In this document: positions 1 through 48,016 of the stretch, piece by piece
How the letters are laid out: each line of letters begins with the position of its first letter
How positions within the stretch are numbered: position 1 is the stretch's first letter
Assembly (NCBI GenBank): GCA_015222805.1
Contig: JADFVZ010000066.1
Coordinates: forward strand, 1-48,016
Source: Pseudomonadota bacterium
Lineage (GTDB): Bacteria; Pseudomonadota; Gammaproteobacteria; Xanthomonadales; SZUA-36
Reading direction: 5' to 3'
Length of the DNA: 48,016 nucleotides
Position numbers and translations under genes: made by a program
Notes under the pieces: model-generated
Databases searched by the model: none
The model's input: only the letters and a program-made list of their open reading frames with translations
What the model was told of the DNA's origin: nothing

Positions 1-76
1 GAATAAGCAAGTCGATTCCACCCGGCCTGTCCACAGGCGTATAATATGCCACCCTCTACCGAAACAGGAGTTTCCC

Positions 77-403
77 ATGCGCAACATCAACATTTTCTTG
101 CTATCAGGCATATTGGGGCTGGCTGTATTCGGAGCCGGAATGTATCCGGCACCCGGCTTTGCAGATGTACTAGTGATACCTGATGTGGTCACCAGCACTG
201 ATCGTGCTGAGCTGCCACAGAATGGATTAAGCATGGCACAGGTACAGCAGCAACATGGCGAAGCCCTGGTAGAACATGCAACAGTGGGCGAACCACCCAT
301 TACCCGCTGGGACTATGCCGATTTCAGTGTGTTTTTTGAATATGACCGGGTAATTACGGCAGTACAGAAACCTGCATCCGCAGCTAAGGAAAATAAGCAG
401 TAA
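77..403 (+). CDS. BamE/SmpA-like small periplasmic protein
   Basis: This 108-residue protein begins with a hydrophobic signal-like segment (about residues 4-29, ending near FADV). The mature part has the pattern GLSMAQVQQQHGEAL followed by GEPPITRWDY and a strand-rich tail with FFEYDRVI. That is the layout of the SmpA/OmlA (BamE) fold: a helix carrying a 'G-M-S-x-x-x-V' motif, then beta strands with a conserved W-x-Y. No lipobox cysteine is visible, so it is probably a soluble periplasmic relative and not BamE; the real bamE is at 39844. An AGGAG lies 8 bases before the ATG, and a TATAAT at 40-45 could be the -10 box. It sits 29 bp upstream of the TraB-family gene and may be cotranscribed with it. 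The role is unknown. Confidence 0.75.
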   Translation: MRNINIFLLSGILGLAVFGAGMYPAPGFADVLVIPDVVTSTDRAELPQNGLSMAQVQQQHGEALVEHATVGEPPITRWDYADFSVFFEYDRVITAVQKPASAAKENKQ

Positions 404-432
404 ACATTACTGCAGTTTGAGAATGATCAACA

Positions 433-1641
433 ATGACGACTGAAACCGCTAACGAAGAACCCATTAAAATAATTCACCGGGATGGTATTGAATACACCGT
501 CCTGGGAACAGCGCATGTATCAAAAAATAGTGCTGAAGAAGTAAAACGCCTGATCAGGGAGGGTGATTTCGATACCGTCGCGGTCGAGCTTTGCGATGCC
601 CGCTATCAATCGCTCACCGGGGATAAACGCTGGCGGCAGATGGACCTGTTTAAAGTCCTGCGCGAAGGCAAAGCCGGGCTGGTGATGGCTTCCCTGGCAT
701 TGGGCGCATATCAGCGCCGCCTGGCAGATCAGTTCGGCATTGAACCGGGCGCGGAAATGGTGGCTGCTATCCAGGCCAGTAAAGACACTGATGCTGAACT
801 GCAAATTATCGATCGCGACCTGAACACTACCCTGAAACGTGTTTATCGTTCCATCCCCTTCTGGCGACGCTTCGTGCTTTTCTCAGGCCTGCTTGCCAGC
901 ATGTTCAGTAAAGAGGAGATATCAGAAAAGGATATCGAAAACCTGAAACAGGGCGACATCCTTGAATCCACCTTTACCGAGTTTGCCGAGCAGTCACCAG
1001 AGATATTCCACAGCCTGATTGCCGAGCGTGATGAATACATGGCATCCCGACTGCGTTTACTGAACCCGAAAACAGACAACAATAAAGATAAAAGAGTACT
1101 GGTAGTTATCGGTGCCGGGCATATGTCCGGGATGAATAAACACCTGCTGGAAGACCAGCAGGATCCGCAGGCAAATATCGAAGCACTGGATACCCTGCCA
1201 AAACCAGCCAAATGGCCCAAAATGATCCCGTGGCTAATCACCGCACTTGTGTTGACCGGTTTCGCTATCGGCTTCTCGCGAGAACCGGAACTGGGCTGGA
1301 AGCTTATCGGCCTGTGGGTCGTCATCAACGGTACCCTTTCAGCCCTCGGCACTGCGATTGCCCGCGGGCACCCGTTGACCATCCTCAGTGCATTTATTGC
1401 CGCACCACTAACCTCACTGAACCCTGCTGTCGGTGCAGGTATGGTTACCGGACTGGTCGAAGCCTGGATTCATAAACCCACTATCGAAGAATTTGAAAAA
1501 CTGCGTGATGACGTCACCAGTATCAAAGGCTGGTTCCGCAACCATGCCACCCGTATCCTGCTGGTATTTTTCTTTGCCAATTTAGGCTCCGCCATCGGCA
1601 CCTGGGTTGCTGGATATAAAATCTTTACCGCACTTAGCTAA
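433..1641 (+). CDS. TraB/GumN-family integral membrane protein
   Basis: This 402-residue protein has an N-terminal TraB/PrgY-like domain and a C-terminal membrane region. The signature GTAHVS is at residues 25-30, followed by VAVELCDARY with its conserved Glu, and a second motif IGAGHMSGM near residue 225. The paired G-x-x-H motifs are typical of TraB, a fold proposed to be related to the Tiki metalloprotease. About four hydrophobic segments follow from residue 265 to the end, including WLITALVLTGFAIGF and the final ILLVFFFANLGSAIGTW. The family is conserved in archaea and gammaproteobacteria, but its substrate is not known. It ends 18 bp before dusB, so the two probably share a transcript. 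Confidence 0.85.
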   Translation: MTTETANEEPIKIIHRDGIEYTVLGTAHVSKNSAEEVKRLIREGDFDTVAVELCDARYQSLTGDKRWRQMDLFKVLREGKAGLVMASLALGAYQRRLADQFGIEPGAEMVAAIQASKDTDAELQIIDRDLNTTLKRVYRSIPFWRRFVLFSGLLASMFSKEEISEKDIENLKQGDILESTFTEFAEQSPEIFHSLIAERDEYMASRLRLLNPKTDNNKDKRVLVVIGAGHMSGMNKHLLEDQQDPQANIEALDTLPKPAKWPKMIPWLITALVLTGFAIGFSREPELGWKLIGLWVVINGTLSALGTAIARGHPLTILSAFIAAPLTSLNPAVGAGMVTGLVEAWIHKPTIEEFEKLRDDVTSIKGWFRNHATRILLVFFFANLGSAIGTWVAGYKIFTALS

Positions 1642-1659
1642 GGAGCCTCTGACTAATTC

Positions 1660-2655
1660 ATGAAAATCGGTCCCTGGAAATGGCCCAACCTGATCGGTCT
1701 GGCACCAATGGCCGGGGTGACCGATCGGCCTTTCCGGCAGCTATGCCATAAACTCGGAGCCGCTTACACCGTTTCAGAAATGGTGACTTCAATCCCCGAA
1801 CTGCGGCAGACTAAAAAAAGCCGTTGGCGCTCTGACCACACCGGCGAATCCGAACCCATCGCGGTACAGATCGTTGGTACAGAACCTGCCCTGCTGGCGG
1901 ATGCAGCATGTTATAACCGCGACATCGGTGCCCAGATCATTGATATTAATATGGGCTGCCCGGCAAAAAAAGTCTGCAAAAAACTGGCAGGTTCAGCATT
2001 ACTGGGCAACCCCGCTTTAGTAAAAGAAATACTTACTGCTGTTGTTAACGCGGTAGAGATTCCCGTTACCTTAAAAATTCGCACTGGCCTGGGGCCTGAA
2101 CACAACAATGCAATCGAAATCGCTCAGATCGCAGAAAACTGCGGCATCCGGGCACTCACTATCCACGGCCGCAGCCGGGTACAAAAATACAAAGGCAGTG
2201 CGGAATACGAAACCATTCGCCGGGTTAAACAGGCAGTCTCTATTCCTGTGCTGGCCAATGGCGATATCAATTCACCGGAAAAGGCCAAACTGGTACTGGA
2301 GAAAACCGGGGCGGATGGTTTGTTGATAGGCCGTGCGGCCCACGGAAACCCCTGGATATTCCGGGAAATTAATCATTATCTCAATACCGGCGAACAGCTT
2401 CCACCACCTGATAGCGAAGAATTCAGCCGAGTCATGATTGGGCACATCGAAGCACTGCATGAATTCTACGACCAGCATAACGGCGTACGAATTGCCCGAA
2501 AACATATAGACTGGTACCTGCATGGCTATGCCGGTGTAAAAAACCCGCTGGCGAATGAAATCCTGGCCGTGAACATGAGAAAATTACTTACGATTGATGA
2601 TGCCGGTTTACAGCTTAACGAACTGGAACAGTGCCTGCGAAAACTGACAGCGTAA
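1660..2655 (+). CDS. dusB: tRNA-dihydrouridine synthase B
   Basis: This FMN-dependent enzyme reduces uridine to dihydrouridine in the tRNA D-loop. The 331-residue length fits DusB. The flavin-binding N-terminus has APMAGVTDRPFR at residues 15-26. The catalytic motif DINMGCPAKK starts at about residue 95 and puts the proton-donor cysteine at about 100, as in E. coli DusB. LTIHGRSR and the phosphate-binding segment GADGLLIGRAAHGNPW are also present. In many gammaproteobacteria dusB is cotranscribed with fis; here no fis follows, only a long hairpin repeat and then the DUF349 gene. Its stop codon touches the left arm of that repeat. Confidence 0.95.
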   Translation: MKIGPWKWPNLIGLAPMAGVTDRPFRQLCHKLGAAYTVSEMVTSIPELRQTKKSRWRSDHTGESEPIAVQIVGTEPALLADAACYNRDIGAQIIDINMGCPAKKVCKKLAGSALLGNPALVKEILTAVVNAVEIPVTLKIRTGLGPEHNNAIEIAQIAENCGIRALTIHGRSRVQKYKGSAEYETIRRVKQAVSIPVLANGDINSPEKAKLVLEKTGADGLLIGRAAHGNPWIFREINHYLNTGEQLPPPDSEEFSRVMIGHIEALHEFYDQHNGVRIARKHIDWYLHGYAGVKNPLANEILAVNMRKLLTIDDAGLQLNELEQCLRKLTA

Positions 2656-2720
2656 CGCGTGGGCATAAATGCCCACCCTACCCCCGGCTATTTGTAGGGT
2701 GGGCATTTATGCCCACGCGT
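2655..2720. repeat. 27-bp perfect inverted repeat, GTGGGCATAAATGCCCAC family
   Basis: Two 27-nt arms (2655-2681 and 2694-2720) are exact reverse complements separated by 12 nt. Each arm is itself partly palindromic (core GTGGGCATAAATGCCCAC), so several hairpins can form. The left-arm sequence recurs exactly as a single copy at 17746-17772. It directly follows the dusB stop codon and could work as a transcription terminator or RNA-processing hairpin. It looks like a dispersed intergenic repeat. Confidence 0.9.
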
Positions 2721-2784
2721 ATACATTATCATTACATGGTATTAAACTTTGAAACCATAGATCATATAAATTCGGATAGATAAA

Positions 2785-5478
2785 ATGAGCTGGAAAGCGA
2801 AGATATTTAAACCCAACTGGGAATCCCGTAAAACTGAAAAACGCCTGCAAAGCGTAAACAAAGATAATGTTCAGGGCTTGTGGAATGCCCTCCCGGGAAT
2901 TATCAGTTCAGATCCCGATTACCAGGTCCGCCTGGCAGCACTCAAGCGCCTGACTTCAAATAAAGCACATGACCCGGTAAAACGCTTTGAGTTTATGCTC
3001 GAACGCTTAAATTCGCTGCCGCTTGAGGGTGAAGCAGATGATCGTGAGCAATACCAGTATTTTGAGAAATTCAAAAACCAGCTGGCACAGCATATACAGC
3101 GTGACTTACTTACATTAACCATAGACACGGATGTGGCTGCAGCCTACATGGAGAACAACGCCAGTGCAAAAGAAATAGAAACCCTGGCTAAACGTGCCAG
3201 CAGCATCAATGTACGCCTGGCGGCTATCAACCAGATCAGTGCCAACGGCTTGTTGGGTGACCTGGCGATAAAAGAAAACGAAGCCAGCTTGCGCCGGCTC
3301 GCTGTCAGCCGGATTGAGCAGGTATCAACTCTTGAACGCGTCGCTAAAGCGATCCGTACACGGGACAAAAAACTGTATCATCAGATCCGCGAACGCCTGT
3401 TTGATTCTGCAGAACACAACGCCGCAGAAACAGCAGACCATGAGGCTGAAGAAATATGCAGACAGCTGGAGCAAATGCTTAAAGCTGCAAGTTCCGGGGT
3501 ACACCCCGCGCCTGCTGCATTGCAAAAACAGTGGAATAACATGCAAACAGCGGCAACCCCCCCACTACAGCAGCGCTACCAGACCCTGTTGAAAACCATT
3601 ACCACTACCATCGATGGCAGTGCGGTAAAACAACCCGTGGCAATTAAACCTGTAGTTGAAAACAAAGTTCAGGATAACAGGAAAACTGATCCCAGCGACG
3701 GAAAACCAGCAGCCAAAAAAATAGCAGAAGCAAGCAGGACAGAACCGGAAAAAGCTGAAATTGATACTGCACAGCTGCAGAAGAAAAAACGTGAAGAAGA
3801 ACGCAATCAGCGAGCCCTTGAGGCGAAACTGGCAGCTGATAATATTCATACTAAACAGGATGAATTAGCTATTGCGATCGAAGCAGTGGATCTCAAAAAA
3901 GCAGTGAAACTCCTGCAGGAAATCCGCAAAGACCTTTCCAGCCTGCGCAAAAACCGCATGGCAAAATCGCATCTACCGGCACTGGAAGGACGCCAGTCGC
4001 GTTTACATGGAAAGGTAAAAAGCCTGCGTGACTACCAGCACTGGGCAAATAATAAAATCCGTTCCGAAATGATAGAAGAACTGCAATCCATGTCTACTGT
4101 TGATATGCATCCGGACGCCGTTAAAAACCTGATTTCAGACGCACGTAAAAAATGGCAGGCACTGGAAACCAGTGAGCAGTTGCCCGGGGATAAGTATTTC
4201 CATGCTCCCGCCAGCCTGTGGAGGGAGTTTAATCAAACTTGTGACCTGGCATTCAAACTAATCCAGCCATACCTCGAAAAACGTCATGCGATACAGGATG
4301 ATCACCTGCATGAAGACCAGCAACTGCTGGCCGACGGAAAAGAACTGTTACTGGCTGAAGACAGTAACGCCAATAATTTGATACAGCATCAGCGCAAACT
4401 TCGAACTGCGATACGGGAGCTGGATAAAATTCCGGCAAAACAGCGAGGCAAAACCGCCAGGCTAATTCGGGCACAGCTGGATAAACTGCAAACCCGGATA
4501 GATACTGCCTTTGAGCAAATCGAAACCGAAAAATCCCGCCTGATCCGTCAGGCTGAACAACTGGTTCATATTGAGGACAAGCAAGAGGCGATTAACCAGG
4601 CGAAACAACTGCAACGCCAGTGGCAGGCGGCAGGTAGCGGCAACCGTAAAAAAGAACAGCCCATGTGGGAAAAATTCCGCAGCCATATTGATCCTCTGTT
4701 TAAACAACAGGCAGACCGACAAAGTGCGGAAAAAGAAGCCTCGAAGAAGCAGCTAGCACAGCTAAAGGAGCTCTGCTCCCAGCTTGAAGGTATTGCCAAA
4801 CTTGATGCCGGTGAGTTGAGCCTACAAAGTGGCCGGGTCCAGAGCCTGAAGCACGACTGGCAGGAACAGGGTGGTTCCGCCCTGCGCCACGACAACAAAC
4901 TAAATTTGCGTTTCCAGGCCGCTATTGAACTATATAAACGCGCATTGCAGACATCTAAAAGCCAACAGCTTTTATTGCAACGTAAAAACTGGCAAGTCAA
5001 AGATAAGCTGTTGATGAAACTGCGTACAACAATATCCGAAAAACCTGAAAAAGCTGAAGCTACGATAACTAAAACTGTCAACAAATGGCCGCAAACGGAA
5101 GCCGGTAATAACATCGACAAATTGCTCGACAGGCAACTGCAGGACATCAGGCAGCAAGTGACAGACAACAGCTTCCAAGTCGCCCCTGAGGCCAACGAAA
5201 CCCATCAGGAACAATACCGGGATTTGTGCCTAACCCTGGAGTACCTTGCCGGACTGGATTCACCAAAGGCTGAGAAACAATACAGGATGGACATGCAGAT
5301 CAAGCGTCTTGCTGAAAACCTCTCAGGTGAAGTCTTACGCATGCCCCTGGCGGAAGAAGTCGATAAACTCGAAGCCTCCTGGTATCAGCTACCAATGATC
5401 ACGGAAGATAATCGCACAGCTTATTGCAATCGCTTTGCACTTGCAATTGATGAACTGCTTACTCAAATCAACAGCTGA
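2785..5478 (+). CDS. DUF349 domain protein
   Basis: This large 897-residue charged protein has no signal peptide or membrane segment and is probably cytoplasmic. Residues 1-200 contain HEAT-like helical pairs (for example DYQVRLAALKRL and INVRLAAINQI). A Lys/Glu-rich low-complexity linker lies at about 290-345. The remainder is a chain of long helices with the repeated pattern 'L-x-x-x-W-x-x-x-G...W-x-x-F' of DUF349 (for example LQRQWQAAGSG followed by MWEKFRSHIDPLF near residues 610-640). DUF349 proteins of this size occur in gammaproteobacteria, but their biochemical role is not established. The gene ends 16 bp before the antiporter gene, and the two may form an operon. Confidence 0.85.
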   Translation: MSWKAKIFKPNWESRKTEKRLQSVNKDNVQGLWNALPGIISSDPDYQVRLAALKRLTSNKAHDPVKRFEFMLERLNSLPLEGEADDREQYQYFEKFKNQLAQHIQRDLLTLTIDTDVAAAYMENNASAKEIETLAKRASSINVRLAAINQISANGLLGDLAIKENEASLRRLAVSRIEQVSTLERVAKAIRTRDKKLYHQIRERLFDSAEHNAAETADHEAEEICRQLEQMLKAASSGVHPAPAALQKQWNNMQTAATPPLQQRYQTLLKTITTTIDGSAVKQPVAIKPVVENKVQDNRKTDPSDGKPAAKKIAEASRTEPEKAEIDTAQLQKKKREEERNQRALEAKLAADNIHTKQDELAIAIEAVDLKKAVKLLQEIRKDLSSLRKNRMAKSHLPALEGRQSRLHGKVKSLRDYQHWANNKIRSEMIEELQSMSTVDMHPDAVKNLISDARKKWQALETSEQLPGDKYFHAPASLWREFNQTCDLAFKLIQPYLEKRHAIQDDHLHEDQQLLADGKELLLAEDSNANNLIQHQRKLRTAIRELDKIPAKQRGKTARLIRAQLDKLQTRIDTAFEQIETEKSRLIRQAEQLVHIEDKQEAINQAKQLQRQWQAAGSGNRKKEQPMWEKFRSHIDPLFKQQADRQSAEKEASKKQLAQLKELCSQLEGIAKLDAGELSLQSGRVQSLKHDWQEQGGSALRHDNKLNLRFQAAIELYKRALQTSKSQQLLLQRKNWQVKDKLLMKLRTTISEKPEKAEATITKTVNKWPQTEAGNNIDKLLDRQLQDIRQQVTDNSFQVAPEANETHQEQYRDLCLTLEYLAGLDSPKAEKQYRMDMQIKRLAENLSGEVLRMPLAEEVDKLEASWYQLPMITEDNRTAYCNRFALAIDELLTQINS

Positions 5479-5494
5479 AACAGTAACAATAAAT

Positions 5495-7150
5495 ATGCAT
5501 AAAAAAACCTGTTATTCAATCACCGGGGTTATTTTCCCTGGCCTCATCCTGTTGCTGATCCCGGCATTCGCAGGCGCTGCTGATACTGGACTGGAAAATA
5601 GCGGCTGGATCTCAATTTTGCCACCTCTGCTGGCAATTTTCCTGGCACTCTGGTTTAAACGGGTTATCCCTGCCCTGTTTTCCGGCATCTGGATTGGTGC
5701 CTGGGCAATTAATGGCGGCAACCTCTTTGCCCTGTGGACAGGCCTGCTGGATACCTTTCAAAAATATATCCTTGAGGCGTTGGCAGACAGTGACCATGCG
5801 GCAGTGATCCTGTTTTCGATGATGGTTGGCGGCATGGTCGGTATTATCTCCCGCAATGGCGGCATGCAGGGAATCGTTAACCATATTGTGCGCTGGGCGG
5901 ACAGTGCCCGGCATGCCACCATCGCTACTTACGCTCTCGGCATGGCGATATTTTTTGATGACTATGCCAATACCCTGGTTGTCGGTAACACCATGCGGTC
6001 GGTCACCGATCGATTTCACATTTCCCGTGCCAAGCTTGCTTATATCGTTGATTCAACAGCGGCTCCGGTTGCAGCCATTGCCATAATCACCACATGGATA
6101 GGCGCTGAAGTCGGTTATATAGGGGATGCTATCAGCAAGTCGGGGGTTGAATCAGAATCTGCCTATATCATTTTCCTGCGCACCATCCCCTATAGTTTTT
6201 ACCCTCTGTTGACCTTGCTGTTTGTAGGTTTTATCGCCTTCGGACGGCGTGATTTCGGCCCCATGCTGAAAGCCGAACGCCATGCGCTGGAGCATGCTGC
6301 AGGACCACAGGCAAATGTTAACAACCCGGACCTGGTTGAGCCCATGGCCGGCAAACCACAACGCCCGATCAATGCAATCATCCCGGTTTTAGTCCTGATA
6401 GTGAGTTTAATTGGTGGGCTTTTTGCCACCGGTGAAGGTGATTCTTTGAAGGACATTATCGGTTCATCCGATTCTTATAAAGCCCTGATGTGGGCATCCA
6501 TGCTAGCAGTCCTGGCCGCTGCCCTGATATCCATGGCCCAGCGCATACTTACTCTTGAGGATGTTATTGAAAGCTGGTTCTCCGGTGCCAGGGTGATGCT
6601 GATGGCAATGGTCATTCTGTTACTTGCCTGGGCGCTGGGCAAAACGACAGAAAGCCTGGGTACAGCAAACTTTCTGGTTTCGCTTTTGGGTGACGGATTC
6701 CCTGAATGGATACTACCAACACTGGTATTTGTACTCTCCGCTGCAACCGCTTTTGCTACCGGTTCGAGCTGGGGCACCATGGGAATACTGATGCCGTTGG
6801 TGGTACCACTAAGCTTTGCTATCCTGCAAGTCAACGGTATTGAGCAGCCAGTTGATTCACCCTTGTTTGCCGCAACCATCGCCGGTGTGCTGGGTGGTGC
6901 AGTATGGGGCGACCATTGTTCACCGATTTCTGATACCACCATCATGTCATCGATGGCAACCGGCTGTGACCATATCGAACATGTACATACCCAGCTACCC
7001 TATGCTCTACTGGTTGGCTTTGTAGCTATTGCATTCGGCACCCTTCCCGCCGGTTTTGGCGTACCCTGGTGGATAAGCCTGCTTAGCGGTGCGGTTATGC
7101 TTGCTCTTGTATACCGGTTTGTAGCCAAACCCATAAGCCCTGCTGATTGA
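5495..7150 (+). CDS. NhaC-family Na+/H+ antiporter
   Basis: This 551-residue polytopic inner-membrane protein belongs to the NhaC/ion-transporter superfamily and probably exchanges Na+ for H+. Visible family signatures include IFFDDYANTLVVGNTMR, STAAPVAAIAIITTWIG and the C-terminal GGAVWGDHCSPISDTTIMSS, whose Asp/His/Ser cluster is typical of the family. The first 30 residues resemble a cleavable signal peptide (IFPGLILLLIPAFAGAAD). The ATG at 5495 is preferred because an upstream in-frame Met at 5435 lies inside the DUF349 gene and would add 20 non-homologous residues. Its stop codon overlaps the TTG start of mfd. The exact ion and stoichiometry cannot be read from the sequence. Confidence 0.88.
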   Translation: MHKKTCYSITGVIFPGLILLLIPAFAGAADTGLENSGWISILPPLLAIFLALWFKRVIPALFSGIWIGAWAINGGNLFALWTGLLDTFQKYILEALADSDHAAVILFSMMVGGMVGIISRNGGMQGIVNHIVRWADSARHATIATYALGMAIFFDDYANTLVVGNTMRSVTDRFHISRAKLAYIVDSTAAPVAAIAIITTWIGAEVGYIGDAISKSGVESESAYIIFLRTIPYSFYPLLTLLFVGFIAFGRRDFGPMLKAERHALEHAAGPQANVNNPDLVEPMAGKPQRPINAIIPVLVLIVSLIGGLFATGEGDSLKDIIGSSDSYKALMWASMLAVLAAALISMAQRILTLEDVIESWFSGARVMLMAMVILLLAWALGKTTESLGTANFLVSLLGDGFPEWILPTLVFVLSAATAFATGSSWGTMGILMPLVVPLSFAILQVNGIEQPVDSPLFAATIAGVLGGAVWGDHCSPISDTTIMSSMATGCDHIEHVHTQLPYALLVGFVAIAFGTLPAGFGVPWWISLLSGAVMLALVYRFVAKPISPAD

Positions 7151-10100
7151 ACAGTACTGTGGCACATATTTGTTCACCCCCGTTGACTACCAGCGGTAGT
7201 CAAACATGGCAGGGGCTGTATGGCAGTGCTGCAGCACTAGCTATCATTAATTTTTCACAATCAGCCAACCAGCCGGTCCTGGTCATTACCGCCAACGGCC
7301 GCCGGGCTAACCTGCTGGAACGAGACCTGCGCCTGTTGGCAGAAACTGAATTTCCAATCCTGCATTTTGCCGATTGGGAAACCCTGCCCTACGACCCCTA
7401 CTCCCCGCATCCTGATATTGTTTCGGCCAGGCTCGCAGCACTGGCCAATTTACCGCGTCTGAAAAAAGGTATAGTCATTCTGCCGGTGAGTACACTGATG
7501 CAGGAAATCGCACCGCTGGAGTATGTGCTGGGACGCAGCATATCCCTGCATACTGGCCAGCGCCTGGATTTACAGAGCTTCAGGGAAACCTTGCTGGATG
7601 CCGGCTATGAGGCAGTTGAACAGGCTGTTACTCCGGGTCAGTTTGCCCTGCGCGGCTCCGTGCTTGATCTGTTTCCCAGCGGCACCCGACTACCGCATAG
7701 GATCGAGTTGTTTGATGATGAGATCGAAACCATTCGCAGCTTTGATCCGGAATCCCAGCGTTCGATTGAACAATCCGACGCCATTCGCCTGCTGCCGGCA
7801 CGCGAGTATCCCACTGACAGTGAAGCATTAAAACAATTCCGGCGTGAATTCCGCCTGCGATTTGATATTGATACCAGCCAGTGTCCTTTGTACCAGGATG
7901 TCCGCCAGGGTCTGCACCCACAGGGCCTTGAGTATTACCTGCCATTGTTTTTTAAACACACCAGCAACCTGCTCGACTATTTAAAGCAGTCTGCAACAAT
8001 AATTCAGGTAGGTGAAGTTGCGGATGCTGCCGCTGCTTTTCACCTGCAACTGGTCGATCGCTATGAGCAGCGCAGGCACGACACCCAACGCCCTATCCTG
8101 CCACCGGATGAAATTTATTCAAACTGGACAGACGTTGCCGCGAAGTTGAACCAGTACAGCAATATCATTATTTCAGATAATGATACCTCCGCAGACAGTC
8201 TAAATTTCAATAGCAGCCCACCGCCGGATCTGTTTTTCCATGACCGGGCGGGTGAACCCGCCAGGCAGTTAGAGGAGTGGCTGCAACAGCACCCGCAGAC
8301 CTTGATCGCTGCAGACTCTGCCGGCCGCCGTGAAGTCCTCAGTGATACCCTGCGGGTTTTTAAACTACCGATTAAAACCGTAACTGACTGGCAGGCATTC
8401 CGCAAAGGTAACGCAGCAGCACTCACTGTACTACCGCTGGAAACAGGCTTTACTGCAGATGGTCTTACCGTATTAACGGAAAGCCAGTTATTCGAAGGAC
8501 GTGTTCGCCAGCAACAGCAAAGCGAACGGGTCGGGCAGGATCCGGAATCTATTATCCGTGACCTGGCTGAACTGCATATCGATGCTCCTGTTGTGCACGC
8601 TGACCACGGTGTCGGTCGCTATAAGGGTTTGCAGGTACTGGATCTCGAGGGACAGCAACATGAATTCCTGACACTGGAATATGCCGGTGGCGACAAACTC
8701 TATGTGCCGGTTTCATCTTTGCACCTTATTTCACGTTACACCGGTGCCGACGATGAACATGCGCCACTGCACAAACTCGGCAGTGAGCAGTGGAGCAAGG
8801 CGAGGACAAAAGCCGCCAAACGGGCACGTGACGTTGCTGCTGAATTGCTGGACCTGAATGCCCGCCGGCATAGCAGGAAAGGTATTGCCCTTGAGCTGGA
8901 TAAAAGACAGTACGCTGATTTCGCCTCAACCTTTGAGTATGAAGAAACCACTGACCAGCAACAGGCCATCGACACTGTATTAGCTGATTTACGCAGTGAC
9001 ACGCCAATGGACCGGGTGGTCTGCGGCGATGTTGGCTTCGGTAAAACTGAAGTTGCCCTGCGCGCAGCTTTTGCCGTGGCTATGGCCGGACGCCAGGTGG
9101 CTATGCTGGCGCCTACTACGCTGCTAGCACAGCAACATTTTGAAACCTTCAGCGACCGCTTTGCCGACTGGCCAATTCGGATTGAAATCCTGTCACGTTT
9201 TGGCAGCGGCGTGCAAACCCGGAAAATCCTCGAAGGACTAAAGAACGGGACGGTTGATGTGGTTATTGGCACGCATAAACTGGTGCAGCCTGATATCCGC
9301 TTTCGTGATCTCGGGCTGGTGATTATCGATGAGGAACAGCGCTTCGGGGTCAAACAGAAAGAGCGCATGAAAGCCCTGCGTGCAGAGGTAGATATCCTGA
9401 CCCTGACCGCGACCCCCATACCGCGCACACTGAATATGGCTATGGCCGGTATTCGTGAACTTTCTATCATTGCTACACCACCGGCCCGCCGTATTGCGGT
9501 AAAAACTTTTATCTGCCAATGGGATGACGCCACCATCCGTGAAGCACTGCAGCGGGAAATCCAGCGCGGCGGCCAGGTTTATGTGCTGCATAATGAAGTC
9601 CGCACTATTGATAGGGTCGCAAGGGAGCTGCAAGAACTGGTACCCGAAGCCCGTTTGCAAGTGGCTCACGGGCAGATGAAAAAAGGTGAACTGGAAACGG
9701 TAATGCGTGATTTTTACCGCCAGCGTTTTAATATTCTGATCGCCACAACCATTATCGAGTCAGGACTGGATGTGCCATCAGCGAACACCATTATTATTAA
9801 CCGCGCTGATCGCTTCGGCCTGTCACAACTGCATCAACTGCGGGGTCGTGTTGGTCGCTCCCATCATCGCGCCTATGCTTATATGATCGTCCCGGATAAA
9901 CGTGCGATGACCCGCGATGCCCGCAAACGGCTGGAAGCCATTGCTTCGTTGGAAGAGCTAGGCGCCGGATTTACCCTGGCAACCCATGACCTTGAGATCC
10001 GCGGTGCCGGTGAACTCCTTGGAGAAGATCAATCCGGGCAAATTACAGCTGTTGGTTTCAGCCTGTATATGGACCTGCTGAATCGGGCGATAGATGCGCT

Positions 10101-10584
10101 GAAATCAGGTCGGGAACCGGATGTAGAAGATCCCTTCGCGCTCACCAGTGAAGTTGAACTAAATACCCCGGCATTGATACCCGACGACTACCTGCCGGAT
10201 GTGCATACACGCCTGTCACTGTACAAGCGCATCGCAGTTGCCGCCGATAAGCCTGCACTGCGCGAACTCCAGGTCGAGATGATCGACCGCTTCGGCCTGT
10301 TGCCGGATGCTTTGAAAAACCTATTCGAAATCGCCCGCCTGAGACTGCAGGCACAGCAGCTGGGTATTCGTAAAATAAACCTCACCGAGAGTGGTGGAGT
10401 GATAGAATTCCAGCCTGAGCCCAATATCGAGCCAATTAAATTAATCCGCCTGATCCAGTTGGCTCCGGGAACCTATCGACTCGATGGCCCCGAAAAATTG
10501 CGGATTACACATGATTTCCCGGAAGCCCTGCAACGATTCGACTTCCTGCAGAAGTTATTTTCAAAACTGACCAATACAGACTGA
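7147..10584 (+). CDS. mfd: Transcription-repair coupling factor Mfd
   Basis: Mfd is an ATP-driven translocase that removes RNA polymerase stalled at DNA damage and recruits UvrA. The length of 1145 residues is close to the E. coli enzyme (1148). The N-terminal UvrB-like region has LHFADWETLPYDPYSPH. The RNA-polymerase-interacting/CarD-like region includes VVHADHGVGRYKGL and FLTLEYAGGDKLYVPV. The helicase core has Walker A GDVGFGKTE near residue 627, DEEQRFG near 728, LTATPIPRTLN and QLRGRVGRS. The TRCF C-terminal domain follows. The start appears to be TTG, sharing bases with the antiporter stop (TTGA); a GTG four codons later is an alternative. No strong Shine-Dalgarno sequence is visible, which suggests translational coupling. 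Confidence 0.97.
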   Translation: MNSTVAHICSPPLTTSGSQTWQGLYGSAAALAIINFSQSANQPVLVITANGRRANLLERDLRLLAETEFPILHFADWETLPYDPYSPHPDIVSARLAALANLPRLKKGIVILPVSTLMQEIAPLEYVLGRSISLHTGQRLDLQSFRETLLDAGYEAVEQAVTPGQFALRGSVLDLFPSGTRLPHRIELFDDEIETIRSFDPESQRSIEQSDAIRLLPAREYPTDSEALKQFRREFRLRFDIDTSQCPLYQDVRQGLHPQGLEYYLPLFFKHTSNLLDYLKQSATIIQVGEVADAAAAFHLQLVDRYEQRRHDTQRPILPPDEIYSNWTDVAAKLNQYSNIIISDNDTSADSLNFNSSPPPDLFFHDRAGEPARQLEEWLQQHPQTLIAADSAGRREVLSDTLRVFKLPIKTVTDWQAFRKGNAAALTVLPLETGFTADGLTVLTESQLFEGRVRQQQQSERVGQDPESIIRDLAELHIDAPVVHADHGVGRYKGLQVLDLEGQQHEFLTLEYAGGDKLYVPVSSLHLISRYTGADDEHAPLHKLGSEQWSKARTKAAKRARDVAAELLDLNARRHSRKGIALELDKRQYADFASTFEYEETTDQQQAIDTVLADLRSDTPMDRVVCGDVGFGKTEVALRAAFAVAMAGRQVAMLAPTTLLAQQHFETFSDRFADWPIRIEILSRFGSGVQTRKILEGLKNGTVDVVIGTHKLVQPDIRFRDLGLVIIDEEQRFGVKQKERMKALRAEVDILTLTATPIPRTLNMAMAGIRELSIIATPPARRIAVKTFICQWDDATIREALQREIQRGGQVYVLHNEVRTIDRVARELQELVPEARLQVAHGQMKKGELETVMRDFYRQRFNILIATTIIESGLDVPSANTIIINRADRFGLSQLHQLRGRVGRSHHRAYAYMIVPDKRAMTRDARKRLEAIASLEELGAGFTLATHDLEIRGAGELLGEDQSGQITAVGFSLYMDLLNRAIDALKSGREPDVEDPFALTSEVELNTPALIPDDYLPDVHTRLSLYKRIAVAADKPALRELQVEMIDRFGLLPDALKNLFEIARLRLQAQQLGIRKINLTESGGVIEFQPEPNIEPIKLIRLIQLAPGTYRLDGPEKLRITHDFPEALQRFDFLQKLFSKLTNTD

Positions 10585-10588
10585 ATAT

Positions 10589-11572
10589 ATGTATACAAAC
10601 AAACCTGAAACCCCGCAATGTGCCAGGCGCGTCCTGCAAGGTATGTGGTTGATCACTGTTTTATTTACATCCTGTAGCTTCGCCCAGTCAGCTGACCCGG
10701 CAACGGATCAACTGGAAAACACCCCGACAGACTACTACCGCATTGAGCTCATTCTCTTCAGGGTTCTCAATGGCAGTAATTATGGCCGGCTAAGCGGGAC
10801 CATCAGTGATTACACAGAGCCTGTTATTCTGGAAGACCTTACCGAGCTCGACCACCTTGGTGTCGAATCAGATAAGCTCGATGAGGAAGAAGTCAGTACA
10901 GAGGAAATCGGTATAGAAGAAATCGGTATAGAAGAAATCGGTATAGAAGAAATAGAGATCCTGCGCTCTGAGGTTATGGAGAATGCATGGAAGCGCCTTA
11001 ACGGTAGCCACAACTTTCGCCCGGTGGCTTACCTACAGTGGGATGAACTTCGTGCGGACACTGTCTCCCGGCATTCCCCGGGGGGGGTTGAGGGCATTGC
11101 AACCCGGGCGCATGGTGAAGACATCCTGCTCGAAACAGCTGAAGAAATTCCCATAGTGGAAGATGAAATCCTTCAATACCTGGAAGAAAATATTCTTGAA
11201 ACCTTGATTGAACCCGAACCTGTATACAAGCTTGATGGCCGAGCTACGTTTGGCCAGGGACGCTTCCTGCATATCGAGCTTGATTTCGAGTTTCGGAGTT
11301 TGAATGCTGATGTTGTTACGCTACTAAATCAGCTGCCAGAACCAGCTGAAGTTCAATTTGACCATCGACTTGACGCAGAAGGAACTCTCGAAGACAAAAC
11401 AACAGTACCTTCATATACTATTTTTGCAGTTAAAAAATCCCGGCAAATTGTGCCGCAAAAACCGGAGTTATTTGATAATGAGCAATTTGGAGTGCTGGTC
11501 TACCTGGAAGAAGTCAGCATTACAGAAGAACTGCTCCTGAATATCGAAATCGGCACAGATGAAAACCGCTGA
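10589..11572 (+). CDS. CsiV-like periplasmic protein
   Basis: This 327-residue protein has an N-terminal signal segment (about residues 16-33, ending FAQSADP). It matches the CsiV family (described in Vibrio cholerae as a peptidoglycan-binding protein) in organisation: an early strand YYRIELILFRVL, a middle ATFGQGRFLHIELDFEF, and a late KKSRQIVPQKPELFDNEQFGVLVYLEEV. It lies 4 bp after mfd, which is the usual place of csiV. Residues about 105-124 are a tandem repeat EEIGI-EEIGI-EEIGI-EEIEI inside an acidic region; this looks like a lineage-specific expansion. The 3' end overlaps the next gene by 14 bp. Confidence 0.8.
   Translation: MYTNKPETPQCARRVLQGMWLITVLFTSCSFAQSADPATDQLENTPTDYYRIELILFRVLNGSNYGRLSGTISDYTEPVILEDLTELDHLGVESDKLDEEEVSTEEIGIEEIGIEEIGIEEIEILRSEVMENAWKRLNGSHNFRPVAYLQWDELRADTVSRHSPGGVEGIATRAHGEDILLETAEEIPIVEDEILQYLEENILETLIEPEPVYKLDGRATFGQGRFLHIELDFEFRSLNADVVTLLNQLPEPAEVQFDHRLDAEGTLEDKTTVPSYTIFAVKKSRQIVPQKPELFDNEQFGVLVYLEEVSITEELLLNIEIGTDENR
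10901..10960 (+). repeat. 15-bp in-frame tandem repeat within the csiV-like gene
   Basis: There are three near-identical 15-bp units (10901-10915, 10916-10930, 10931-10945; unit GAAGAAATCGGTATA, the first with one G for A) plus a diverged fourth unit. Because the unit is a multiple of three, copy-number change would alter protein length without shifting the frame. Confidence 0.92.
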
Positions 11573-11981
11573 AGCCATATACCTGGAATTAAAACAGGGT
11601 TCGCTGGATCCGAATAGTTTTACTCACTCAAAACATATACGTCTGGCATGGTTTTACCTCAACCGCTGGGATGGAAATGAAGCGATTGAGCGCTTCACCA
11701 ATGACCTGCAGGAATATCTCAGGCAACTCGGCGCAGACAACAAATACCACCACACCATTTCTGTTGCATTACTGCAATTGATAGCCAGTCATTTTCCAGG
11801 GCTTGATGACCCGCAGGACTGGCTGGAATTCAAACAGGATGCAAAACCCCTGTTTACAGACGCCCGGCAGCTCATGCAGCGATACTATTCTGATGAACAG
11901 CTGAACTCTACCACTGCCAGGAATCACTGGGTGGAAGCGGATATTAAGCCACTCCCCGGTTACCATGACTTTCGGCCATAG
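11559..11981 (+). CDS. Conserved hypothetical protein, 140 aa
   Basis: I recognise no named function. The protein is soluble and mostly helical, with conserved-looking blocks FTHSKHIRLAWFYL, AIERFTNDLQEYLRQLGADNKYHHTISVALLQLI and a late YYSDEQLNSTTARNHWVEAD. A family with an early H-x-x-H-[IL]-R-[LV]-A-W pattern followed by Y-H-x-T exists in proteobacteria as uncharacterised proteins, and this copy fits it. The several histidines could bind a metal, but that is only inference. The start codon lies inside the end of the csiV-like gene (14-bp overlap), which implies cotranslation with it. Confidence 0.65.
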   Translation: MKTAEAIYLELKQGSLDPNSFTHSKHIRLAWFYLNRWDGNEAIERFTNDLQEYLRQLGADNKYHHTISVALLQLIASHFPGLDDPQDWLEFKQDAKPLFTDARQLMQRYYSDEQLNSTTARNHWVEADIKPLPGYHDFRP

Positions 11982-12065
11982 ATGCCAATACGATAAACAA
12001 AGATAATGCTTGGTTGAAATACCTTAACCGACCATTAATCCGTCACTCGTTAAACAGGAAACAAG

Positions 12066-14822
12066 ATGAACATATTTAAACTTTTACTAAGCGCCAGTGC
12101 GATTTGCCTGCTTGGCTTCAGCCTACCAGCCGCTGCCGCTACTGATGTCGACATTCCTTTTGACAAATTCACCCTCAGCAACGGGCTCACCGTTATCGTG
12201 CACGAAGACCGTAAAGCCCCGATTGTGGCGGTCAGTGTCTGGTATAAAGTCGGTTCGAAGGATGAACCTGTAGGAAAAACCGGATTTGCGCACCTTTTCG
12301 AACACCTGATGTTCAATGGCTCGGAAAATTACAACGACGAGTATTTCAAACCTTTCCACCAGGTCGGCGCAACAGCAATGAACGGTACTACCTGGTTTGA
12401 CCGTACCAATTACTTCCAGAATGTACCCACACCGGCACTGGATATGGCCATGTGGATGGAATCAGACCGTATGGGCCATCTACTCGGCGCAATTGACCAG
12501 GATAAGCTCGATGAACAGCGCGGCGTGGTTCAAAACGAGAAACGCCAGGGTGATAACCGGCCTTACGGCAAGATCGAGTACAGTCTCCTGGAAAATCTTT
12601 TCCCTGCAGGCCACCCCTACCAGCACAGCACCATTGGTTCGATGGCCGACCTGGATGCCGCATCCCTCGAAGATGTGAAAACCTGGTTTAAAACCTATTA
12701 CGGTGCTGCCAACACGGTATTAGTCCTGGCGGGCGATATTGATACTAAAACAGCACGTGAAAAAGCCGAAAAATATTTTGCTGATATTCCCGCAGGACCA
12801 CCGGTTACCCGAATCACCTCACTGGTTCCGGATCGTACTATTACAACTTCAGAAGTTATGTTTGAGCGAGTACCGCAAACCAGGATCCTGCGCTACTGGG
12901 CAGTTCCGGGGCGCACCACCCGTGAGAATGCTAATTTAACCCTGGCAGCCTATGTTATCGGTGACGGTAAAAACTCGCCGCTTTACCAGGAACTGGTCTA
13001 CAAAACCCAAATAGCAAGCAATGTAACCGTTGATCTTGAGCAGCATTCCCTTGCCAGCATCATCAATGTTGATGTGATGCTCAACCCCGGTGCAGACGAA
13101 GCCAAAGCCAACACGATAATTGATAGAGTGATGGCAGATTTCATGGCCAATGGCCCAGGCAAAGAAGAACTGGCACGTGCGGTCACCAAAATTCGCGGGC
13201 GGACCATTCGCGGGCTCGAACAGATCGGTGGATTTGGCGGCAAAGCTACAGCCCTGGCCCGTGGTGAACTCTATGCCAACGATCCGGGCTTCTATAAAAC
13301 CCAGCTTAACTGGCTGAGCACAGCAACAACCACCGAGGTTAAACAGACAGCTAATAAATGGATGACCGATGGCGCCTATCACCTCACCGTACGCCCTTTT
13401 GATAAATTTGAAACCGTTGCCAGTACAGTTGACCGCAGCAAAGGCCTGCCAGCCGTTGGCAAACTGCCGCAGGTTCGCTTCCCGGAAATCCAGCGAGCCA
13501 CTTTGAGGAATGGCATTAACGTAGTACTTGCTGAACGCCACACCGTACCCATCGTAAATGTTGCCCTGCAGTTTGATGCCGGCTATGCAGCTGATTCTAC
13601 GGGTGCCAAACTAGGTACTTCCAGTTTCACCATGGCAATGTTGGATGAAGGCACAAAAAACCGTTCTGCACTGGAAATTTCAGAACAGGCTGAAACCCTG
13701 GGAGCCAACATCAGTGCCAACAGCACCCTCGACACTTCAGTAATTCGACTGAATGCACTTAAAGAAAACCTTAAACCTTCTTTAAACCTGATGGCTGATA
13801 TCACCCTTAATCCGACATTTGATCAGGAAGAAATCGATCGCCTGCGTGGCCGTTGGCTGGCTAATATCCAGCAGGAGAAAATCCAGCCGGTACAAATTGC
13901 CCTGCGCATGCTACCCCCGCTGCTCTATGGCAAAGACCATGCCTATGGAATTCCATTTACCGGATCGGGCACAGAAGACAGCATCAAGTCGCTTCAGCGC
14001 GACGACCTGTCCCGTTTCCATGCAAGCTGGATTCGCCCGGATAACGTCACCATATTTATCGCCGGTGATACCAGCATGGACGAAATACTGCCAATGCTGA
14101 ATAAAGAATTCGGCAAATGGAAAGCCAACCGCATGGCGGTACCAAAGAAACAGTTGCCCGTAGTAGCACTACCTGAAAAGGGCCGTATTATCATCGTCGA
14201 CAAACCGGATGCACCGCAGTCGCTGATTCTTGCTGGTTCACTGGCACCATCAACGCGTGCGGATAACAATCTCGCTATCGGCGCAATGAATGACATTATC
14301 GGTGGCAATTTCAATGCCCGCGTGAACATGAACCTGCGCGAAGATAAACACTGGGCCTACGGCGCCTATACTTTTATGAGCGACGCTGAAGGTCAGCGCC
14401 CCTATATGGTTTATGCCCCTGTGCAAACTGACAAGACCGCAGCCTCCATTAACGAACTGGTCAAAGAACTGATAAACTATATCGGGGACAAACCGGCAAC
14501 CCCGGCAGAACTGGATAAAACCATCAAAAATAATGTCAACAGCCTGCCCGGAGAGTTTGAAACTGCCAGAGCTGTACTGGGATCAATGATGACTAATGCA
14601 CGCTTTGACCGTCCGGATAATTATGTTTCCACACTGACCGGACAATACAGCAAACTTAACCTGGAAAACATCCAGGGTGCGGCAGAAGAAGTTGTGCATC
14701 CGGATAAATTGACCTGGCTGATCGTTGGTGACCGCGGCGAGATCGAGAAACAGCTGAAAGAAGCTAAAATTGACCTTGGTAGCATTACCATTATGGACGC
14801 TGATGGGAATGTGGTTAAATAA
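12066..14822 (+). CDS. M16-family zinc metalloprotease, two-domain, exported
   Basis: This 918-residue protein has a clear signal peptide (residues 1-24, cut near PAAAA). The first M16 domain carries the inverted zinc motif HLFEH at residues 76-80 and the distal zinc ligand Glu in VVQNEKR at about 158, so this half should be catalytic. The second M16 domain (from about residue 480, VRFPEIQRATLRNGINVVLAER) lacks HxxEH, as is normal for the non-catalytic half of the PqqL/pitrilysin-like two-domain proteins. It is probably periplasmic and degrades peptides; the substrate is unknown. An AGGA lies before the ATG. The gene is followed at once by a block of short repeats. Confidence 0.9.
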   Translation: MNIFKLLLSASAICLLGFSLPAAAATDVDIPFDKFTLSNGLTVIVHEDRKAPIVAVSVWYKVGSKDEPVGKTGFAHLFEHLMFNGSENYNDEYFKPFHQVGATAMNGTTWFDRTNYFQNVPTPALDMAMWMESDRMGHLLGAIDQDKLDEQRGVVQNEKRQGDNRPYGKIEYSLLENLFPAGHPYQHSTIGSMADLDAASLEDVKTWFKTYYGAANTVLVLAGDIDTKTAREKAEKYFADIPAGPPVTRITSLVPDRTITTSEVMFERVPQTRILRYWAVPGRTTRENANLTLAAYVIGDGKNSPLYQELVYKTQIASNVTVDLEQHSLASIINVDVMLNPGADEAKANTIIDRVMADFMANGPGKEELARAVTKIRGRTIRGLEQIGGFGGKATALARGELYANDPGFYKTQLNWLSTATTTEVKQTANKWMTDGAYHLTVRPFDKFETVASTVDRSKGLPAVGKLPQVRFPEIQRATLRNGINVVLAERHTVPIVNVALQFDAGYAADSTGAKLGTSSFTMAMLDEGTKNRSALEISEQAETLGANISANSTLDTSVIRLNALKENLKPSLNLMADITLNPTFDQEEIDRLRGRWLANIQQEKIQPVQIALRMLPPLLYGKDHAYGIPFTGSGTEDSIKSLQRDDLSRFHASWIRPDNVTIFIAGDTSMDEILPMLNKEFGKWKANRMAVPKKQLPVVALPEKGRIIIVDKPDAPQSLILAGSLAPSTRADNNLAIGAMNDIIGGNFNARVNMNLREDKHWAYGAYTFMSDAEGQRPYMVYAPVQTDKTAASINELVKELINYIGDKPATPAELDKTIKNNVNSLPGEFETARAVLGSMMTNARFDRPDNYVSTLTGQYSKLNLENIQGAAEEVVHPDKLTWLIVGDRGEIEKQLKEAKIDLGSITIMDADGNVVK

Positions 14823-14832
14823 CAAATCCCTA

Positions 14833-14956
14833 CGTCATCCCGGAATTGCGAGTAGCAATATCCTCAACCGTCATCCCGGAATTGCGAGTAGCAATATCCG
14901 GGAACCAGCCAACATACTGGTTTCCGGGTTCGGCTATTCGCTACCCCGGAATGACG
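14833..14956. repeat. Duplicated 31-bp repeat with inverted partner
   Basis: A 31-bp unit beginning CGTCATCCCGGAATTGCGAG occurs at 14833-14863 and again, identically, at 14869-14899. An inverted, diverged copy ending CCCCGGAATGACG lies at 14944-14956, and the intervening GGAACCAG/CTGGTTTCC pair allows a long hairpin. The unit starts with the same GTCATCCCGG core as the element at 15470-15577. The 5-bp gap between copies rules out a CRISPR array. It is best seen as a REP-like intergenic element. Confidence 0.85.
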
Positions 14957-14975
14957 ATTTTTTAAGAGTTATTCT

Positions 14976-15398
14976 ATGAGCATCTGGAAAAAACAATTCA
15001 CCATCGAGCAACTGAATAAAATGAGTGCAGGCAATATGCTTGAACTTATCGATATACAGTTCACTGTAAAAGGCGACAATAGCCTTAGTGCCAGCATGCC
15101 GGTTGATCATCGCACCCATCAACCCATGGGAATACTCCACGGCGGTGCCACTGTAGCCCTGGCAGAATCGGTGGGTAGCAGTGCAGCCAACCTGTGTGTC
15201 GACGACGATCACTATTGTGTCGGCCTGGAGATCAACACCAACCACATCAGCTCACGCCGTGAGGGCCGGGTAACAGCAACCGCTACTCCCTTCCACCTTG
15301 GGCGTACAACCCAGGTCTGGGAAATCCGCACAGAGGATGAGCATAATAAGTTGGTAGCAATTACCCGTTTAACCATGGCTGTGTTACGGCATAAGTGA
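14976..15398 (+). CDS. Hotdog-fold acyl-CoA thioesterase (YdiI/PaaI-like)
   Basis: This 140-residue single-domain hotdog protein is probably a cytoplasmic acyl-CoA thioesterase. The signature HQPMGILHGGATVALAESVGSSAA at about 46-69 contains the HGG turn and catalytic Glu of the YdiI/EntH/PaaI group, and a C-terminal strand TTQVWEIRTEDEHNKLVAITRLTMAVL completes the fold. In E. coli the closest group member (MenI/YdiI) hydrolyses 1,4-dihydroxy-2-naphthoyl-CoA, but no menaquinone gene is nearby, so the substrate here is open. It is flanked on both sides by repeat clusters and appears to stand alone. Confidence 0.85.
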   Translation: MSIWKKQFTIEQLNKMSAGNMLELIDIQFTVKGDNSLSASMPVDHRTHQPMGILHGGATVALAESVGSSAANLCVDDDHYCVGLEINTNHISSRREGRVTATATPFHLGRTTQVWEIRTEDEHNKLVAITRLTMAVLRHK

Positions 15399-15469
15399 AT
15401 TTTGCAATCCCAATAAAAATAAACCGCTATCCCAACCAAAACAAACTCAACACCCCACCCAAAAATATT

Positions 15470-15577
15470 TGTCATCCCGGCCAAAATAAACTTGTCATCC
15501 CGGCCTCCGAGCCGGGATCTCATCATGCACAATACAACAATTGAGGAGATCCCGGAGCAAGCCCGGGACGACAAGTC
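15470..15577. repeat. GTCATCCCGG inverted-repeat element
   Basis: A short direct repeat TTGTCATCCCGGCC occurs at about 15470 and 15492. The second copy opens an imperfect inverted repeat: left arm 15494-15521, right arm 15546-15572 (ending CCCGGGACGAC). The arms carry GGGATCTC and GAGATCCC at their inner ends, which allows a hairpin of roughly 27 bp. It lies between the thioesterase gene and the small membrane protein gene. The 245-bp gap holds no other feature that I can see. Confidence 0.8.
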
Positions 15578-15643
15578 GAATTTGAACTGGCATCAACCCA
15601 CATAAAGCATTAACCTATACACAGCTTTCTTTTGGGGAAAACC

Positions 15644-16027
15644 ATGAATCTTGAAAAGGTCTTTTTTGCGTTCTTTATCGTTCTGGCGTTAACGCTTAAT
15701 TTCGGTTTCTTTACCGGAGAAATTGATAACCCTGCACACCATCACTCCATGGAACTCATTGCAGCAATTATTATTAACCTGATTGCGACCATCCTCAAAT
15801 TTGGTGACCGTTCACAAATGGGTGCGGTACTGCTGGCAACCAGCCTGGTGGCAGATGTGCAGTTGATAATCGCGGCCGGTGTCTGGGCAGTAGTGGTCTT
15901 TGCCAATAACCAGATCATGACCGGCGACACCATGGCCAGCATCGTTTCCCTCTCCGGTGGCGCCCTGCTCGCCAACCTGGTCTCGGTAACCCTGCTGGTC
16001 GCGGAAACCATCGTTATACGCCGGTAG
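15644..16027 (+). CDS. Small multi-pass membrane protein next to K+ channel
   Basis: This 127-residue protein has three or four predicted membrane helices: FFAFFIVLALTLNFGFFTG, MELIAAIIINLIATIL, MGAVLLATSLVADVQLIIAAGVWAVVVFA and GGALLANLVSVTLLVAETIVI. I do not recognise a characterised family. The ATG at 15644 is preferred over an upstream in-frame start four codons earlier because a GGGGA sits at a suitable distance. It ends 9 bp before the potassium-channel gene and is almost certainly cotranscribed with it, so it may be an accessory subunit or regulator of that channel; that is inference from context. Confidence 0.75.
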   Translation: MNLEKVFFAFFIVLALTLNFGFFTGEIDNPAHHHSMELIAAIIINLIATILKFGDRSQMGAVLLATSLVADVQLIIAAGVWAVVVFANNQIMTGDTMASIVSLSGGALLANLVSVTLLVAETIVIRR

Positions 16028-16036
16028 CTATACACA

Positions 16037-17740
16037 ATGAATGACATCCTATGGCTGACCATGCGGCGGATGCGCCTGCCGCTGATCCTGCTGTTGCTGG
16101 TATTCGGTATCTCCATGTTCGGGATGATGCTGATTCCGGGCATAGACGCCGAGGGTAATGTCTATCACCTGAATTTCCTTGAGGCAGCCTACTTTGTTGC
16201 CTTTATGTCTACCACTATTGGCTTTGGTGAAATCCCTTATGCCTTTACTGATGCCCAGCGCTTATTTGTTTTTAGCGTGATTTACCTGAATGTCGGTACC
16301 TGGTTGTATTCTGCAGGTACCATACTGGGCCTGTTTCTTGACGCACGCTTCCGTGCGGTTATGACACGCTCACGCTTTAGTCGCAGGATTGAATGGCTGG
16401 GCGACCCCTTCTACATAGTCTGTGGTTTAGGCGATACCGGCGAACAAATCATCCTCGGACTGGAACAGCGCAACCTGCATGCCAGCATCATTGAGATTCG
16501 TGAAGACCGCCTGCACAGCCTGCAACTCCACCAGACCATAAGTGACTTCCCGATGCTTAATGCAGATGCTGGTAACAAAGAAGCATTGATGGCCGCCGGC
16601 CTGAAAAAAGATAACTGCCTCGGTGTTATAACCACAACCAACGATGACCATACCAATCTTAAAATTGCGATTACGGCAAAGTTGCTCTTTCCTGATAAGA
16701 CTGTGCTGGCACGCTGTGAGTCCGAAACTATCGCCGCTAATATGGAATCATTCGGTACCAACTATGTTATCGACCCGTATGAAATTTTTGCAGAACGACT
16801 GGAGCTGGCCATTCACTCATCAGTGAAATACCTGGTTCAGGATTGGTTGATTGCAGTACCCGGGACAGAACTTCGTAAAGAAATAAAACCCCCTGACGGC
16901 CGTTGGATAATATGCGGACTCGGGCGTTTTGGTAGCAAAGTGGCCAGGCGAATGCTCAAAGCCGGGGTCGATATCACTGTTATCGATGTACGTGAACACC
17001 TGCTGGAAGAGTTCCCCTCCTCAGTGCAGGGCAGGGGAACCGAAGCACATACACTACGTGAAGCGGGCATTGAAGATGCTGTCGGTATTATTGCCGGAAC
17101 AGGTGATGATGTAGATAACCTTTCGATCATCATGACAGCACGTGATTTAAACCCGGATTTATTCTTTGTCGGCAGACAGGAAAAGCGCAACAATGATGAT
17201 TTATTTAAAGCCGCAAAAGCGGACCTGATCGCCCGTCGCAGCCATATTGTTGCCCGCCGAATACTGGCACTGGTAACAACCCCCCTGCTGCGTCCCTTTC
17301 TGGAGTTTATGATTCACCAAAAAGACAGCTGGGCACAGCGCCTGGAGCATCAGCTGAAAGCTGTATTGAAAGGTCATGCACCCAACCTGTGGCTGGTTGA
17401 TATCAGAGGGGTTGATGCAGAAGGCCTGCGGATTTGCCGCAAGCTTAATATCAGCGTTAACATCGGCGACCTCAGCCACAATACCCGCCTGGAAGAAAAT
17501 CAGCATCTGTCCTGCCTCTGCCTGGTACTGGAACGCGGTAGCCAGCGCATCTTCCTGCCCGGCGATGATTATGAAATAAAAGAAGGTGACCGACTGTTGT
17601 TTGCCGGCCGCAGTTCAGCCCGCAAGGAAATGTTTTGGACCCTTTCTGACCCGAACCGCCTGCTCAGCTATTCAGCCGGGGTAAACTTGCCCAGGGGCGC
17701 TATCTGGCGCTGGTGGTATAAGAAGAAAAACCTAAAATAA
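16037..17740 (+). CDS. Two-TM potassium channel with two RCK (TrkA-N) domains
   Basis: This 567-residue inner-membrane protein has a transmembrane helix at about 12-34, a pore loop with selectivity-filter sequence TTIGFGE at residues 59-65, and a second helix at about 73-103. The usual K+ filter is T-[VIL]-G-[YF]-G-[DE], so K+ selectivity is likely. Two cytosolic RCK domains follow: the first begins FYIVCGLGDTGEQI near 126, the second WIICGLGRFGSKVARR near 290. Both have the Rossmann G-x-G-x-x-G, which binds nucleotides or ions and gates the pore. A TrkA-C-like segment ends the protein (IFLPGDDYEIKEGDRLLFAGR). It probably serves K+ homeostasis together with the upstream small membrane protein. 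Confidence 0.9.
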   Translation: MNDILWLTMRRMRLPLILLLLVFGISMFGMMLIPGIDAEGNVYHLNFLEAAYFVAFMSTTIGFGEIPYAFTDAQRLFVFSVIYLNVGTWLYSAGTILGLFLDARFRAVMTRSRFSRRIEWLGDPFYIVCGLGDTGEQIILGLEQRNLHASIIEIREDRLHSLQLHQTISDFPMLNADAGNKEALMAAGLKKDNCLGVITTTNDDHTNLKIAITAKLLFPDKTVLARCESETIAANMESFGTNYVIDPYEIFAERLELAIHSSVKYLVQDWLIAVPGTELRKEIKPPDGRWIICGLGRFGSKVARRMLKAGVDITVIDVREHLLEEFPSSVQGRGTEAHTLREAGIEDAVGIIAGTGDDVDNLSIIMTARDLNPDLFFVGRQEKRNNDDLFKAAKADLIARRSHIVARRILALVTTPLLRPFLEFMIHQKDSWAQRLEHQLKAVLKGHAPNLWLVDIRGVDAEGLRICRKLNISVNIGDLSHNTRLEENQHLSCLCLVLERGSQRIFLPGDDYEIKEGDRLLFAGRSSARKEMFWTLSDPNRLLSYSAGVNLPRGAIWRWWYKKKNLK

Positions 17741-17745
17741 CACAT

Positions 17746-17772
17746 ACGCGTGGGCATAAATGCCCACCCTAC
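17746..17772. repeat. Single copy of the GTGGGCATAAATGCCCAC repeat
   Basis: This 27-nt sequence is identical to the left arm of the inverted repeat at 2655-2681 and is itself a hairpin. It lies between the convergent ends of the K+ channel gene and lysS, where it could act as a bidirectional terminator. Confidence 0.9.
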
Positions 17773-17803
17773 CGAGCAGGTGTTTGTATTGTGACGTTAC
17801 AAT

Positions 17804-19318
17804 TTATACTTCCGGACGCATATAAGGGAAGAGTAAAACATCCCTGATTGAAGCAGAGTCGGTAAACAGCATCACCAGTCGGTCAATACCAATGCCCTCG
17901 CCCGCCGTTGGTGGCATGCCGTATTCGAGCGCGCGGATATAGTCGGCATCGTAGTGCATGGCTTCATCATCACCCGCATCCTTTTCAGCCACCTGGGCGC
18001 GGAAACGCTCGGCCTGGTCTTCGGGGTCATTCAACTCAGAGAAACCATTCGCCAGTTCACGGCCGGCAATAAACAGCTCAAAACGATCGGTCACTTCCGG
18101 GTCGTTATCATTCCGCCGTGACAGGGGGGATACTTCGGTTGGGTAGGCGGTGATAAAAGTTGGATCCAGCAACTGTTCTTCGGCAACCGCCTCAAACAGC
18201 TCCATTAACAACTTACCCAGGCCCCAGCTGGATTTAGTGGCGACTTTATTTTCTTTACAGGCTTTTTCAAGTACTTCACGATCACGCAGGTCAGCATCAG
18301 CCAGTTCAGGCAGGTAATGGCGTACTGCCTCTTCGACAGTCATCCGGGTAAATTTCTTGCCAAAGTCCAGAACCTGCCCCTTGTATTCAACTTTCTCGCT
18401 GCCGTATATTTCACTGGCCATACCACGGAACATTTCTTCAGTCAGGTCCATCAGGTCGTTGACCTCAGCATAGCCCCAGTAAAACTCAAGCATGGTGAAT
18501 TCCGGGTTATGCCGGGTGGAAACACCTTCGTTGCGGAAATTACGGTTGATCTCATATATCCGGTCAAAACCACCGACAACCAGGCGTTTCAGGTACAACT
18601 CCGGAGCAACTCGCAGGTACATTTGCAAATCCAGGGCATTGTGATGGGTGACAAATGGCTTAGCGGTTGCACCACCCGGAATCGGGTGCATCATTGGCGT
18701 TTCAACCTCAAGAAACTCCCTGCCCGGGGCTTCCATAAACTTGCGAATATAACTGATCATTCGCGAGCGGACCTTAAACACTTCACGGACCTCAGGATTC
18801 ATGATTAAGTCGACATACCGCTGGCGATATCGAGTTTCTGTATCGGTTAAACCATGGAACTTTTCAGGTAAGGGCCGCAGGGATTTACTCAACAGACGAA
18901 ACTCTTTAACCCGAATAGAAAGCTCACCAGTACGGGTGCGGAATACTTCACCTTTGGCAGCAATAATATCGCCAATATCCCAGCCTTTGAATTGCTGATA
19001 CAGGCCTTCTGGCAGGTTATCCCGTCCAACAAACAACTGGATATCACCGCTGCGGTCACGCAGTTTCACAAAGCTTACCTTGCCCATCACCCGTTTCGCC
19101 ATCATCCTTCCGGCAACTGCAAATGTGTCGGTGATGTCGGCAAAAGCATCATCTTCGACTTCATCATATTGCTGGTGCAGTTGGGCAGTTGTGTTACTGG
19201 TACGAAAATCATTCGGATAGGCATTGCCTTCGTTACGTAGCGCTTTCAGTTTCTCGCGGCGTTCTGCCACCAGGCGGTTATCTTCAGTAGGATTATTGTT
19301 GTTTTCTGCTTCAGTCAT
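17804..19318 (-). CDS. lysS: Lysyl-tRNA synthetase, class II
   Basis: LysRS charges tRNA-Lys with lysine in the cytoplasm. The 504-residue length is normal for the class II bacterial enzyme. The N-terminal OB-fold anticodon-binding domain (about 55-160) includes [21 protein letters not shown]. The catalytic core has motif 2 [20 protein letters not shown] and motif 3 [26 protein letters not shown] near the C-terminus. It is 11 bp downstream of prfB, the same gene pair as in E. coli, so the two are very likely one operon. Confidence 0.97.
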
Positions 19319-19329
19319 AATGTTTTCGC

Positions 19330-20425
19330 TTAGAGTCCCTGCTTGAGGGAAGCTTCGATAAAGGGATCCAGATTACCATCCAGGACCGCCTGTGTGTTGC
19401 TGGTTTCATAGTTGGTGCGCAGATCCTTAATACGTGACTGATCCAGCACATAAGAACGGATCTGGCTGCCCCAGCCAATATCAGATTTTGTATCTTCAAG
19501 GGATTGCTGTTCGGCCATGCGCTTTTGCATTTCCAGTTCATAAAGTTTGGCACGTAGCTGTTTCATCGCATGGTCTTTGTTTTTATGCTGGGAGCGGTCG
19601 TTCTGGCATTGCACTACCGTATTGGTGGGCACATGGGTGATGCGTACCGCAGACTCGGTGGTGTTTACATGCTGGCCACCAGCACCGGATGCACGGTAAA
19701 CATCAATCCGCAAATCTGCCGGATTAATATCAACTTCAAAATCATCATCGACTTCGGGTGCTACAAACACAGCAGAAAATGAGGTATGCCGGCGGTTACC
19801 GGAGTCGAAAGGCGATTTACGTACCAATCGGTGCACGCCAATTTCTGTACGACACCAGCCGAAAGCATATTCACCGTCAACGTGAATAGTGGCACTCTTG
19901 ATACCGGCAACATCGCCCGGGGATACTTCCATTAGTTCGGCTTTCCAGCCGTGTGACTCGGCCCAGCGCAGGTACATACGCAGTAGCATTTCAGCCCAGT
20001 CCTGTGCTTCTGTGCCACCGGAACCGGCCTGGATATCGATAAAACAGGGGTTTGCATCCATCTTGCCGGAAAACATCCGCTGGAATTCAAGCTCAAGCAC
20101 CTGTTTTTCAAGTTCAGCTGTATCCTCGATAACCGATGACAGGGTTTCTTCATCGTTTTCTTCGACCGCCAGCTCGAGGAATTCCCGGTTATCACTGACA
20201 CCTGAGCTTACACCATCCAGGGTTTCAATAATCTTTTCGAGTGCCGCCCGTTCACGCCCTAGAGTTTGTGCCTTTTCCGGATTTTCCCAGATTGTGGGGT
20301 CTTCAAGCTCCCTGCTTACCTCTTCCAGCCGGTCTTTCTTTTCAGCATAGTCAAAGATACCCCCTGAGCGCTTCATTGCGGCACTCGAGGTCGGCTAGTA
20401 AGGTACTGATCTGGTTTGTTTCCAA
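19330..20425 (-). CDS. prfB: Peptide chain release factor 2, with programmed +1 frameshift
   Basis: RF2 releases peptides at UGA and UAA codons. The gene is split between two frames. A short first frame starts at a TTG (20425), runs 24 codons and ends in ...LRGYL at an in-frame TGA (20353-20351). The sequence just before it, AGGGGGTATCTTTGAC, has the internal Shine-Dalgarno-like AGGGGG and CTTTGA slip site of the E. coli prfB frameshift. After a +1 shift translation continues [12 protein letters not shown] to the end, giving about 364 residues, as expected for RF2. The body has the specificity motif SPF (in [10 protein letters not shown]) and the catalytic GGQ in [14 protein letters not shown]. 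The product regulates its own synthesis: low RF2 favours the shift. A start at 20376 would miss the true N-terminus. Confidence 0.95.
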
Positions 20426-20531
20426 GGTGTTTACCGTCTTTTATTTATAGATAATCAATTTTTGATTTTAACACCAATACACAGCAAAAGAGAGTCATTA
20501 GAAATAAAGTAGTTTGTTGGATGCTGTTAGC

Positions 20532-20637
20532 GTAGGGTGCCGTTGGCCGCAGGCGTAACGCACCGAAAATTCGGCAAACCTTCAAAGTTCAAAGTAATGG
20601 AAAAGGCCGGTGCGTTCGCAAGCTTAACGCACCCTAC
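20532..20637. repeat. GTAGGGTGCG-type imperfect inverted repeat
   Basis: The left arm at 20532-20565 begins GTAGGGTGCCGTT and ends AACGCACCG; the right arm at 20608-20637 begins CGGTGCGTT and ends AACGCACCCTAC. The arms are imperfect reverse complements about 42 bp apart. The right arm includes the recJ stop codon, so the element may terminate recJ transcription. The outer GTAGGGTG matches the outer end of one arm of the 2.7-kb repeat. Confidence 0.8.
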
Positions 20638-22361
20638 AGAATATGCTCGATCATCAACTGTAGATTTGACTGACCCCTGAACTCATTTACATCCAGGCGG
20701 TAGACCACTTCAATTTGTGCACGTCCATTTAAGGCGCTTTCATCCTGGAAAAAAGCAATGGCATCGATAATATCCCCAGCCTGTGACTGCAACAGCATTT
20801 TCAAATGGGCACCACCTACGAGACGTTTATTTACCACTGTAAATTGATCGTGGAATGTCGGCTCAGGAAAAGCCTGCCCCCAGGGGCCTGCATAGCGCAA
20901 CTCCTGTGCAGTTTCCAGGTTCAAATGCTCGGCTGGAAGACTGCCATCAGTTTCAATCACATTGGTAAATACCAGTGGATTAACCAGAGCTTGCAGGGAG
21001 AGATTAAATTGCGCCTCAAAGCGGCCCAGGTTTGCTATTGGCAAGCTCAACCCGGCTGCCATCGAATGGCCACCGAAAGTATTGATCAAATCAGGCTGCT
21101 GCGCATCCATATGTGCAAAAATATCGCGAATATGAATACCCCTGATCGAGCGGGCTGAACCTTTCATCAAGTCACTACCCTCACCTTCAGGGGCAAAAGC
21201 AACCACGGGTTTATGCAGTTTATCTTTAATCTTTGATGCAACCAGCCCAACCACGCCCTGATGCCAGCCGGCATCATACAAACAGAACCCGAAGCTGCCT
21301 TCAGACGTGTTATCAAGTGTTTGTTGGGCGTTTTGAAGGATCTGCAGTGCTTCGGCCTGCATATCATCCTGCAGCTTACGCCGGTCCTTATTTAATTGAT
21401 CGAGCTCAGCAGCAATAGCTTTGGCGGTTGCCAGGTCGTCAGTGAGCAAACATTCTATCCCGCGCCCCATGTCCTCCAGCCTGCCGGCGGCATTCAAGCG
21501 TGGCCCAACGGTAAAACCCAGGTCTGAGGCGACGGCACGACAATGATGGCGATTACCTGCATTAAGCAATGCAAGTATGCCCGGTGCTGCCTGACCGGAA
21601 CGAATGCGAGCCAGACCCTGAGCGACAAGAATCCGGTTGTTGTGATCCAGAGGGACCACATCAGCGACCGTACCCAGGGCGACTATATCCAGCAAGCTGC
21701 CAAGATTTGGTACCGGTTCCGGCAGCCTGTTGTCAGCTTTCAGCCGTGCGCGTAAGGCCAGCATCAAATAAAAAACAACCCCGACACCCGCGAGATTTTT
21801 ACTCGGAAAGGTATCCCCGGGCTGATTCGGATTGACCATTGCATAGACTGCAGGTAATACTTCCCCGGGTAAATGATGATCTGTAACGATCACATCCATA
21901 CCCAGTTCAGCTGCCCTGGCCGCACCAGCAATACTGCTGACGCCGTTATCTACAGTAAGGATGACTGCCGGCAGGGGCTTGCTGATATCGTTGACCAACC
22001 CCTCGGTAAGGCCGTAACCATATTTAAAGCGATTAGGTACGGTATAACTGACATTGCTTGCGCCGAGCATACGCAAAGCCCTGAGCGCAACTGCAGTACC
22101 AGTGGCACCATCGGCATCAAAATCACCAATAACAAGGATACTTTCCGCTTGCTCGATGGCAATTGCCAGACGCTCAACCGCCCTGTCAACCTGCGCTAAC
22201 TCAGCTGGTCGTGCCAGGTACTGCATGGATTGGTTTAATTCATCGGCATCAGTAATCCCACGATTCGTGTAAATTTTCCGAAGTAGAGGATGCATATCAG
22301 CCGGTAAGGCGTTTTCTGCCAATGCTTCTCGCTGTTGAATCTTGATTAAGGGCTTACTCAT
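20634..22361 (-). CDS. recJ: Single-stranded-DNA-specific exonuclease RecJ
   Basis: RecJ is a 5'-3' single-strand exonuclease in RecF-pathway recombination and in mismatch and base-excision repair. The protein of about 575 residues has the DHH phosphoesterase motifs ILVIGDFDADGATGTA, ILTVDNGVSS and VIVTDHHLPGE, and later the DHHA1/OB region with FGGHSMAAGLSL. The ATG at 22361 is chosen over a TTG five codons upstream; it overlaps the stop of the upstream rpfE-like gene as ATGAGTAA (8 bp), which suggests translational coupling. The gene order with rpfE and greA is as in xanthomonads. Confidence 0.95.
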   Translation of the reverse strand: MSKPLIKIQQREALAENALPADMHPLLRKIYTNRGITDADELNQSMQYLARPAELAQVDRAVERLAIAIEQAESILVIGDFDADGATGTAVALRALRMLGASNVSYTVPNRFKYGYGLTEGLVNDISKPLPAVILTVDNGVSSIAGAARAAELGMDVIVTDHHLPGEVLPAVYAMVNPNQPGDTFPSKNLAGVGVVFYLMLALRARLKADNRLPEPVPNLGSLLDIVALGTVADVVPLDHNNRILVAQGLARIRSGQAAPGILALLNAGNRHHCRAVASDLGFTVGPRLNAAGRLEDMGRGIECLLTDDLATAKAIAAELDQLNKDRRKLQDDMQAEALQILQNAQQTLDNTSEGSFGFCLYDAGWHQGVVGLVASKIKDKLHKPVVAFAPEGEGSDLMKGSARSIRGIHIRDIFAHMDAQQPDLINTFGGHSMAAGLSLPIANLGRFEAQFNLSLQALVNPLVFTNVIETDGSLPAEHLNLETAQELRYAGPWGQAFPEPTFHDQFTVVNKRLVGGAHLKMLLQSQAGDIIDAIAFFQDESALNGRAQIEVVYRLDVNEFRGQSNLQLMIEHIL

Positions 22362-23328
22362 GTATTGCAGATTCAAGGACTATTACCCGGGCACCCGCCT
22401 GCTTTTTCCACGGCCATTTTAGCCGCTTGCGAACCGTCCACCGGCCTGCATCCGCAGCAATAAACGTAAGTTCAGCACCATTACTTACCGCTTCAAGCAA
22501 TGGCGAAAAAACCTGATCTTCCAGTTGCTTTAATTGTTCAACAGCCGTACCCGGTTGATCACCAGCCCAATGAATCAACTGCTTTGAGGCTGTACTGATA
22601 TTTGCTTCTGCCTGCCAGGCAGATTCCGCTGATAGTGCCAGCCCCTGGAGTAAAGCGCTGTTGCCTGAACAGTTGAGCTCCCGCTCAGGCTCAGGGCCTG
22701 AACCCGGTAATCCCCCACCCCATAACCACAGCCCTGAAATGGGTGACTGCCCCCGTATTTCGCGGTCTTGTCTATGTGGCTGTGCAAACAGCAGCATTTG
22801 TATTTCAGTAAAACAGCGTTGCCAGAACTTGCCCATCACCGCCGTATCTATAGATATATCTTCACCCAGGAGTTTCCTCGGTGGCGGCAACAGCTCGGTT
22901 TGGGCCTGCGGGTGCCCGCTATCAAGGTGGATATACCAGCGGTTATTATTTGGCAGCAAGAACTGCAGACCGTCTTCAGCAAAATGGAGATTCAGGCTGT
23001 CCTGCAACGCGGCTCGCTGTTGTTCTGGAAATTCAGGTGATCCGCTGGCGACTAAAAATACCCGGCTCATCCCTGCTTGCAGGCTGACCGGGTCCGCCCG
23101 CATCCAGTAATCTGAGGAGGATGGCCGCAGCTCATCGGCTATTGCTGTATAAAAGGCTGCATTTCCTGATATGCCAAATGTACTGAGCAAGATTTCTTCA
23201 GCTGTGTTTTGCGGGAAAGTTACTAACTGGCCCCAGGTGAGCAGTTGATCCAGTGATGTTGTTTTCACGCCTGGCCCGGCAGATTTTAACAGGGCCTTAA
23301 GCTCATCGATCTGAAGGGTGATTTCCAA
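22354..23328 (-). CDS. RpfE-like protein (phosphoglycerate-mutase-like fold annotation)
   Basis: This 324-residue soluble protein has few clear motifs. The main evidence is composition and context: a hydrophobic, Trp-rich central segment SPISGLWLWGGGLPGSG resembles the conserved 'LWFWGGG' block of the RpfE / 'cofactor-independent phosphoglycerate mutase-like' family, which is typically encoded directly upstream of recJ in gamma- and betaproteobacteria. The earlier stretch FAEDGLQFLLPNNNRWYIHL also fits the family. The function is not established; the name comes from the Xanthomonas rpf (pathogenicity-factor regulation) cluster. It overlaps recJ by 8 bp and lies 22 bp after greA. Confidence 0.75.
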   Translation of the reverse strand: MEITLQIDELKALLKSAGPGVKTTSLDQLLTWGQLVTFPQNTAEEILLSTFGISGNAAFYTAIADELRPSSSDYWMRADPVSLQAGMSRVFLVASGSPEFPEQQRAALQDSLNLHFAEDGLQFLLPNNNRWYIHLDSGHPQAQTELLPPPRKLLGEDISIDTAVMGKFWQRCFTEIQMLLFAQPHRQDREIRGQSPISGLWLWGGGLPGSGPEPERELNCSGNSALLQGLALSAESAWQAEANISTASKQLIHWAGDQPGTAVEQLKQLEDQVFSPLLEAVSNGAELTFIAADAGRWTVRKRLKWPWKKQAGARVIVLESAIHE

Positions 23329-23350
23329 AACTACGGTCTTAGGGATCTAA

Positions 23351-23824
23351 TCAGTAACTGACTTCGACAATTTCCAGCTCGCGTCTGCCACCGGGTGTCT
23401 GGAATTCAGCAATATCACCCTCTTCCTTGCCGATCAAAGCGCGCGCCAGGGGGGATGAAAGAGAGATCAGGTTAGCTTTGATATTGGATTCAAGATCTCC
23501 AACAATCTGGTAGCCCTGCTCTTCGCCAGTGTCTTCATCGGCAACGGTGACTTTGGCACCAAACACAATTTTCCCAGTGTGTTTAATACTAGCAACGTCT
23601 ATTACCTGGGAAAGTGACAATCCCGATTCGAGTTCTTTGATCCGGCCTTCAGTAAAGCTCTGCTGTTCACGGGCAGCATGGTATTCGGCATTTTCTTTAA
23701 GGTCACCATGCGCGCGGGCCTCAGCGATAGCGGCGATAATTTCCGGACGTTTAACCTGCTTTAAATTCAACAATTCAGCACGCAGGCGTTCTGAGCCTTC
23801 TTTGGTAATTGGCATTCTACTCAT
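23351..23824 (-). CDS. greA: Transcription elongation factor GreA
   Basis: GreA rescues backtracked RNA polymerase by stimulating cleavage of the 3' end of the transcript. The 157-residue length is standard. The N-terminal coiled coil contains the acidic tip: [25 protein letters not shown], where the DLKEN motif carries the catalytic acidic residues. The C-terminal FKBP-like domain includes [10 protein letters not shown] and [18 protein letters not shown]. It follows carB by 27 bp in the same direction, as in many gammaproteobacteria. Confidence 0.96.
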
Positions 23825-23851
23825 AGTAATTTATAACTCTGCTTGTTACGG

Positions 23852-26800
23852 TTATTCTGATTGATGCAGTTCCTGTAAACTCTGCACGTCTGTATTATGC
23901 TCGTAATCCAGCGAGCTTAATACTGCAATTGCACCGGCTATGGTGGTTGAATAGCTGATATTGTGCTGTAAGGCTTCACGGCGAATAGAAAATGAATCAG
24001 AAATCGCACCGCTGCCTTCAGTCGTATTTACAATATAGCTTATTTCACCATTTTTTATCATATCAACAATATGCGGGCGGCCTTCGGTAACCTTGTTAAC
24101 GTGCTCGCAGTATAGTGTCTGGCCGCGGAGGAAATCACAGGTTCCTTCTGTCGCCACCAGGCTGTAATTACGTACCAGCAGGTCTTTTGCTACCTGCAGC
24201 AATTTTTCTTTATCTGCATCGCGTACACTGAGGAAAGCCATACCCGGGGTCGGCAGGCGGTGGTTTGCTGCCTTCATCGCCTTGGCACAAGCCTCACCGA
24301 AGGTATCACCGATACCCATTACCTCACCGGTGGAACGCATTTCCGGCCCCAGGATAGGGTCGACGCCGGGGAATTTACCAAAGGGATAAACCGGTTCTTT
24401 CACAGAATAGAATTCAGGTATCTTTATTTCTGTAATCCCTTGTTCTTTAAGACTAACACCAGTCATAACCCGGGCTGCAACTTTTGCCAGGGGCACACCC
24501 ACAGCCTTGGAAACATAGGGTACGGTACGTGAGGCACGTGGATTGACTTCAAGCACATAGAGTTCATCGCCACGAAGTGCAAACTGGGTATTCATCAGTC
24601 CAACCACACCGAGTGCCAATGCCATCTCACGCGACTGCACGGCAAGCTCATCCAGCACTTCATCACTAAGGGTAAATGAGGGAATACTGCAGGTCGAGTC
24701 GCCCGAGTGTACACCGGCCTGTTCAATATGTTCCATGATCCCGCCAACGACTACATCCTTGCCGTCACAGATAACATCTACATCTATTTCAATCGCATGA
24801 TCCAGGAAACGGTCCAGCAGCACTGGTGAATCATTGGATACCTGTACGGCCTCTTTCATATAACGGCTGAGTTCGGTGGCGTTATGGACTATATCCATTG
24901 CCCTGCCGCCAAGCACGTAAGATGGCCTGACCACCAGTGGATAGCCAACCTCTTCGGCCAGTTTAATCGCCTGTTGAGGGTCTGTAGCCGTTCGATTCGG
25001 GGGCTGCAGCAGGCCCAGGTCGTGAATTAACTTCTGAAAGCGTTCACGATCTTCCGCCAGGTCAATTGAATCCGGCGAGGTACCGATAATGGGCACCCCG
25101 GCCGCTTCCAGCTCACGCGCCAGTTTCAGCGGGGTCTGGCCACCATACTGAACAATCACCCCTGTGGGCTTCTCCAGGTCTACAATCGCCAGCACACTCT
25201 CGAGTGTCAATGGTTCGAAATACAGACGGTCGGAAGTGTCGTAATCCGTTGAAACAGTCTCCGGGTTACAGTTAACCATAATGGTTTCATAACCATCCTC
25301 ACGCAATGCCAGCGCCGCGTGTACACAGCAGTAGTCAAACTCAATCCCCTGGCCGATGCGGTTGGGGCCGCCGCCGAGCACCATGATTTTCTTCCGATCT
25401 GATGGAGCAGCTTCGCACTCTTCCTCATAAGTTGAGTAGAGATAGGCGGTTGAGGTGGAAAATTCTGCAGCACAGGTATCCACCCGTTTATATACCGGCC
25501 GGATATTCAGTCCCAGTCGATAATTGCGGACTTCGGCTTCACTACTGCCCAGCAAAGTAGCCATGCGCTTATCTGAAAAACCTTTGCGCTTAAGCCGGCG
25601 CATACCGATTTCGGTCAGCTCGGTTAACTGCATTCCTGTTAATTCCTGCTCTACTTTCACCAGGTCTTCAATCTGGGCGAGAAACCAGGGGTCAATTTTT
25701 GACTGTTTGAATATTTTTTCCAGGCTCAGGTCCTGGCGAAATGCTTCAGCCACAAACAACAGCCGGTCAGGGCCCGGTTCACGCAGTTCGCGGTTCAATT
25801 CTGCCCGCAGGTCCTCATCACTTGCATCCTCCTGACGTTCACCGATAACCGGATTGAGACCATCGAGGTCGGTTTCCATGCTGCACAGGGCTTTTTGCAG
25901 GGATTCCTGGAAGGTACGGCCGATGGACATCGCCTCACCCACCGATTTCATTTGCGTCGTCAGGCGGTCACTGGCAGCGGGAAATTTTTCAAACGCAAAG
26001 CGTGGAATCTTGGTAACTACATAATCGATACTGGGTTCGAACGATGCCGGGGTTTGGCCGCTGGTAATATCGTTGCGCAGTTCATCCAGGGTGTAGCCCA
26101 CCGCCAGTTTGGCGGCGATCTTGGCAATCGGAAAACCAGTAGCTTTGGATGCCAGAGCCGAAGAGCGGGAGACCCTTGGATTCATTTCGATGATGACTAC
26201 ACGGCCGGTATCCGGACAGATTCCGAACTGGACATTGGAACCACCAGTATCCACGCCGATTTTGCGCAGTACTGCCAATGAGTAATCGCGCAGGCGCTGG
26301 TATTCTTTATCCGTCAGGGTTTGTGCCGGGGCAACGGTGATCGAATCACCGGTATGTACACCCATGGGGTCAACATTTTCAATCGAGCAAACGATAATGC
26401 AGTTATCTTTATGATCACGCACCACTTCCATCTCGAATTCTTTCCAGCCGAGTACAGATTCTTCGATCAGCACCTCAGTAGTCGGTGAAAGCTCCAGGCC
26501 GTGGGCGATGATCTCATCAAATTCTTCACGGTTATAGGCAATCCCACCACCGGAACCGCCCATGGTGAAGGAAGGCCGGATAATTGTGGGAAAACCGACT
26601 TTAGGCTGCAGTTCCCGGGCTTGCTCGATAGTATGTGCTAGATATGAGGTAGGTGTTTCCAGGCCAATATCCGCCATGGCTGCGCGGAACAGGTCACGAT
26701 CCTCGGCCATATCAATGGCTTCTTTGGATGCCCCGATCATTTCTACATTGTGCTTTTCCAGTACCCCCATGCGGTCCAGGTCGAGCGCACAGTTAAGCGC

Positions 26801-27082
26801 GGTCTGCCCACCCATGGTCGGTAGCAAGGCGTCAGGTTTTTCTTTTTCAATAATGCGGGCAACGGTTTTCCATTCGATCGGCTCGATATAAATCGCATCA
26901 GCCGTTTCCGGATCGGTCATGATGGTCGCCGGATTGGAATTTACCAGGATGACCCGGTAGCCCTCTTCCCGCAGTGCTCGGCAGGCCTGCACTCCGGAGT
27001 AATCGAATTCACAGGCCTGGCCGATTACGATCGGACCGGCACCAATGATCAGGACACTTTTAATATCTTCTCTTTTCGGCAT
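23852..27082 (-). CDS. carB: Carbamoyl-phosphate synthase large subunit
   Basis: CarB makes carbamoyl phosphate from bicarbonate, ATP and ammonia supplied by CarA, for pyrimidine and arginine synthesis. The 1076-residue length is full. Two homologous ATP-grasp halves are visible: the first begins [23 protein letters not shown], the second [22 protein letters not shown] near 560. Signatures [17 protein letters not shown] and [19 protein letters not shown] mark the two ATP sites. The C-terminal MGS-like allosteric domain (about 940-1076) includes [22 protein letters not shown]. It starts 1 bp after carA ends. Confidence 0.98.
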
Positions 27083-27083
27083 C

Positions 27084-28223
27084 TCAGTGAGCTTCCTTCA
27101 TCATGCCAATAAATTGGTCAAACAACGGGGCAACATCGTGTGGCCCTGGACTGGCTTCCGGGTGCCCCTGGAAACTGAATGCCATCTTGTCGGTGCGGCG
27201 AATCCCCTGCAGGGAGCCGTCGAAGAGTGAACGATGTGTAGCCACCAGGTTTTCCGGCAGGCTGGCTTCGTCCAGGGCAAAGCCGTGGTTCTGGCTGGTA
27301 ATCATAACGGCATTGGTGAGCAAGTCCTGGACCGGATGATTGGCACCGTGATGACCGAATTTCATTTTCAGGCTTTCGGCACCGCTGGCCAGCCCCAGCA
27401 ACTGATGTCCCAGGCAAATGCCGAATATGGGAATATTGGCATCGAGGATCTGCTGAATGGCGTAAATGGCGTAATCACAAGGCTCCGGGTCACCGGGACC
27501 GTTGGAAAGGAAAACACCATCAGGTTCCATCTCGAATACTTCTTCAGCCGGTGTTTCAGCGGGTACCACAGAAACCCGGCAACCGCGATCTACCAGCATC
27601 CGCAGGATATTACGTTTAACCCCGAAATCATAAGCGACAACATGCAATTGTTCATCCACGCTATTCCAGGCCTGCTCATCCAGGCCCCAGCTGCCTTCTG
27701 TCCATTCATATCCGCTGCTGTCAGAAACTTCTTTAGCCAGGTCCAGACCTTTTAGCCCAGGGGAATCTTTCGCTGCCGCCAGTGCGGTATCGAGATTGAT
27801 ATTACCTGCCATCAGGCAGCCGTTCTGGGCGCCTTTTTCACGCAGTATTCGGGTCAGTTTGCGGGTATCGATATCTGCGATCGCAACAATACCGCGTTCT
27901 GCCAGCCATTCATCCAGGTTTTGCTGTGAGCGCCAGTTACTCGCTAAAAGAGGCAGGTCACGAATCACCAGTCCGGCTACAAAGCTGCAATCTGCTTCCG
28001 CATCGACACTGTTGGTGCCGGTATTGCCAATATGGGGGTAAGTCAGGGTGACTATCTGGCTGGCATAGGATGGGTCAGTGAGGATTTCCTGGTAACCGGT
28101 CATTGAGGTATTAAAGACCACCTCACCGACACTTAAGCCATCGGCACCAATGGACTGACCGTGGAAAACCGTACCATCCGCCAGCACCAGGACTGCGGGT
28201 TTAACTGTTGCATTAATACTCAC
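27084..28223 (-). CDS. carA: Carbamoyl-phosphate synthase small subunit
   Basis: CarA is the glutamine amidotransferase subunit that feeds ammonia to CarB. It has 379 residues. The N-terminal CPSase small-chain domain includes [27 protein letters not shown]. The class I amidotransferase domain carries the nucleophile in [14 protein letters not shown] at about residue 270, and the His/Glu pair in [15 protein letters not shown] near 352. It heads the carA-carB-greA-rpfE-recJ run on the minus strand. Confidence 0.97.
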
Positions 28224-28514
28224 TTAATCTCCACCCTGGCTCCAAATCTATCGCATTATTCAAATTGCAGATACAAGAAACGGGACAGACCCTGGTTTTA
28301 TCCGGATCAATCCCGCTTAGATTCTTACTCTGTGCGACTTTCAGGAAAAGTCCTTAAAGCCGCTCTTCCAAGCCATAAGATTTTACTTGATAGCAGGCTT
28401 TGTGTCTAACGGAAAACAGTGATTTGCAAGCTCAATACTTAAACTGCATGAATGGCTAACACGCTACAGACGCAAGGACATACCAGGCTGCACTAACCCG
28501 TACTGGTAATAGCT
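28224..28514. other. Intergenic region upstream of carA
   Basis: These 291 bp separate the carA start from the end of the secreted-protein gene. They should hold the carAB promoter on the minus strand. I see no convincing -35/-10 pair, no attenuator-type hairpin with a U-tract and no gene. In related genomes dapB usually lies directly here, so this gap is one edge of an insertion. Confidence 0.5.
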
Positions 28515-29426
28515 TTAATCGTATTCGAACCTGAAACCTTCGATTATGGAGCCATCTTCTGCCTCAGCGAAGAAACGGGAGTCACTGAGGTTACCAATCG
28601 GCATTAGGTAACTCACCTCTTCAAAAATGACCTCACAACCTGGTTGCTGTGTAGTTTCATCAAGTTGACAGATAATTTCGCCAATCGGTGGGGGCTGGGG
28701 TGAAGCTATGGGGCCATGTGGATCCAATACATGCAGAGAGTAAGACAATCTTATATCTACGCCGGAGCCAGTCACCCGGACCTCCGGTATAGACACATGA
28801 TAGCTGACCCAGCGATTATCCTGTGTTGTATTGACTGGCCTGAGAGAAACAATAAATCTTGAGCCCTCCTGACCAACACCAAAAAGAGGAAATAAATAAG
28901 GCGTTTGCTCGCTATAAAAGGCTTTTGCTCCTGACCCGTAGATAAAAGGTACAAAAAACTGATCAAAAACCCCACCGATGCTTATACGCAGGTAGTTGCG
29001 CTGCAGAAACTCCAGTCGAATAGTCATGCCTTTTGTAATTTGATCCGGAGGAGTGAAAACGCAGCTGATACAGCGACCACCTTCAACCCGAATTAGACGG
29101 GTATCCAGCTCCCACAGGACGCCTGCTTTTTCTGAACGCACCAACTGACCACTAAGCATTACCCAATCCGGTTTACCAATACCGGTATAAGTGTAGAGAA
29201 AACCTGTCAGCACACCGTTCTGGATCTCGAAATTCAGGCCGGAACCGGGGGATTGCTCTGGATTAGACCAGAGGCCAGCTTCAGGGTATGGCGCCTGGGT
29301 CAAGTTTTCGCAGCCAACACAGGGAACAATGGGGCCTTCTGTCGGGGGTGCTGGTGTTGTGGCCACTACGATAGCTGGCAGCAAGAATAAAATTATCAGC
29401 AGGATTAATCTGTAGATAGCTTTCAT
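28515..29426 (-). CDS. Secreted hypothetical protein
   Basis: The protein has about 303 residues with a strong signal peptide (AIYRLILLIILFLLPAIVVATT). The ATG at 29426 is preferred over an in-frame ATG 14 codons upstream because it starts the signal sequence and follows a GGGGGTG. The mature N-terminus has a Cys pair (CVGCENL) and the pattern AGLWSNPEQSPGSGLNFEIQNGVLTGFLYTYTGIGKPDW. This resembles the short beta-repeat 'G-x-W-x-N-P-x-x-S-G-x-G...YTYD-x-x-G-x-P-x-W' found in many exported gammaproteobacterial proteins. The rest is strand-rich with a second Cys pair (CISC). The function is unknown. It interrupts the usual carA-dapB neighbourhood and may be controlled by the FNR-like site upstream. 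Confidence 0.7.
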   Translation of the reverse strand: MKAIYRLILLIILFLLPAIVVATTPAPPTEGPIVPCVGCENLTQAPYPEAGLWSNPEQSPGSGLNFEIQNGVLTGFLYTYTGIGKPDWVMLSGQLVRSEKAGVLWELDTRLIRVEGGRCISCVFTPPDQITKGMTIRLEFLQRNYLRISIGGVFDQFFVPFIYGSGAKAFYSEQTPYLFPLFGVGQEGSRFIVSLRPVNTTQDNRWVSYHVSIPEVRVTGSGVDIRLSYSLHVLDPHGPIASPQPPPIGEIICQLDETTQQPGCEVIFEEVSYLMPIGNLSDSRFFAEAEDGSIIEGFRFEYD

Positions 29427-29478
29427 ATAAACACCCCCGAATTGAGTAATTAGCATACTCGGTTTCAATCTGAATCAC

Positions 29479-29492
29479 TTGATTTGCGTCAA
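29479..29492. promoter_or_regulatory. FNR/ANR-like binding site
   Basis: The sequence TTGATTTGCGTCAA is one base from the FNR/ANR consensus TTGAT-N4-ATCAA. It is centred about 60 bp upstream of the secreted-protein start codon on the minus strand, so oxygen- or NO-responsive control is possible. No well-spaced -10 box was found downstream, so the call is tentative. Confidence 0.4.
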
Positions 29493-29516
29493 ATTATTCC
29501 TTTTGCAGTATATCAA

Positions 29517-29526
29517 GGGGGGGGGG
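29517..29526. repeat. Homopolymeric G(10)/C(10) tract
   Basis: There is an uninterrupted run of ten G on the plus strand. It lies about 90 bp upstream of the secreted-protein start (as C10 on that strand) and just before the cell-surface-domain fragment. Such tracts are prone to slipped-strand length change, and they are also prone to sequencing error. Confidence 0.85.
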
Positions 29527-29531
29527 ATTAG

Positions 29532-29798
29532 ATACTCATTTGTGATATCGGTACTTTTGAAACCTTCAGCACAGGCTGTCAGGTCACAGAGGTAGTGGTC
29601 ACTGAGTACGCCTATGCCGGGCCCAGTCAGGAAAACATCCTCTCAAAATCCAATATCAAAACTGTCGGTAATGTCTCAGTTGAGTCCACAGCAGATGTTT
29701 ATTTTGCAGCCGGTGCCAGTATCGACTTAGGACCGGGTTTTATAGTTGCGAACGGCGGCCAGTTGCTTGCCGAAGTAACATCGGTAGGGTGCCCCTAG
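29532..29798 (+). pseudogene. C-terminal fragment of a 3-coathanger-stack surface protein
   Basis: An open frame of about 88 codons follows an in-frame TAG at 29529-29531. No ATG is available; a GTG at 29595 would give 67 residues. The C-terminal part, NVSVESTADVYFAAGASIDLGPGF followed by IVANGGQLLAEVTSVGCP, matches the '3-coathanger stack' motif. That motif normally sits at the C-terminus of long secreted proteins, with strands of the type 'V-x-F-x-A-G-x-x-I-x-L-x-P-G-F'. With no signal peptide and no preceding body, this is best read as the remnant of a longer exported gene. Its stop overlaps the dapB stop by 4 bp on opposite strands. Confidence 0.55.
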
Positions 29799-30538
29799 CT
29801 ACTGGCCAGCAGATCCCGCATATCATAATAACCTGGGCTCTGGTGATTGAGCCAGCGGGTTGCTTCAAGTGCACCGCGGGCAAAGCCATCACGATCTGTG
29901 GCGCGGTGAGTGATTTCCAGGGCTTCACCGGGAAGTTGAAAGAGCACTGTATGGTCACCAACAATATCACCGGCTCGAATGGATGAGATACCGATTTCAC
30001 CATCGGGGCGTACACCGCAATCACCTTCGCGACCACTCTTAACAACCGCATTAAAATCCTGCCCGCGGGCGCTGGCAACAACTTCTGCCAGTTGCAGGGC
30101 TGTGCCGGAGGGAGCATCTTTTTTATACCGGTGATGGGCTTCAATAATTTCAACATCTGCCGTCATGCCCAGGCTATGGGCTGCTGTGGCTACCAGTTGA
30201 GCGGCCAGGTTAACGCCAATACTCATATTGGGTGCCCAGAAAACGGGGATTTTGGTGCCCGCACTGCGTAAAGACACCATTAATTGTTGACCAATGCCTG
30301 TAGTCCCGCTTACCAGCGCCGTTCTAGTTTTTAGACACCATTCCAATGCCTGCTGCAAGCCTTCCGGCTGGGAAAAATCAATTAATACATCTGCAGGCTC
30401 TAAATCTTCCAGTACAGTGGAATTATCTCGATCAATGCCGGCAATTACCTCAAGATCCGGACTTTGCCTGCAAAGCTCAGCAATCGCCTCCCCCATGCGC
30501 CCGCCAGAACCGTGAATGATGACTCGAATATTACTCAT
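29795..30538 (-). CDS. dapB: 4-hydroxy-tetrahydrodipicolinate reductase
   Basis: DapB carries out the NAD(P)H-dependent reduction in the lysine/diaminopimelate pathway. The 247-residue protein has the Rossmann motif VIIHGSGGRMG at its N-terminus, the loop SGTTGIG, the middle motif FWAPNMSIGVNL and the catalytic/substrate motif EAHHRYKKDAPSGTAL with the His-His and Lys pair. DNA upstream shows dnaJ 42 bp away on the same strand, the normal neighbour in this lineage. Confidence 0.96.
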   Translation of the reverse strand: MSNIRVIIHGSGGRMGEAIAELCRQSPDLEVIAGIDRDNSTVLEDLEPADVLIDFSQPEGLQQALEWCLKTRTALVSGTTGIGQQLMVSLRSAGTKIPVFWAPNMSIGVNLAAQLVATAAHSLGMTADVEIIEAHHRYKKDAPSGTALQLAEVVASARGQDFNAVVKSGREGDCGVRPDGEIGISSIRAGDIVGDHTVLFQLPGEALEITHRATDRDGFARGALEATRWLNHQSPGYYDMRDLLASS

Positions 30539-30580
30539 TAGGCTACTCCTTCTGAACTCAATGTCATTATAAATGCTTTC

Positions 30581-31702
30581 TCAGGACCTGGCTTTGCTAA
30601 AAAAAGACTTCAAACCATCCAGCCAGCTGTTGCCGTCGGGGTAATGGTGCTTATGTTCACCCAGGCTTTCCTGAAAGTCGAGCAGAGCAGCCTTTTGCTT
30701 TTTGTTCAGGTTGACCGGGGTTTCAAGGCGCACCCGGCACATCAGGTCACCGTGACGCTGACTGCGCACAGATTTCACGCCCTTGCCGCGCATACGGAAC
30801 ATTTTGCCGCTTTGTGTACCCGCTGGTATTTTTAATTTAACCTGGCCTTCAAGTGTCGGCACTTCAAGTTCGCCACCAAGGCTCGCCATGGCAAAATCAA
30901 TCGGTGCTTCGCAATACAGGTCGTCGCCATCCCGTTCAAAAATGGGATGGGTTTTCACATGAACTTCTACGTAGAGGTCACCACTGGGAGCGCTGCTTTG
31001 TCCGGCTTCACCTTCACCGCTGAGACGGATGCGATCACCATTATCCACGCCCGGAGGAATTTTCACCGACAGGGTACGGGTTTCCCGCAGCCTGCCCTGA
31101 CCGTGGCAGGATGGGCAGGGGTTGCTGACCTGTGAGCCCTGGCCCTGGCAATGGGGACAAGTTTGCTGCATGGAAAAAATCCCCTGCTGCATACGCACCT
31201 GGCCGGCACCATTACAGGTGGTACAGGTTTCACGCTTGCCATCCTGCGAACCACTGCCGTTGCAGGTATCGCATTCTGACAGGGTTGGGATCTTTATTTC
31301 GCGCTCGACCCCGCTTACAGCCTCTTCAAGATCCAGCTCAATTGGATAACGCAGATCGGCTCCGCGTTGCTGTTGCGGACGTCCGCGACCACGACCGCCA
31401 CCACCAAATATATCACCAAATATATCACCGAAAATATCGCCGACATCCCCATGGAAACCACCAGGACCGGCACCCTGGCCAACACCGGCATGACCATACT
31501 GATCATAAGCAGCACGTTTTTGCGGGTCTTTTAAAACCTCATAGGCTTCTTTACATTCCTTGAATTTTTCCTGGGCAGTATCATCATCGGGGTTTCTATC
31601 CGGATGAAGTTTCATTGCCAGGCGGCGGTAGGAAATTTTTAGTTCCGATTCGGTCGCCGTTTTGGTGACACTCAGGACTTCGTAGTAATCGCGCTTGCTC
31701 AT
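30581..31702 (-). CDS. dnaJ: Chaperone protein DnaJ
   Basis: DnaJ (Hsp40) delivers unfolded proteins to DnaK and stimulates its ATPase. The 373-residue type I protein has the J domain with HPD at 33-35, a Gly/Phe-rich linker with a duplicated [15 protein letters not shown] stretch, and a zinc-binding domain with four CxxCxGxG motifs ([32 protein letters not shown]). C-terminal substrate-binding domains follow. Normally dnaJ directly follows dnaK; here about 3.2 kb of other genes lies between the two. Confidence 0.97.
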
Positions 31703-31856
31703 TTATGCTTTCATCTTTAAGAGTTCTATTTGTCCTGAATATTGGGTGGCGCATAGTCATTTTCAAGCAAATGGAGTGACTTTTAAGCACATTTAAGGGA
31801 ATCGCGGGGGCAATTGCTTAGTTAAACGGGCTTGAAGTACAAGCTGGCTGGAAATA

Positions 31857-32864
31857 TCAGCTAACTGTCAAGCCATGAATACAAACGCGCATATCATAAC
31901 TGTGAATATAGTAATCCACTAATTCGCCCGTAGTTTTATCGATCCGTACTATTGTTGCAGGTGAGAAACCCGCAAAAATATAGTCCTGGTTAATAGCCAG
32001 GCCTCGCAGATACAATGGGCGAGCTGTTGCTTTTCGTTTACTTCCGAAAAATGAAACACCCATTTCCTTGATCGCCAGAGCACTACTTTTTAATATCAGT
32101 GATTTGATCCCGCGCATCTTTTTAATATTTATGGCCTGAAGCTGTTGCCCGGTTTCAATATCGTATTTACGCACCACAGTTCGACGAGTGTCATTTACAT
32201 AGACGACTCCTGGCTCTTCCATAATCAGATTATGCGCATGTTTTAATTTTTCATCGTGAATGATAATTTCACCCTTGCTCAAGTTTACAACCACACACTT
32301 AGCATGCAACAAAGCGAAAACTTCACCTCGAAATTCACACACGGCATTTAGATGTAAGTGTGAAGAGCCCCTGTATTTTTTCTTTTCAAGGAACTGGGTA
32401 CGATTATCCACACTCTTGTCTATTTCAAGTGGTTCGAGATCCAGCGCATGTTGAAATTCAGGCATTTCCCTCGGCCAGCACGACTCTTCCAGCAGTCCAT
32501 CTTCTATTCCGTACTTAAGTGCTGCATCAATCGCTGTAGATGTAACCCATATGGATGAGCCGGTAATATAGGTTTCATGCAGACCAACCATCAAGCCATG
32601 AGTCAGTTTACGTTTATGATTCAGGTCCCGATCAAAAACATTAAGCGTATGGTAATCAGCAGCTATGACTTCATCATTTACAATACCAATACCCCTGCAT
32701 CCACGTACATTTCCGCGTACATTCGGGTCATGGAATAGTGTCGGCTCAACTGGGACAATTGGCACCTCGGAAACAATTGTTTTGGTATCCCAATCTAGTT
32801 TGAACAGGCTGCCGCCTTCCTTTACCGGCGCTGCCCTGACTACCGTTCCAAAAAAAATATGCAT
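31857..32864 (-). CDS. Predicted beta-propeller-like hypothetical protein
   Basis: This 335-residue protein has no signal peptide. It is rich in short strands with repeating patterns such as GIGIVNDEVIAADYHTLNVFD, EPGVVYVNDTRRTVVRKYDIETGQ, GLAINQDYIFAGFSPATIVRIDKTTGELVD. These look like blades of a six-bladed propeller (NHL/SMP30/quinoprotein-like), each ending in a 'D-x-x-T-G-x-x' turn. I cannot name the family or function. It lies in the same orientation downstream of two sulfotransferase-like genes, with 105 bp between, and probably belongs to the same inserted island. Confidence 0.6.
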   Translation of the reverse strand: MHIFFGTVVRAAPVKEGGSLFKLDWDTKTIVSEVPIVPVEPTLFHDPNVRGNVRGCRGIGIVNDEVIAADYHTLNVFDRDLNHKRKLTHGLMVGLHETYITGSSIWVTSTAIDAALKYGIEDGLLEESCWPREMPEFQHALDLEPLEIDKSVDNRTQFLEKKKYRGSSHLHLNAVCEFRGEVFALLHAKCVVVNLSKGEIIIHDEKLKHAHNLIMEEPGVVYVNDTRRTVVRKYDIETGQQLQAINIKKMRGIKSLILKSSALAIKEMGVSFFGSKRKATARPLYLRGLAINQDYIFAGFSPATIVRIDKTTGELVDYYIHSYDMRVCIHGLTVS

Positions 32865-32969
32865 TGTGTCTATCCTGCTTTGTGACTACTGAGTATTGGT
32901 GATGATAGTGTTGACTCAGCTTATCGAAATCTTTTTACACCTTGATCATATTAGCCTGAACACAAATAT

Positions 32970-33671
32970 TTACAATGCATCTTCAAAGCTGTAGTTAAAA
33001 TTTGTGATATCTGAACTATAAAGCTTTGTCACATATTCAAGTGTTTCGGTATCATAAAAATCAACATAGCTTTTCATTCTGTCTTCACCATTCTGGAAAA
33101 GGAAATTCCTGGCCTTACGCCTAAATTCCCTTGATGGTTTATTTGAAGAGTTAATATGCGGCAGTTTATGATCAGCGAAGCCTAATTGCACACACACTTT
33201 TTTAAAATCACTTTCAATTTGTTCAAACTTACCTACAAAATCAACTAACAATTGCCCGTCTGAATCAAAAAGCATCTCCGACTGTGGCATTACATGCCGA
33301 TAATGGTCATCCCAGCCAGGTGATGGAAGCTTTTTCATAACAAAATCTTTGAAACTCTTATGGCTAATGTAGCTCCTATAGCGATATTCTGATACCAGCC
33401 GTGCCCAGGGGTTTCGAACAAAGCTGAACTTGAAATAATGATCAAAGTCATGTTGTGAAATATGTCCACAATTGACATATTCTGTGGCACTAAGGTGTGA
33501 TAACTTTTCCGTACCGCAAGAATTATCTTTATTATTTACCAATAATAATTCTTTGCGATCCTCCTCATTATCACGATTCAAGCCCAGCTTCTGATAAAAA
33601 TAAAACTCGATACTCTGGCCGGCGACTTTAGGAATGTGTACAAAGATACATTTGAACTGCTTACTAATCAT
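32970..33671 (-). CDS. Sulfotransferase family protein
   Basis: The 233-residue protein carries the two PAPS-binding signatures of cytosolic/Golgi-type sulfotransferases. The 5'-phosphosulfate loop is FVHIPKVAGQSIEFYF at residues 10-25. The 3'-phosphate motif is FSFVRNPWARLVSEYRYR at about 82-99. The 'HIPK-x-[AG]-G-x-S' form is that of the sulfotransferase family 2/Gal-3-O type, which usually sulfates carbohydrate. The gene is AT-rich compared with dnaJ and dnaK, which suggests acquisition from elsewhere. It is a candidate for sulfating a surface glycan, but no glycan biosynthesis genes lie in the window. Confidence 0.8.
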   Translation of the reverse strand: MISKQFKCIFVHIPKVAGQSIEFYFYQKLGLNRDNEEDRKELLLVNNKDNSCGTEKLSHLSATEYVNCGHISQHDFDHYFKFSFVRNPWARLVSEYRYRSYISHKSFKDFVMKKLPSPGWDDHYRHVMPQSEMLFDSDGQLLVDFVGKFEQIESDFKKVCVQLGFADHKLPHINSSNKPSREFRRKARNFLFQNGEDRMKSYVDFYDTETLEYVTKLYSSDITNFNYSFEDAL

Positions 33672-33805
33672 TAATCACTAAACCCTGCAAAGCTGCTTTA
33701 AACAGCACATAAAATTCACATAAACTTGAAGAAGCAACACAGGCCAGACCGTTGCTACTTCTGCATAAATACAGTCTCGAGATACATTTAATTTAAATCA
33801 TTCGA

Positions 33806-34585
33806 TCAATCAGTTAACAACTCATACCCAAAGTGATCCATTAAATCACGATCAAGGTATTTATTTATGATTGATATGGCTTCACTGGAGATGTCTTCTC
33901 GCCACTTTTCCTCTAGGTAATAATTTTGGTAGTATAAAAAATTCTTTGTCTCATCTTTTGTTGATTTGTCATAATTGATAAACTTTTGCGATTTTTTATC
34001 AATCCCAAACTTGTTGCTTATCCGATTAATCACGGCCTCAGGGTCTTTTAGGATACCTTCGGTAGTTAAATTCAATCCATTATATTTTTGCAATGGAAGG
34101 TAAGATGAATTTTTGATATTCCACAGCGTTACAGGATTGATAATAACAGGATCCGTGTTTTCTCGGGCGGTAGTCTGCCAGGGTGTATTTATAAATTCCT
34201 CAAACGCCAGTTTCTTTTTCCTGGATTTATACTGCTGAATATACGGTCTTCTATGAAGTGACAAAAGCCATGAATATGGGTTTTTTGTGATTGTAATAAA
34301 TATAACCTTCCGCCTAAGCACCGCGTATTCTTCCAACTCATCAGCCGCCAGAACCTGCATATGCTTCCAGCCTAAATTATCAGCATACGAGTTTTTAAAA
34401 TACCAGTCCCGAAGCCACTCTTTACCCAAAAGCAGTTTTTGTATGCTCCTGATCCTGCGAGGCGCTTTTCCAGGTAACTGTTCAGCCACGAGGTTAAGCG
34501 TCAAGATTTTCTCAAAATAATTTGTATTCGTGTTTCTTTCACCATATATTTTAATTATTTTTGACATGGAAGTATTATCTTTCAC
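33806..34585 (-). CDS. Sulfotransferase-like protein (GERNTxTNY type)
   Basis: The protein has about 259 residues from a GTG start at 34585, or 253 from the ATG at 34567; a GAGG lies 7 bases before the GTG. The N-terminus IIKIYGERNTNTNYFEKIL is the P-loop-like motif of a divergent sulfotransferase group ('G-E-R-N-[ST]-x-T-N-[YF]'). VIFITITKNPYSWLLSLHRRPY matches the 3'-phosphate-binding motif. Its base composition is strongly AT-biased, like its neighbour at 32970, and 134 bp separate the two. The acceptor is unknown. Confidence 0.7.
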   Translation of the reverse strand: MKDNTSMSKIIKIYGERNTNTNYFEKILTLNLVAEQLPGKAPRRIRSIQKLLLGKEWLRDWYFKNSYADNLGWKHMQVLAADELEEYAVLRRKVIFITITKNPYSWLLSLHRRPYIQQYKSRKKKLAFEEFINTPWQTTARENTDPVIINPVTLWNIKNSSYLPLQKYNGLNLTTEGILKDPEAVINRISNKFGIDKKSQKFINYDKSTKDETKNFLYYQNYYLEEKWREDISSEAISIINKYLDRDLMDHFGYELLTD

Positions 34586-34898
34586 TCAGAATCCTCACAT
34601 TTTTAGCAACCCTAAAAACAGGCTCTAACACACCATCTACGCTGGATATTTATTATCGATCTAATGCGGTAGTTCCTGATTATAAAACTATAAGCATTAT
34701 GATGCACAACCCTCAAAACATATGCCTGAAAATTACAAAGACGACCTGACGTTCCTGTCAGCCTCATTCATAATACATATCAAAGAGTGTAGCTCAGGAG
34801 AGTTCAAAGCTTAACGCAGCCAACCCAAATACAATTATTTGCAGTCACAAAAAACCCCGCGAAAGCGGGGTTTTGCTTACTGACTTGAAGATACTGGA
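34586..34898. other. Intergenic region between island and dnaK
   Basis: This AT-rich 313-bp stretch contains the dnaK terminator near its right end and otherwise no gene, repeat or RNA that I can support. Short open frames in it lack homology-like patterns and ribosome sites. It marks the right edge of the inserted sulfotransferase island. Confidence 0.5.
34851..34874 (-). terminator. Rho-independent terminator after dnaK
   Basis: The hairpin CCCCGC-GAAA-GCGGGG on the plus strand (34855-34870) is flanked by AAAA and TTTT, so it can work in both directions. It lies about 30 bp beyond the dnaK stop codon. It would separate dnaK transcription from the island and dnaJ downstream. Confidence 0.9.
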
Positions 34899-36830
34899 TT
34901 ATTTATCTTTATCGTCCACTTCTTCAAATTCGGCGTCAACCACATCATCACCTGCATCACCTGCATCATCTGGGGCAGCTTCTTCAGCCTGTCCCGCGGC
35001 AGCTGCTGCTTCAGCATCTGCCTGTGCCTGCTGGTGAATTGCCTGACTGGCTTCTGTTAAAGCTTCGACACTGGAGTCGATAGCCGCTTTGTCATCAGCT
35101 TTCATGGCTTCTTCAACCTTGTTGATAGCGTCTTCGATTTTCTGTTTGGTATCCGCATCCAGTTTATCGCCCATTTCTTTCAGGCTGCTCTGGGTAGCGT
35201 GGACCATACCATCTGCCGTATTACGCGCAGTCACCAGTTCCTTGAACAAACGATCTTCTTCAGCATGTGCTTCAGCATCGTTGACCATGCGTTCGATCTC
35301 GTCTTCGGACAGGCCGGAGCCGGCTTTAATTTCAACCTTCTGCTCTTTGCCGGTGGCGTTGTCCTTGGCAGATACATGCATGATGCCATTAGCATCCAGG
35401 TCGAAAGTTACTTCGATCTGCGGCATACCACGAGGTGCCGGAGCGATACCGCTGAGGTCAAAACGGGCCAGTGACTTGTTGTCAGCAGCACGTTCACGTT
35501 CACCCTGCAGTACATGCACGGTAACCGCGGCCTGGTTGTCTTCAGCGGTTGAGAAAGTCTGCGATGCCTTGGTAGGAATCGTGGTGTTTTTCTCAATCAG
35601 CTTGGTCAAAATGCCGCCCATGGTTTCGATCCCCAGCGATAACGGGGTTACATCCAGCAGCAGTACATCTTTAACATCACCAGCAAGTACACCACCCTGG
35701 ATAGAGGCACCCATGGCAACCGCTTCATCCGGGTTTACATCCTTGCGGGGCTCCTGGCCAAACAATTTGGCAACCGCTTCCTGCACCATCGGCATACGCG
35801 TCTGTCCACCAACCAGAATGACATCATCCAGATCGGAGATACTCAATCCGGCATCTTTCAATGCGATCTTGCAAGGGCCGAGTGTACGCTCAACCAGGTC
35901 ACCAACCAGTGATTCCAGTTTGGCACGGGTCAATTTAATAATCAGGTGCTTGGGACCGGAAGCATCAGCGGTAATATACGGCAGGTTAACTTCAGTCTGC
36001 TCGGTTGTAGACAATTCGATCTTGGCGCGTTCGGCTGCTTCACGCAAACGCTGCAATGCCAGCGGATCTTTGCGCAGATCAAAGCTCTGGTCTTTCTTGA
36101 ACTCATCAACCAGGTAGTCAATGACACGCTTGTCGAAATCTTCACCACCGAGGAAAGTATCACCATTGGTAGATAACACTTCGAACTGGTGTTCGCCGTC
36201 AATATCAGCAATCTCAATGATGGATACATCGAAGGTGCCGCCACCGAGGTCATAAACCACCAGTTTACGATCACCGACTTTCTTATCCATACCGTAAGCC
36301 AATGCTGCTGCAGTAGGCTCATTGATAATACGCTTGACTTCGAGACCAGCAATTTTACCGGCATCTTTGGTCGCCTGGCGCTGGGAATCATTGAAGTAAG
36401 CCGGAACAGTTACAACAGCCTGGGTGACATCTTCACCGAGGTAGTCTTCTGCGGTTTTCTTCATTTTCATCAGTACCAACGCGGAAATTTCCGGTGGTGC
36501 CATTTTCTTACCATTGGCTTCAACCCAGGCATCACCATTGTCAGCTTCAACAATTTTGTAAGGCACCAGGTCAACATCTTTTTGTACCACGTCTTCTTTG
36601 AACTTACGCCCGATCAAACGTTTGATCGCATACAGGGTGTTTTCCGGGTTGGTAACCGCCTGGCGTTTGGCCGGTTGGCCCACCAGTACTTCGCCGTCTT
36701 TGGCAAAAGCCACGACTGACGGAGTGGTACGATCACCTTCCGCATTTTCAATAACTTTGGGTGCTCCACCTTCCATTACTGAAACGCAGGAGTTAGTGGT
36801 ACCCAGGTCAATACCGATAATCTTGCTCAT
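34899..36830 (-). CDS. dnaK: Chaperone protein DnaK (Hsp70)
   Basis: DnaK is the ATP-dependent Hsp70 chaperone. The 643-residue protein has the N-terminal [15 protein letters not shown] phosphate loop, [13 protein letters not shown] and [13 protein letters not shown] in the ATPase domain, a substrate-binding domain with [13 protein letters not shown], and an acidic C-terminal tail ending [12 protein letters not shown], typical of proteobacterial DnaK. grpE is 98 bp upstream. The likely terminator downstream and the displaced dnaJ mean that heat-shock control of dnaJ may differ from the usual dnaKJ operon. Confidence 0.98.
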
Positions 36831-36928
36831 TTTAATTCTCCAAAATATAAACTTTCGATAACATTAAATATGGGGGCATTGGTTCGCAGTTCAAGCAGAA
36901 AACCAATATTAATCAAACTTTTAATCTG

Positions 36929-37495
36929 TTATTGGGCAACAATAACCATGGCGGCCCGCACCAGTCGGTCATTGAGTTTGTAACCCTTCTGGATGACTTC
37001 GATCACACTGCCGGACTCATAGCCTTCCATCGGAACCATGCCAACCGCTTCATGAAAATCAGGGTTAAAAACTTCACCCTCGGGATTGACTGATTCAAGG
37101 CCAAATTTTTCCAGCGCTTTGCTGAACATTTTCAGGGTCAACTCGCTGCCTTCACGCAGGGTTTCTGCTGTAGCATTTTCAGCTTCAAGCCCACGCGCAA
37201 AGGTATCGTGAACCGGCAGAAGTTCTTTCATGAATCCATCCAATGCAAACTTTCGTGCCTTGTCTATTTCACGCGCCGCACGGGTACGGGAATTCTGCAC
37301 TTCAGCCTGTTGGCGAAGTAAAGCATCTTTATGCTTTTCCAGGTCTGCCATGGCCTCTGCCAGCGCAGCTTCGAGTTCACTCAAGCCGGTATCGGCAGGC
37401 GCATCAACAATCGTTTCCACCTTGCCTTCGGGGATCATTTCTTCATGTGCGTTTTCAGACTGGTTTCCATCAGCCGCTTGCTTATCATTATTCAT
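36929..37495 (-). CDS. grpE: Nucleotide exchange factor GrpE
   Basis: GrpE releases ADP from DnaK. The 188-residue protein has an acidic, disordered N-terminus, a long coiled coil (about 38-90, with ALAEAMADLEKHKDALLRQQAEVQNSRTRAAREIDKARKF split by the usual RxRAxxE motif), and the C-terminal beta wing with VFNPDFHEAVGMVPMEG and VIEVIQKGYKLNDRLVRAAMVIVAQ, the GrpE signature. It is preceded by a strong sigma-32-type promoter, and dnaK follows. Confidence 0.96.
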   Translation of the reverse strand: MNNDKQAADGNQSENAHEEMIPEGKVETIVDAPADTGLSELEAALAEAMADLEKHKDALLRQQAEVQNSRTRAAREIDKARKFALDGFMKELLPVHDTFARGLEAENATAETLREGSELTLKMFSKALEKFGLESVNPEGEVFNPDFHEAVGMVPMEGYESGSVIEVIQKGYKLNDRLVRAAMVIVAQ

Positions 37496-37536
37496 GCTTA
37501 TGCCTCGATAAGATGTTCAAAATTCAGATGTTCAAA

Positions 37537-37564
37537 ATATGGGGTTGAGTACCACAGATTCAAG
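37537..37564 (-). promoter_or_regulatory. Sigma-32 heat-shock promoter for grpE-dnaK
   Basis: Read on the minus strand, CTTGAAT (37564-37558), 13 nt and CCCCATAT (37544-37537) match the E. coli sigma-32 consensus CTTGAAA-N(11-16)-CCCCATnT at nearly every position. It lies about 40 bp upstream of the grpE start. The -10 box partly overlaps the first of two 12-bp direct repeats GATGTTCAAAAT (37512-37523 and 37527-37538). Confidence 0.88.
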
Positions 37565-37628
37565 GGTTCAGGTGCGACAGGTTAATTTACCAATTGCCCG
37601 CGCAATCGGTTCATGCTAATTTTGGCGG

Positions 37629-39317
37629 ATGCTACAGCACCTGCATATTCGTAATTTTGCCATCATCGAGACTATCGAGCTGGACCTGACCCCGGGTTTC
37701 ACCACTATTAGCGGTGAGACAGGCGCAGGAAAATCAATTATGGTCGATGCCCTCGCCTTCCTCCTCGGGGCCCGCGCGGAACGCAACTGGGTACGCAAAG
37801 GCAGTAAGGGTGCCGAGATTGTAGGTGACTTTGATCTCAGCACAAACCAGGAGGCGCAGGCCTGGCTTCAGGAAAATGAGCTCGAAGAAGACCAACAGTG
37901 TATGTTGCGACGCAGCCTGCTGGCTGCTGGTGGTTCGCGTGCCTGGATCAATGGCCGGCCGGTTACCCTGAACCAGCTGCAAAGCCTTGCCAGCCGTCTG
38001 ATTACGATTCATGGACAGCATGAACATCAACATTTACTTGATCCTGCCCAGCAGCGCCGCTTGCTTGACCACTGGGGCCAGTCTGACAAACAGGCCATTG
38101 TTGTCGCCAACATTTACAGTCAATGGAAAAAACTGCAAAGCCGCCTGCAAACAATAATAGACACACCCGCTGCTGACCCGCAGTACGTACAGCTGATACG
38201 TTATCAAATTGATGAACTGAAGCGTGAAGCTTTGAGTACTGAAGAATATCGGCACATATCAGCAGAACATGAACGACTGGCCCATGCAGAGGACTTACAA
38301 CAGGGCCTGGCAAGTGCGTTATCAGCAATAAATGATGAAAACAGCGGTGCCAGCGATGGCCTGCAGTCTGCATTAACTAGCCTGCAACCTTTGCTGGAAC
38401 TAGATCTTGACCTGGGTAATGAAATTCGTGAAGTCCATGAGATGCTGACCGAAGCTGCTATTAACCTCGAAGAAAGCCAGACCAGTTTACGCAACACCCT
38501 GGATCAATGTAATTCAGACCCACAACGGCTGCAGCAGCTTGATCAGCAGTTATCCCAACAGCATAGCCTCGCACGCAAACACCAGGTAGAGCCTGTCCAG
38601 TTGCAACAGCAACTGGAAGTACTTAAACAGCGTGTACAGGAACTTTCACAAAATGATGAACTGCGCCTGCAGCTGGAAGGTGAGCTGGAAGATGTATTAA
38701 CAAATTATCACCAGCAAGCTCGAAAGCTCTCAGTTCAACGTCAGAAAACCGCCACCATTATCAGCAGTAAAGCCACCAGTTTACTGGAAACCCTGGGCTT
38801 CAATGGTGCACAAATTAAAATTGAGGTTGATGAAGACAAACAGGCAGAACCGCGCGGCCATGGCCAGGATAATATACGCATCCTGGTGCGGACCAATCCT
38901 GGACAGCCTGACGGGCTCTTACAAAAAATCGCCTCCGGTGGCGAGCTTTCACGGATTTCCCTGGCCCTGCAGCTAGCAACCCGGCAATTGAACTCCAAAC
39001 AGGCTGAACAGGCCGGTATTACCCAGGTTTATGATGAAGTCGATGCGGGGATTGGCGGTGATACCGCAAACAGGGTTGGTGCAATGCTTTCTGAACTGGC
39101 CATTCATGGACAAGTGCTCTGTGTCACCCATCTTGCCCAGGTTGCGGCCAGGGCCAACACCCATTACCGAGTCAGTAAAAGCAATGACAAGGACAGCACC
39201 AGCGTGAACGTACTGGAATTACCCCAGGTAGAACGCGTGGATGAGATCGCCCGCATGCTTTCAGGGAAATTGTCTGCAAGCAGTCGCGAACACGCAGAGG
39301 AGTTGCTCGCCGGCTAA
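37629..39317 (+). CDS. recN: DNA repair protein RecN
   Basis: RecN is an SMC-like ATPase for double-strand-break repair. The 562-residue protein has Walker A GETGAGKS at 29-36, HGQHEHQHLL after the first ATPase half, a long coiled-coil region (about 150-370), the ABC signature IASGGELSRISLALQLA, and Walker B/D-loop VYDEVDAGIGGDTANRVG. It diverges from grpE, the usual arrangement in gammaproteobacteria. I saw no canonical LexA box (CTGT-N8-ACAG) in the 133-bp gap, although recN is often SOS-induced. It ends 4 bp from the convergent fur stop. Confidence 0.97.
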   Translation: MLQHLHIRNFAIIETIELDLTPGFTTISGETGAGKSIMVDALAFLLGARAERNWVRKGSKGAEIVGDFDLSTNQEAQAWLQENELEEDQQCMLRRSLLAAGGSRAWINGRPVTLNQLQSLASRLITIHGQHEHQHLLDPAQQRRLLDHWGQSDKQAIVVANIYSQWKKLQSRLQTIIDTPAADPQYVQLIRYQIDELKREALSTEEYRHISAEHERLAHAEDLQQGLASALSAINDENSGASDGLQSALTSLQPLLELDLDLGNEIREVHEMLTEAAINLEESQTSLRNTLDQCNSDPQRLQQLDQQLSQQHSLARKHQVEPVQLQQQLEVLKQRVQELSQNDELRLQLEGELEDVLTNYHQQARKLSVQRQKTATIISSKATSLLETLGFNGAQIKIEVDEDKQAEPRGHGQDNIRILVRTNPGQPDGLLQKIASGGELSRISLALQLATRQLNSKQAEQAGITQVYDEVDAGIGGDTANRVGAMLSELAIHGQVLCVTHLAQVAARANTHYRVSKSNDKDSTSVNVLELPQVERVDEIARMLSGKLSASSREHAEELLAG

Positions 39318-39321
39318 AACC

Positions 39322-39723
39322 TTATTTCCTGGGACGTACGTATATCACCAGGCTGTGATCTACAATTTCATAGCCATGTTTGGCAGCAATTTTTTCCTGC
39401 AGTTTTTCGATTTCTGTAGAGATAAACTCAGTCACATCACCGCTTTCCAGGCAAACCATATGATCATGGTGCTCACCTTCATCGAGTTCGTAACTGGCCT
39501 GCCCGCCTTCAAAGTTGTGTTTGGCTACCAACCCGGCCGATTCGAACTGGCTTAACACCCGATAAACGGTTGCAAGACCGATATCTGAACCTTCGGCCAA
39601 CAGCATACGGTAGAGGTCATCCGCTGTGTGATGACGTTTCTCACTGTTCGCGAGCAGCTCAAGAATCCGCAACCGCGGTTGAGTAACTTTTAATCCGGCA
39701 TTCCTGAGATCTAATTTTTCCAC
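39322..39723 (-). CDS. fur: Ferric uptake regulator Fur
   Basis: Fur is the iron-responsive transcriptional repressor. The 133-residue protein has the winged helix (LRNAGLKVTQPRLRILELL through DIGLATVYRVLSQFESAGLV) and the metal-binding dimer domain with HHDHMVC at 85-91. The second cysteine of the E. coli CxxC is a serine (CLESG), and the C-terminal Cys pair is absent, so the structural zinc site is reduced as in Pseudomonas Fur. It diverges from bamE with 120 bp between, the conserved gammaproteobacterial arrangement. Confidence 0.95.
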   Translation of the reverse strand: MEKLDLRNAGLKVTQPRLRILELLANSEKRHHTADDLYRMLLAEGSDIGLATVYRVLSQFESAGLVAKHNFEGGQASYELDEGEHHDHMVCLESGDVTEFISTEIEKLQEKIAAKHGYEIVDHSLVIYVRPRK

Positions 39724-39843
39724 AATTGGCTTCCAATTCTTGTTGTTTTCAACACAAAGGTCATATTCATGGTGTTATCGGTACCATGGTATTGTATTAT
39801 TCACCTTCTGACAATTTGTAATTTAGACTGGAAGACAGAATTC

Positions 39844-40209
39844 ATGCGAGTATTGATAATCAGCATCCTGCTGCTCAGCCTCGGCGGGCTTACAGGCTGC
39901 AATTTAATCTATAAACAATCCATTCAGCAAGGCAATGCTATCGAGCAGGAAGACCTTGACCAGGTTGATTTAGGCATGACCAAGCGACAGGTTAGCCTGT
40001 TGATGGGTACGCCAGCCATCCAGGACCCTTTTCATAAAGATCGCTGGGATTATGTGTATGAGTATCGCCCACGTGGAAACGACGGTAACAAGCGCATCGT
40101 AACCGTTGAATTTGAAAATAATAAGGTGACCGATATCATTGGCCTGATCCAGAACATTGAAGAATGGGACAATGTGAGAACTGCTGTCGGAACTAAATCC
40201 AGCAAATAA
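39844..40209 (+). CDS. bamE: Outer membrane assembly lipoprotein BamE
   Basis: BamE is a lipoprotein of the BAM complex that inserts beta-barrel proteins in the outer membrane. The 121-residue form starts at the ATG at 39844, just before the lipoprotein signal VLIISILLLSLGGLTGC with the lipobox Cys at residue 19; an upstream in-frame start would bury that signal. The SmpA/OmlA domain has VDLGMTKRQVSLLMGTPAIQDPFHKDRWDYVYEY, the family's core motif. Its terminator overlaps the 3' end of the convergent rnfH. Confidence 0.95.
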   Translation: MRVLIISILLLSLGGLTGCNLIYKQSIQQGNAIEQEDLDQVDLGMTKRQVSLLMGTPAIQDPFHKDRWDYVYEYRPRGNDGNKRIVTVEFENNKVTDIIGLIQNIEEWDNVRTAVGTKSSK

Positions 40210-40258
40210 ATTCAGCCTAGTAAGTAAATACAGGCCGTTTATTGATAGGAAAGTATAT

Positions 40259-40570
40259 CTAAGCCCGGGATTCCCGGGCTTTTTGTTTTTCAGCTTTCAG
40301 CCGTCGGGCTTCCTTTGGATCAATAATCAGGGGACGGTAAATCTCTACCCGGTCATTCCCTTCAAGCACATAATCCAGTGGCTTACGCTGGCTGAATACC
40401 CCGACATTTTTAGCATCCCAGCTTAATTCAGGAAAATCCTCTTCGATTAGCGACAATTTTATAGCTTCTGCCAGCGTGGTGCCCTGCTCGACTTCAAGTT
40501 TGCGAATTAACTGTTTATCCGGCAGTGCAAAAGCAACTTCCACATAAAATTTTGATCTTTCCTCATTCAT
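40259..40570 (-). CDS. rnfH: RnfH-family ubiquitin-like protein
   Basis: This is a 103-residue small beta-grasp protein of the RnfH (UPF0125) family. It begins MNEERSKFYVEVAFALPDKQ and has the family motif NVGVFSQRKPLDYVLEGNDRVEIYRPLIIDPKEARR. The ATG at 40570 is chosen because it overlaps the ratA stop as ATGAATGA; an upstream in-frame start lies inside ratA. In E. coli and many relatives ratA-rnfH form an operon divergent from smpB, as here. Its molecular role is uncertain. Confidence 0.93.
   Translation of the reverse strand: MNEERSKFYVEVAFALPDKQLIRKLEVEQGTTLAEAIKLSLIEEDFPELSWDAKNVGVFSQRKPLDYVLEGNDRVEIYRPLIIDPKEARRLKAEKQKARESRA
40261..40284 (+). terminator. Rho-independent terminator after bamE
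   Basis: The stem AAGCCCGGG/CCCGGGCTT (40261-40269 with 40273-40281), loop ATT, is followed by TTT. It lies about 50 bp past the bamE stop and inside the last codons of rnfH on the other strand. Confidence 0.85.
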
Positions 40571-40994
40571 ACAGGTCTTCTGCCCGGTGTACAAAATCAT
40601 TGACCAGGCGATCGATCACCCTGGCAAACCCACGCTCAAAAGCTACTGAGAGCAGGCTATGGGAAAATTCAAACTCCAACCGCAATGATATCCGGCAACC
40701 CTCAGCGGATAGATGCACAAAACTCCAGCCACCAGATAATCGGGTAAAAGGCCCGTTCACCAGGTCAAGGCTGATAGATTCACCTGCGATCAACAGGTTG
40801 CGGGTCTGGAATTTTTTACGAATACCGGCGAGTGCTATCGTCAAACTGGCATCCTGGGAGTACTCATCCTGAGCCAGCACAGAAGAATCAATACACCAAC
40901 TAAGAAACAGCGGATAACTATCCACATCTTCGACCAGGCGATACATTTTTGCGGCTGAAAACAGCACCAGTGCAGAACGTTCAACAACAGGCAT
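40563..40994 (-). CDS. ratA: RatA-like ribosome-association protein (START-like fold)
   Basis: This 143-residue protein has the polyketide cyclase/START fold. Sequence features are the N-terminal ALVLFSAAKMYRLVEDVDSYPLFLSWC, the middle NLLIAGESISLDLVNGPFTRLSGGWSF and the C-terminal helix SVAFERGFARVIDRLVNDFVHRAEDLY. In E. coli RatA (YfjG) has been described as inhibiting 70S initiation, and relatives of the family (COQ10-like) bind ubiquinone; both remain options. It overlaps rnfH by 8 bp and diverges from smpB. Confidence 0.92.
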   Translation of the reverse strand: MPVVERSALVLFSAAKMYRLVEDVDSYPLFLSWCIDSSVLAQDEYSQDASLTIALAGIRKKFQTRNLLIAGESISLDLVNGPFTRLSGGWSFVHLSAEGCRISLRLEFEFSHSLLSVAFERGFARVIDRLVNDFVHRAEDLYE

Positions 40995-41089
40995 CAGTAA
41001 AGCTCAAGATTAAGTTGCGCCAAGGATAACATTACTGCTGCAGACTGGCATACAATATGCAGCCTGCACAATTGCATTTTATTTGCACT

Positions 41090-41569
41090 ATGGCTAAAAA
41101 GAAGAAAAAAACCAGCTCAGGCAACACCATTGCGGTGAATAAACGCGCGCGCTTTGAATATCAGATTGAAGAACGGATTGAAGCCGGGCTTTCACTACAG
41201 GGCTGGGAGGTCAAATCCCTGCGTGCGGGCCAGATCCAGTTCGGGGACAGCTATGTCCTGCTCAAGGATAATGAAGCCTGGTTGTTTGGTACATTAATCC
41301 CACCCCTGCCAACTGTATCTACGCATTATATTCCCGATCCAACCAGGACCCGTAAGTTGCTGATGCACCGCACTGAGATTAATAAATTAACTTCTGCGGT
41401 TGAGCGCCAGGGTTATACGGTAATACCGACCGCCATGTACTGGTCAAAGGGCAAAGTAAAGGTTGAAGTGGGCATGGCCAAAGGTAAAAAGCAGCACGAC
41501 AAACGCAAAGTTTCTAAAGATCGGGACTGGAAAATTCAGCAGGGTCGGATTATGAAAGGCCGGCATTAA
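41090..41569 (+). CDS. smpB: SsrA-binding protein SmpB
   Basis: SmpB binds tmRNA and brings it to stalled ribosomes for trans-translation. The 159-residue protein starts at the ATG at 41090 with MAKKKKKTSSGNTIAVNKRA; an in-frame upstream Met would add 11 untypical residues. The OB-fold body has the family motifs FEYQIEERIEAGLSLQGWEVKSLRAGQ and KLLMHRTEINKL, and the basic tail ends KDRDWKIQQGRIMKGRH with the DW/IxxGR pattern needed on the ribosome. Its partner RNA gene ssrA is 1.7 kb downstream. Confidence 0.97.
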   Translation: MAKKKKKTSSGNTIAVNKRARFEYQIEERIEAGLSLQGWEVKSLRAGQIQFGDSYVLLKDNEAWLFGTLIPPLPTVSTHYIPDPTRTRKLLMHRTEINKLTSAVERQGYTVIPTAMYWSKGKVKVEVGMAKGKKQHDKRKVSKDRDWKIQQGRIMKGRH

Positions 41570-41587
41570 TCGGTATAGTTTGAGTTA

Positions 41588-43132
41588 TTATTCGAGATCG
41601 CTGAGAAGAAAAGTATCGATCTCAGCTTCCATCCAGTAATAAAACGGGTTCCAGCGCAGACGCATCAACAAAGCTGCCGGTGTCGCCAGCACCCCGACTT
41701 CACCTTTGAATTCCAGGTCACCCAGGGCAACACCCGGGCTGGCTTTTGTTGCAAGCCCACCGTAAAGGGTGTCATCTGGTGGAAATGGCAAGGACACATG
41801 TGAGAGGGAAAATATATGCTCAGGCCAGCTCATGCTCATTGGTATACGCTGTACTGTGGGGTTTCCGGGTAATTTCCGACGCAATTCAATTTCCAGCGTC
41901 GACGGGTTTTTATTGGTGAGCAAATCAAGCCCGAAAGCCAGGTCGTTGCGCTGGAACAGGCTTGCTATTTCCCTCGCAGGACTCTTTTTCAACAGTCCTG
42001 CTGAATCTGCTTCCCGGTTAAGGTCCAGCAACACCAGTCGATCACTTTGATTATTCAGGTGCAGGTACAATTGGTCTATCACCGCGGTGGCTGACACTGT
42101 GTTGTCAACCACAGACTGAAATGCCAGCATTGGCGGCAGGGTTGACATTAGCCCCCGCGCCTGCATTTTTTTAATTTGTTCCTTTACATGATTGGTCAGG
42201 CGATAAACCTGGTCACCCGCATTGATCGCAAACGAACCATATTTGAACGGGTCATATTCCAGGATGACATTCTGCCACTCAAGTTTTTTTAGACCAAGCA
42301 AATGCGCGATCCGTGCCTGCCAGATAGCGAGCTTTGCCAACCCGGTGATTTCAATGGATGGGGATAGCAAAACCAGCTTATCCACTGCCGGTAAAGTGCT
42401 GTCCATTTCTGCATCCAGTGCGTAATTGATTGCCAGGGTGGCACCATTGGAATAACCGATGATATGGATAGGCACACCCGGATTATTGTCCTGCAAATAC
42501 TGCATCGCCAATACCAGGGCAGCAGCCATATCTTCCCACTTCACATTAACCAGTCCCGAAGGCAGGGTTCCGTGCCCCGGCAATCGCAGGCCGAGGGTTG
42601 TAAGCCCCAGTTGGTGTAATGATTCGGCCAGGTGGCGCATACTATAAGGCGAATCTGACATGCCATGCAGCAGCAATACCACCGCTGATGGGTTATTAGC
42701 GGTCAATTCAAAACTGCGATTCCAGTTATGCGGCCAACGACCAGGGCTGGATACGGCTTCTTTGTAATAACGGTTATACCGCCCAACGCCAATGGCCTGA
42801 CCAGATGCGGAAAAAGGGTCAACAACTTCATCTTCAAGTTGTTTGAATAAGCGGTCTTCAAGCTGCAGGTACTCCCCGAAACTGCTTAATTCGAGTTTCC
42901 GGGTAAACTCCTTATCGAGGATGTGAGTATGCCAATCAAATAAATCCGGTTTACTGTTCAAAAACAAGATAATGATTATCAGTAAAACCACACTACCACC
43001 AAGCAAGCTGTATGCAACCGGCTTATAGACGATACGTATCAGGGTAAGAGCAACTAAAAGCAGCTGCCTGGCACTCCATTTCAGCTTTTCAAATAATGCC
43101 TGCAAGTGATCATCCTTTTCTGCTTTCAGCAT
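41588..43132 (-). CDS. Membrane-anchored alpha/beta hydrolase
   Basis: The 514-residue protein has one or two hydrophobic helices near the N-terminus (about 23-38 and 42-58). An alpha/beta-hydrolase domain of the lysophospholipase/serine aminopeptidase type follows: oxyanion region VVLLLHGMSDSPYSMRHLAESL at about 151-172, LGLRLPGHGTLPSG, and nucleophile elbow GYSNG with Ser at about 228. The likely catalytic His is in the C-terminal half, for example WPEHIFSLSH. The substrate is unknown; an ester or lipid is plausible. It lies between smpB and ssrA on the opposite strand. Confidence 0.8.
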   Translation of the reverse strand: MLKAEKDDHLQALFEKLKWSARQLLLVALTLIRIVYKPVAYSLLGGSVVLLIIIILFLNSKPDLFDWHTHILDKEFTRKLELSSFGEYLQLEDRLFKQLEDEVVDPFSASGQAIGVGRYNRYYKEAVSSPGRWPHNWNRSFELTANNPSAVVLLLHGMSDSPYSMRHLAESLHQLGLTTLGLRLPGHGTLPSGLVNVKWEDMAAALVLAMQYLQDNNPGVPIHIIGYSNGATLAINYALDAEMDSTLPAVDKLVLLSPSIEITGLAKLAIWQARIAHLLGLKKLEWQNVILEYDPFKYGSFAINAGDQVYRLTNHVKEQIKKMQARGLMSTLPPMLAFQSVVDNTVSATAVIDQLYLHLNNQSDRLVLLDLNREADSAGLLKKSPAREIASLFQRNDLAFGLDLLTNKNPSTLEIELRRKLPGNPTVQRIPMSMSWPEHIFSLSHVSLPFPPDDTLYGGLATKASPGVALGDLEFKGEVGVLATPAALLMRLRWNPFYYWMEAEIDTFLLSDLE

Positions 43133-43162
43133 AATAACAAATCAACAATACCCCGTGGGAAC

Positions 43163-43190
43163 TTGAATCCTTTTGATATGTCTATATAAT
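43163..43190 (+). promoter_or_regulatory. Sigma-70 promoter of ssrA
   Basis: The -35 box TTGAAT (43163-43168) and -10 box TATAAT (43185-43190) are separated by 16 bp. Transcription from about 43197 would give a leader of about 70 nt before the mature tmRNA 5' end. Confidence 0.8.
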
Positions 43191-43193
43191 CGC

Positions 43194-43252
43194 CAGTCTC
43201 GATAACGCTTGTCGATATAAGCTTAACGAGACTGGATTAGTGCGATCTAATC
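43194..43252 (+). other. Two hairpins in the ssrA precursor leader
   Basis: CAGTCTCG (43194-43201) pairs perfectly with CGAGACTG (43227-43234). GATTAG (43235-43240) pairs with CTAATC (43247-43252). The hairpins are adjacent and both precede the tmRNA 5' end at 43268. They may help 5' processing; the first arm would need transcription to begin at or before 43194, so the start site matters. Confidence 0.55.
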
Positions 43253-43358
43253 ACACTATCCAAACCTGGGGGCGACCTGGATTCGACGTGGGTCAGAAAA
43301 CCCAAGGTGCATGCCGAGCTGTAGTTACGCTCGTAAAACCAACTACAAACTTTTAGTT

Positions 43359-43391
43359 GCCAACGACGACAACTACGCACTAGCAGCTTAA
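43359..43391 (+). CDS. tmRNA proteolysis-tag reading frame
   Basis: The resume codon GCC at 43359 is followed by AAC GAC GAC AAC TAC GCA CTA GCA GCT TAA, giving the tag ANDDNYALAA. The E. coli tag is ANDENYALAA, so only one residue differs, and the ClpXP-recognised ALAA end is kept. It has no ribosome binding site of its own; it is entered by trans-translation. Confidence 0.95.
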   Translation, partial: ANDDNYALAA

Positions 43392-43611
43392 AAACCTGCT
43401 CAGCGCCTTCTGCCCGGCTTGTGCCTGTACGACCGGATCCCAGGAGTCACCCCATACAGGATCGTGTTGAAGCATTTCCGCTGCCGATACATTAAAACTT
43501 AGCCGGAATCGCACCAGGTTTTCCCTGCTCTTCGGGTAACCCGGTGCTAAATTAATAGAAGAGATAAGCATGTAGAGCCGAAGGCAGACTACTTACGGAC
43601 GCGGGTTCGAT

Positions 43612-43892
43612 CAACAAAGGTCGCATCTGTCCGCAAGGATAGAATGAAAACGGAGCTCACATCGGTGAAACCTAAGGTCGCAAGACTACGGCAATACCGA
43701 GGGGTAGGAAGAAGGCCAACTTCAGGCCTGCCCTGTAGAGACTTATAGACCTGCTGAACCATGTAATCCATGGCAGAGCAGATACTAGGATTCACATGAA
43801 AACTAGCATGTGAATAACACGCTCCGCCCCATCACAGCTTGTGATGGGTGAAGGTATAGTCCAGCCGCTGTCGAAAGACAGGGAATACGCTG
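43612..43892 (+). mobile_element. Group I intron (IA-like) in the tmRNA T-loop
   Basis: This 281-nt self-splicing intron candidate has no ORF. The 5' exon ends in U (43611) and the intron in G (43892), as required. P1: exon CGAU (43608-43611) with GUCG (43620-43623), giving the U-G wobble at the splice site. P2: CTGTCC-GCAA-GGATAG (43627-43642). P3: CGGAGC (43651-43656) with GCTCCG (43821-43826). P4: TCGGT/ACCGA; P5 tip GGTC-GCAA-GACT; P6 AGGCC/GGCCT. P7: GACT (43740-43743) with AGTC (43858-43861) in the S-element AAGGTATAGTCC. P8: CCCATCAC/GTGATGGG. P9: CTGTC-GAAA-GACAG. Two extra hairpins between P7 and P3 (43751-43781 and 43790-43815) fit P7.1/P7.2 of subgroup IA. Confidence 0.93.
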
Positions 43893-43917
43893 TCCCGCCG
43901 CCTCCACCAATTGGTAT

Positions 43918-43943
43918 CTCCCGGCTCACTGAGCCGGGATTTT
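43918..43943 (+). terminator. Terminator after ssrA
   Basis: The stem CCCGGCTC/GAGCCGGG (43920-43927 with 43931-43938), loop ACT, is followed by ATTTT. It lies 10 bp after the mature tmRNA 3' end and before the homing endonuclease gene. The U-run is short, so some readthrough is possible. Confidence 0.8.
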
Positions 43944-43974
43944 CCATTGTCTGGGTCTGGATAAAATCAAGAAT

Positions 43975-44421
43975 ATGGCTATCTATAAAAAAGTGTCAAA
44001 ACTTATGGAAATTGATGCCGCATATATTGCTGGATTTATTGATGCTGATGGCACCATCACTCTTTCAAGAAGACATAAAAATGAGAACCGGCAACTGGTT
44101 GTCAGTATAAGCAATACCGAACACAACCCGCTTAATTACATCCTTGATACCATTGGTGCGGGAAAAATCACAAGAAAAAAAGCCAGCCAGGAGAACCATA
44201 CTCCTAGCCTCACCTATAGTATCAGTAACCGGCAGGCCCTCGCCCTGCTGAGTCAAATCAATCCCTACTTCAAGACCTACAAAAAGCTACGCTCGCAATT
44301 GGTACTTGATAAATATGTTGAACTGACACCTCGAAACGGCAAATACACTGACAGCATGCGGGAAAAACGTAAGCAGTTTATCCGTCAGTTTTTTCAATTC
44401 CAGCCAGGCGATTTCATATAA
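43975..44421 (+). CDS. LAGLIDADG homing endonuclease, free-standing
   Basis: The 148-residue protein has a single LAGLIDADG helix, IAGFIDADG at residues 18-26, followed by GTITLSRR and the usual alternating strands (LVVSISNTEHNPLNYILDTIGAGKI, SLTYSISNRQALALLSQINPYF). The late basic block KKLRSQLVLDKYVEL is typical of the family. One motif means it should act as a homodimer on a near-palindromic site. It cuts DNA to start homing; the target here is unknown, with intronless ssrA the obvious candidate. It starts 65 bp after the tmRNA 3' end, outside the intron. No good Shine-Dalgarno sequence precedes the ATG at 43975; an ATG ten codons later is possible. The frame is intact, so activity is plausible. 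Confidence 0.92.
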   Translation: MAIYKKVSKLMEIDAAYIAGFIDADGTITLSRRHKNENRQLVVSISNTEHNPLNYILDTIGAGKITRKKASQENHTPSLTYSISNRQALALLSQINPYFKTYKKLRSQLVLDKYVELTPRNGKYTDSMREKRKQFIRQFFQFQPGDFI

Positions 44422-44726
44422 ACCATGCTGCAGGGATTACTAACAAAAAACCTCTGGTGTCGGGGTCAAATGTGCTAAAACTGTGTGAAGCACAGTAATT
44501 AAGTGAAAGTCATGGGACAGCCAGATCATAATTCATATTGTGGCCAAATCAGTCACAATGAGTGAACTTACTCGCCTTTCTGTCAGAAATCTTCAACTTT
44601 CACTCGTGGCAAAAACGGGAATGACTCTTTCGAGTGCCTGTCCTACCTATTTCTATATATGCTTACTTGCATGGTTTTTCCTGATTACCTCTGAACCTCA
44701 GCCAACGTAGCGAGACGATTTTAAGC
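44422..44726. other. Noncoding gap after the homing endonuclease
   Basis: These 305 bp hold no convincing gene. A short hairpin TGTGCT/AGCACA lies near 44470. The flank GTGTCGGGGTCAAATG near 44458 looks like the edge of a dispersed repeat, but I cannot place it. The gap divides the ssrA/endonuclease locus from the toxin-antitoxin genes. Confidence 0.4.
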
Positions 44727-45005
44727 TCATCCATGCTGTGTTTTTTTTAAATCACGGTAAAAATTTTCATGAAATCCAACAGCCAATAAAGTGATTTCTT
44801 CTTCATTGTAAGTGTAAGCCAGTAAATAGAGCAGTACTTTTAATTTATATTTGTAAACCCAAACACGCCGCAGATCACCTGATTTTTGTTCTCCAATTTT
44901 AGGGTTACCTAAAATTTGTTTAACTGCCACATCCAGTGCTTTTTTTTCATTTGTCTTAAATTTTTTTATAGCTCGTTTGAAGTTGTTAGTCTGTGAAACT
45001 TTCAT
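44727..45005 (-). CDS. RelE/ParE-family toxin
   Basis: The 92-residue basic protein has the RelE/ParE fold pattern: NNFKRAIKKFKTNEKKALDVAVKQIL helices, then strands GDLRRVWVYKYKLKVLLYLLAYTYNEEEITLLAVGFHENFYRDL. The late 'L-L-A-V-G-x-H-E-N-F-Y' end is a common variant of the family. RelE types cut mRNA on the ribosome, whereas ParE types poison gyrase; the sequence does not decide between them. Its start overlaps the upstream antitoxin stop by one base (TAATG), so the two are translationally coupled. Confidence 0.82.
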   Translation of the reverse strand: MKVSQTNNFKRAIKKFKTNEKKALDVAVKQILGNPKIGEQKSGDLRRVWVYKYKLKVLLYLLAYTYNEEEITLLAVGFHENFYRDLKKTQHG

Positions 45006-45223
45006 TAACCAAACTCATATTCCGAAACTTGATCACTTTTCATTTCTTCTAAGCTAATCAATGTAGCACTTACAAATGCAAGTGGTAAGTCGGGATTTTC
45101 CTCCGCAATTTTACCAATAGAAGCCCAATGTTCTATTTGCTTTGGTGGGCTTCTATGGTTCACTAAAGCATATCTTTGAGCATCATCGATAAGCTGATCT
45201 GATAATTTAATAGCTTTTGACAT
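45005..45223 (-). CDS. ParD-like antitoxin
   Basis: The 72-residue protein begins MSKAIKLSDQLIDDAQRYALVNHRSPPKQIEHWASIGKIAEENPDL. This matches the ParD-like antitoxin family, whose members have the 'R-S-x-x-x-Q-I-E-H-W-A-x-I-G-[KR]' block. It is a ribbon-helix-helix-type DNA-binding protein that would neutralise the toxin and repress the operon. The ATG at 45223 is used; it has AAGGA nine bases upstream, while a TTG two codons earlier is less likely. The toxin gene follows immediately. Confidence 0.82.
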   Translation of the reverse strand: MSKAIKLSDQLIDDAQRYALVNHRSPPKQIEHWASIGKIAEENPDLPLAFVSATLISLEEMKSDQVSEYEFG

Positions 45224-45296
45224 AATCAAGGTTCCTTTTTAATTAGAAGGTTTCATATTAACTCTAAAGGTTTTAGTTTGCAACCTTAGCTTAGCC

Positions 45297-45497
45297 CATC
45301 ATCCACCTGAAGATGTGGGTGGCATATCCGGTTACTTTGAATTCTGCATTGCACTGAAGGACCCGCACCACCAGGAGCATGAAAGCTATATGCAATGGTC
45401 CGGTGGAGAATTCGACAGTGAAAACTTTGAAACCAATGCCGTAAACTGGGACTTAATGAAATACTTCAACTGGTCTCGAGACAGGTATCAGAACTAG
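45297..45497 (+). pseudogene. C-terminal remnant of a pRiA4b ORF-3-like protein
   Basis: The frame reads HHPPEDVGGISGYFEFCIALKDPHH, then MQWSGGEFDSENFETNAVNWDL. This is the conserved C-terminal block of plasmid pRiA4b ORF-3 family proteins ('PPED-x-GG-x-x-G-Y...L-x-D-x-x-H-x-E-H...GG-x-F-D-x-x-x-F'). The intact family is about 170-200 residues or more; only about 66 codons remain. No upstream in-frame Met or ribosome site is present; the frame simply runs back into the flank. It is a decayed fragment. Confidence 0.7.
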
Positions 45498-45508
45498 GGT
45501 GGAATTGA

Positions 45509-45850
45509 ATGAAACAGAATAAAAATAAAAATATACAGAAGTCGCGGGGAAACGAGACACCTAAGACATCTATTGTCCGTTCATCGGCAGCGGAATATCT
45601 GACCTTTGTCGCGGCAAGTGGTATGGGAGGTGTCGAGGCTGTTTATGTGGATGAAAATATCTGGTTGAGTCAGAAAATGATGGGCGTTCTTTATGATGTT
45701 GAAACGCAAACCATCAACTATCACCTGAAAAAAGTGTTTGCTGATAGTGAACTGGAAGAACATTCAGTTATTCGAAAATTTCGAATTACTGCCGTAGACG
45801 GTAAAAATATTTTGAAGAGCAGTTATAGCGCATTCGGGAAGTCAGACTGA
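45509..45850 (+). pseudogene. Truncated RhuM-family (virulence RhuM) gene
   Basis: The 113-residue frame covers only the N-terminal third of RhuM-type proteins (usually about 330 residues). The family pattern is clear: VDENIWLSQKMMGVLYDVETQTINYHLKKVFADSELEEHSVIRKFRITAVDGKN. After that the homologous 'Y-x-x-x-Y-N-L-D-x-I-I-A-V-G-Y-R' continuation is missing, and the frame ends ILKSSYSAFGKSD. A GGTGGA precedes the ATG, so a short product could still be made. The deletion of the 3' part suggests island decay. RhuM functions are unknown. Confidence 0.75.
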
Positions 45851-46104
45851 GCGAAGGCATTGAAGTTCATCAACTAGACCAAGCATATGGCGCTTTCGGC
45901 TGCCTGTTCTGCCTATTGCAACAACATGTCATCGACATGTTATTTTAATTAATAGTCTAAGTTAAAATAAAGAATTTCTTAATTCAATAAATGAAATAAG
46001 GCTTTTTCGGGTGCTGTCTTGGCTCTTGCTGCCTATTGCTCGCTAACCTGTACATTGCGCTTATTATTACCTATTGGCCTATTACTTTATTGCGCACAGC
46101 ACCG
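45851..46104. other. Noncoding gap with hairpin between RhuM fragment and toxin-antitoxin operon
   Basis: A perfect inverted repeat AACATGTC-ATC-GACATGTT lies at 45923-45941 and is followed by an AT-rich run (TATTTTAATT), so it may act as a terminator for the RhuM fragment. Short GCCTATTG words recur near 45911, 46030 and 46068. I see no gene. Confidence 0.5.
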
Positions 46105-46154
46105 TTGTGTATACTTAACAGCTACACTATAATGTATATCTATTAACTATACAT
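46105..46154 (+). promoter_or_regulatory. Promoter and operator of the DUF1778/GNAT operon
   Basis: A -35-like TTGTGT (46105-46110) and a -10 TATAAT (46128-46133) are 17 bp apart. The inverted repeat ATGTATA-N9-TATACAT (46132-46138 with 46148-46154) overlaps the -10 box. A further TGTATAC lies at 46108-46114 in the spacer region. This layout fits autorepression by the ribbon-helix-helix antitoxin. Confidence 0.7.
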
Positions 46155-46168
46155 GGAAATTAATCACT

Positions 46169-46432
46169 ATGGCTAAATCCGCCGCCATCAATATGCGTGT
46201 TGAACCCAGTCAACATTCCCTACTTACTAAAGCAGCTCAAGTGTTAAATAAGGATAGAAGCGTTTTTATTCTGGATGTTGCCTGCCGGGAAGCCGAGAAT
46301 GTGTTGCTAGACCAGCGCTTTTTCCAGCTGGATGAAAATGCATTTTCAGCTTTTGACTCTGCCCTTGAAGCTTCTATACCTGACAATACCAAATTAAAAT
46401 CTCTGCTTGCTAAGCCTTCACCATGGGAATAA
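46169..46432 (+). CDS. DUF1778 (TacA-like) antitoxin
   Basis: The 87-residue protein has an N-terminal ribbon-helix-helix (SAAINMRVEPSQHSLLTKAAQVL, then DRSVFILDVACREAENVLLDQ) and a C-terminal toxin-binding tail ending LLAKPSPWE, where the P-W pair is typical of DUF1778 antitoxins. It should neutralise the acetyltransferase toxin and repress the operon at the upstream operator. It overlaps the toxin gene by 10 bp. Confidence 0.9.
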   Translation: MAKSAAINMRVEPSQHSLLTKAAQVLNKDRSVFILDVACREAENVLLDQRFFQLDENAFSAFDSALEASIPDNTKLKSLLAKPSPWE

Positions 46433-46917
46433 GCACGCACCCGGTTGTCTTAAATGAAAATCATAGTGTGTCTAAATTTGACTGTGGCAATGATACCCTT
46501 AATGACTGGCTTAAAAAGCGCGCCCTGAAAAACCAGAAGAATGGTGCTAGCCGCACATTTGTCATCTGTCAGAAAAGTCTGGTGATTGGTTACTATGCAC
46601 TCGCCAGTGGCAGTATTGAGCGAGTGGCATCCCCGAAATCTGTTGCCCGTAATATGCCGGAACCCATTCCAGTAATGATATTGGGTCGGCTAGCTGTTGA
46701 TACACACATGCAGGGGCAAAAATTAGGCTCGGCATTATTGAAGAATGCCCTGCTGCGCACACTTTCTGTATCAAAAAATGTGGCTATTCGTGCGGTATTG
46801 GTACATGCCATTTCTGTAGATGCCAGGCGTTTTTATTTGAGCTATGGATTCCAGGTCTCGCCTATTGACCCAATGACCTTGATGCTTCCTATCCGACACA
46901 TTGAAAATCTTTTGTAA
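46423..46917 (+). CDS. GNAT-family toxin (TacT-like acetyltransferase)
   Basis: The 164-residue GNAT protein is of the type paired with DUF1778 antitoxins. Members of this group acetylate charged tRNA and block translation. It opens with FDCGNDTLNDWLKKRALKNQ, a typical start for the group. The acetyl-CoA loop is GRLAVDTHMQGQKLGSALL with Q-G-Q-K-L-G at about 97-102. The likely catalytic Tyr is in FYLSYGF near 141-147. All motifs are intact, so the pair should be active. Confidence 0.9.
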   Translation: MGISTHPVVLNENHSVSKFDCGNDTLNDWLKKRALKNQKNGASRTFVICQKSLVIGYYALASGSIERVASPKSVARNMPEPIPVMILGRLAVDTHMQGQKLGSALLKNALLRTLSVSKNVAIRAVLVHAISVDARRFYLSYGFQVSPIDPMTLMLPIRHIENLL

Positions 46918-47241
46918 CACAAAAAGAAATACCCTGATGGTCAAAGGAGCAATACGGGACACACACCTCATAGCATTTTTCAATGAAAACAAGCCCTTAA
47001 TCAAGGGATTGTTGGTCTGAATTGGGCTCGCTAAGGCACGATTTTAGCCCTAAAAATCCAGGCAGAATCACCATTTTGATTTATCGACTACACTCCGATG
47101 AATATCGTTTTCAACAAAAAAAAGGAGCAAATGATTTATTGTATCGAGTGCGGGGCCGCTGAATTCGAGGTCCTCGATCATATCCCCACCGATATCTCAG
47201 GCCTGGTAGTGATAGAACAGAAAACTGTTCAGCCGATCCCG
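46918..47241. other. Gap before the antiporter gene, with an orphan start
   Basis: No gene is certain in these 324 bp. A strong AAAGGAG lies 3 bases before an ATG at 47131. That frame reads MIYCIECGAAEFEVLDHIP and continues in antisense into the antiporter gene to 47475, so it is probably a remnant or chance frame. A weak hairpin CCCTT/AAGGG lies near 46996-47009. Confidence 0.4.
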
Positions 47242-48016
47242 CTAGGCATCCCGTTGTTCCCTCCTGCCAATCCATTTGGCCAGCGGGTTTGCGGACATAC
47301 CATGCACAACCAGGCTCAGGAACACCGTACAGGTAACAACCAGTGCCAGGAATTCCGCCCCCGGCACTTCAGCGTTGATGACGATGATGGCAAATACAAT
47401 GCTGGCCAGCCCACGTGGTCCAAACCAGCCCAGGAAAAGTTTACTGGGCACACTTTCTCCGGTACCCATGAGTGACAGGAATATGGGCACGACACGGATC
47501 ACAGTGAGACTGAGCAACGCGTATAGTACGACCTGCCAGTTAAACAAATTGAATGCATGGCCAATGACCATAGCCCCGAATAGCATCCACGTCATCAGTG
47601 CCAGTGTTTCCCCGACACCCTCGGCTGCCAGTACCAACTTGTGGGTAGCATCTTTGGCCATGCGACCGAACAGCATGCCACCGGTAAAGGCAGCAATGTA
47701 GCCGCTACCGTGCAGGCTTTGTGCAAGTGCAAACGAAGCAAAGGCGAGACCCACAACAGTGACCTGCATCCAGACTTCGGTCACCCACCCCTTTTTCCAG
47801 CACCAGCGCGCCAAGGCCACACCCAGCGCTGCCAGGCCCAGCCCTACAGCAATGCCAATTCCGATTTCCTGAGCAACCAGGGCCAGGGCGGAAGTTGAGC
47901 CGTCACCGTGCCCTCCGCTACCGGCCAGTGCAACGAAAAACAAAACAATAGGTACGCAAATGCCGTCGTTCAGTCCACTCTCAACATTCAGGCCTTCACG
48001 CAAGCGCGCTGGCACA
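47242..48016 (-). CDS. CPA1-family Na+/H+ antiporter, C-terminal part
   Basis: The gene runs off the right edge, so only about 257 C-terminal residues are seen. The fragment begins LREGLNVESGLNDGICVPIV, the conserved CPA1/NhaP-type motif with the N-D pair that binds the cation. About seven further membrane helices follow, with LHGSGYIAAFTGGMLFG and the late motif FLGWFGPRGLASIVFAIIV that is conserved in the NhaP/NHE group. The protein probably exports Na+ or K+ in exchange for H+. A GTG near the window edge is internal, not the start. Confidence 0.9.
   Translation of the reverse strand, partial: VPARLREGLNVESGLNDGICVPIVLFFVALAGSGGHGDGSTSALALVAQEIGIGIAVGLGLAALGVALARWCWKKGWVTEVWMQVTVVGLAFASFALAQSLHGSGYIAAFTGGMLFGRMAKDATHKLVLAAEGVGETLALMTWMLFGAMVIGHAFNLFNWQVVLYALLSLTVIRVVPIFLSLMGTGESVPSKLFLGWFGPRGLASIVFAIIVINAEVPGAEFLALVVTCTVFLSLVVHGMSANPLAKWIGRREQRDA

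Follow-up and report, generated by a model that had tools for sequence, protein, structure and literature searches.

We found that the tmRNA gene in the window (the whole 48,016-nucleotide stretch of DNA that was analyzed) is interrupted in its T-loop by a group I intron and is immediately followed by a free-standing gene for a LAGLIDADG homing endonuclease. We consider it probable, at roughly three chances in four, that the two constitute a two-part mobile module that propagates by collaborative (trans) homing, in which we infer the splicing, the cleavage specificity, the homing and the addiction alike, and in which the endonuclease most likely spreads and protects the intron. The interrupted tmRNA gene had been described in an earlier note on this DNA. 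The most telling part of the locus is the endonuclease gene, which begins 65 nt past the CCA end of the tmRNA and which that note missed. The features are collected in Table 1.

Table 1. Features at the interrupted tmRNA locus, with their positions in the window and the basis of each assignment.
Feature	Position	Strand	Basis
SmpB, protein partner of tmRNA	41057..41569 (listed ORF; likely start near 41090)	+	translation read by eye, without family search
344-nt tmRNA exon 1, with the reading frame for the ANDDNYALAA tag	43268..43611	+	RF00023, 167.5 bits; acceptor, T-arm and tag by direct reading
281-nt group I intron that separates bases 6 and 7 of the T-loop and has P7.1/P7.2 insertions	43612..43892	+	RF00028, empty sites, compensatory changes
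tmRNA exon 2, 17 nt, CCA at end	43893..43909	+	direct reading; same TCCCGCCGCCTCCACCA in uninterrupted relatives
terminator-like hairpin, tail TTTTCC, between tmRNA and endonuclease gene	43919..43939	+	
single-motif LAGLIDADG homing endonuclease gene, free-standing, 148 aa	43975..44421	+	Pfam, PDB profile, predicted fold, dN/dS

Across the two junctions the sequence reads GGACGCGGGTTCGAT (up to 43611), CAACAAAGG...TACGCTG (up to 43892) and TCCCGCCGCCTCCACCA (up to 43909). The proposal that joining 43611 to 43893 restores the T stem-loop and yields a tmRNA of 361 nt (344 + 17) was confirmed by direct reading: the joined T stem-loop is GCGGG-TTCGATT-CCCGC, the acceptor is GGGGGCG/CGCCTCC and the tag reading frame, ANDDNYALAA, is closed by a stop codon. 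The Rfam model for tmRNA (RF00023) matched with an E-value of 1.2e-67 and its alignment breaks precisely at the T-loop, the T-arm being complete once the 281-nt insert is removed; ARAGORN reported zero genes at this locus. In the same family, tmRNA genes that lack the insert provide the empty site, GGTTCGAT|TCCCGCC, with both flanks identical to those in the window and GGACGCGGGTTCGATTCCCGCCGCC as the intron-free T-arm sequence. Since only a single tmRNA gene was found in the genome (86% complete), the remaining weak matches being tRNA-sized, trans-translation in the organism should depend on splicing.

Judged by its sequence, the insert is a group I intron, and one that would be spliced out. 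The Rfam model for such introns (RF00028) matched it over 43599-43883 with 29.9 bits (E 5.7e-5), and the match to the intron at locus L058 reached 39.2 bits (E 1.6e-6), both below the gathering score of 50. The check with covariance models that had been suggested for this locus thus gave a strong match for the tmRNA model and, for the intron model, a match below the gathering score; the assignment made in the earlier note is upheld by this match taken together with the exact empty sites and the compensatory changes. The insertion point, TTCGAT|T, corresponds to subsite 7 of the published scheme by our own mapping of the numbering. Some two dozen homologues at the same site were compared, in two aligned sets of 14 and 10 sequences. 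In all intron-bearing tmRNA genes collected, the U at position -1 pairs with an internal G and the last intron base is a G. The U-G pair that had been noted at the 5' splice site is present in 14/14 and 10/10 of the aligned introns; the P1 of the window has only about 4-5 pairs. Compensatory changes were found in 43 of the 82 predicted pairs in the set of 14 and in 31 of 79 in the set of 10. Pairs changed on both sides include some in P2, P6, P7.1, P7.2 and P9, and in the set of 14 also in P3, which switches in step from G-C to A-U in four sequences. The P7 strands, GACU and AGUC, are present and invariant, so that they give no covariation signal, and form a pseudoknot outside the nested prediction. 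A good P10 pairing was looked for in the intron of the window and none was evident. An intron in the T-loop of tmRNA is in itself of an already known kind, as the note had supposed, with 883 intron-form tmRNAs published (PMC11915505). Two peculiarities were seen within P7.2 of related introns: in L045 (genome G019) the hairpin, GGGGTTCGATATGCCCC, which lies around 110 nt before the intron 3' end, resembles the T-arm of a tRNA, and the introns of L072 and L089 contain a similar inverted repeat of around 50 nt, CCCCTCTCCCGCTTGCGGGAGAGGG, like a small inserted repeat element.

The protein encoded downstream is, on the basis of profile matches and structure prediction, an endonuclease of the I-CreI/I-MsoI type, for which DNA cleavage is predicted. 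It matched PF00961 (4e-8) and PF14528 (1.7e-5) in Pfam, and I-MsoI and, weakly, the bI3 maturase (2ab5) in a profile search of the PDB. The AlphaFold model made with an alignment has the I-CreI/I-MsoI fold (alpha-beta-beta-alpha-beta-beta-alpha) with a mean pLDDT of 88; a prediction from the single sequence had a pLDDT of 50 and was of no use. The acidic residue of the LAGLIDADG motif is kept, as Asp in the window and its congener and as Glu in the others, in an alignment made without the G703 protein. Between the window and the congener, dN is 0.13 and dS 1.06 (dN/dS 0.12), and in the closest pairs with measurable dS the ratio ranges from 0.08 to 0.24; the endonuclease family is under purifying selection. 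In a simple scan, a hairpin was found in most related loci at the spot equivalent to that between the tmRNA and the endonuclease gene.

To what extent intron and endonuclease belong together can be read from their distribution. A profile search of 369 genomes spread over the class recovered the endonuclease in 19, in every case immediately downstream of the tmRNA gene and on the same strand, although for G431 this adjacency is read across a 127-base contig overlap; none was found away from tmRNA in these genomes. Where the start codon was readable, it lies 31-164 nt after the CCA, in many families. An independent search for the intron, with a pattern composed of the intron 3' end and exon 2, gave 21 genomes, and G712 was added by reading, which makes 22 of the 369. 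Both elements occurred in 17 genomes, the endonuclease alone in 2, the intron alone in 5 and neither in 345 (Fisher p 5e-23, for genomes from about 20 families that are not wholly independent). Among the 39 genomes of the window's own family, just three have the endonuclease (G000, G035 and G008), and in each of them the tmRNA gene is interrupted; a fourth, G019, has the intron without the endonuclease. The presence of the module is patchy inside genera. A phylum-wide sample of 378 genomes yielded the window's own genome as the sole match, and within the sampling done the module seems restricted to a portion of the class.

These data bear on the explanation that the tmRNA integration hot spot picked up the endonuclease gene as cargo, with no functional tie to the intron. 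The 3' ends of tmRNA genes gather mobile DNA, toxin-antitoxin genes lie downstream in the window, and a second tmRNA 3' end is found behind the endonuclease gene in G441 and G581. Such cargo, however, would not account for an intron in 17/19 of the genomes with the endonuclease vs 5/350 of the others, nor for the constant position and strand of the gene in many families and the zero matches elsewhere in the 369 genomes; we regard this explanation as unlikely.

The toxin-antitoxin cluster itself spans 44727-45229 (-), 45509-45850 (+) and 46169-46917 (+), and contains a ParE/ParD-like pair, a short fragment that on reading alone resembles RhuM, and a TacA antitoxin with a TacT-like GNAT protein behind it. 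The cluster precedes a gene that, again on reading alone, resembles one for a Na+/H+ antiporter, and no integrase is visible in it. A second copy of the tmRNA 3' end (att site), which would mark an integrated island, was looked for in the window and not found. A plasmid as carrier of the module was rejected, with no match at the DNA or protein level, and so was a phage, as the matches in phages and viral contigs are distant LAGLIDADG proteins with 23-36% identity. Two species of the same genus have, behind the endonuclease gene, a further tmRNA 3' end that is uninterrupted, GGTTCGATTCCCGCCGCCTCCACCA (L050, 1961-1985, and L063, 1936-1960); it resembles an attachment-site duplication, and the bases farther upstream of the presumed target differ. 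In several family members the last bases of the tmRNA, CCCGCCGCCTCCACCA, recur downstream within a GC-rich repeat (in L010, L015, L027 and L034 some 120 bp past the end of the tmRNA; also in L019), and in most of them a hairpin follows these bases.

The two elements were encountered in various states among the relatives. Around a dozen copies, the window among them, have the intron together with an intact endonuclease frame. The intron is accompanied by a broken endonuclease in G581, G705, G452, G589, G728, G556 and G698, and stands without endonuclease in G019, G478, G487, G428 and G579. Five intron carriers of the class sample had no match to the endonuclease profile, one of which, G698, keeps a remnant. 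Given these carriers, the intron can persist alone. The endonuclease beside an uninterrupted tmRNA gene was broken in 3/3 cases, by a stop codon in G476, a frameshift in G410 and a cut-off in G034. The absence of intact copies there is expected if the enzyme would cut its own chromosome; considering that close to half of the intron-associated endonucleases are also broken, three cases are too few for significance. The tmRNA gene of the window's congener G034 (L039, contig 27, about 3680-4330, minus strand) has an intact 3' end and, around 300 bp downstream and past short repeats, it is followed by a displaced intron, exon 2, the hairpin and the first endonuclease codons. The layout reads as a natural loss of the intron, with a new tmRNA 3' end inserted at the T-loop. 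Other rearrangements were observed in G452 (contig 1; L064 and L068), where the endonuclease gene lies in two pieces around 2.5 kb apart, as by a later insertion, and in G410 (contig 29; L066 and L069), where the broken endonuclease and its preceding hairpin occur twice, 8.4 kb apart. The second copy in G410 is preceded by only GCCGCCTCCACCA of the tmRNA, as in a flanked insertion or a duplication at tmRNA.

The introns at this site fall into two lineages; identity is around 53% between the lineages and at least about 60% within each. One genus contains both (G441 vs G581, with exons 1 that are 92% identical and introns that are 52% identical), as does one family (G703 vs G764 and G778). The endonuclease tree, in which the first seven residues of G703 are in the wrong frame and outside the conserved core, requires 5 changes of intron-lineage label where 5.5 are expected at random, and 0% of the bootstrap trees had a single change. 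An AU test of the constraint that each intron lineage has a single endonuclease clade gave p 0.051 on a poorly resolved tree. Moreover, G703 and G728 have introns that are 98% identical and endonucleases that are just 64% identical. A single shared history of intron and endonuclease was not supported by a comparison of their distances (r 0.08, p 0.11). Because the endonuclease tree does not follow the intron lineage and the identities in the pair G703/G728 differ, the two elements seem to reassort, which fits collaboration in trans and not one composite mobile intron. That one endonuclease lineage acts as the common partner of two dissimilar same-site intron lineages in many families, as an addiction module that forces retention of the intron, is a tentative reading that we consider somewhat doubtful.

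LAGLIDADG proteins include some maturases, and the protein might accordingly aid the splicing of the adjacent intron rather than act as a homing nuclease; the location of its gene next to the intron and the weak profile match to the bI3 maturase would fit such a role. Considering that the protein is of the single-motif homodimer type and groups with the I-CreI/I-MsoI nucleases, that the acidic catalytic residue is retained, that the introns of five genomes do without the gene and that two dissimilar introns are accompanied by the same protein family, a maturase is quite improbable. The proposal that the intron lost an endonuclease of its own and that the free-standing gene, now decaying, was later deposited alongside by chance repair, a route proposed for phage ICP1 (PMC10448857), has in its favor that endonucleases are known inside tmRNA introns elsewhere (36/883; PMC11915505) and that nearly half of the copies are broken, yet it is very improbable given around a dozen intact frames, purifying selection on the family and an architecture that recurs in about 20 families, which argues for a working pair that spreads, and it bears on the origin of the arrangement and is compatible with collaborative homing at present.

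Collaborative homing is recognized by a free-standing endonuclease gene that adjoins an intron lacking an ORF, and this arrangement was found in 17 genomes of the class sample. The homodimer-type LAGLIDADG endonuclease would cut the T-loop of intron-free tmRNA genes, where the presumed target is identical in the intron-free relatives. The DNA of the T-arm is an inverted repeat (GCGGG-7-CCCGC), which would suit a homodimeric enzyme of the I-CreI type. Repair off an intron-bearing copy would then move the intron, the 17-nt exon 2 and the adjoining endonuclease gene jointly; as exon 2 is so short, a repair tract of around 530 nt past the intron suffices to include the gene. The intron splits the target and would in this way shield the host's own site from the nuclease. 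With the nuclease gene located outside it, the intron could not be lost by itself without exposing the target, and the nuclease gene and the intron may therefore act as an addiction module that stabilizes the intron.

For the route by which mobile introns acquired homing endonucleases, a free-standing nuclease that targets the insertion site has been proposed as an intermediate, with a handful of phages as the examples to date. Here, an endonuclease beside an intron appears to be a stable arrangement that is widespread on bacterial chromosomes, and it occurs at a gene that is important for ribosome rescue. With intact, decaying and lost stages present across lineages, a cycle of gain, decay and loss becomes testable by comparison. 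In addition, the family constitutes a natural set of I-CreI-type nucleases that are predicted cutters of one conserved tmRNA site.

I-CreI and I-MsoI are chloroplast endonucleases that are encoded within introns and have 23S rRNA genes as their target. The protein of the window resembles them in its single motif, its size (about 150-170 aa for the type), its fold and its profile match; its gene, in contrast, lies outside the intron. The published tmRNA introns, 883 unique forms from 21 phyla at four T-loop subsites, have the T-loop site, the rules for the -1 U and the terminal G and the P7.1 region in common with the intron of the window; the majority is at subsite 7, as here, and their mean length is 293 nt vs 281 nt in the window (PMC11915505). 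Endonuclease genes were reported in 36 of the 883, in P7.1 or after P9, thus inside the intron, and genes outside are not mentioned (PMC11915505), whereas the gene in the window is outside both the intron and the tmRNA gene. In the literature covered by our search, beyond which most subscription papers lie, no report was found that places an endonuclease gene outside the intron of a tmRNA gene, and searches restricted to the inside of these introns underestimate how many have an endonuclease. The closest parallels come from phages. In cyanophage S-PM2 the psbA intron protects the target of the neighboring endonuclease F-CphI, which in turn makes the intron mobile (PMC6083498). As in the window, a free-standing endonuclease gene adjoins the gene with the intron; in the phage, the intron prevents self-cleavage and the allele without it is cut, for which we infer a counterpart here. 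The phage system differs in that it concerns a protein gene and an Endo VII-type enzyme with proven cleavage, and not an RNA gene on a bacterial chromosome and a LAGLIDADG protein with predicted cleavage (PMC6083498). Likewise, in T3/T7-like phages and in ICP1 the intron occupies the target of the nuclease, whose gene lies alongside it instead of inside, but these few cases involve phages and other nuclease families, whereas here many bacterial families are concerned (PMC3984707, PMC10448857). An endonuclease gene beside, instead of inside, an intron has so far been described only in phages; in our data about twenty bacterial lineages have it.
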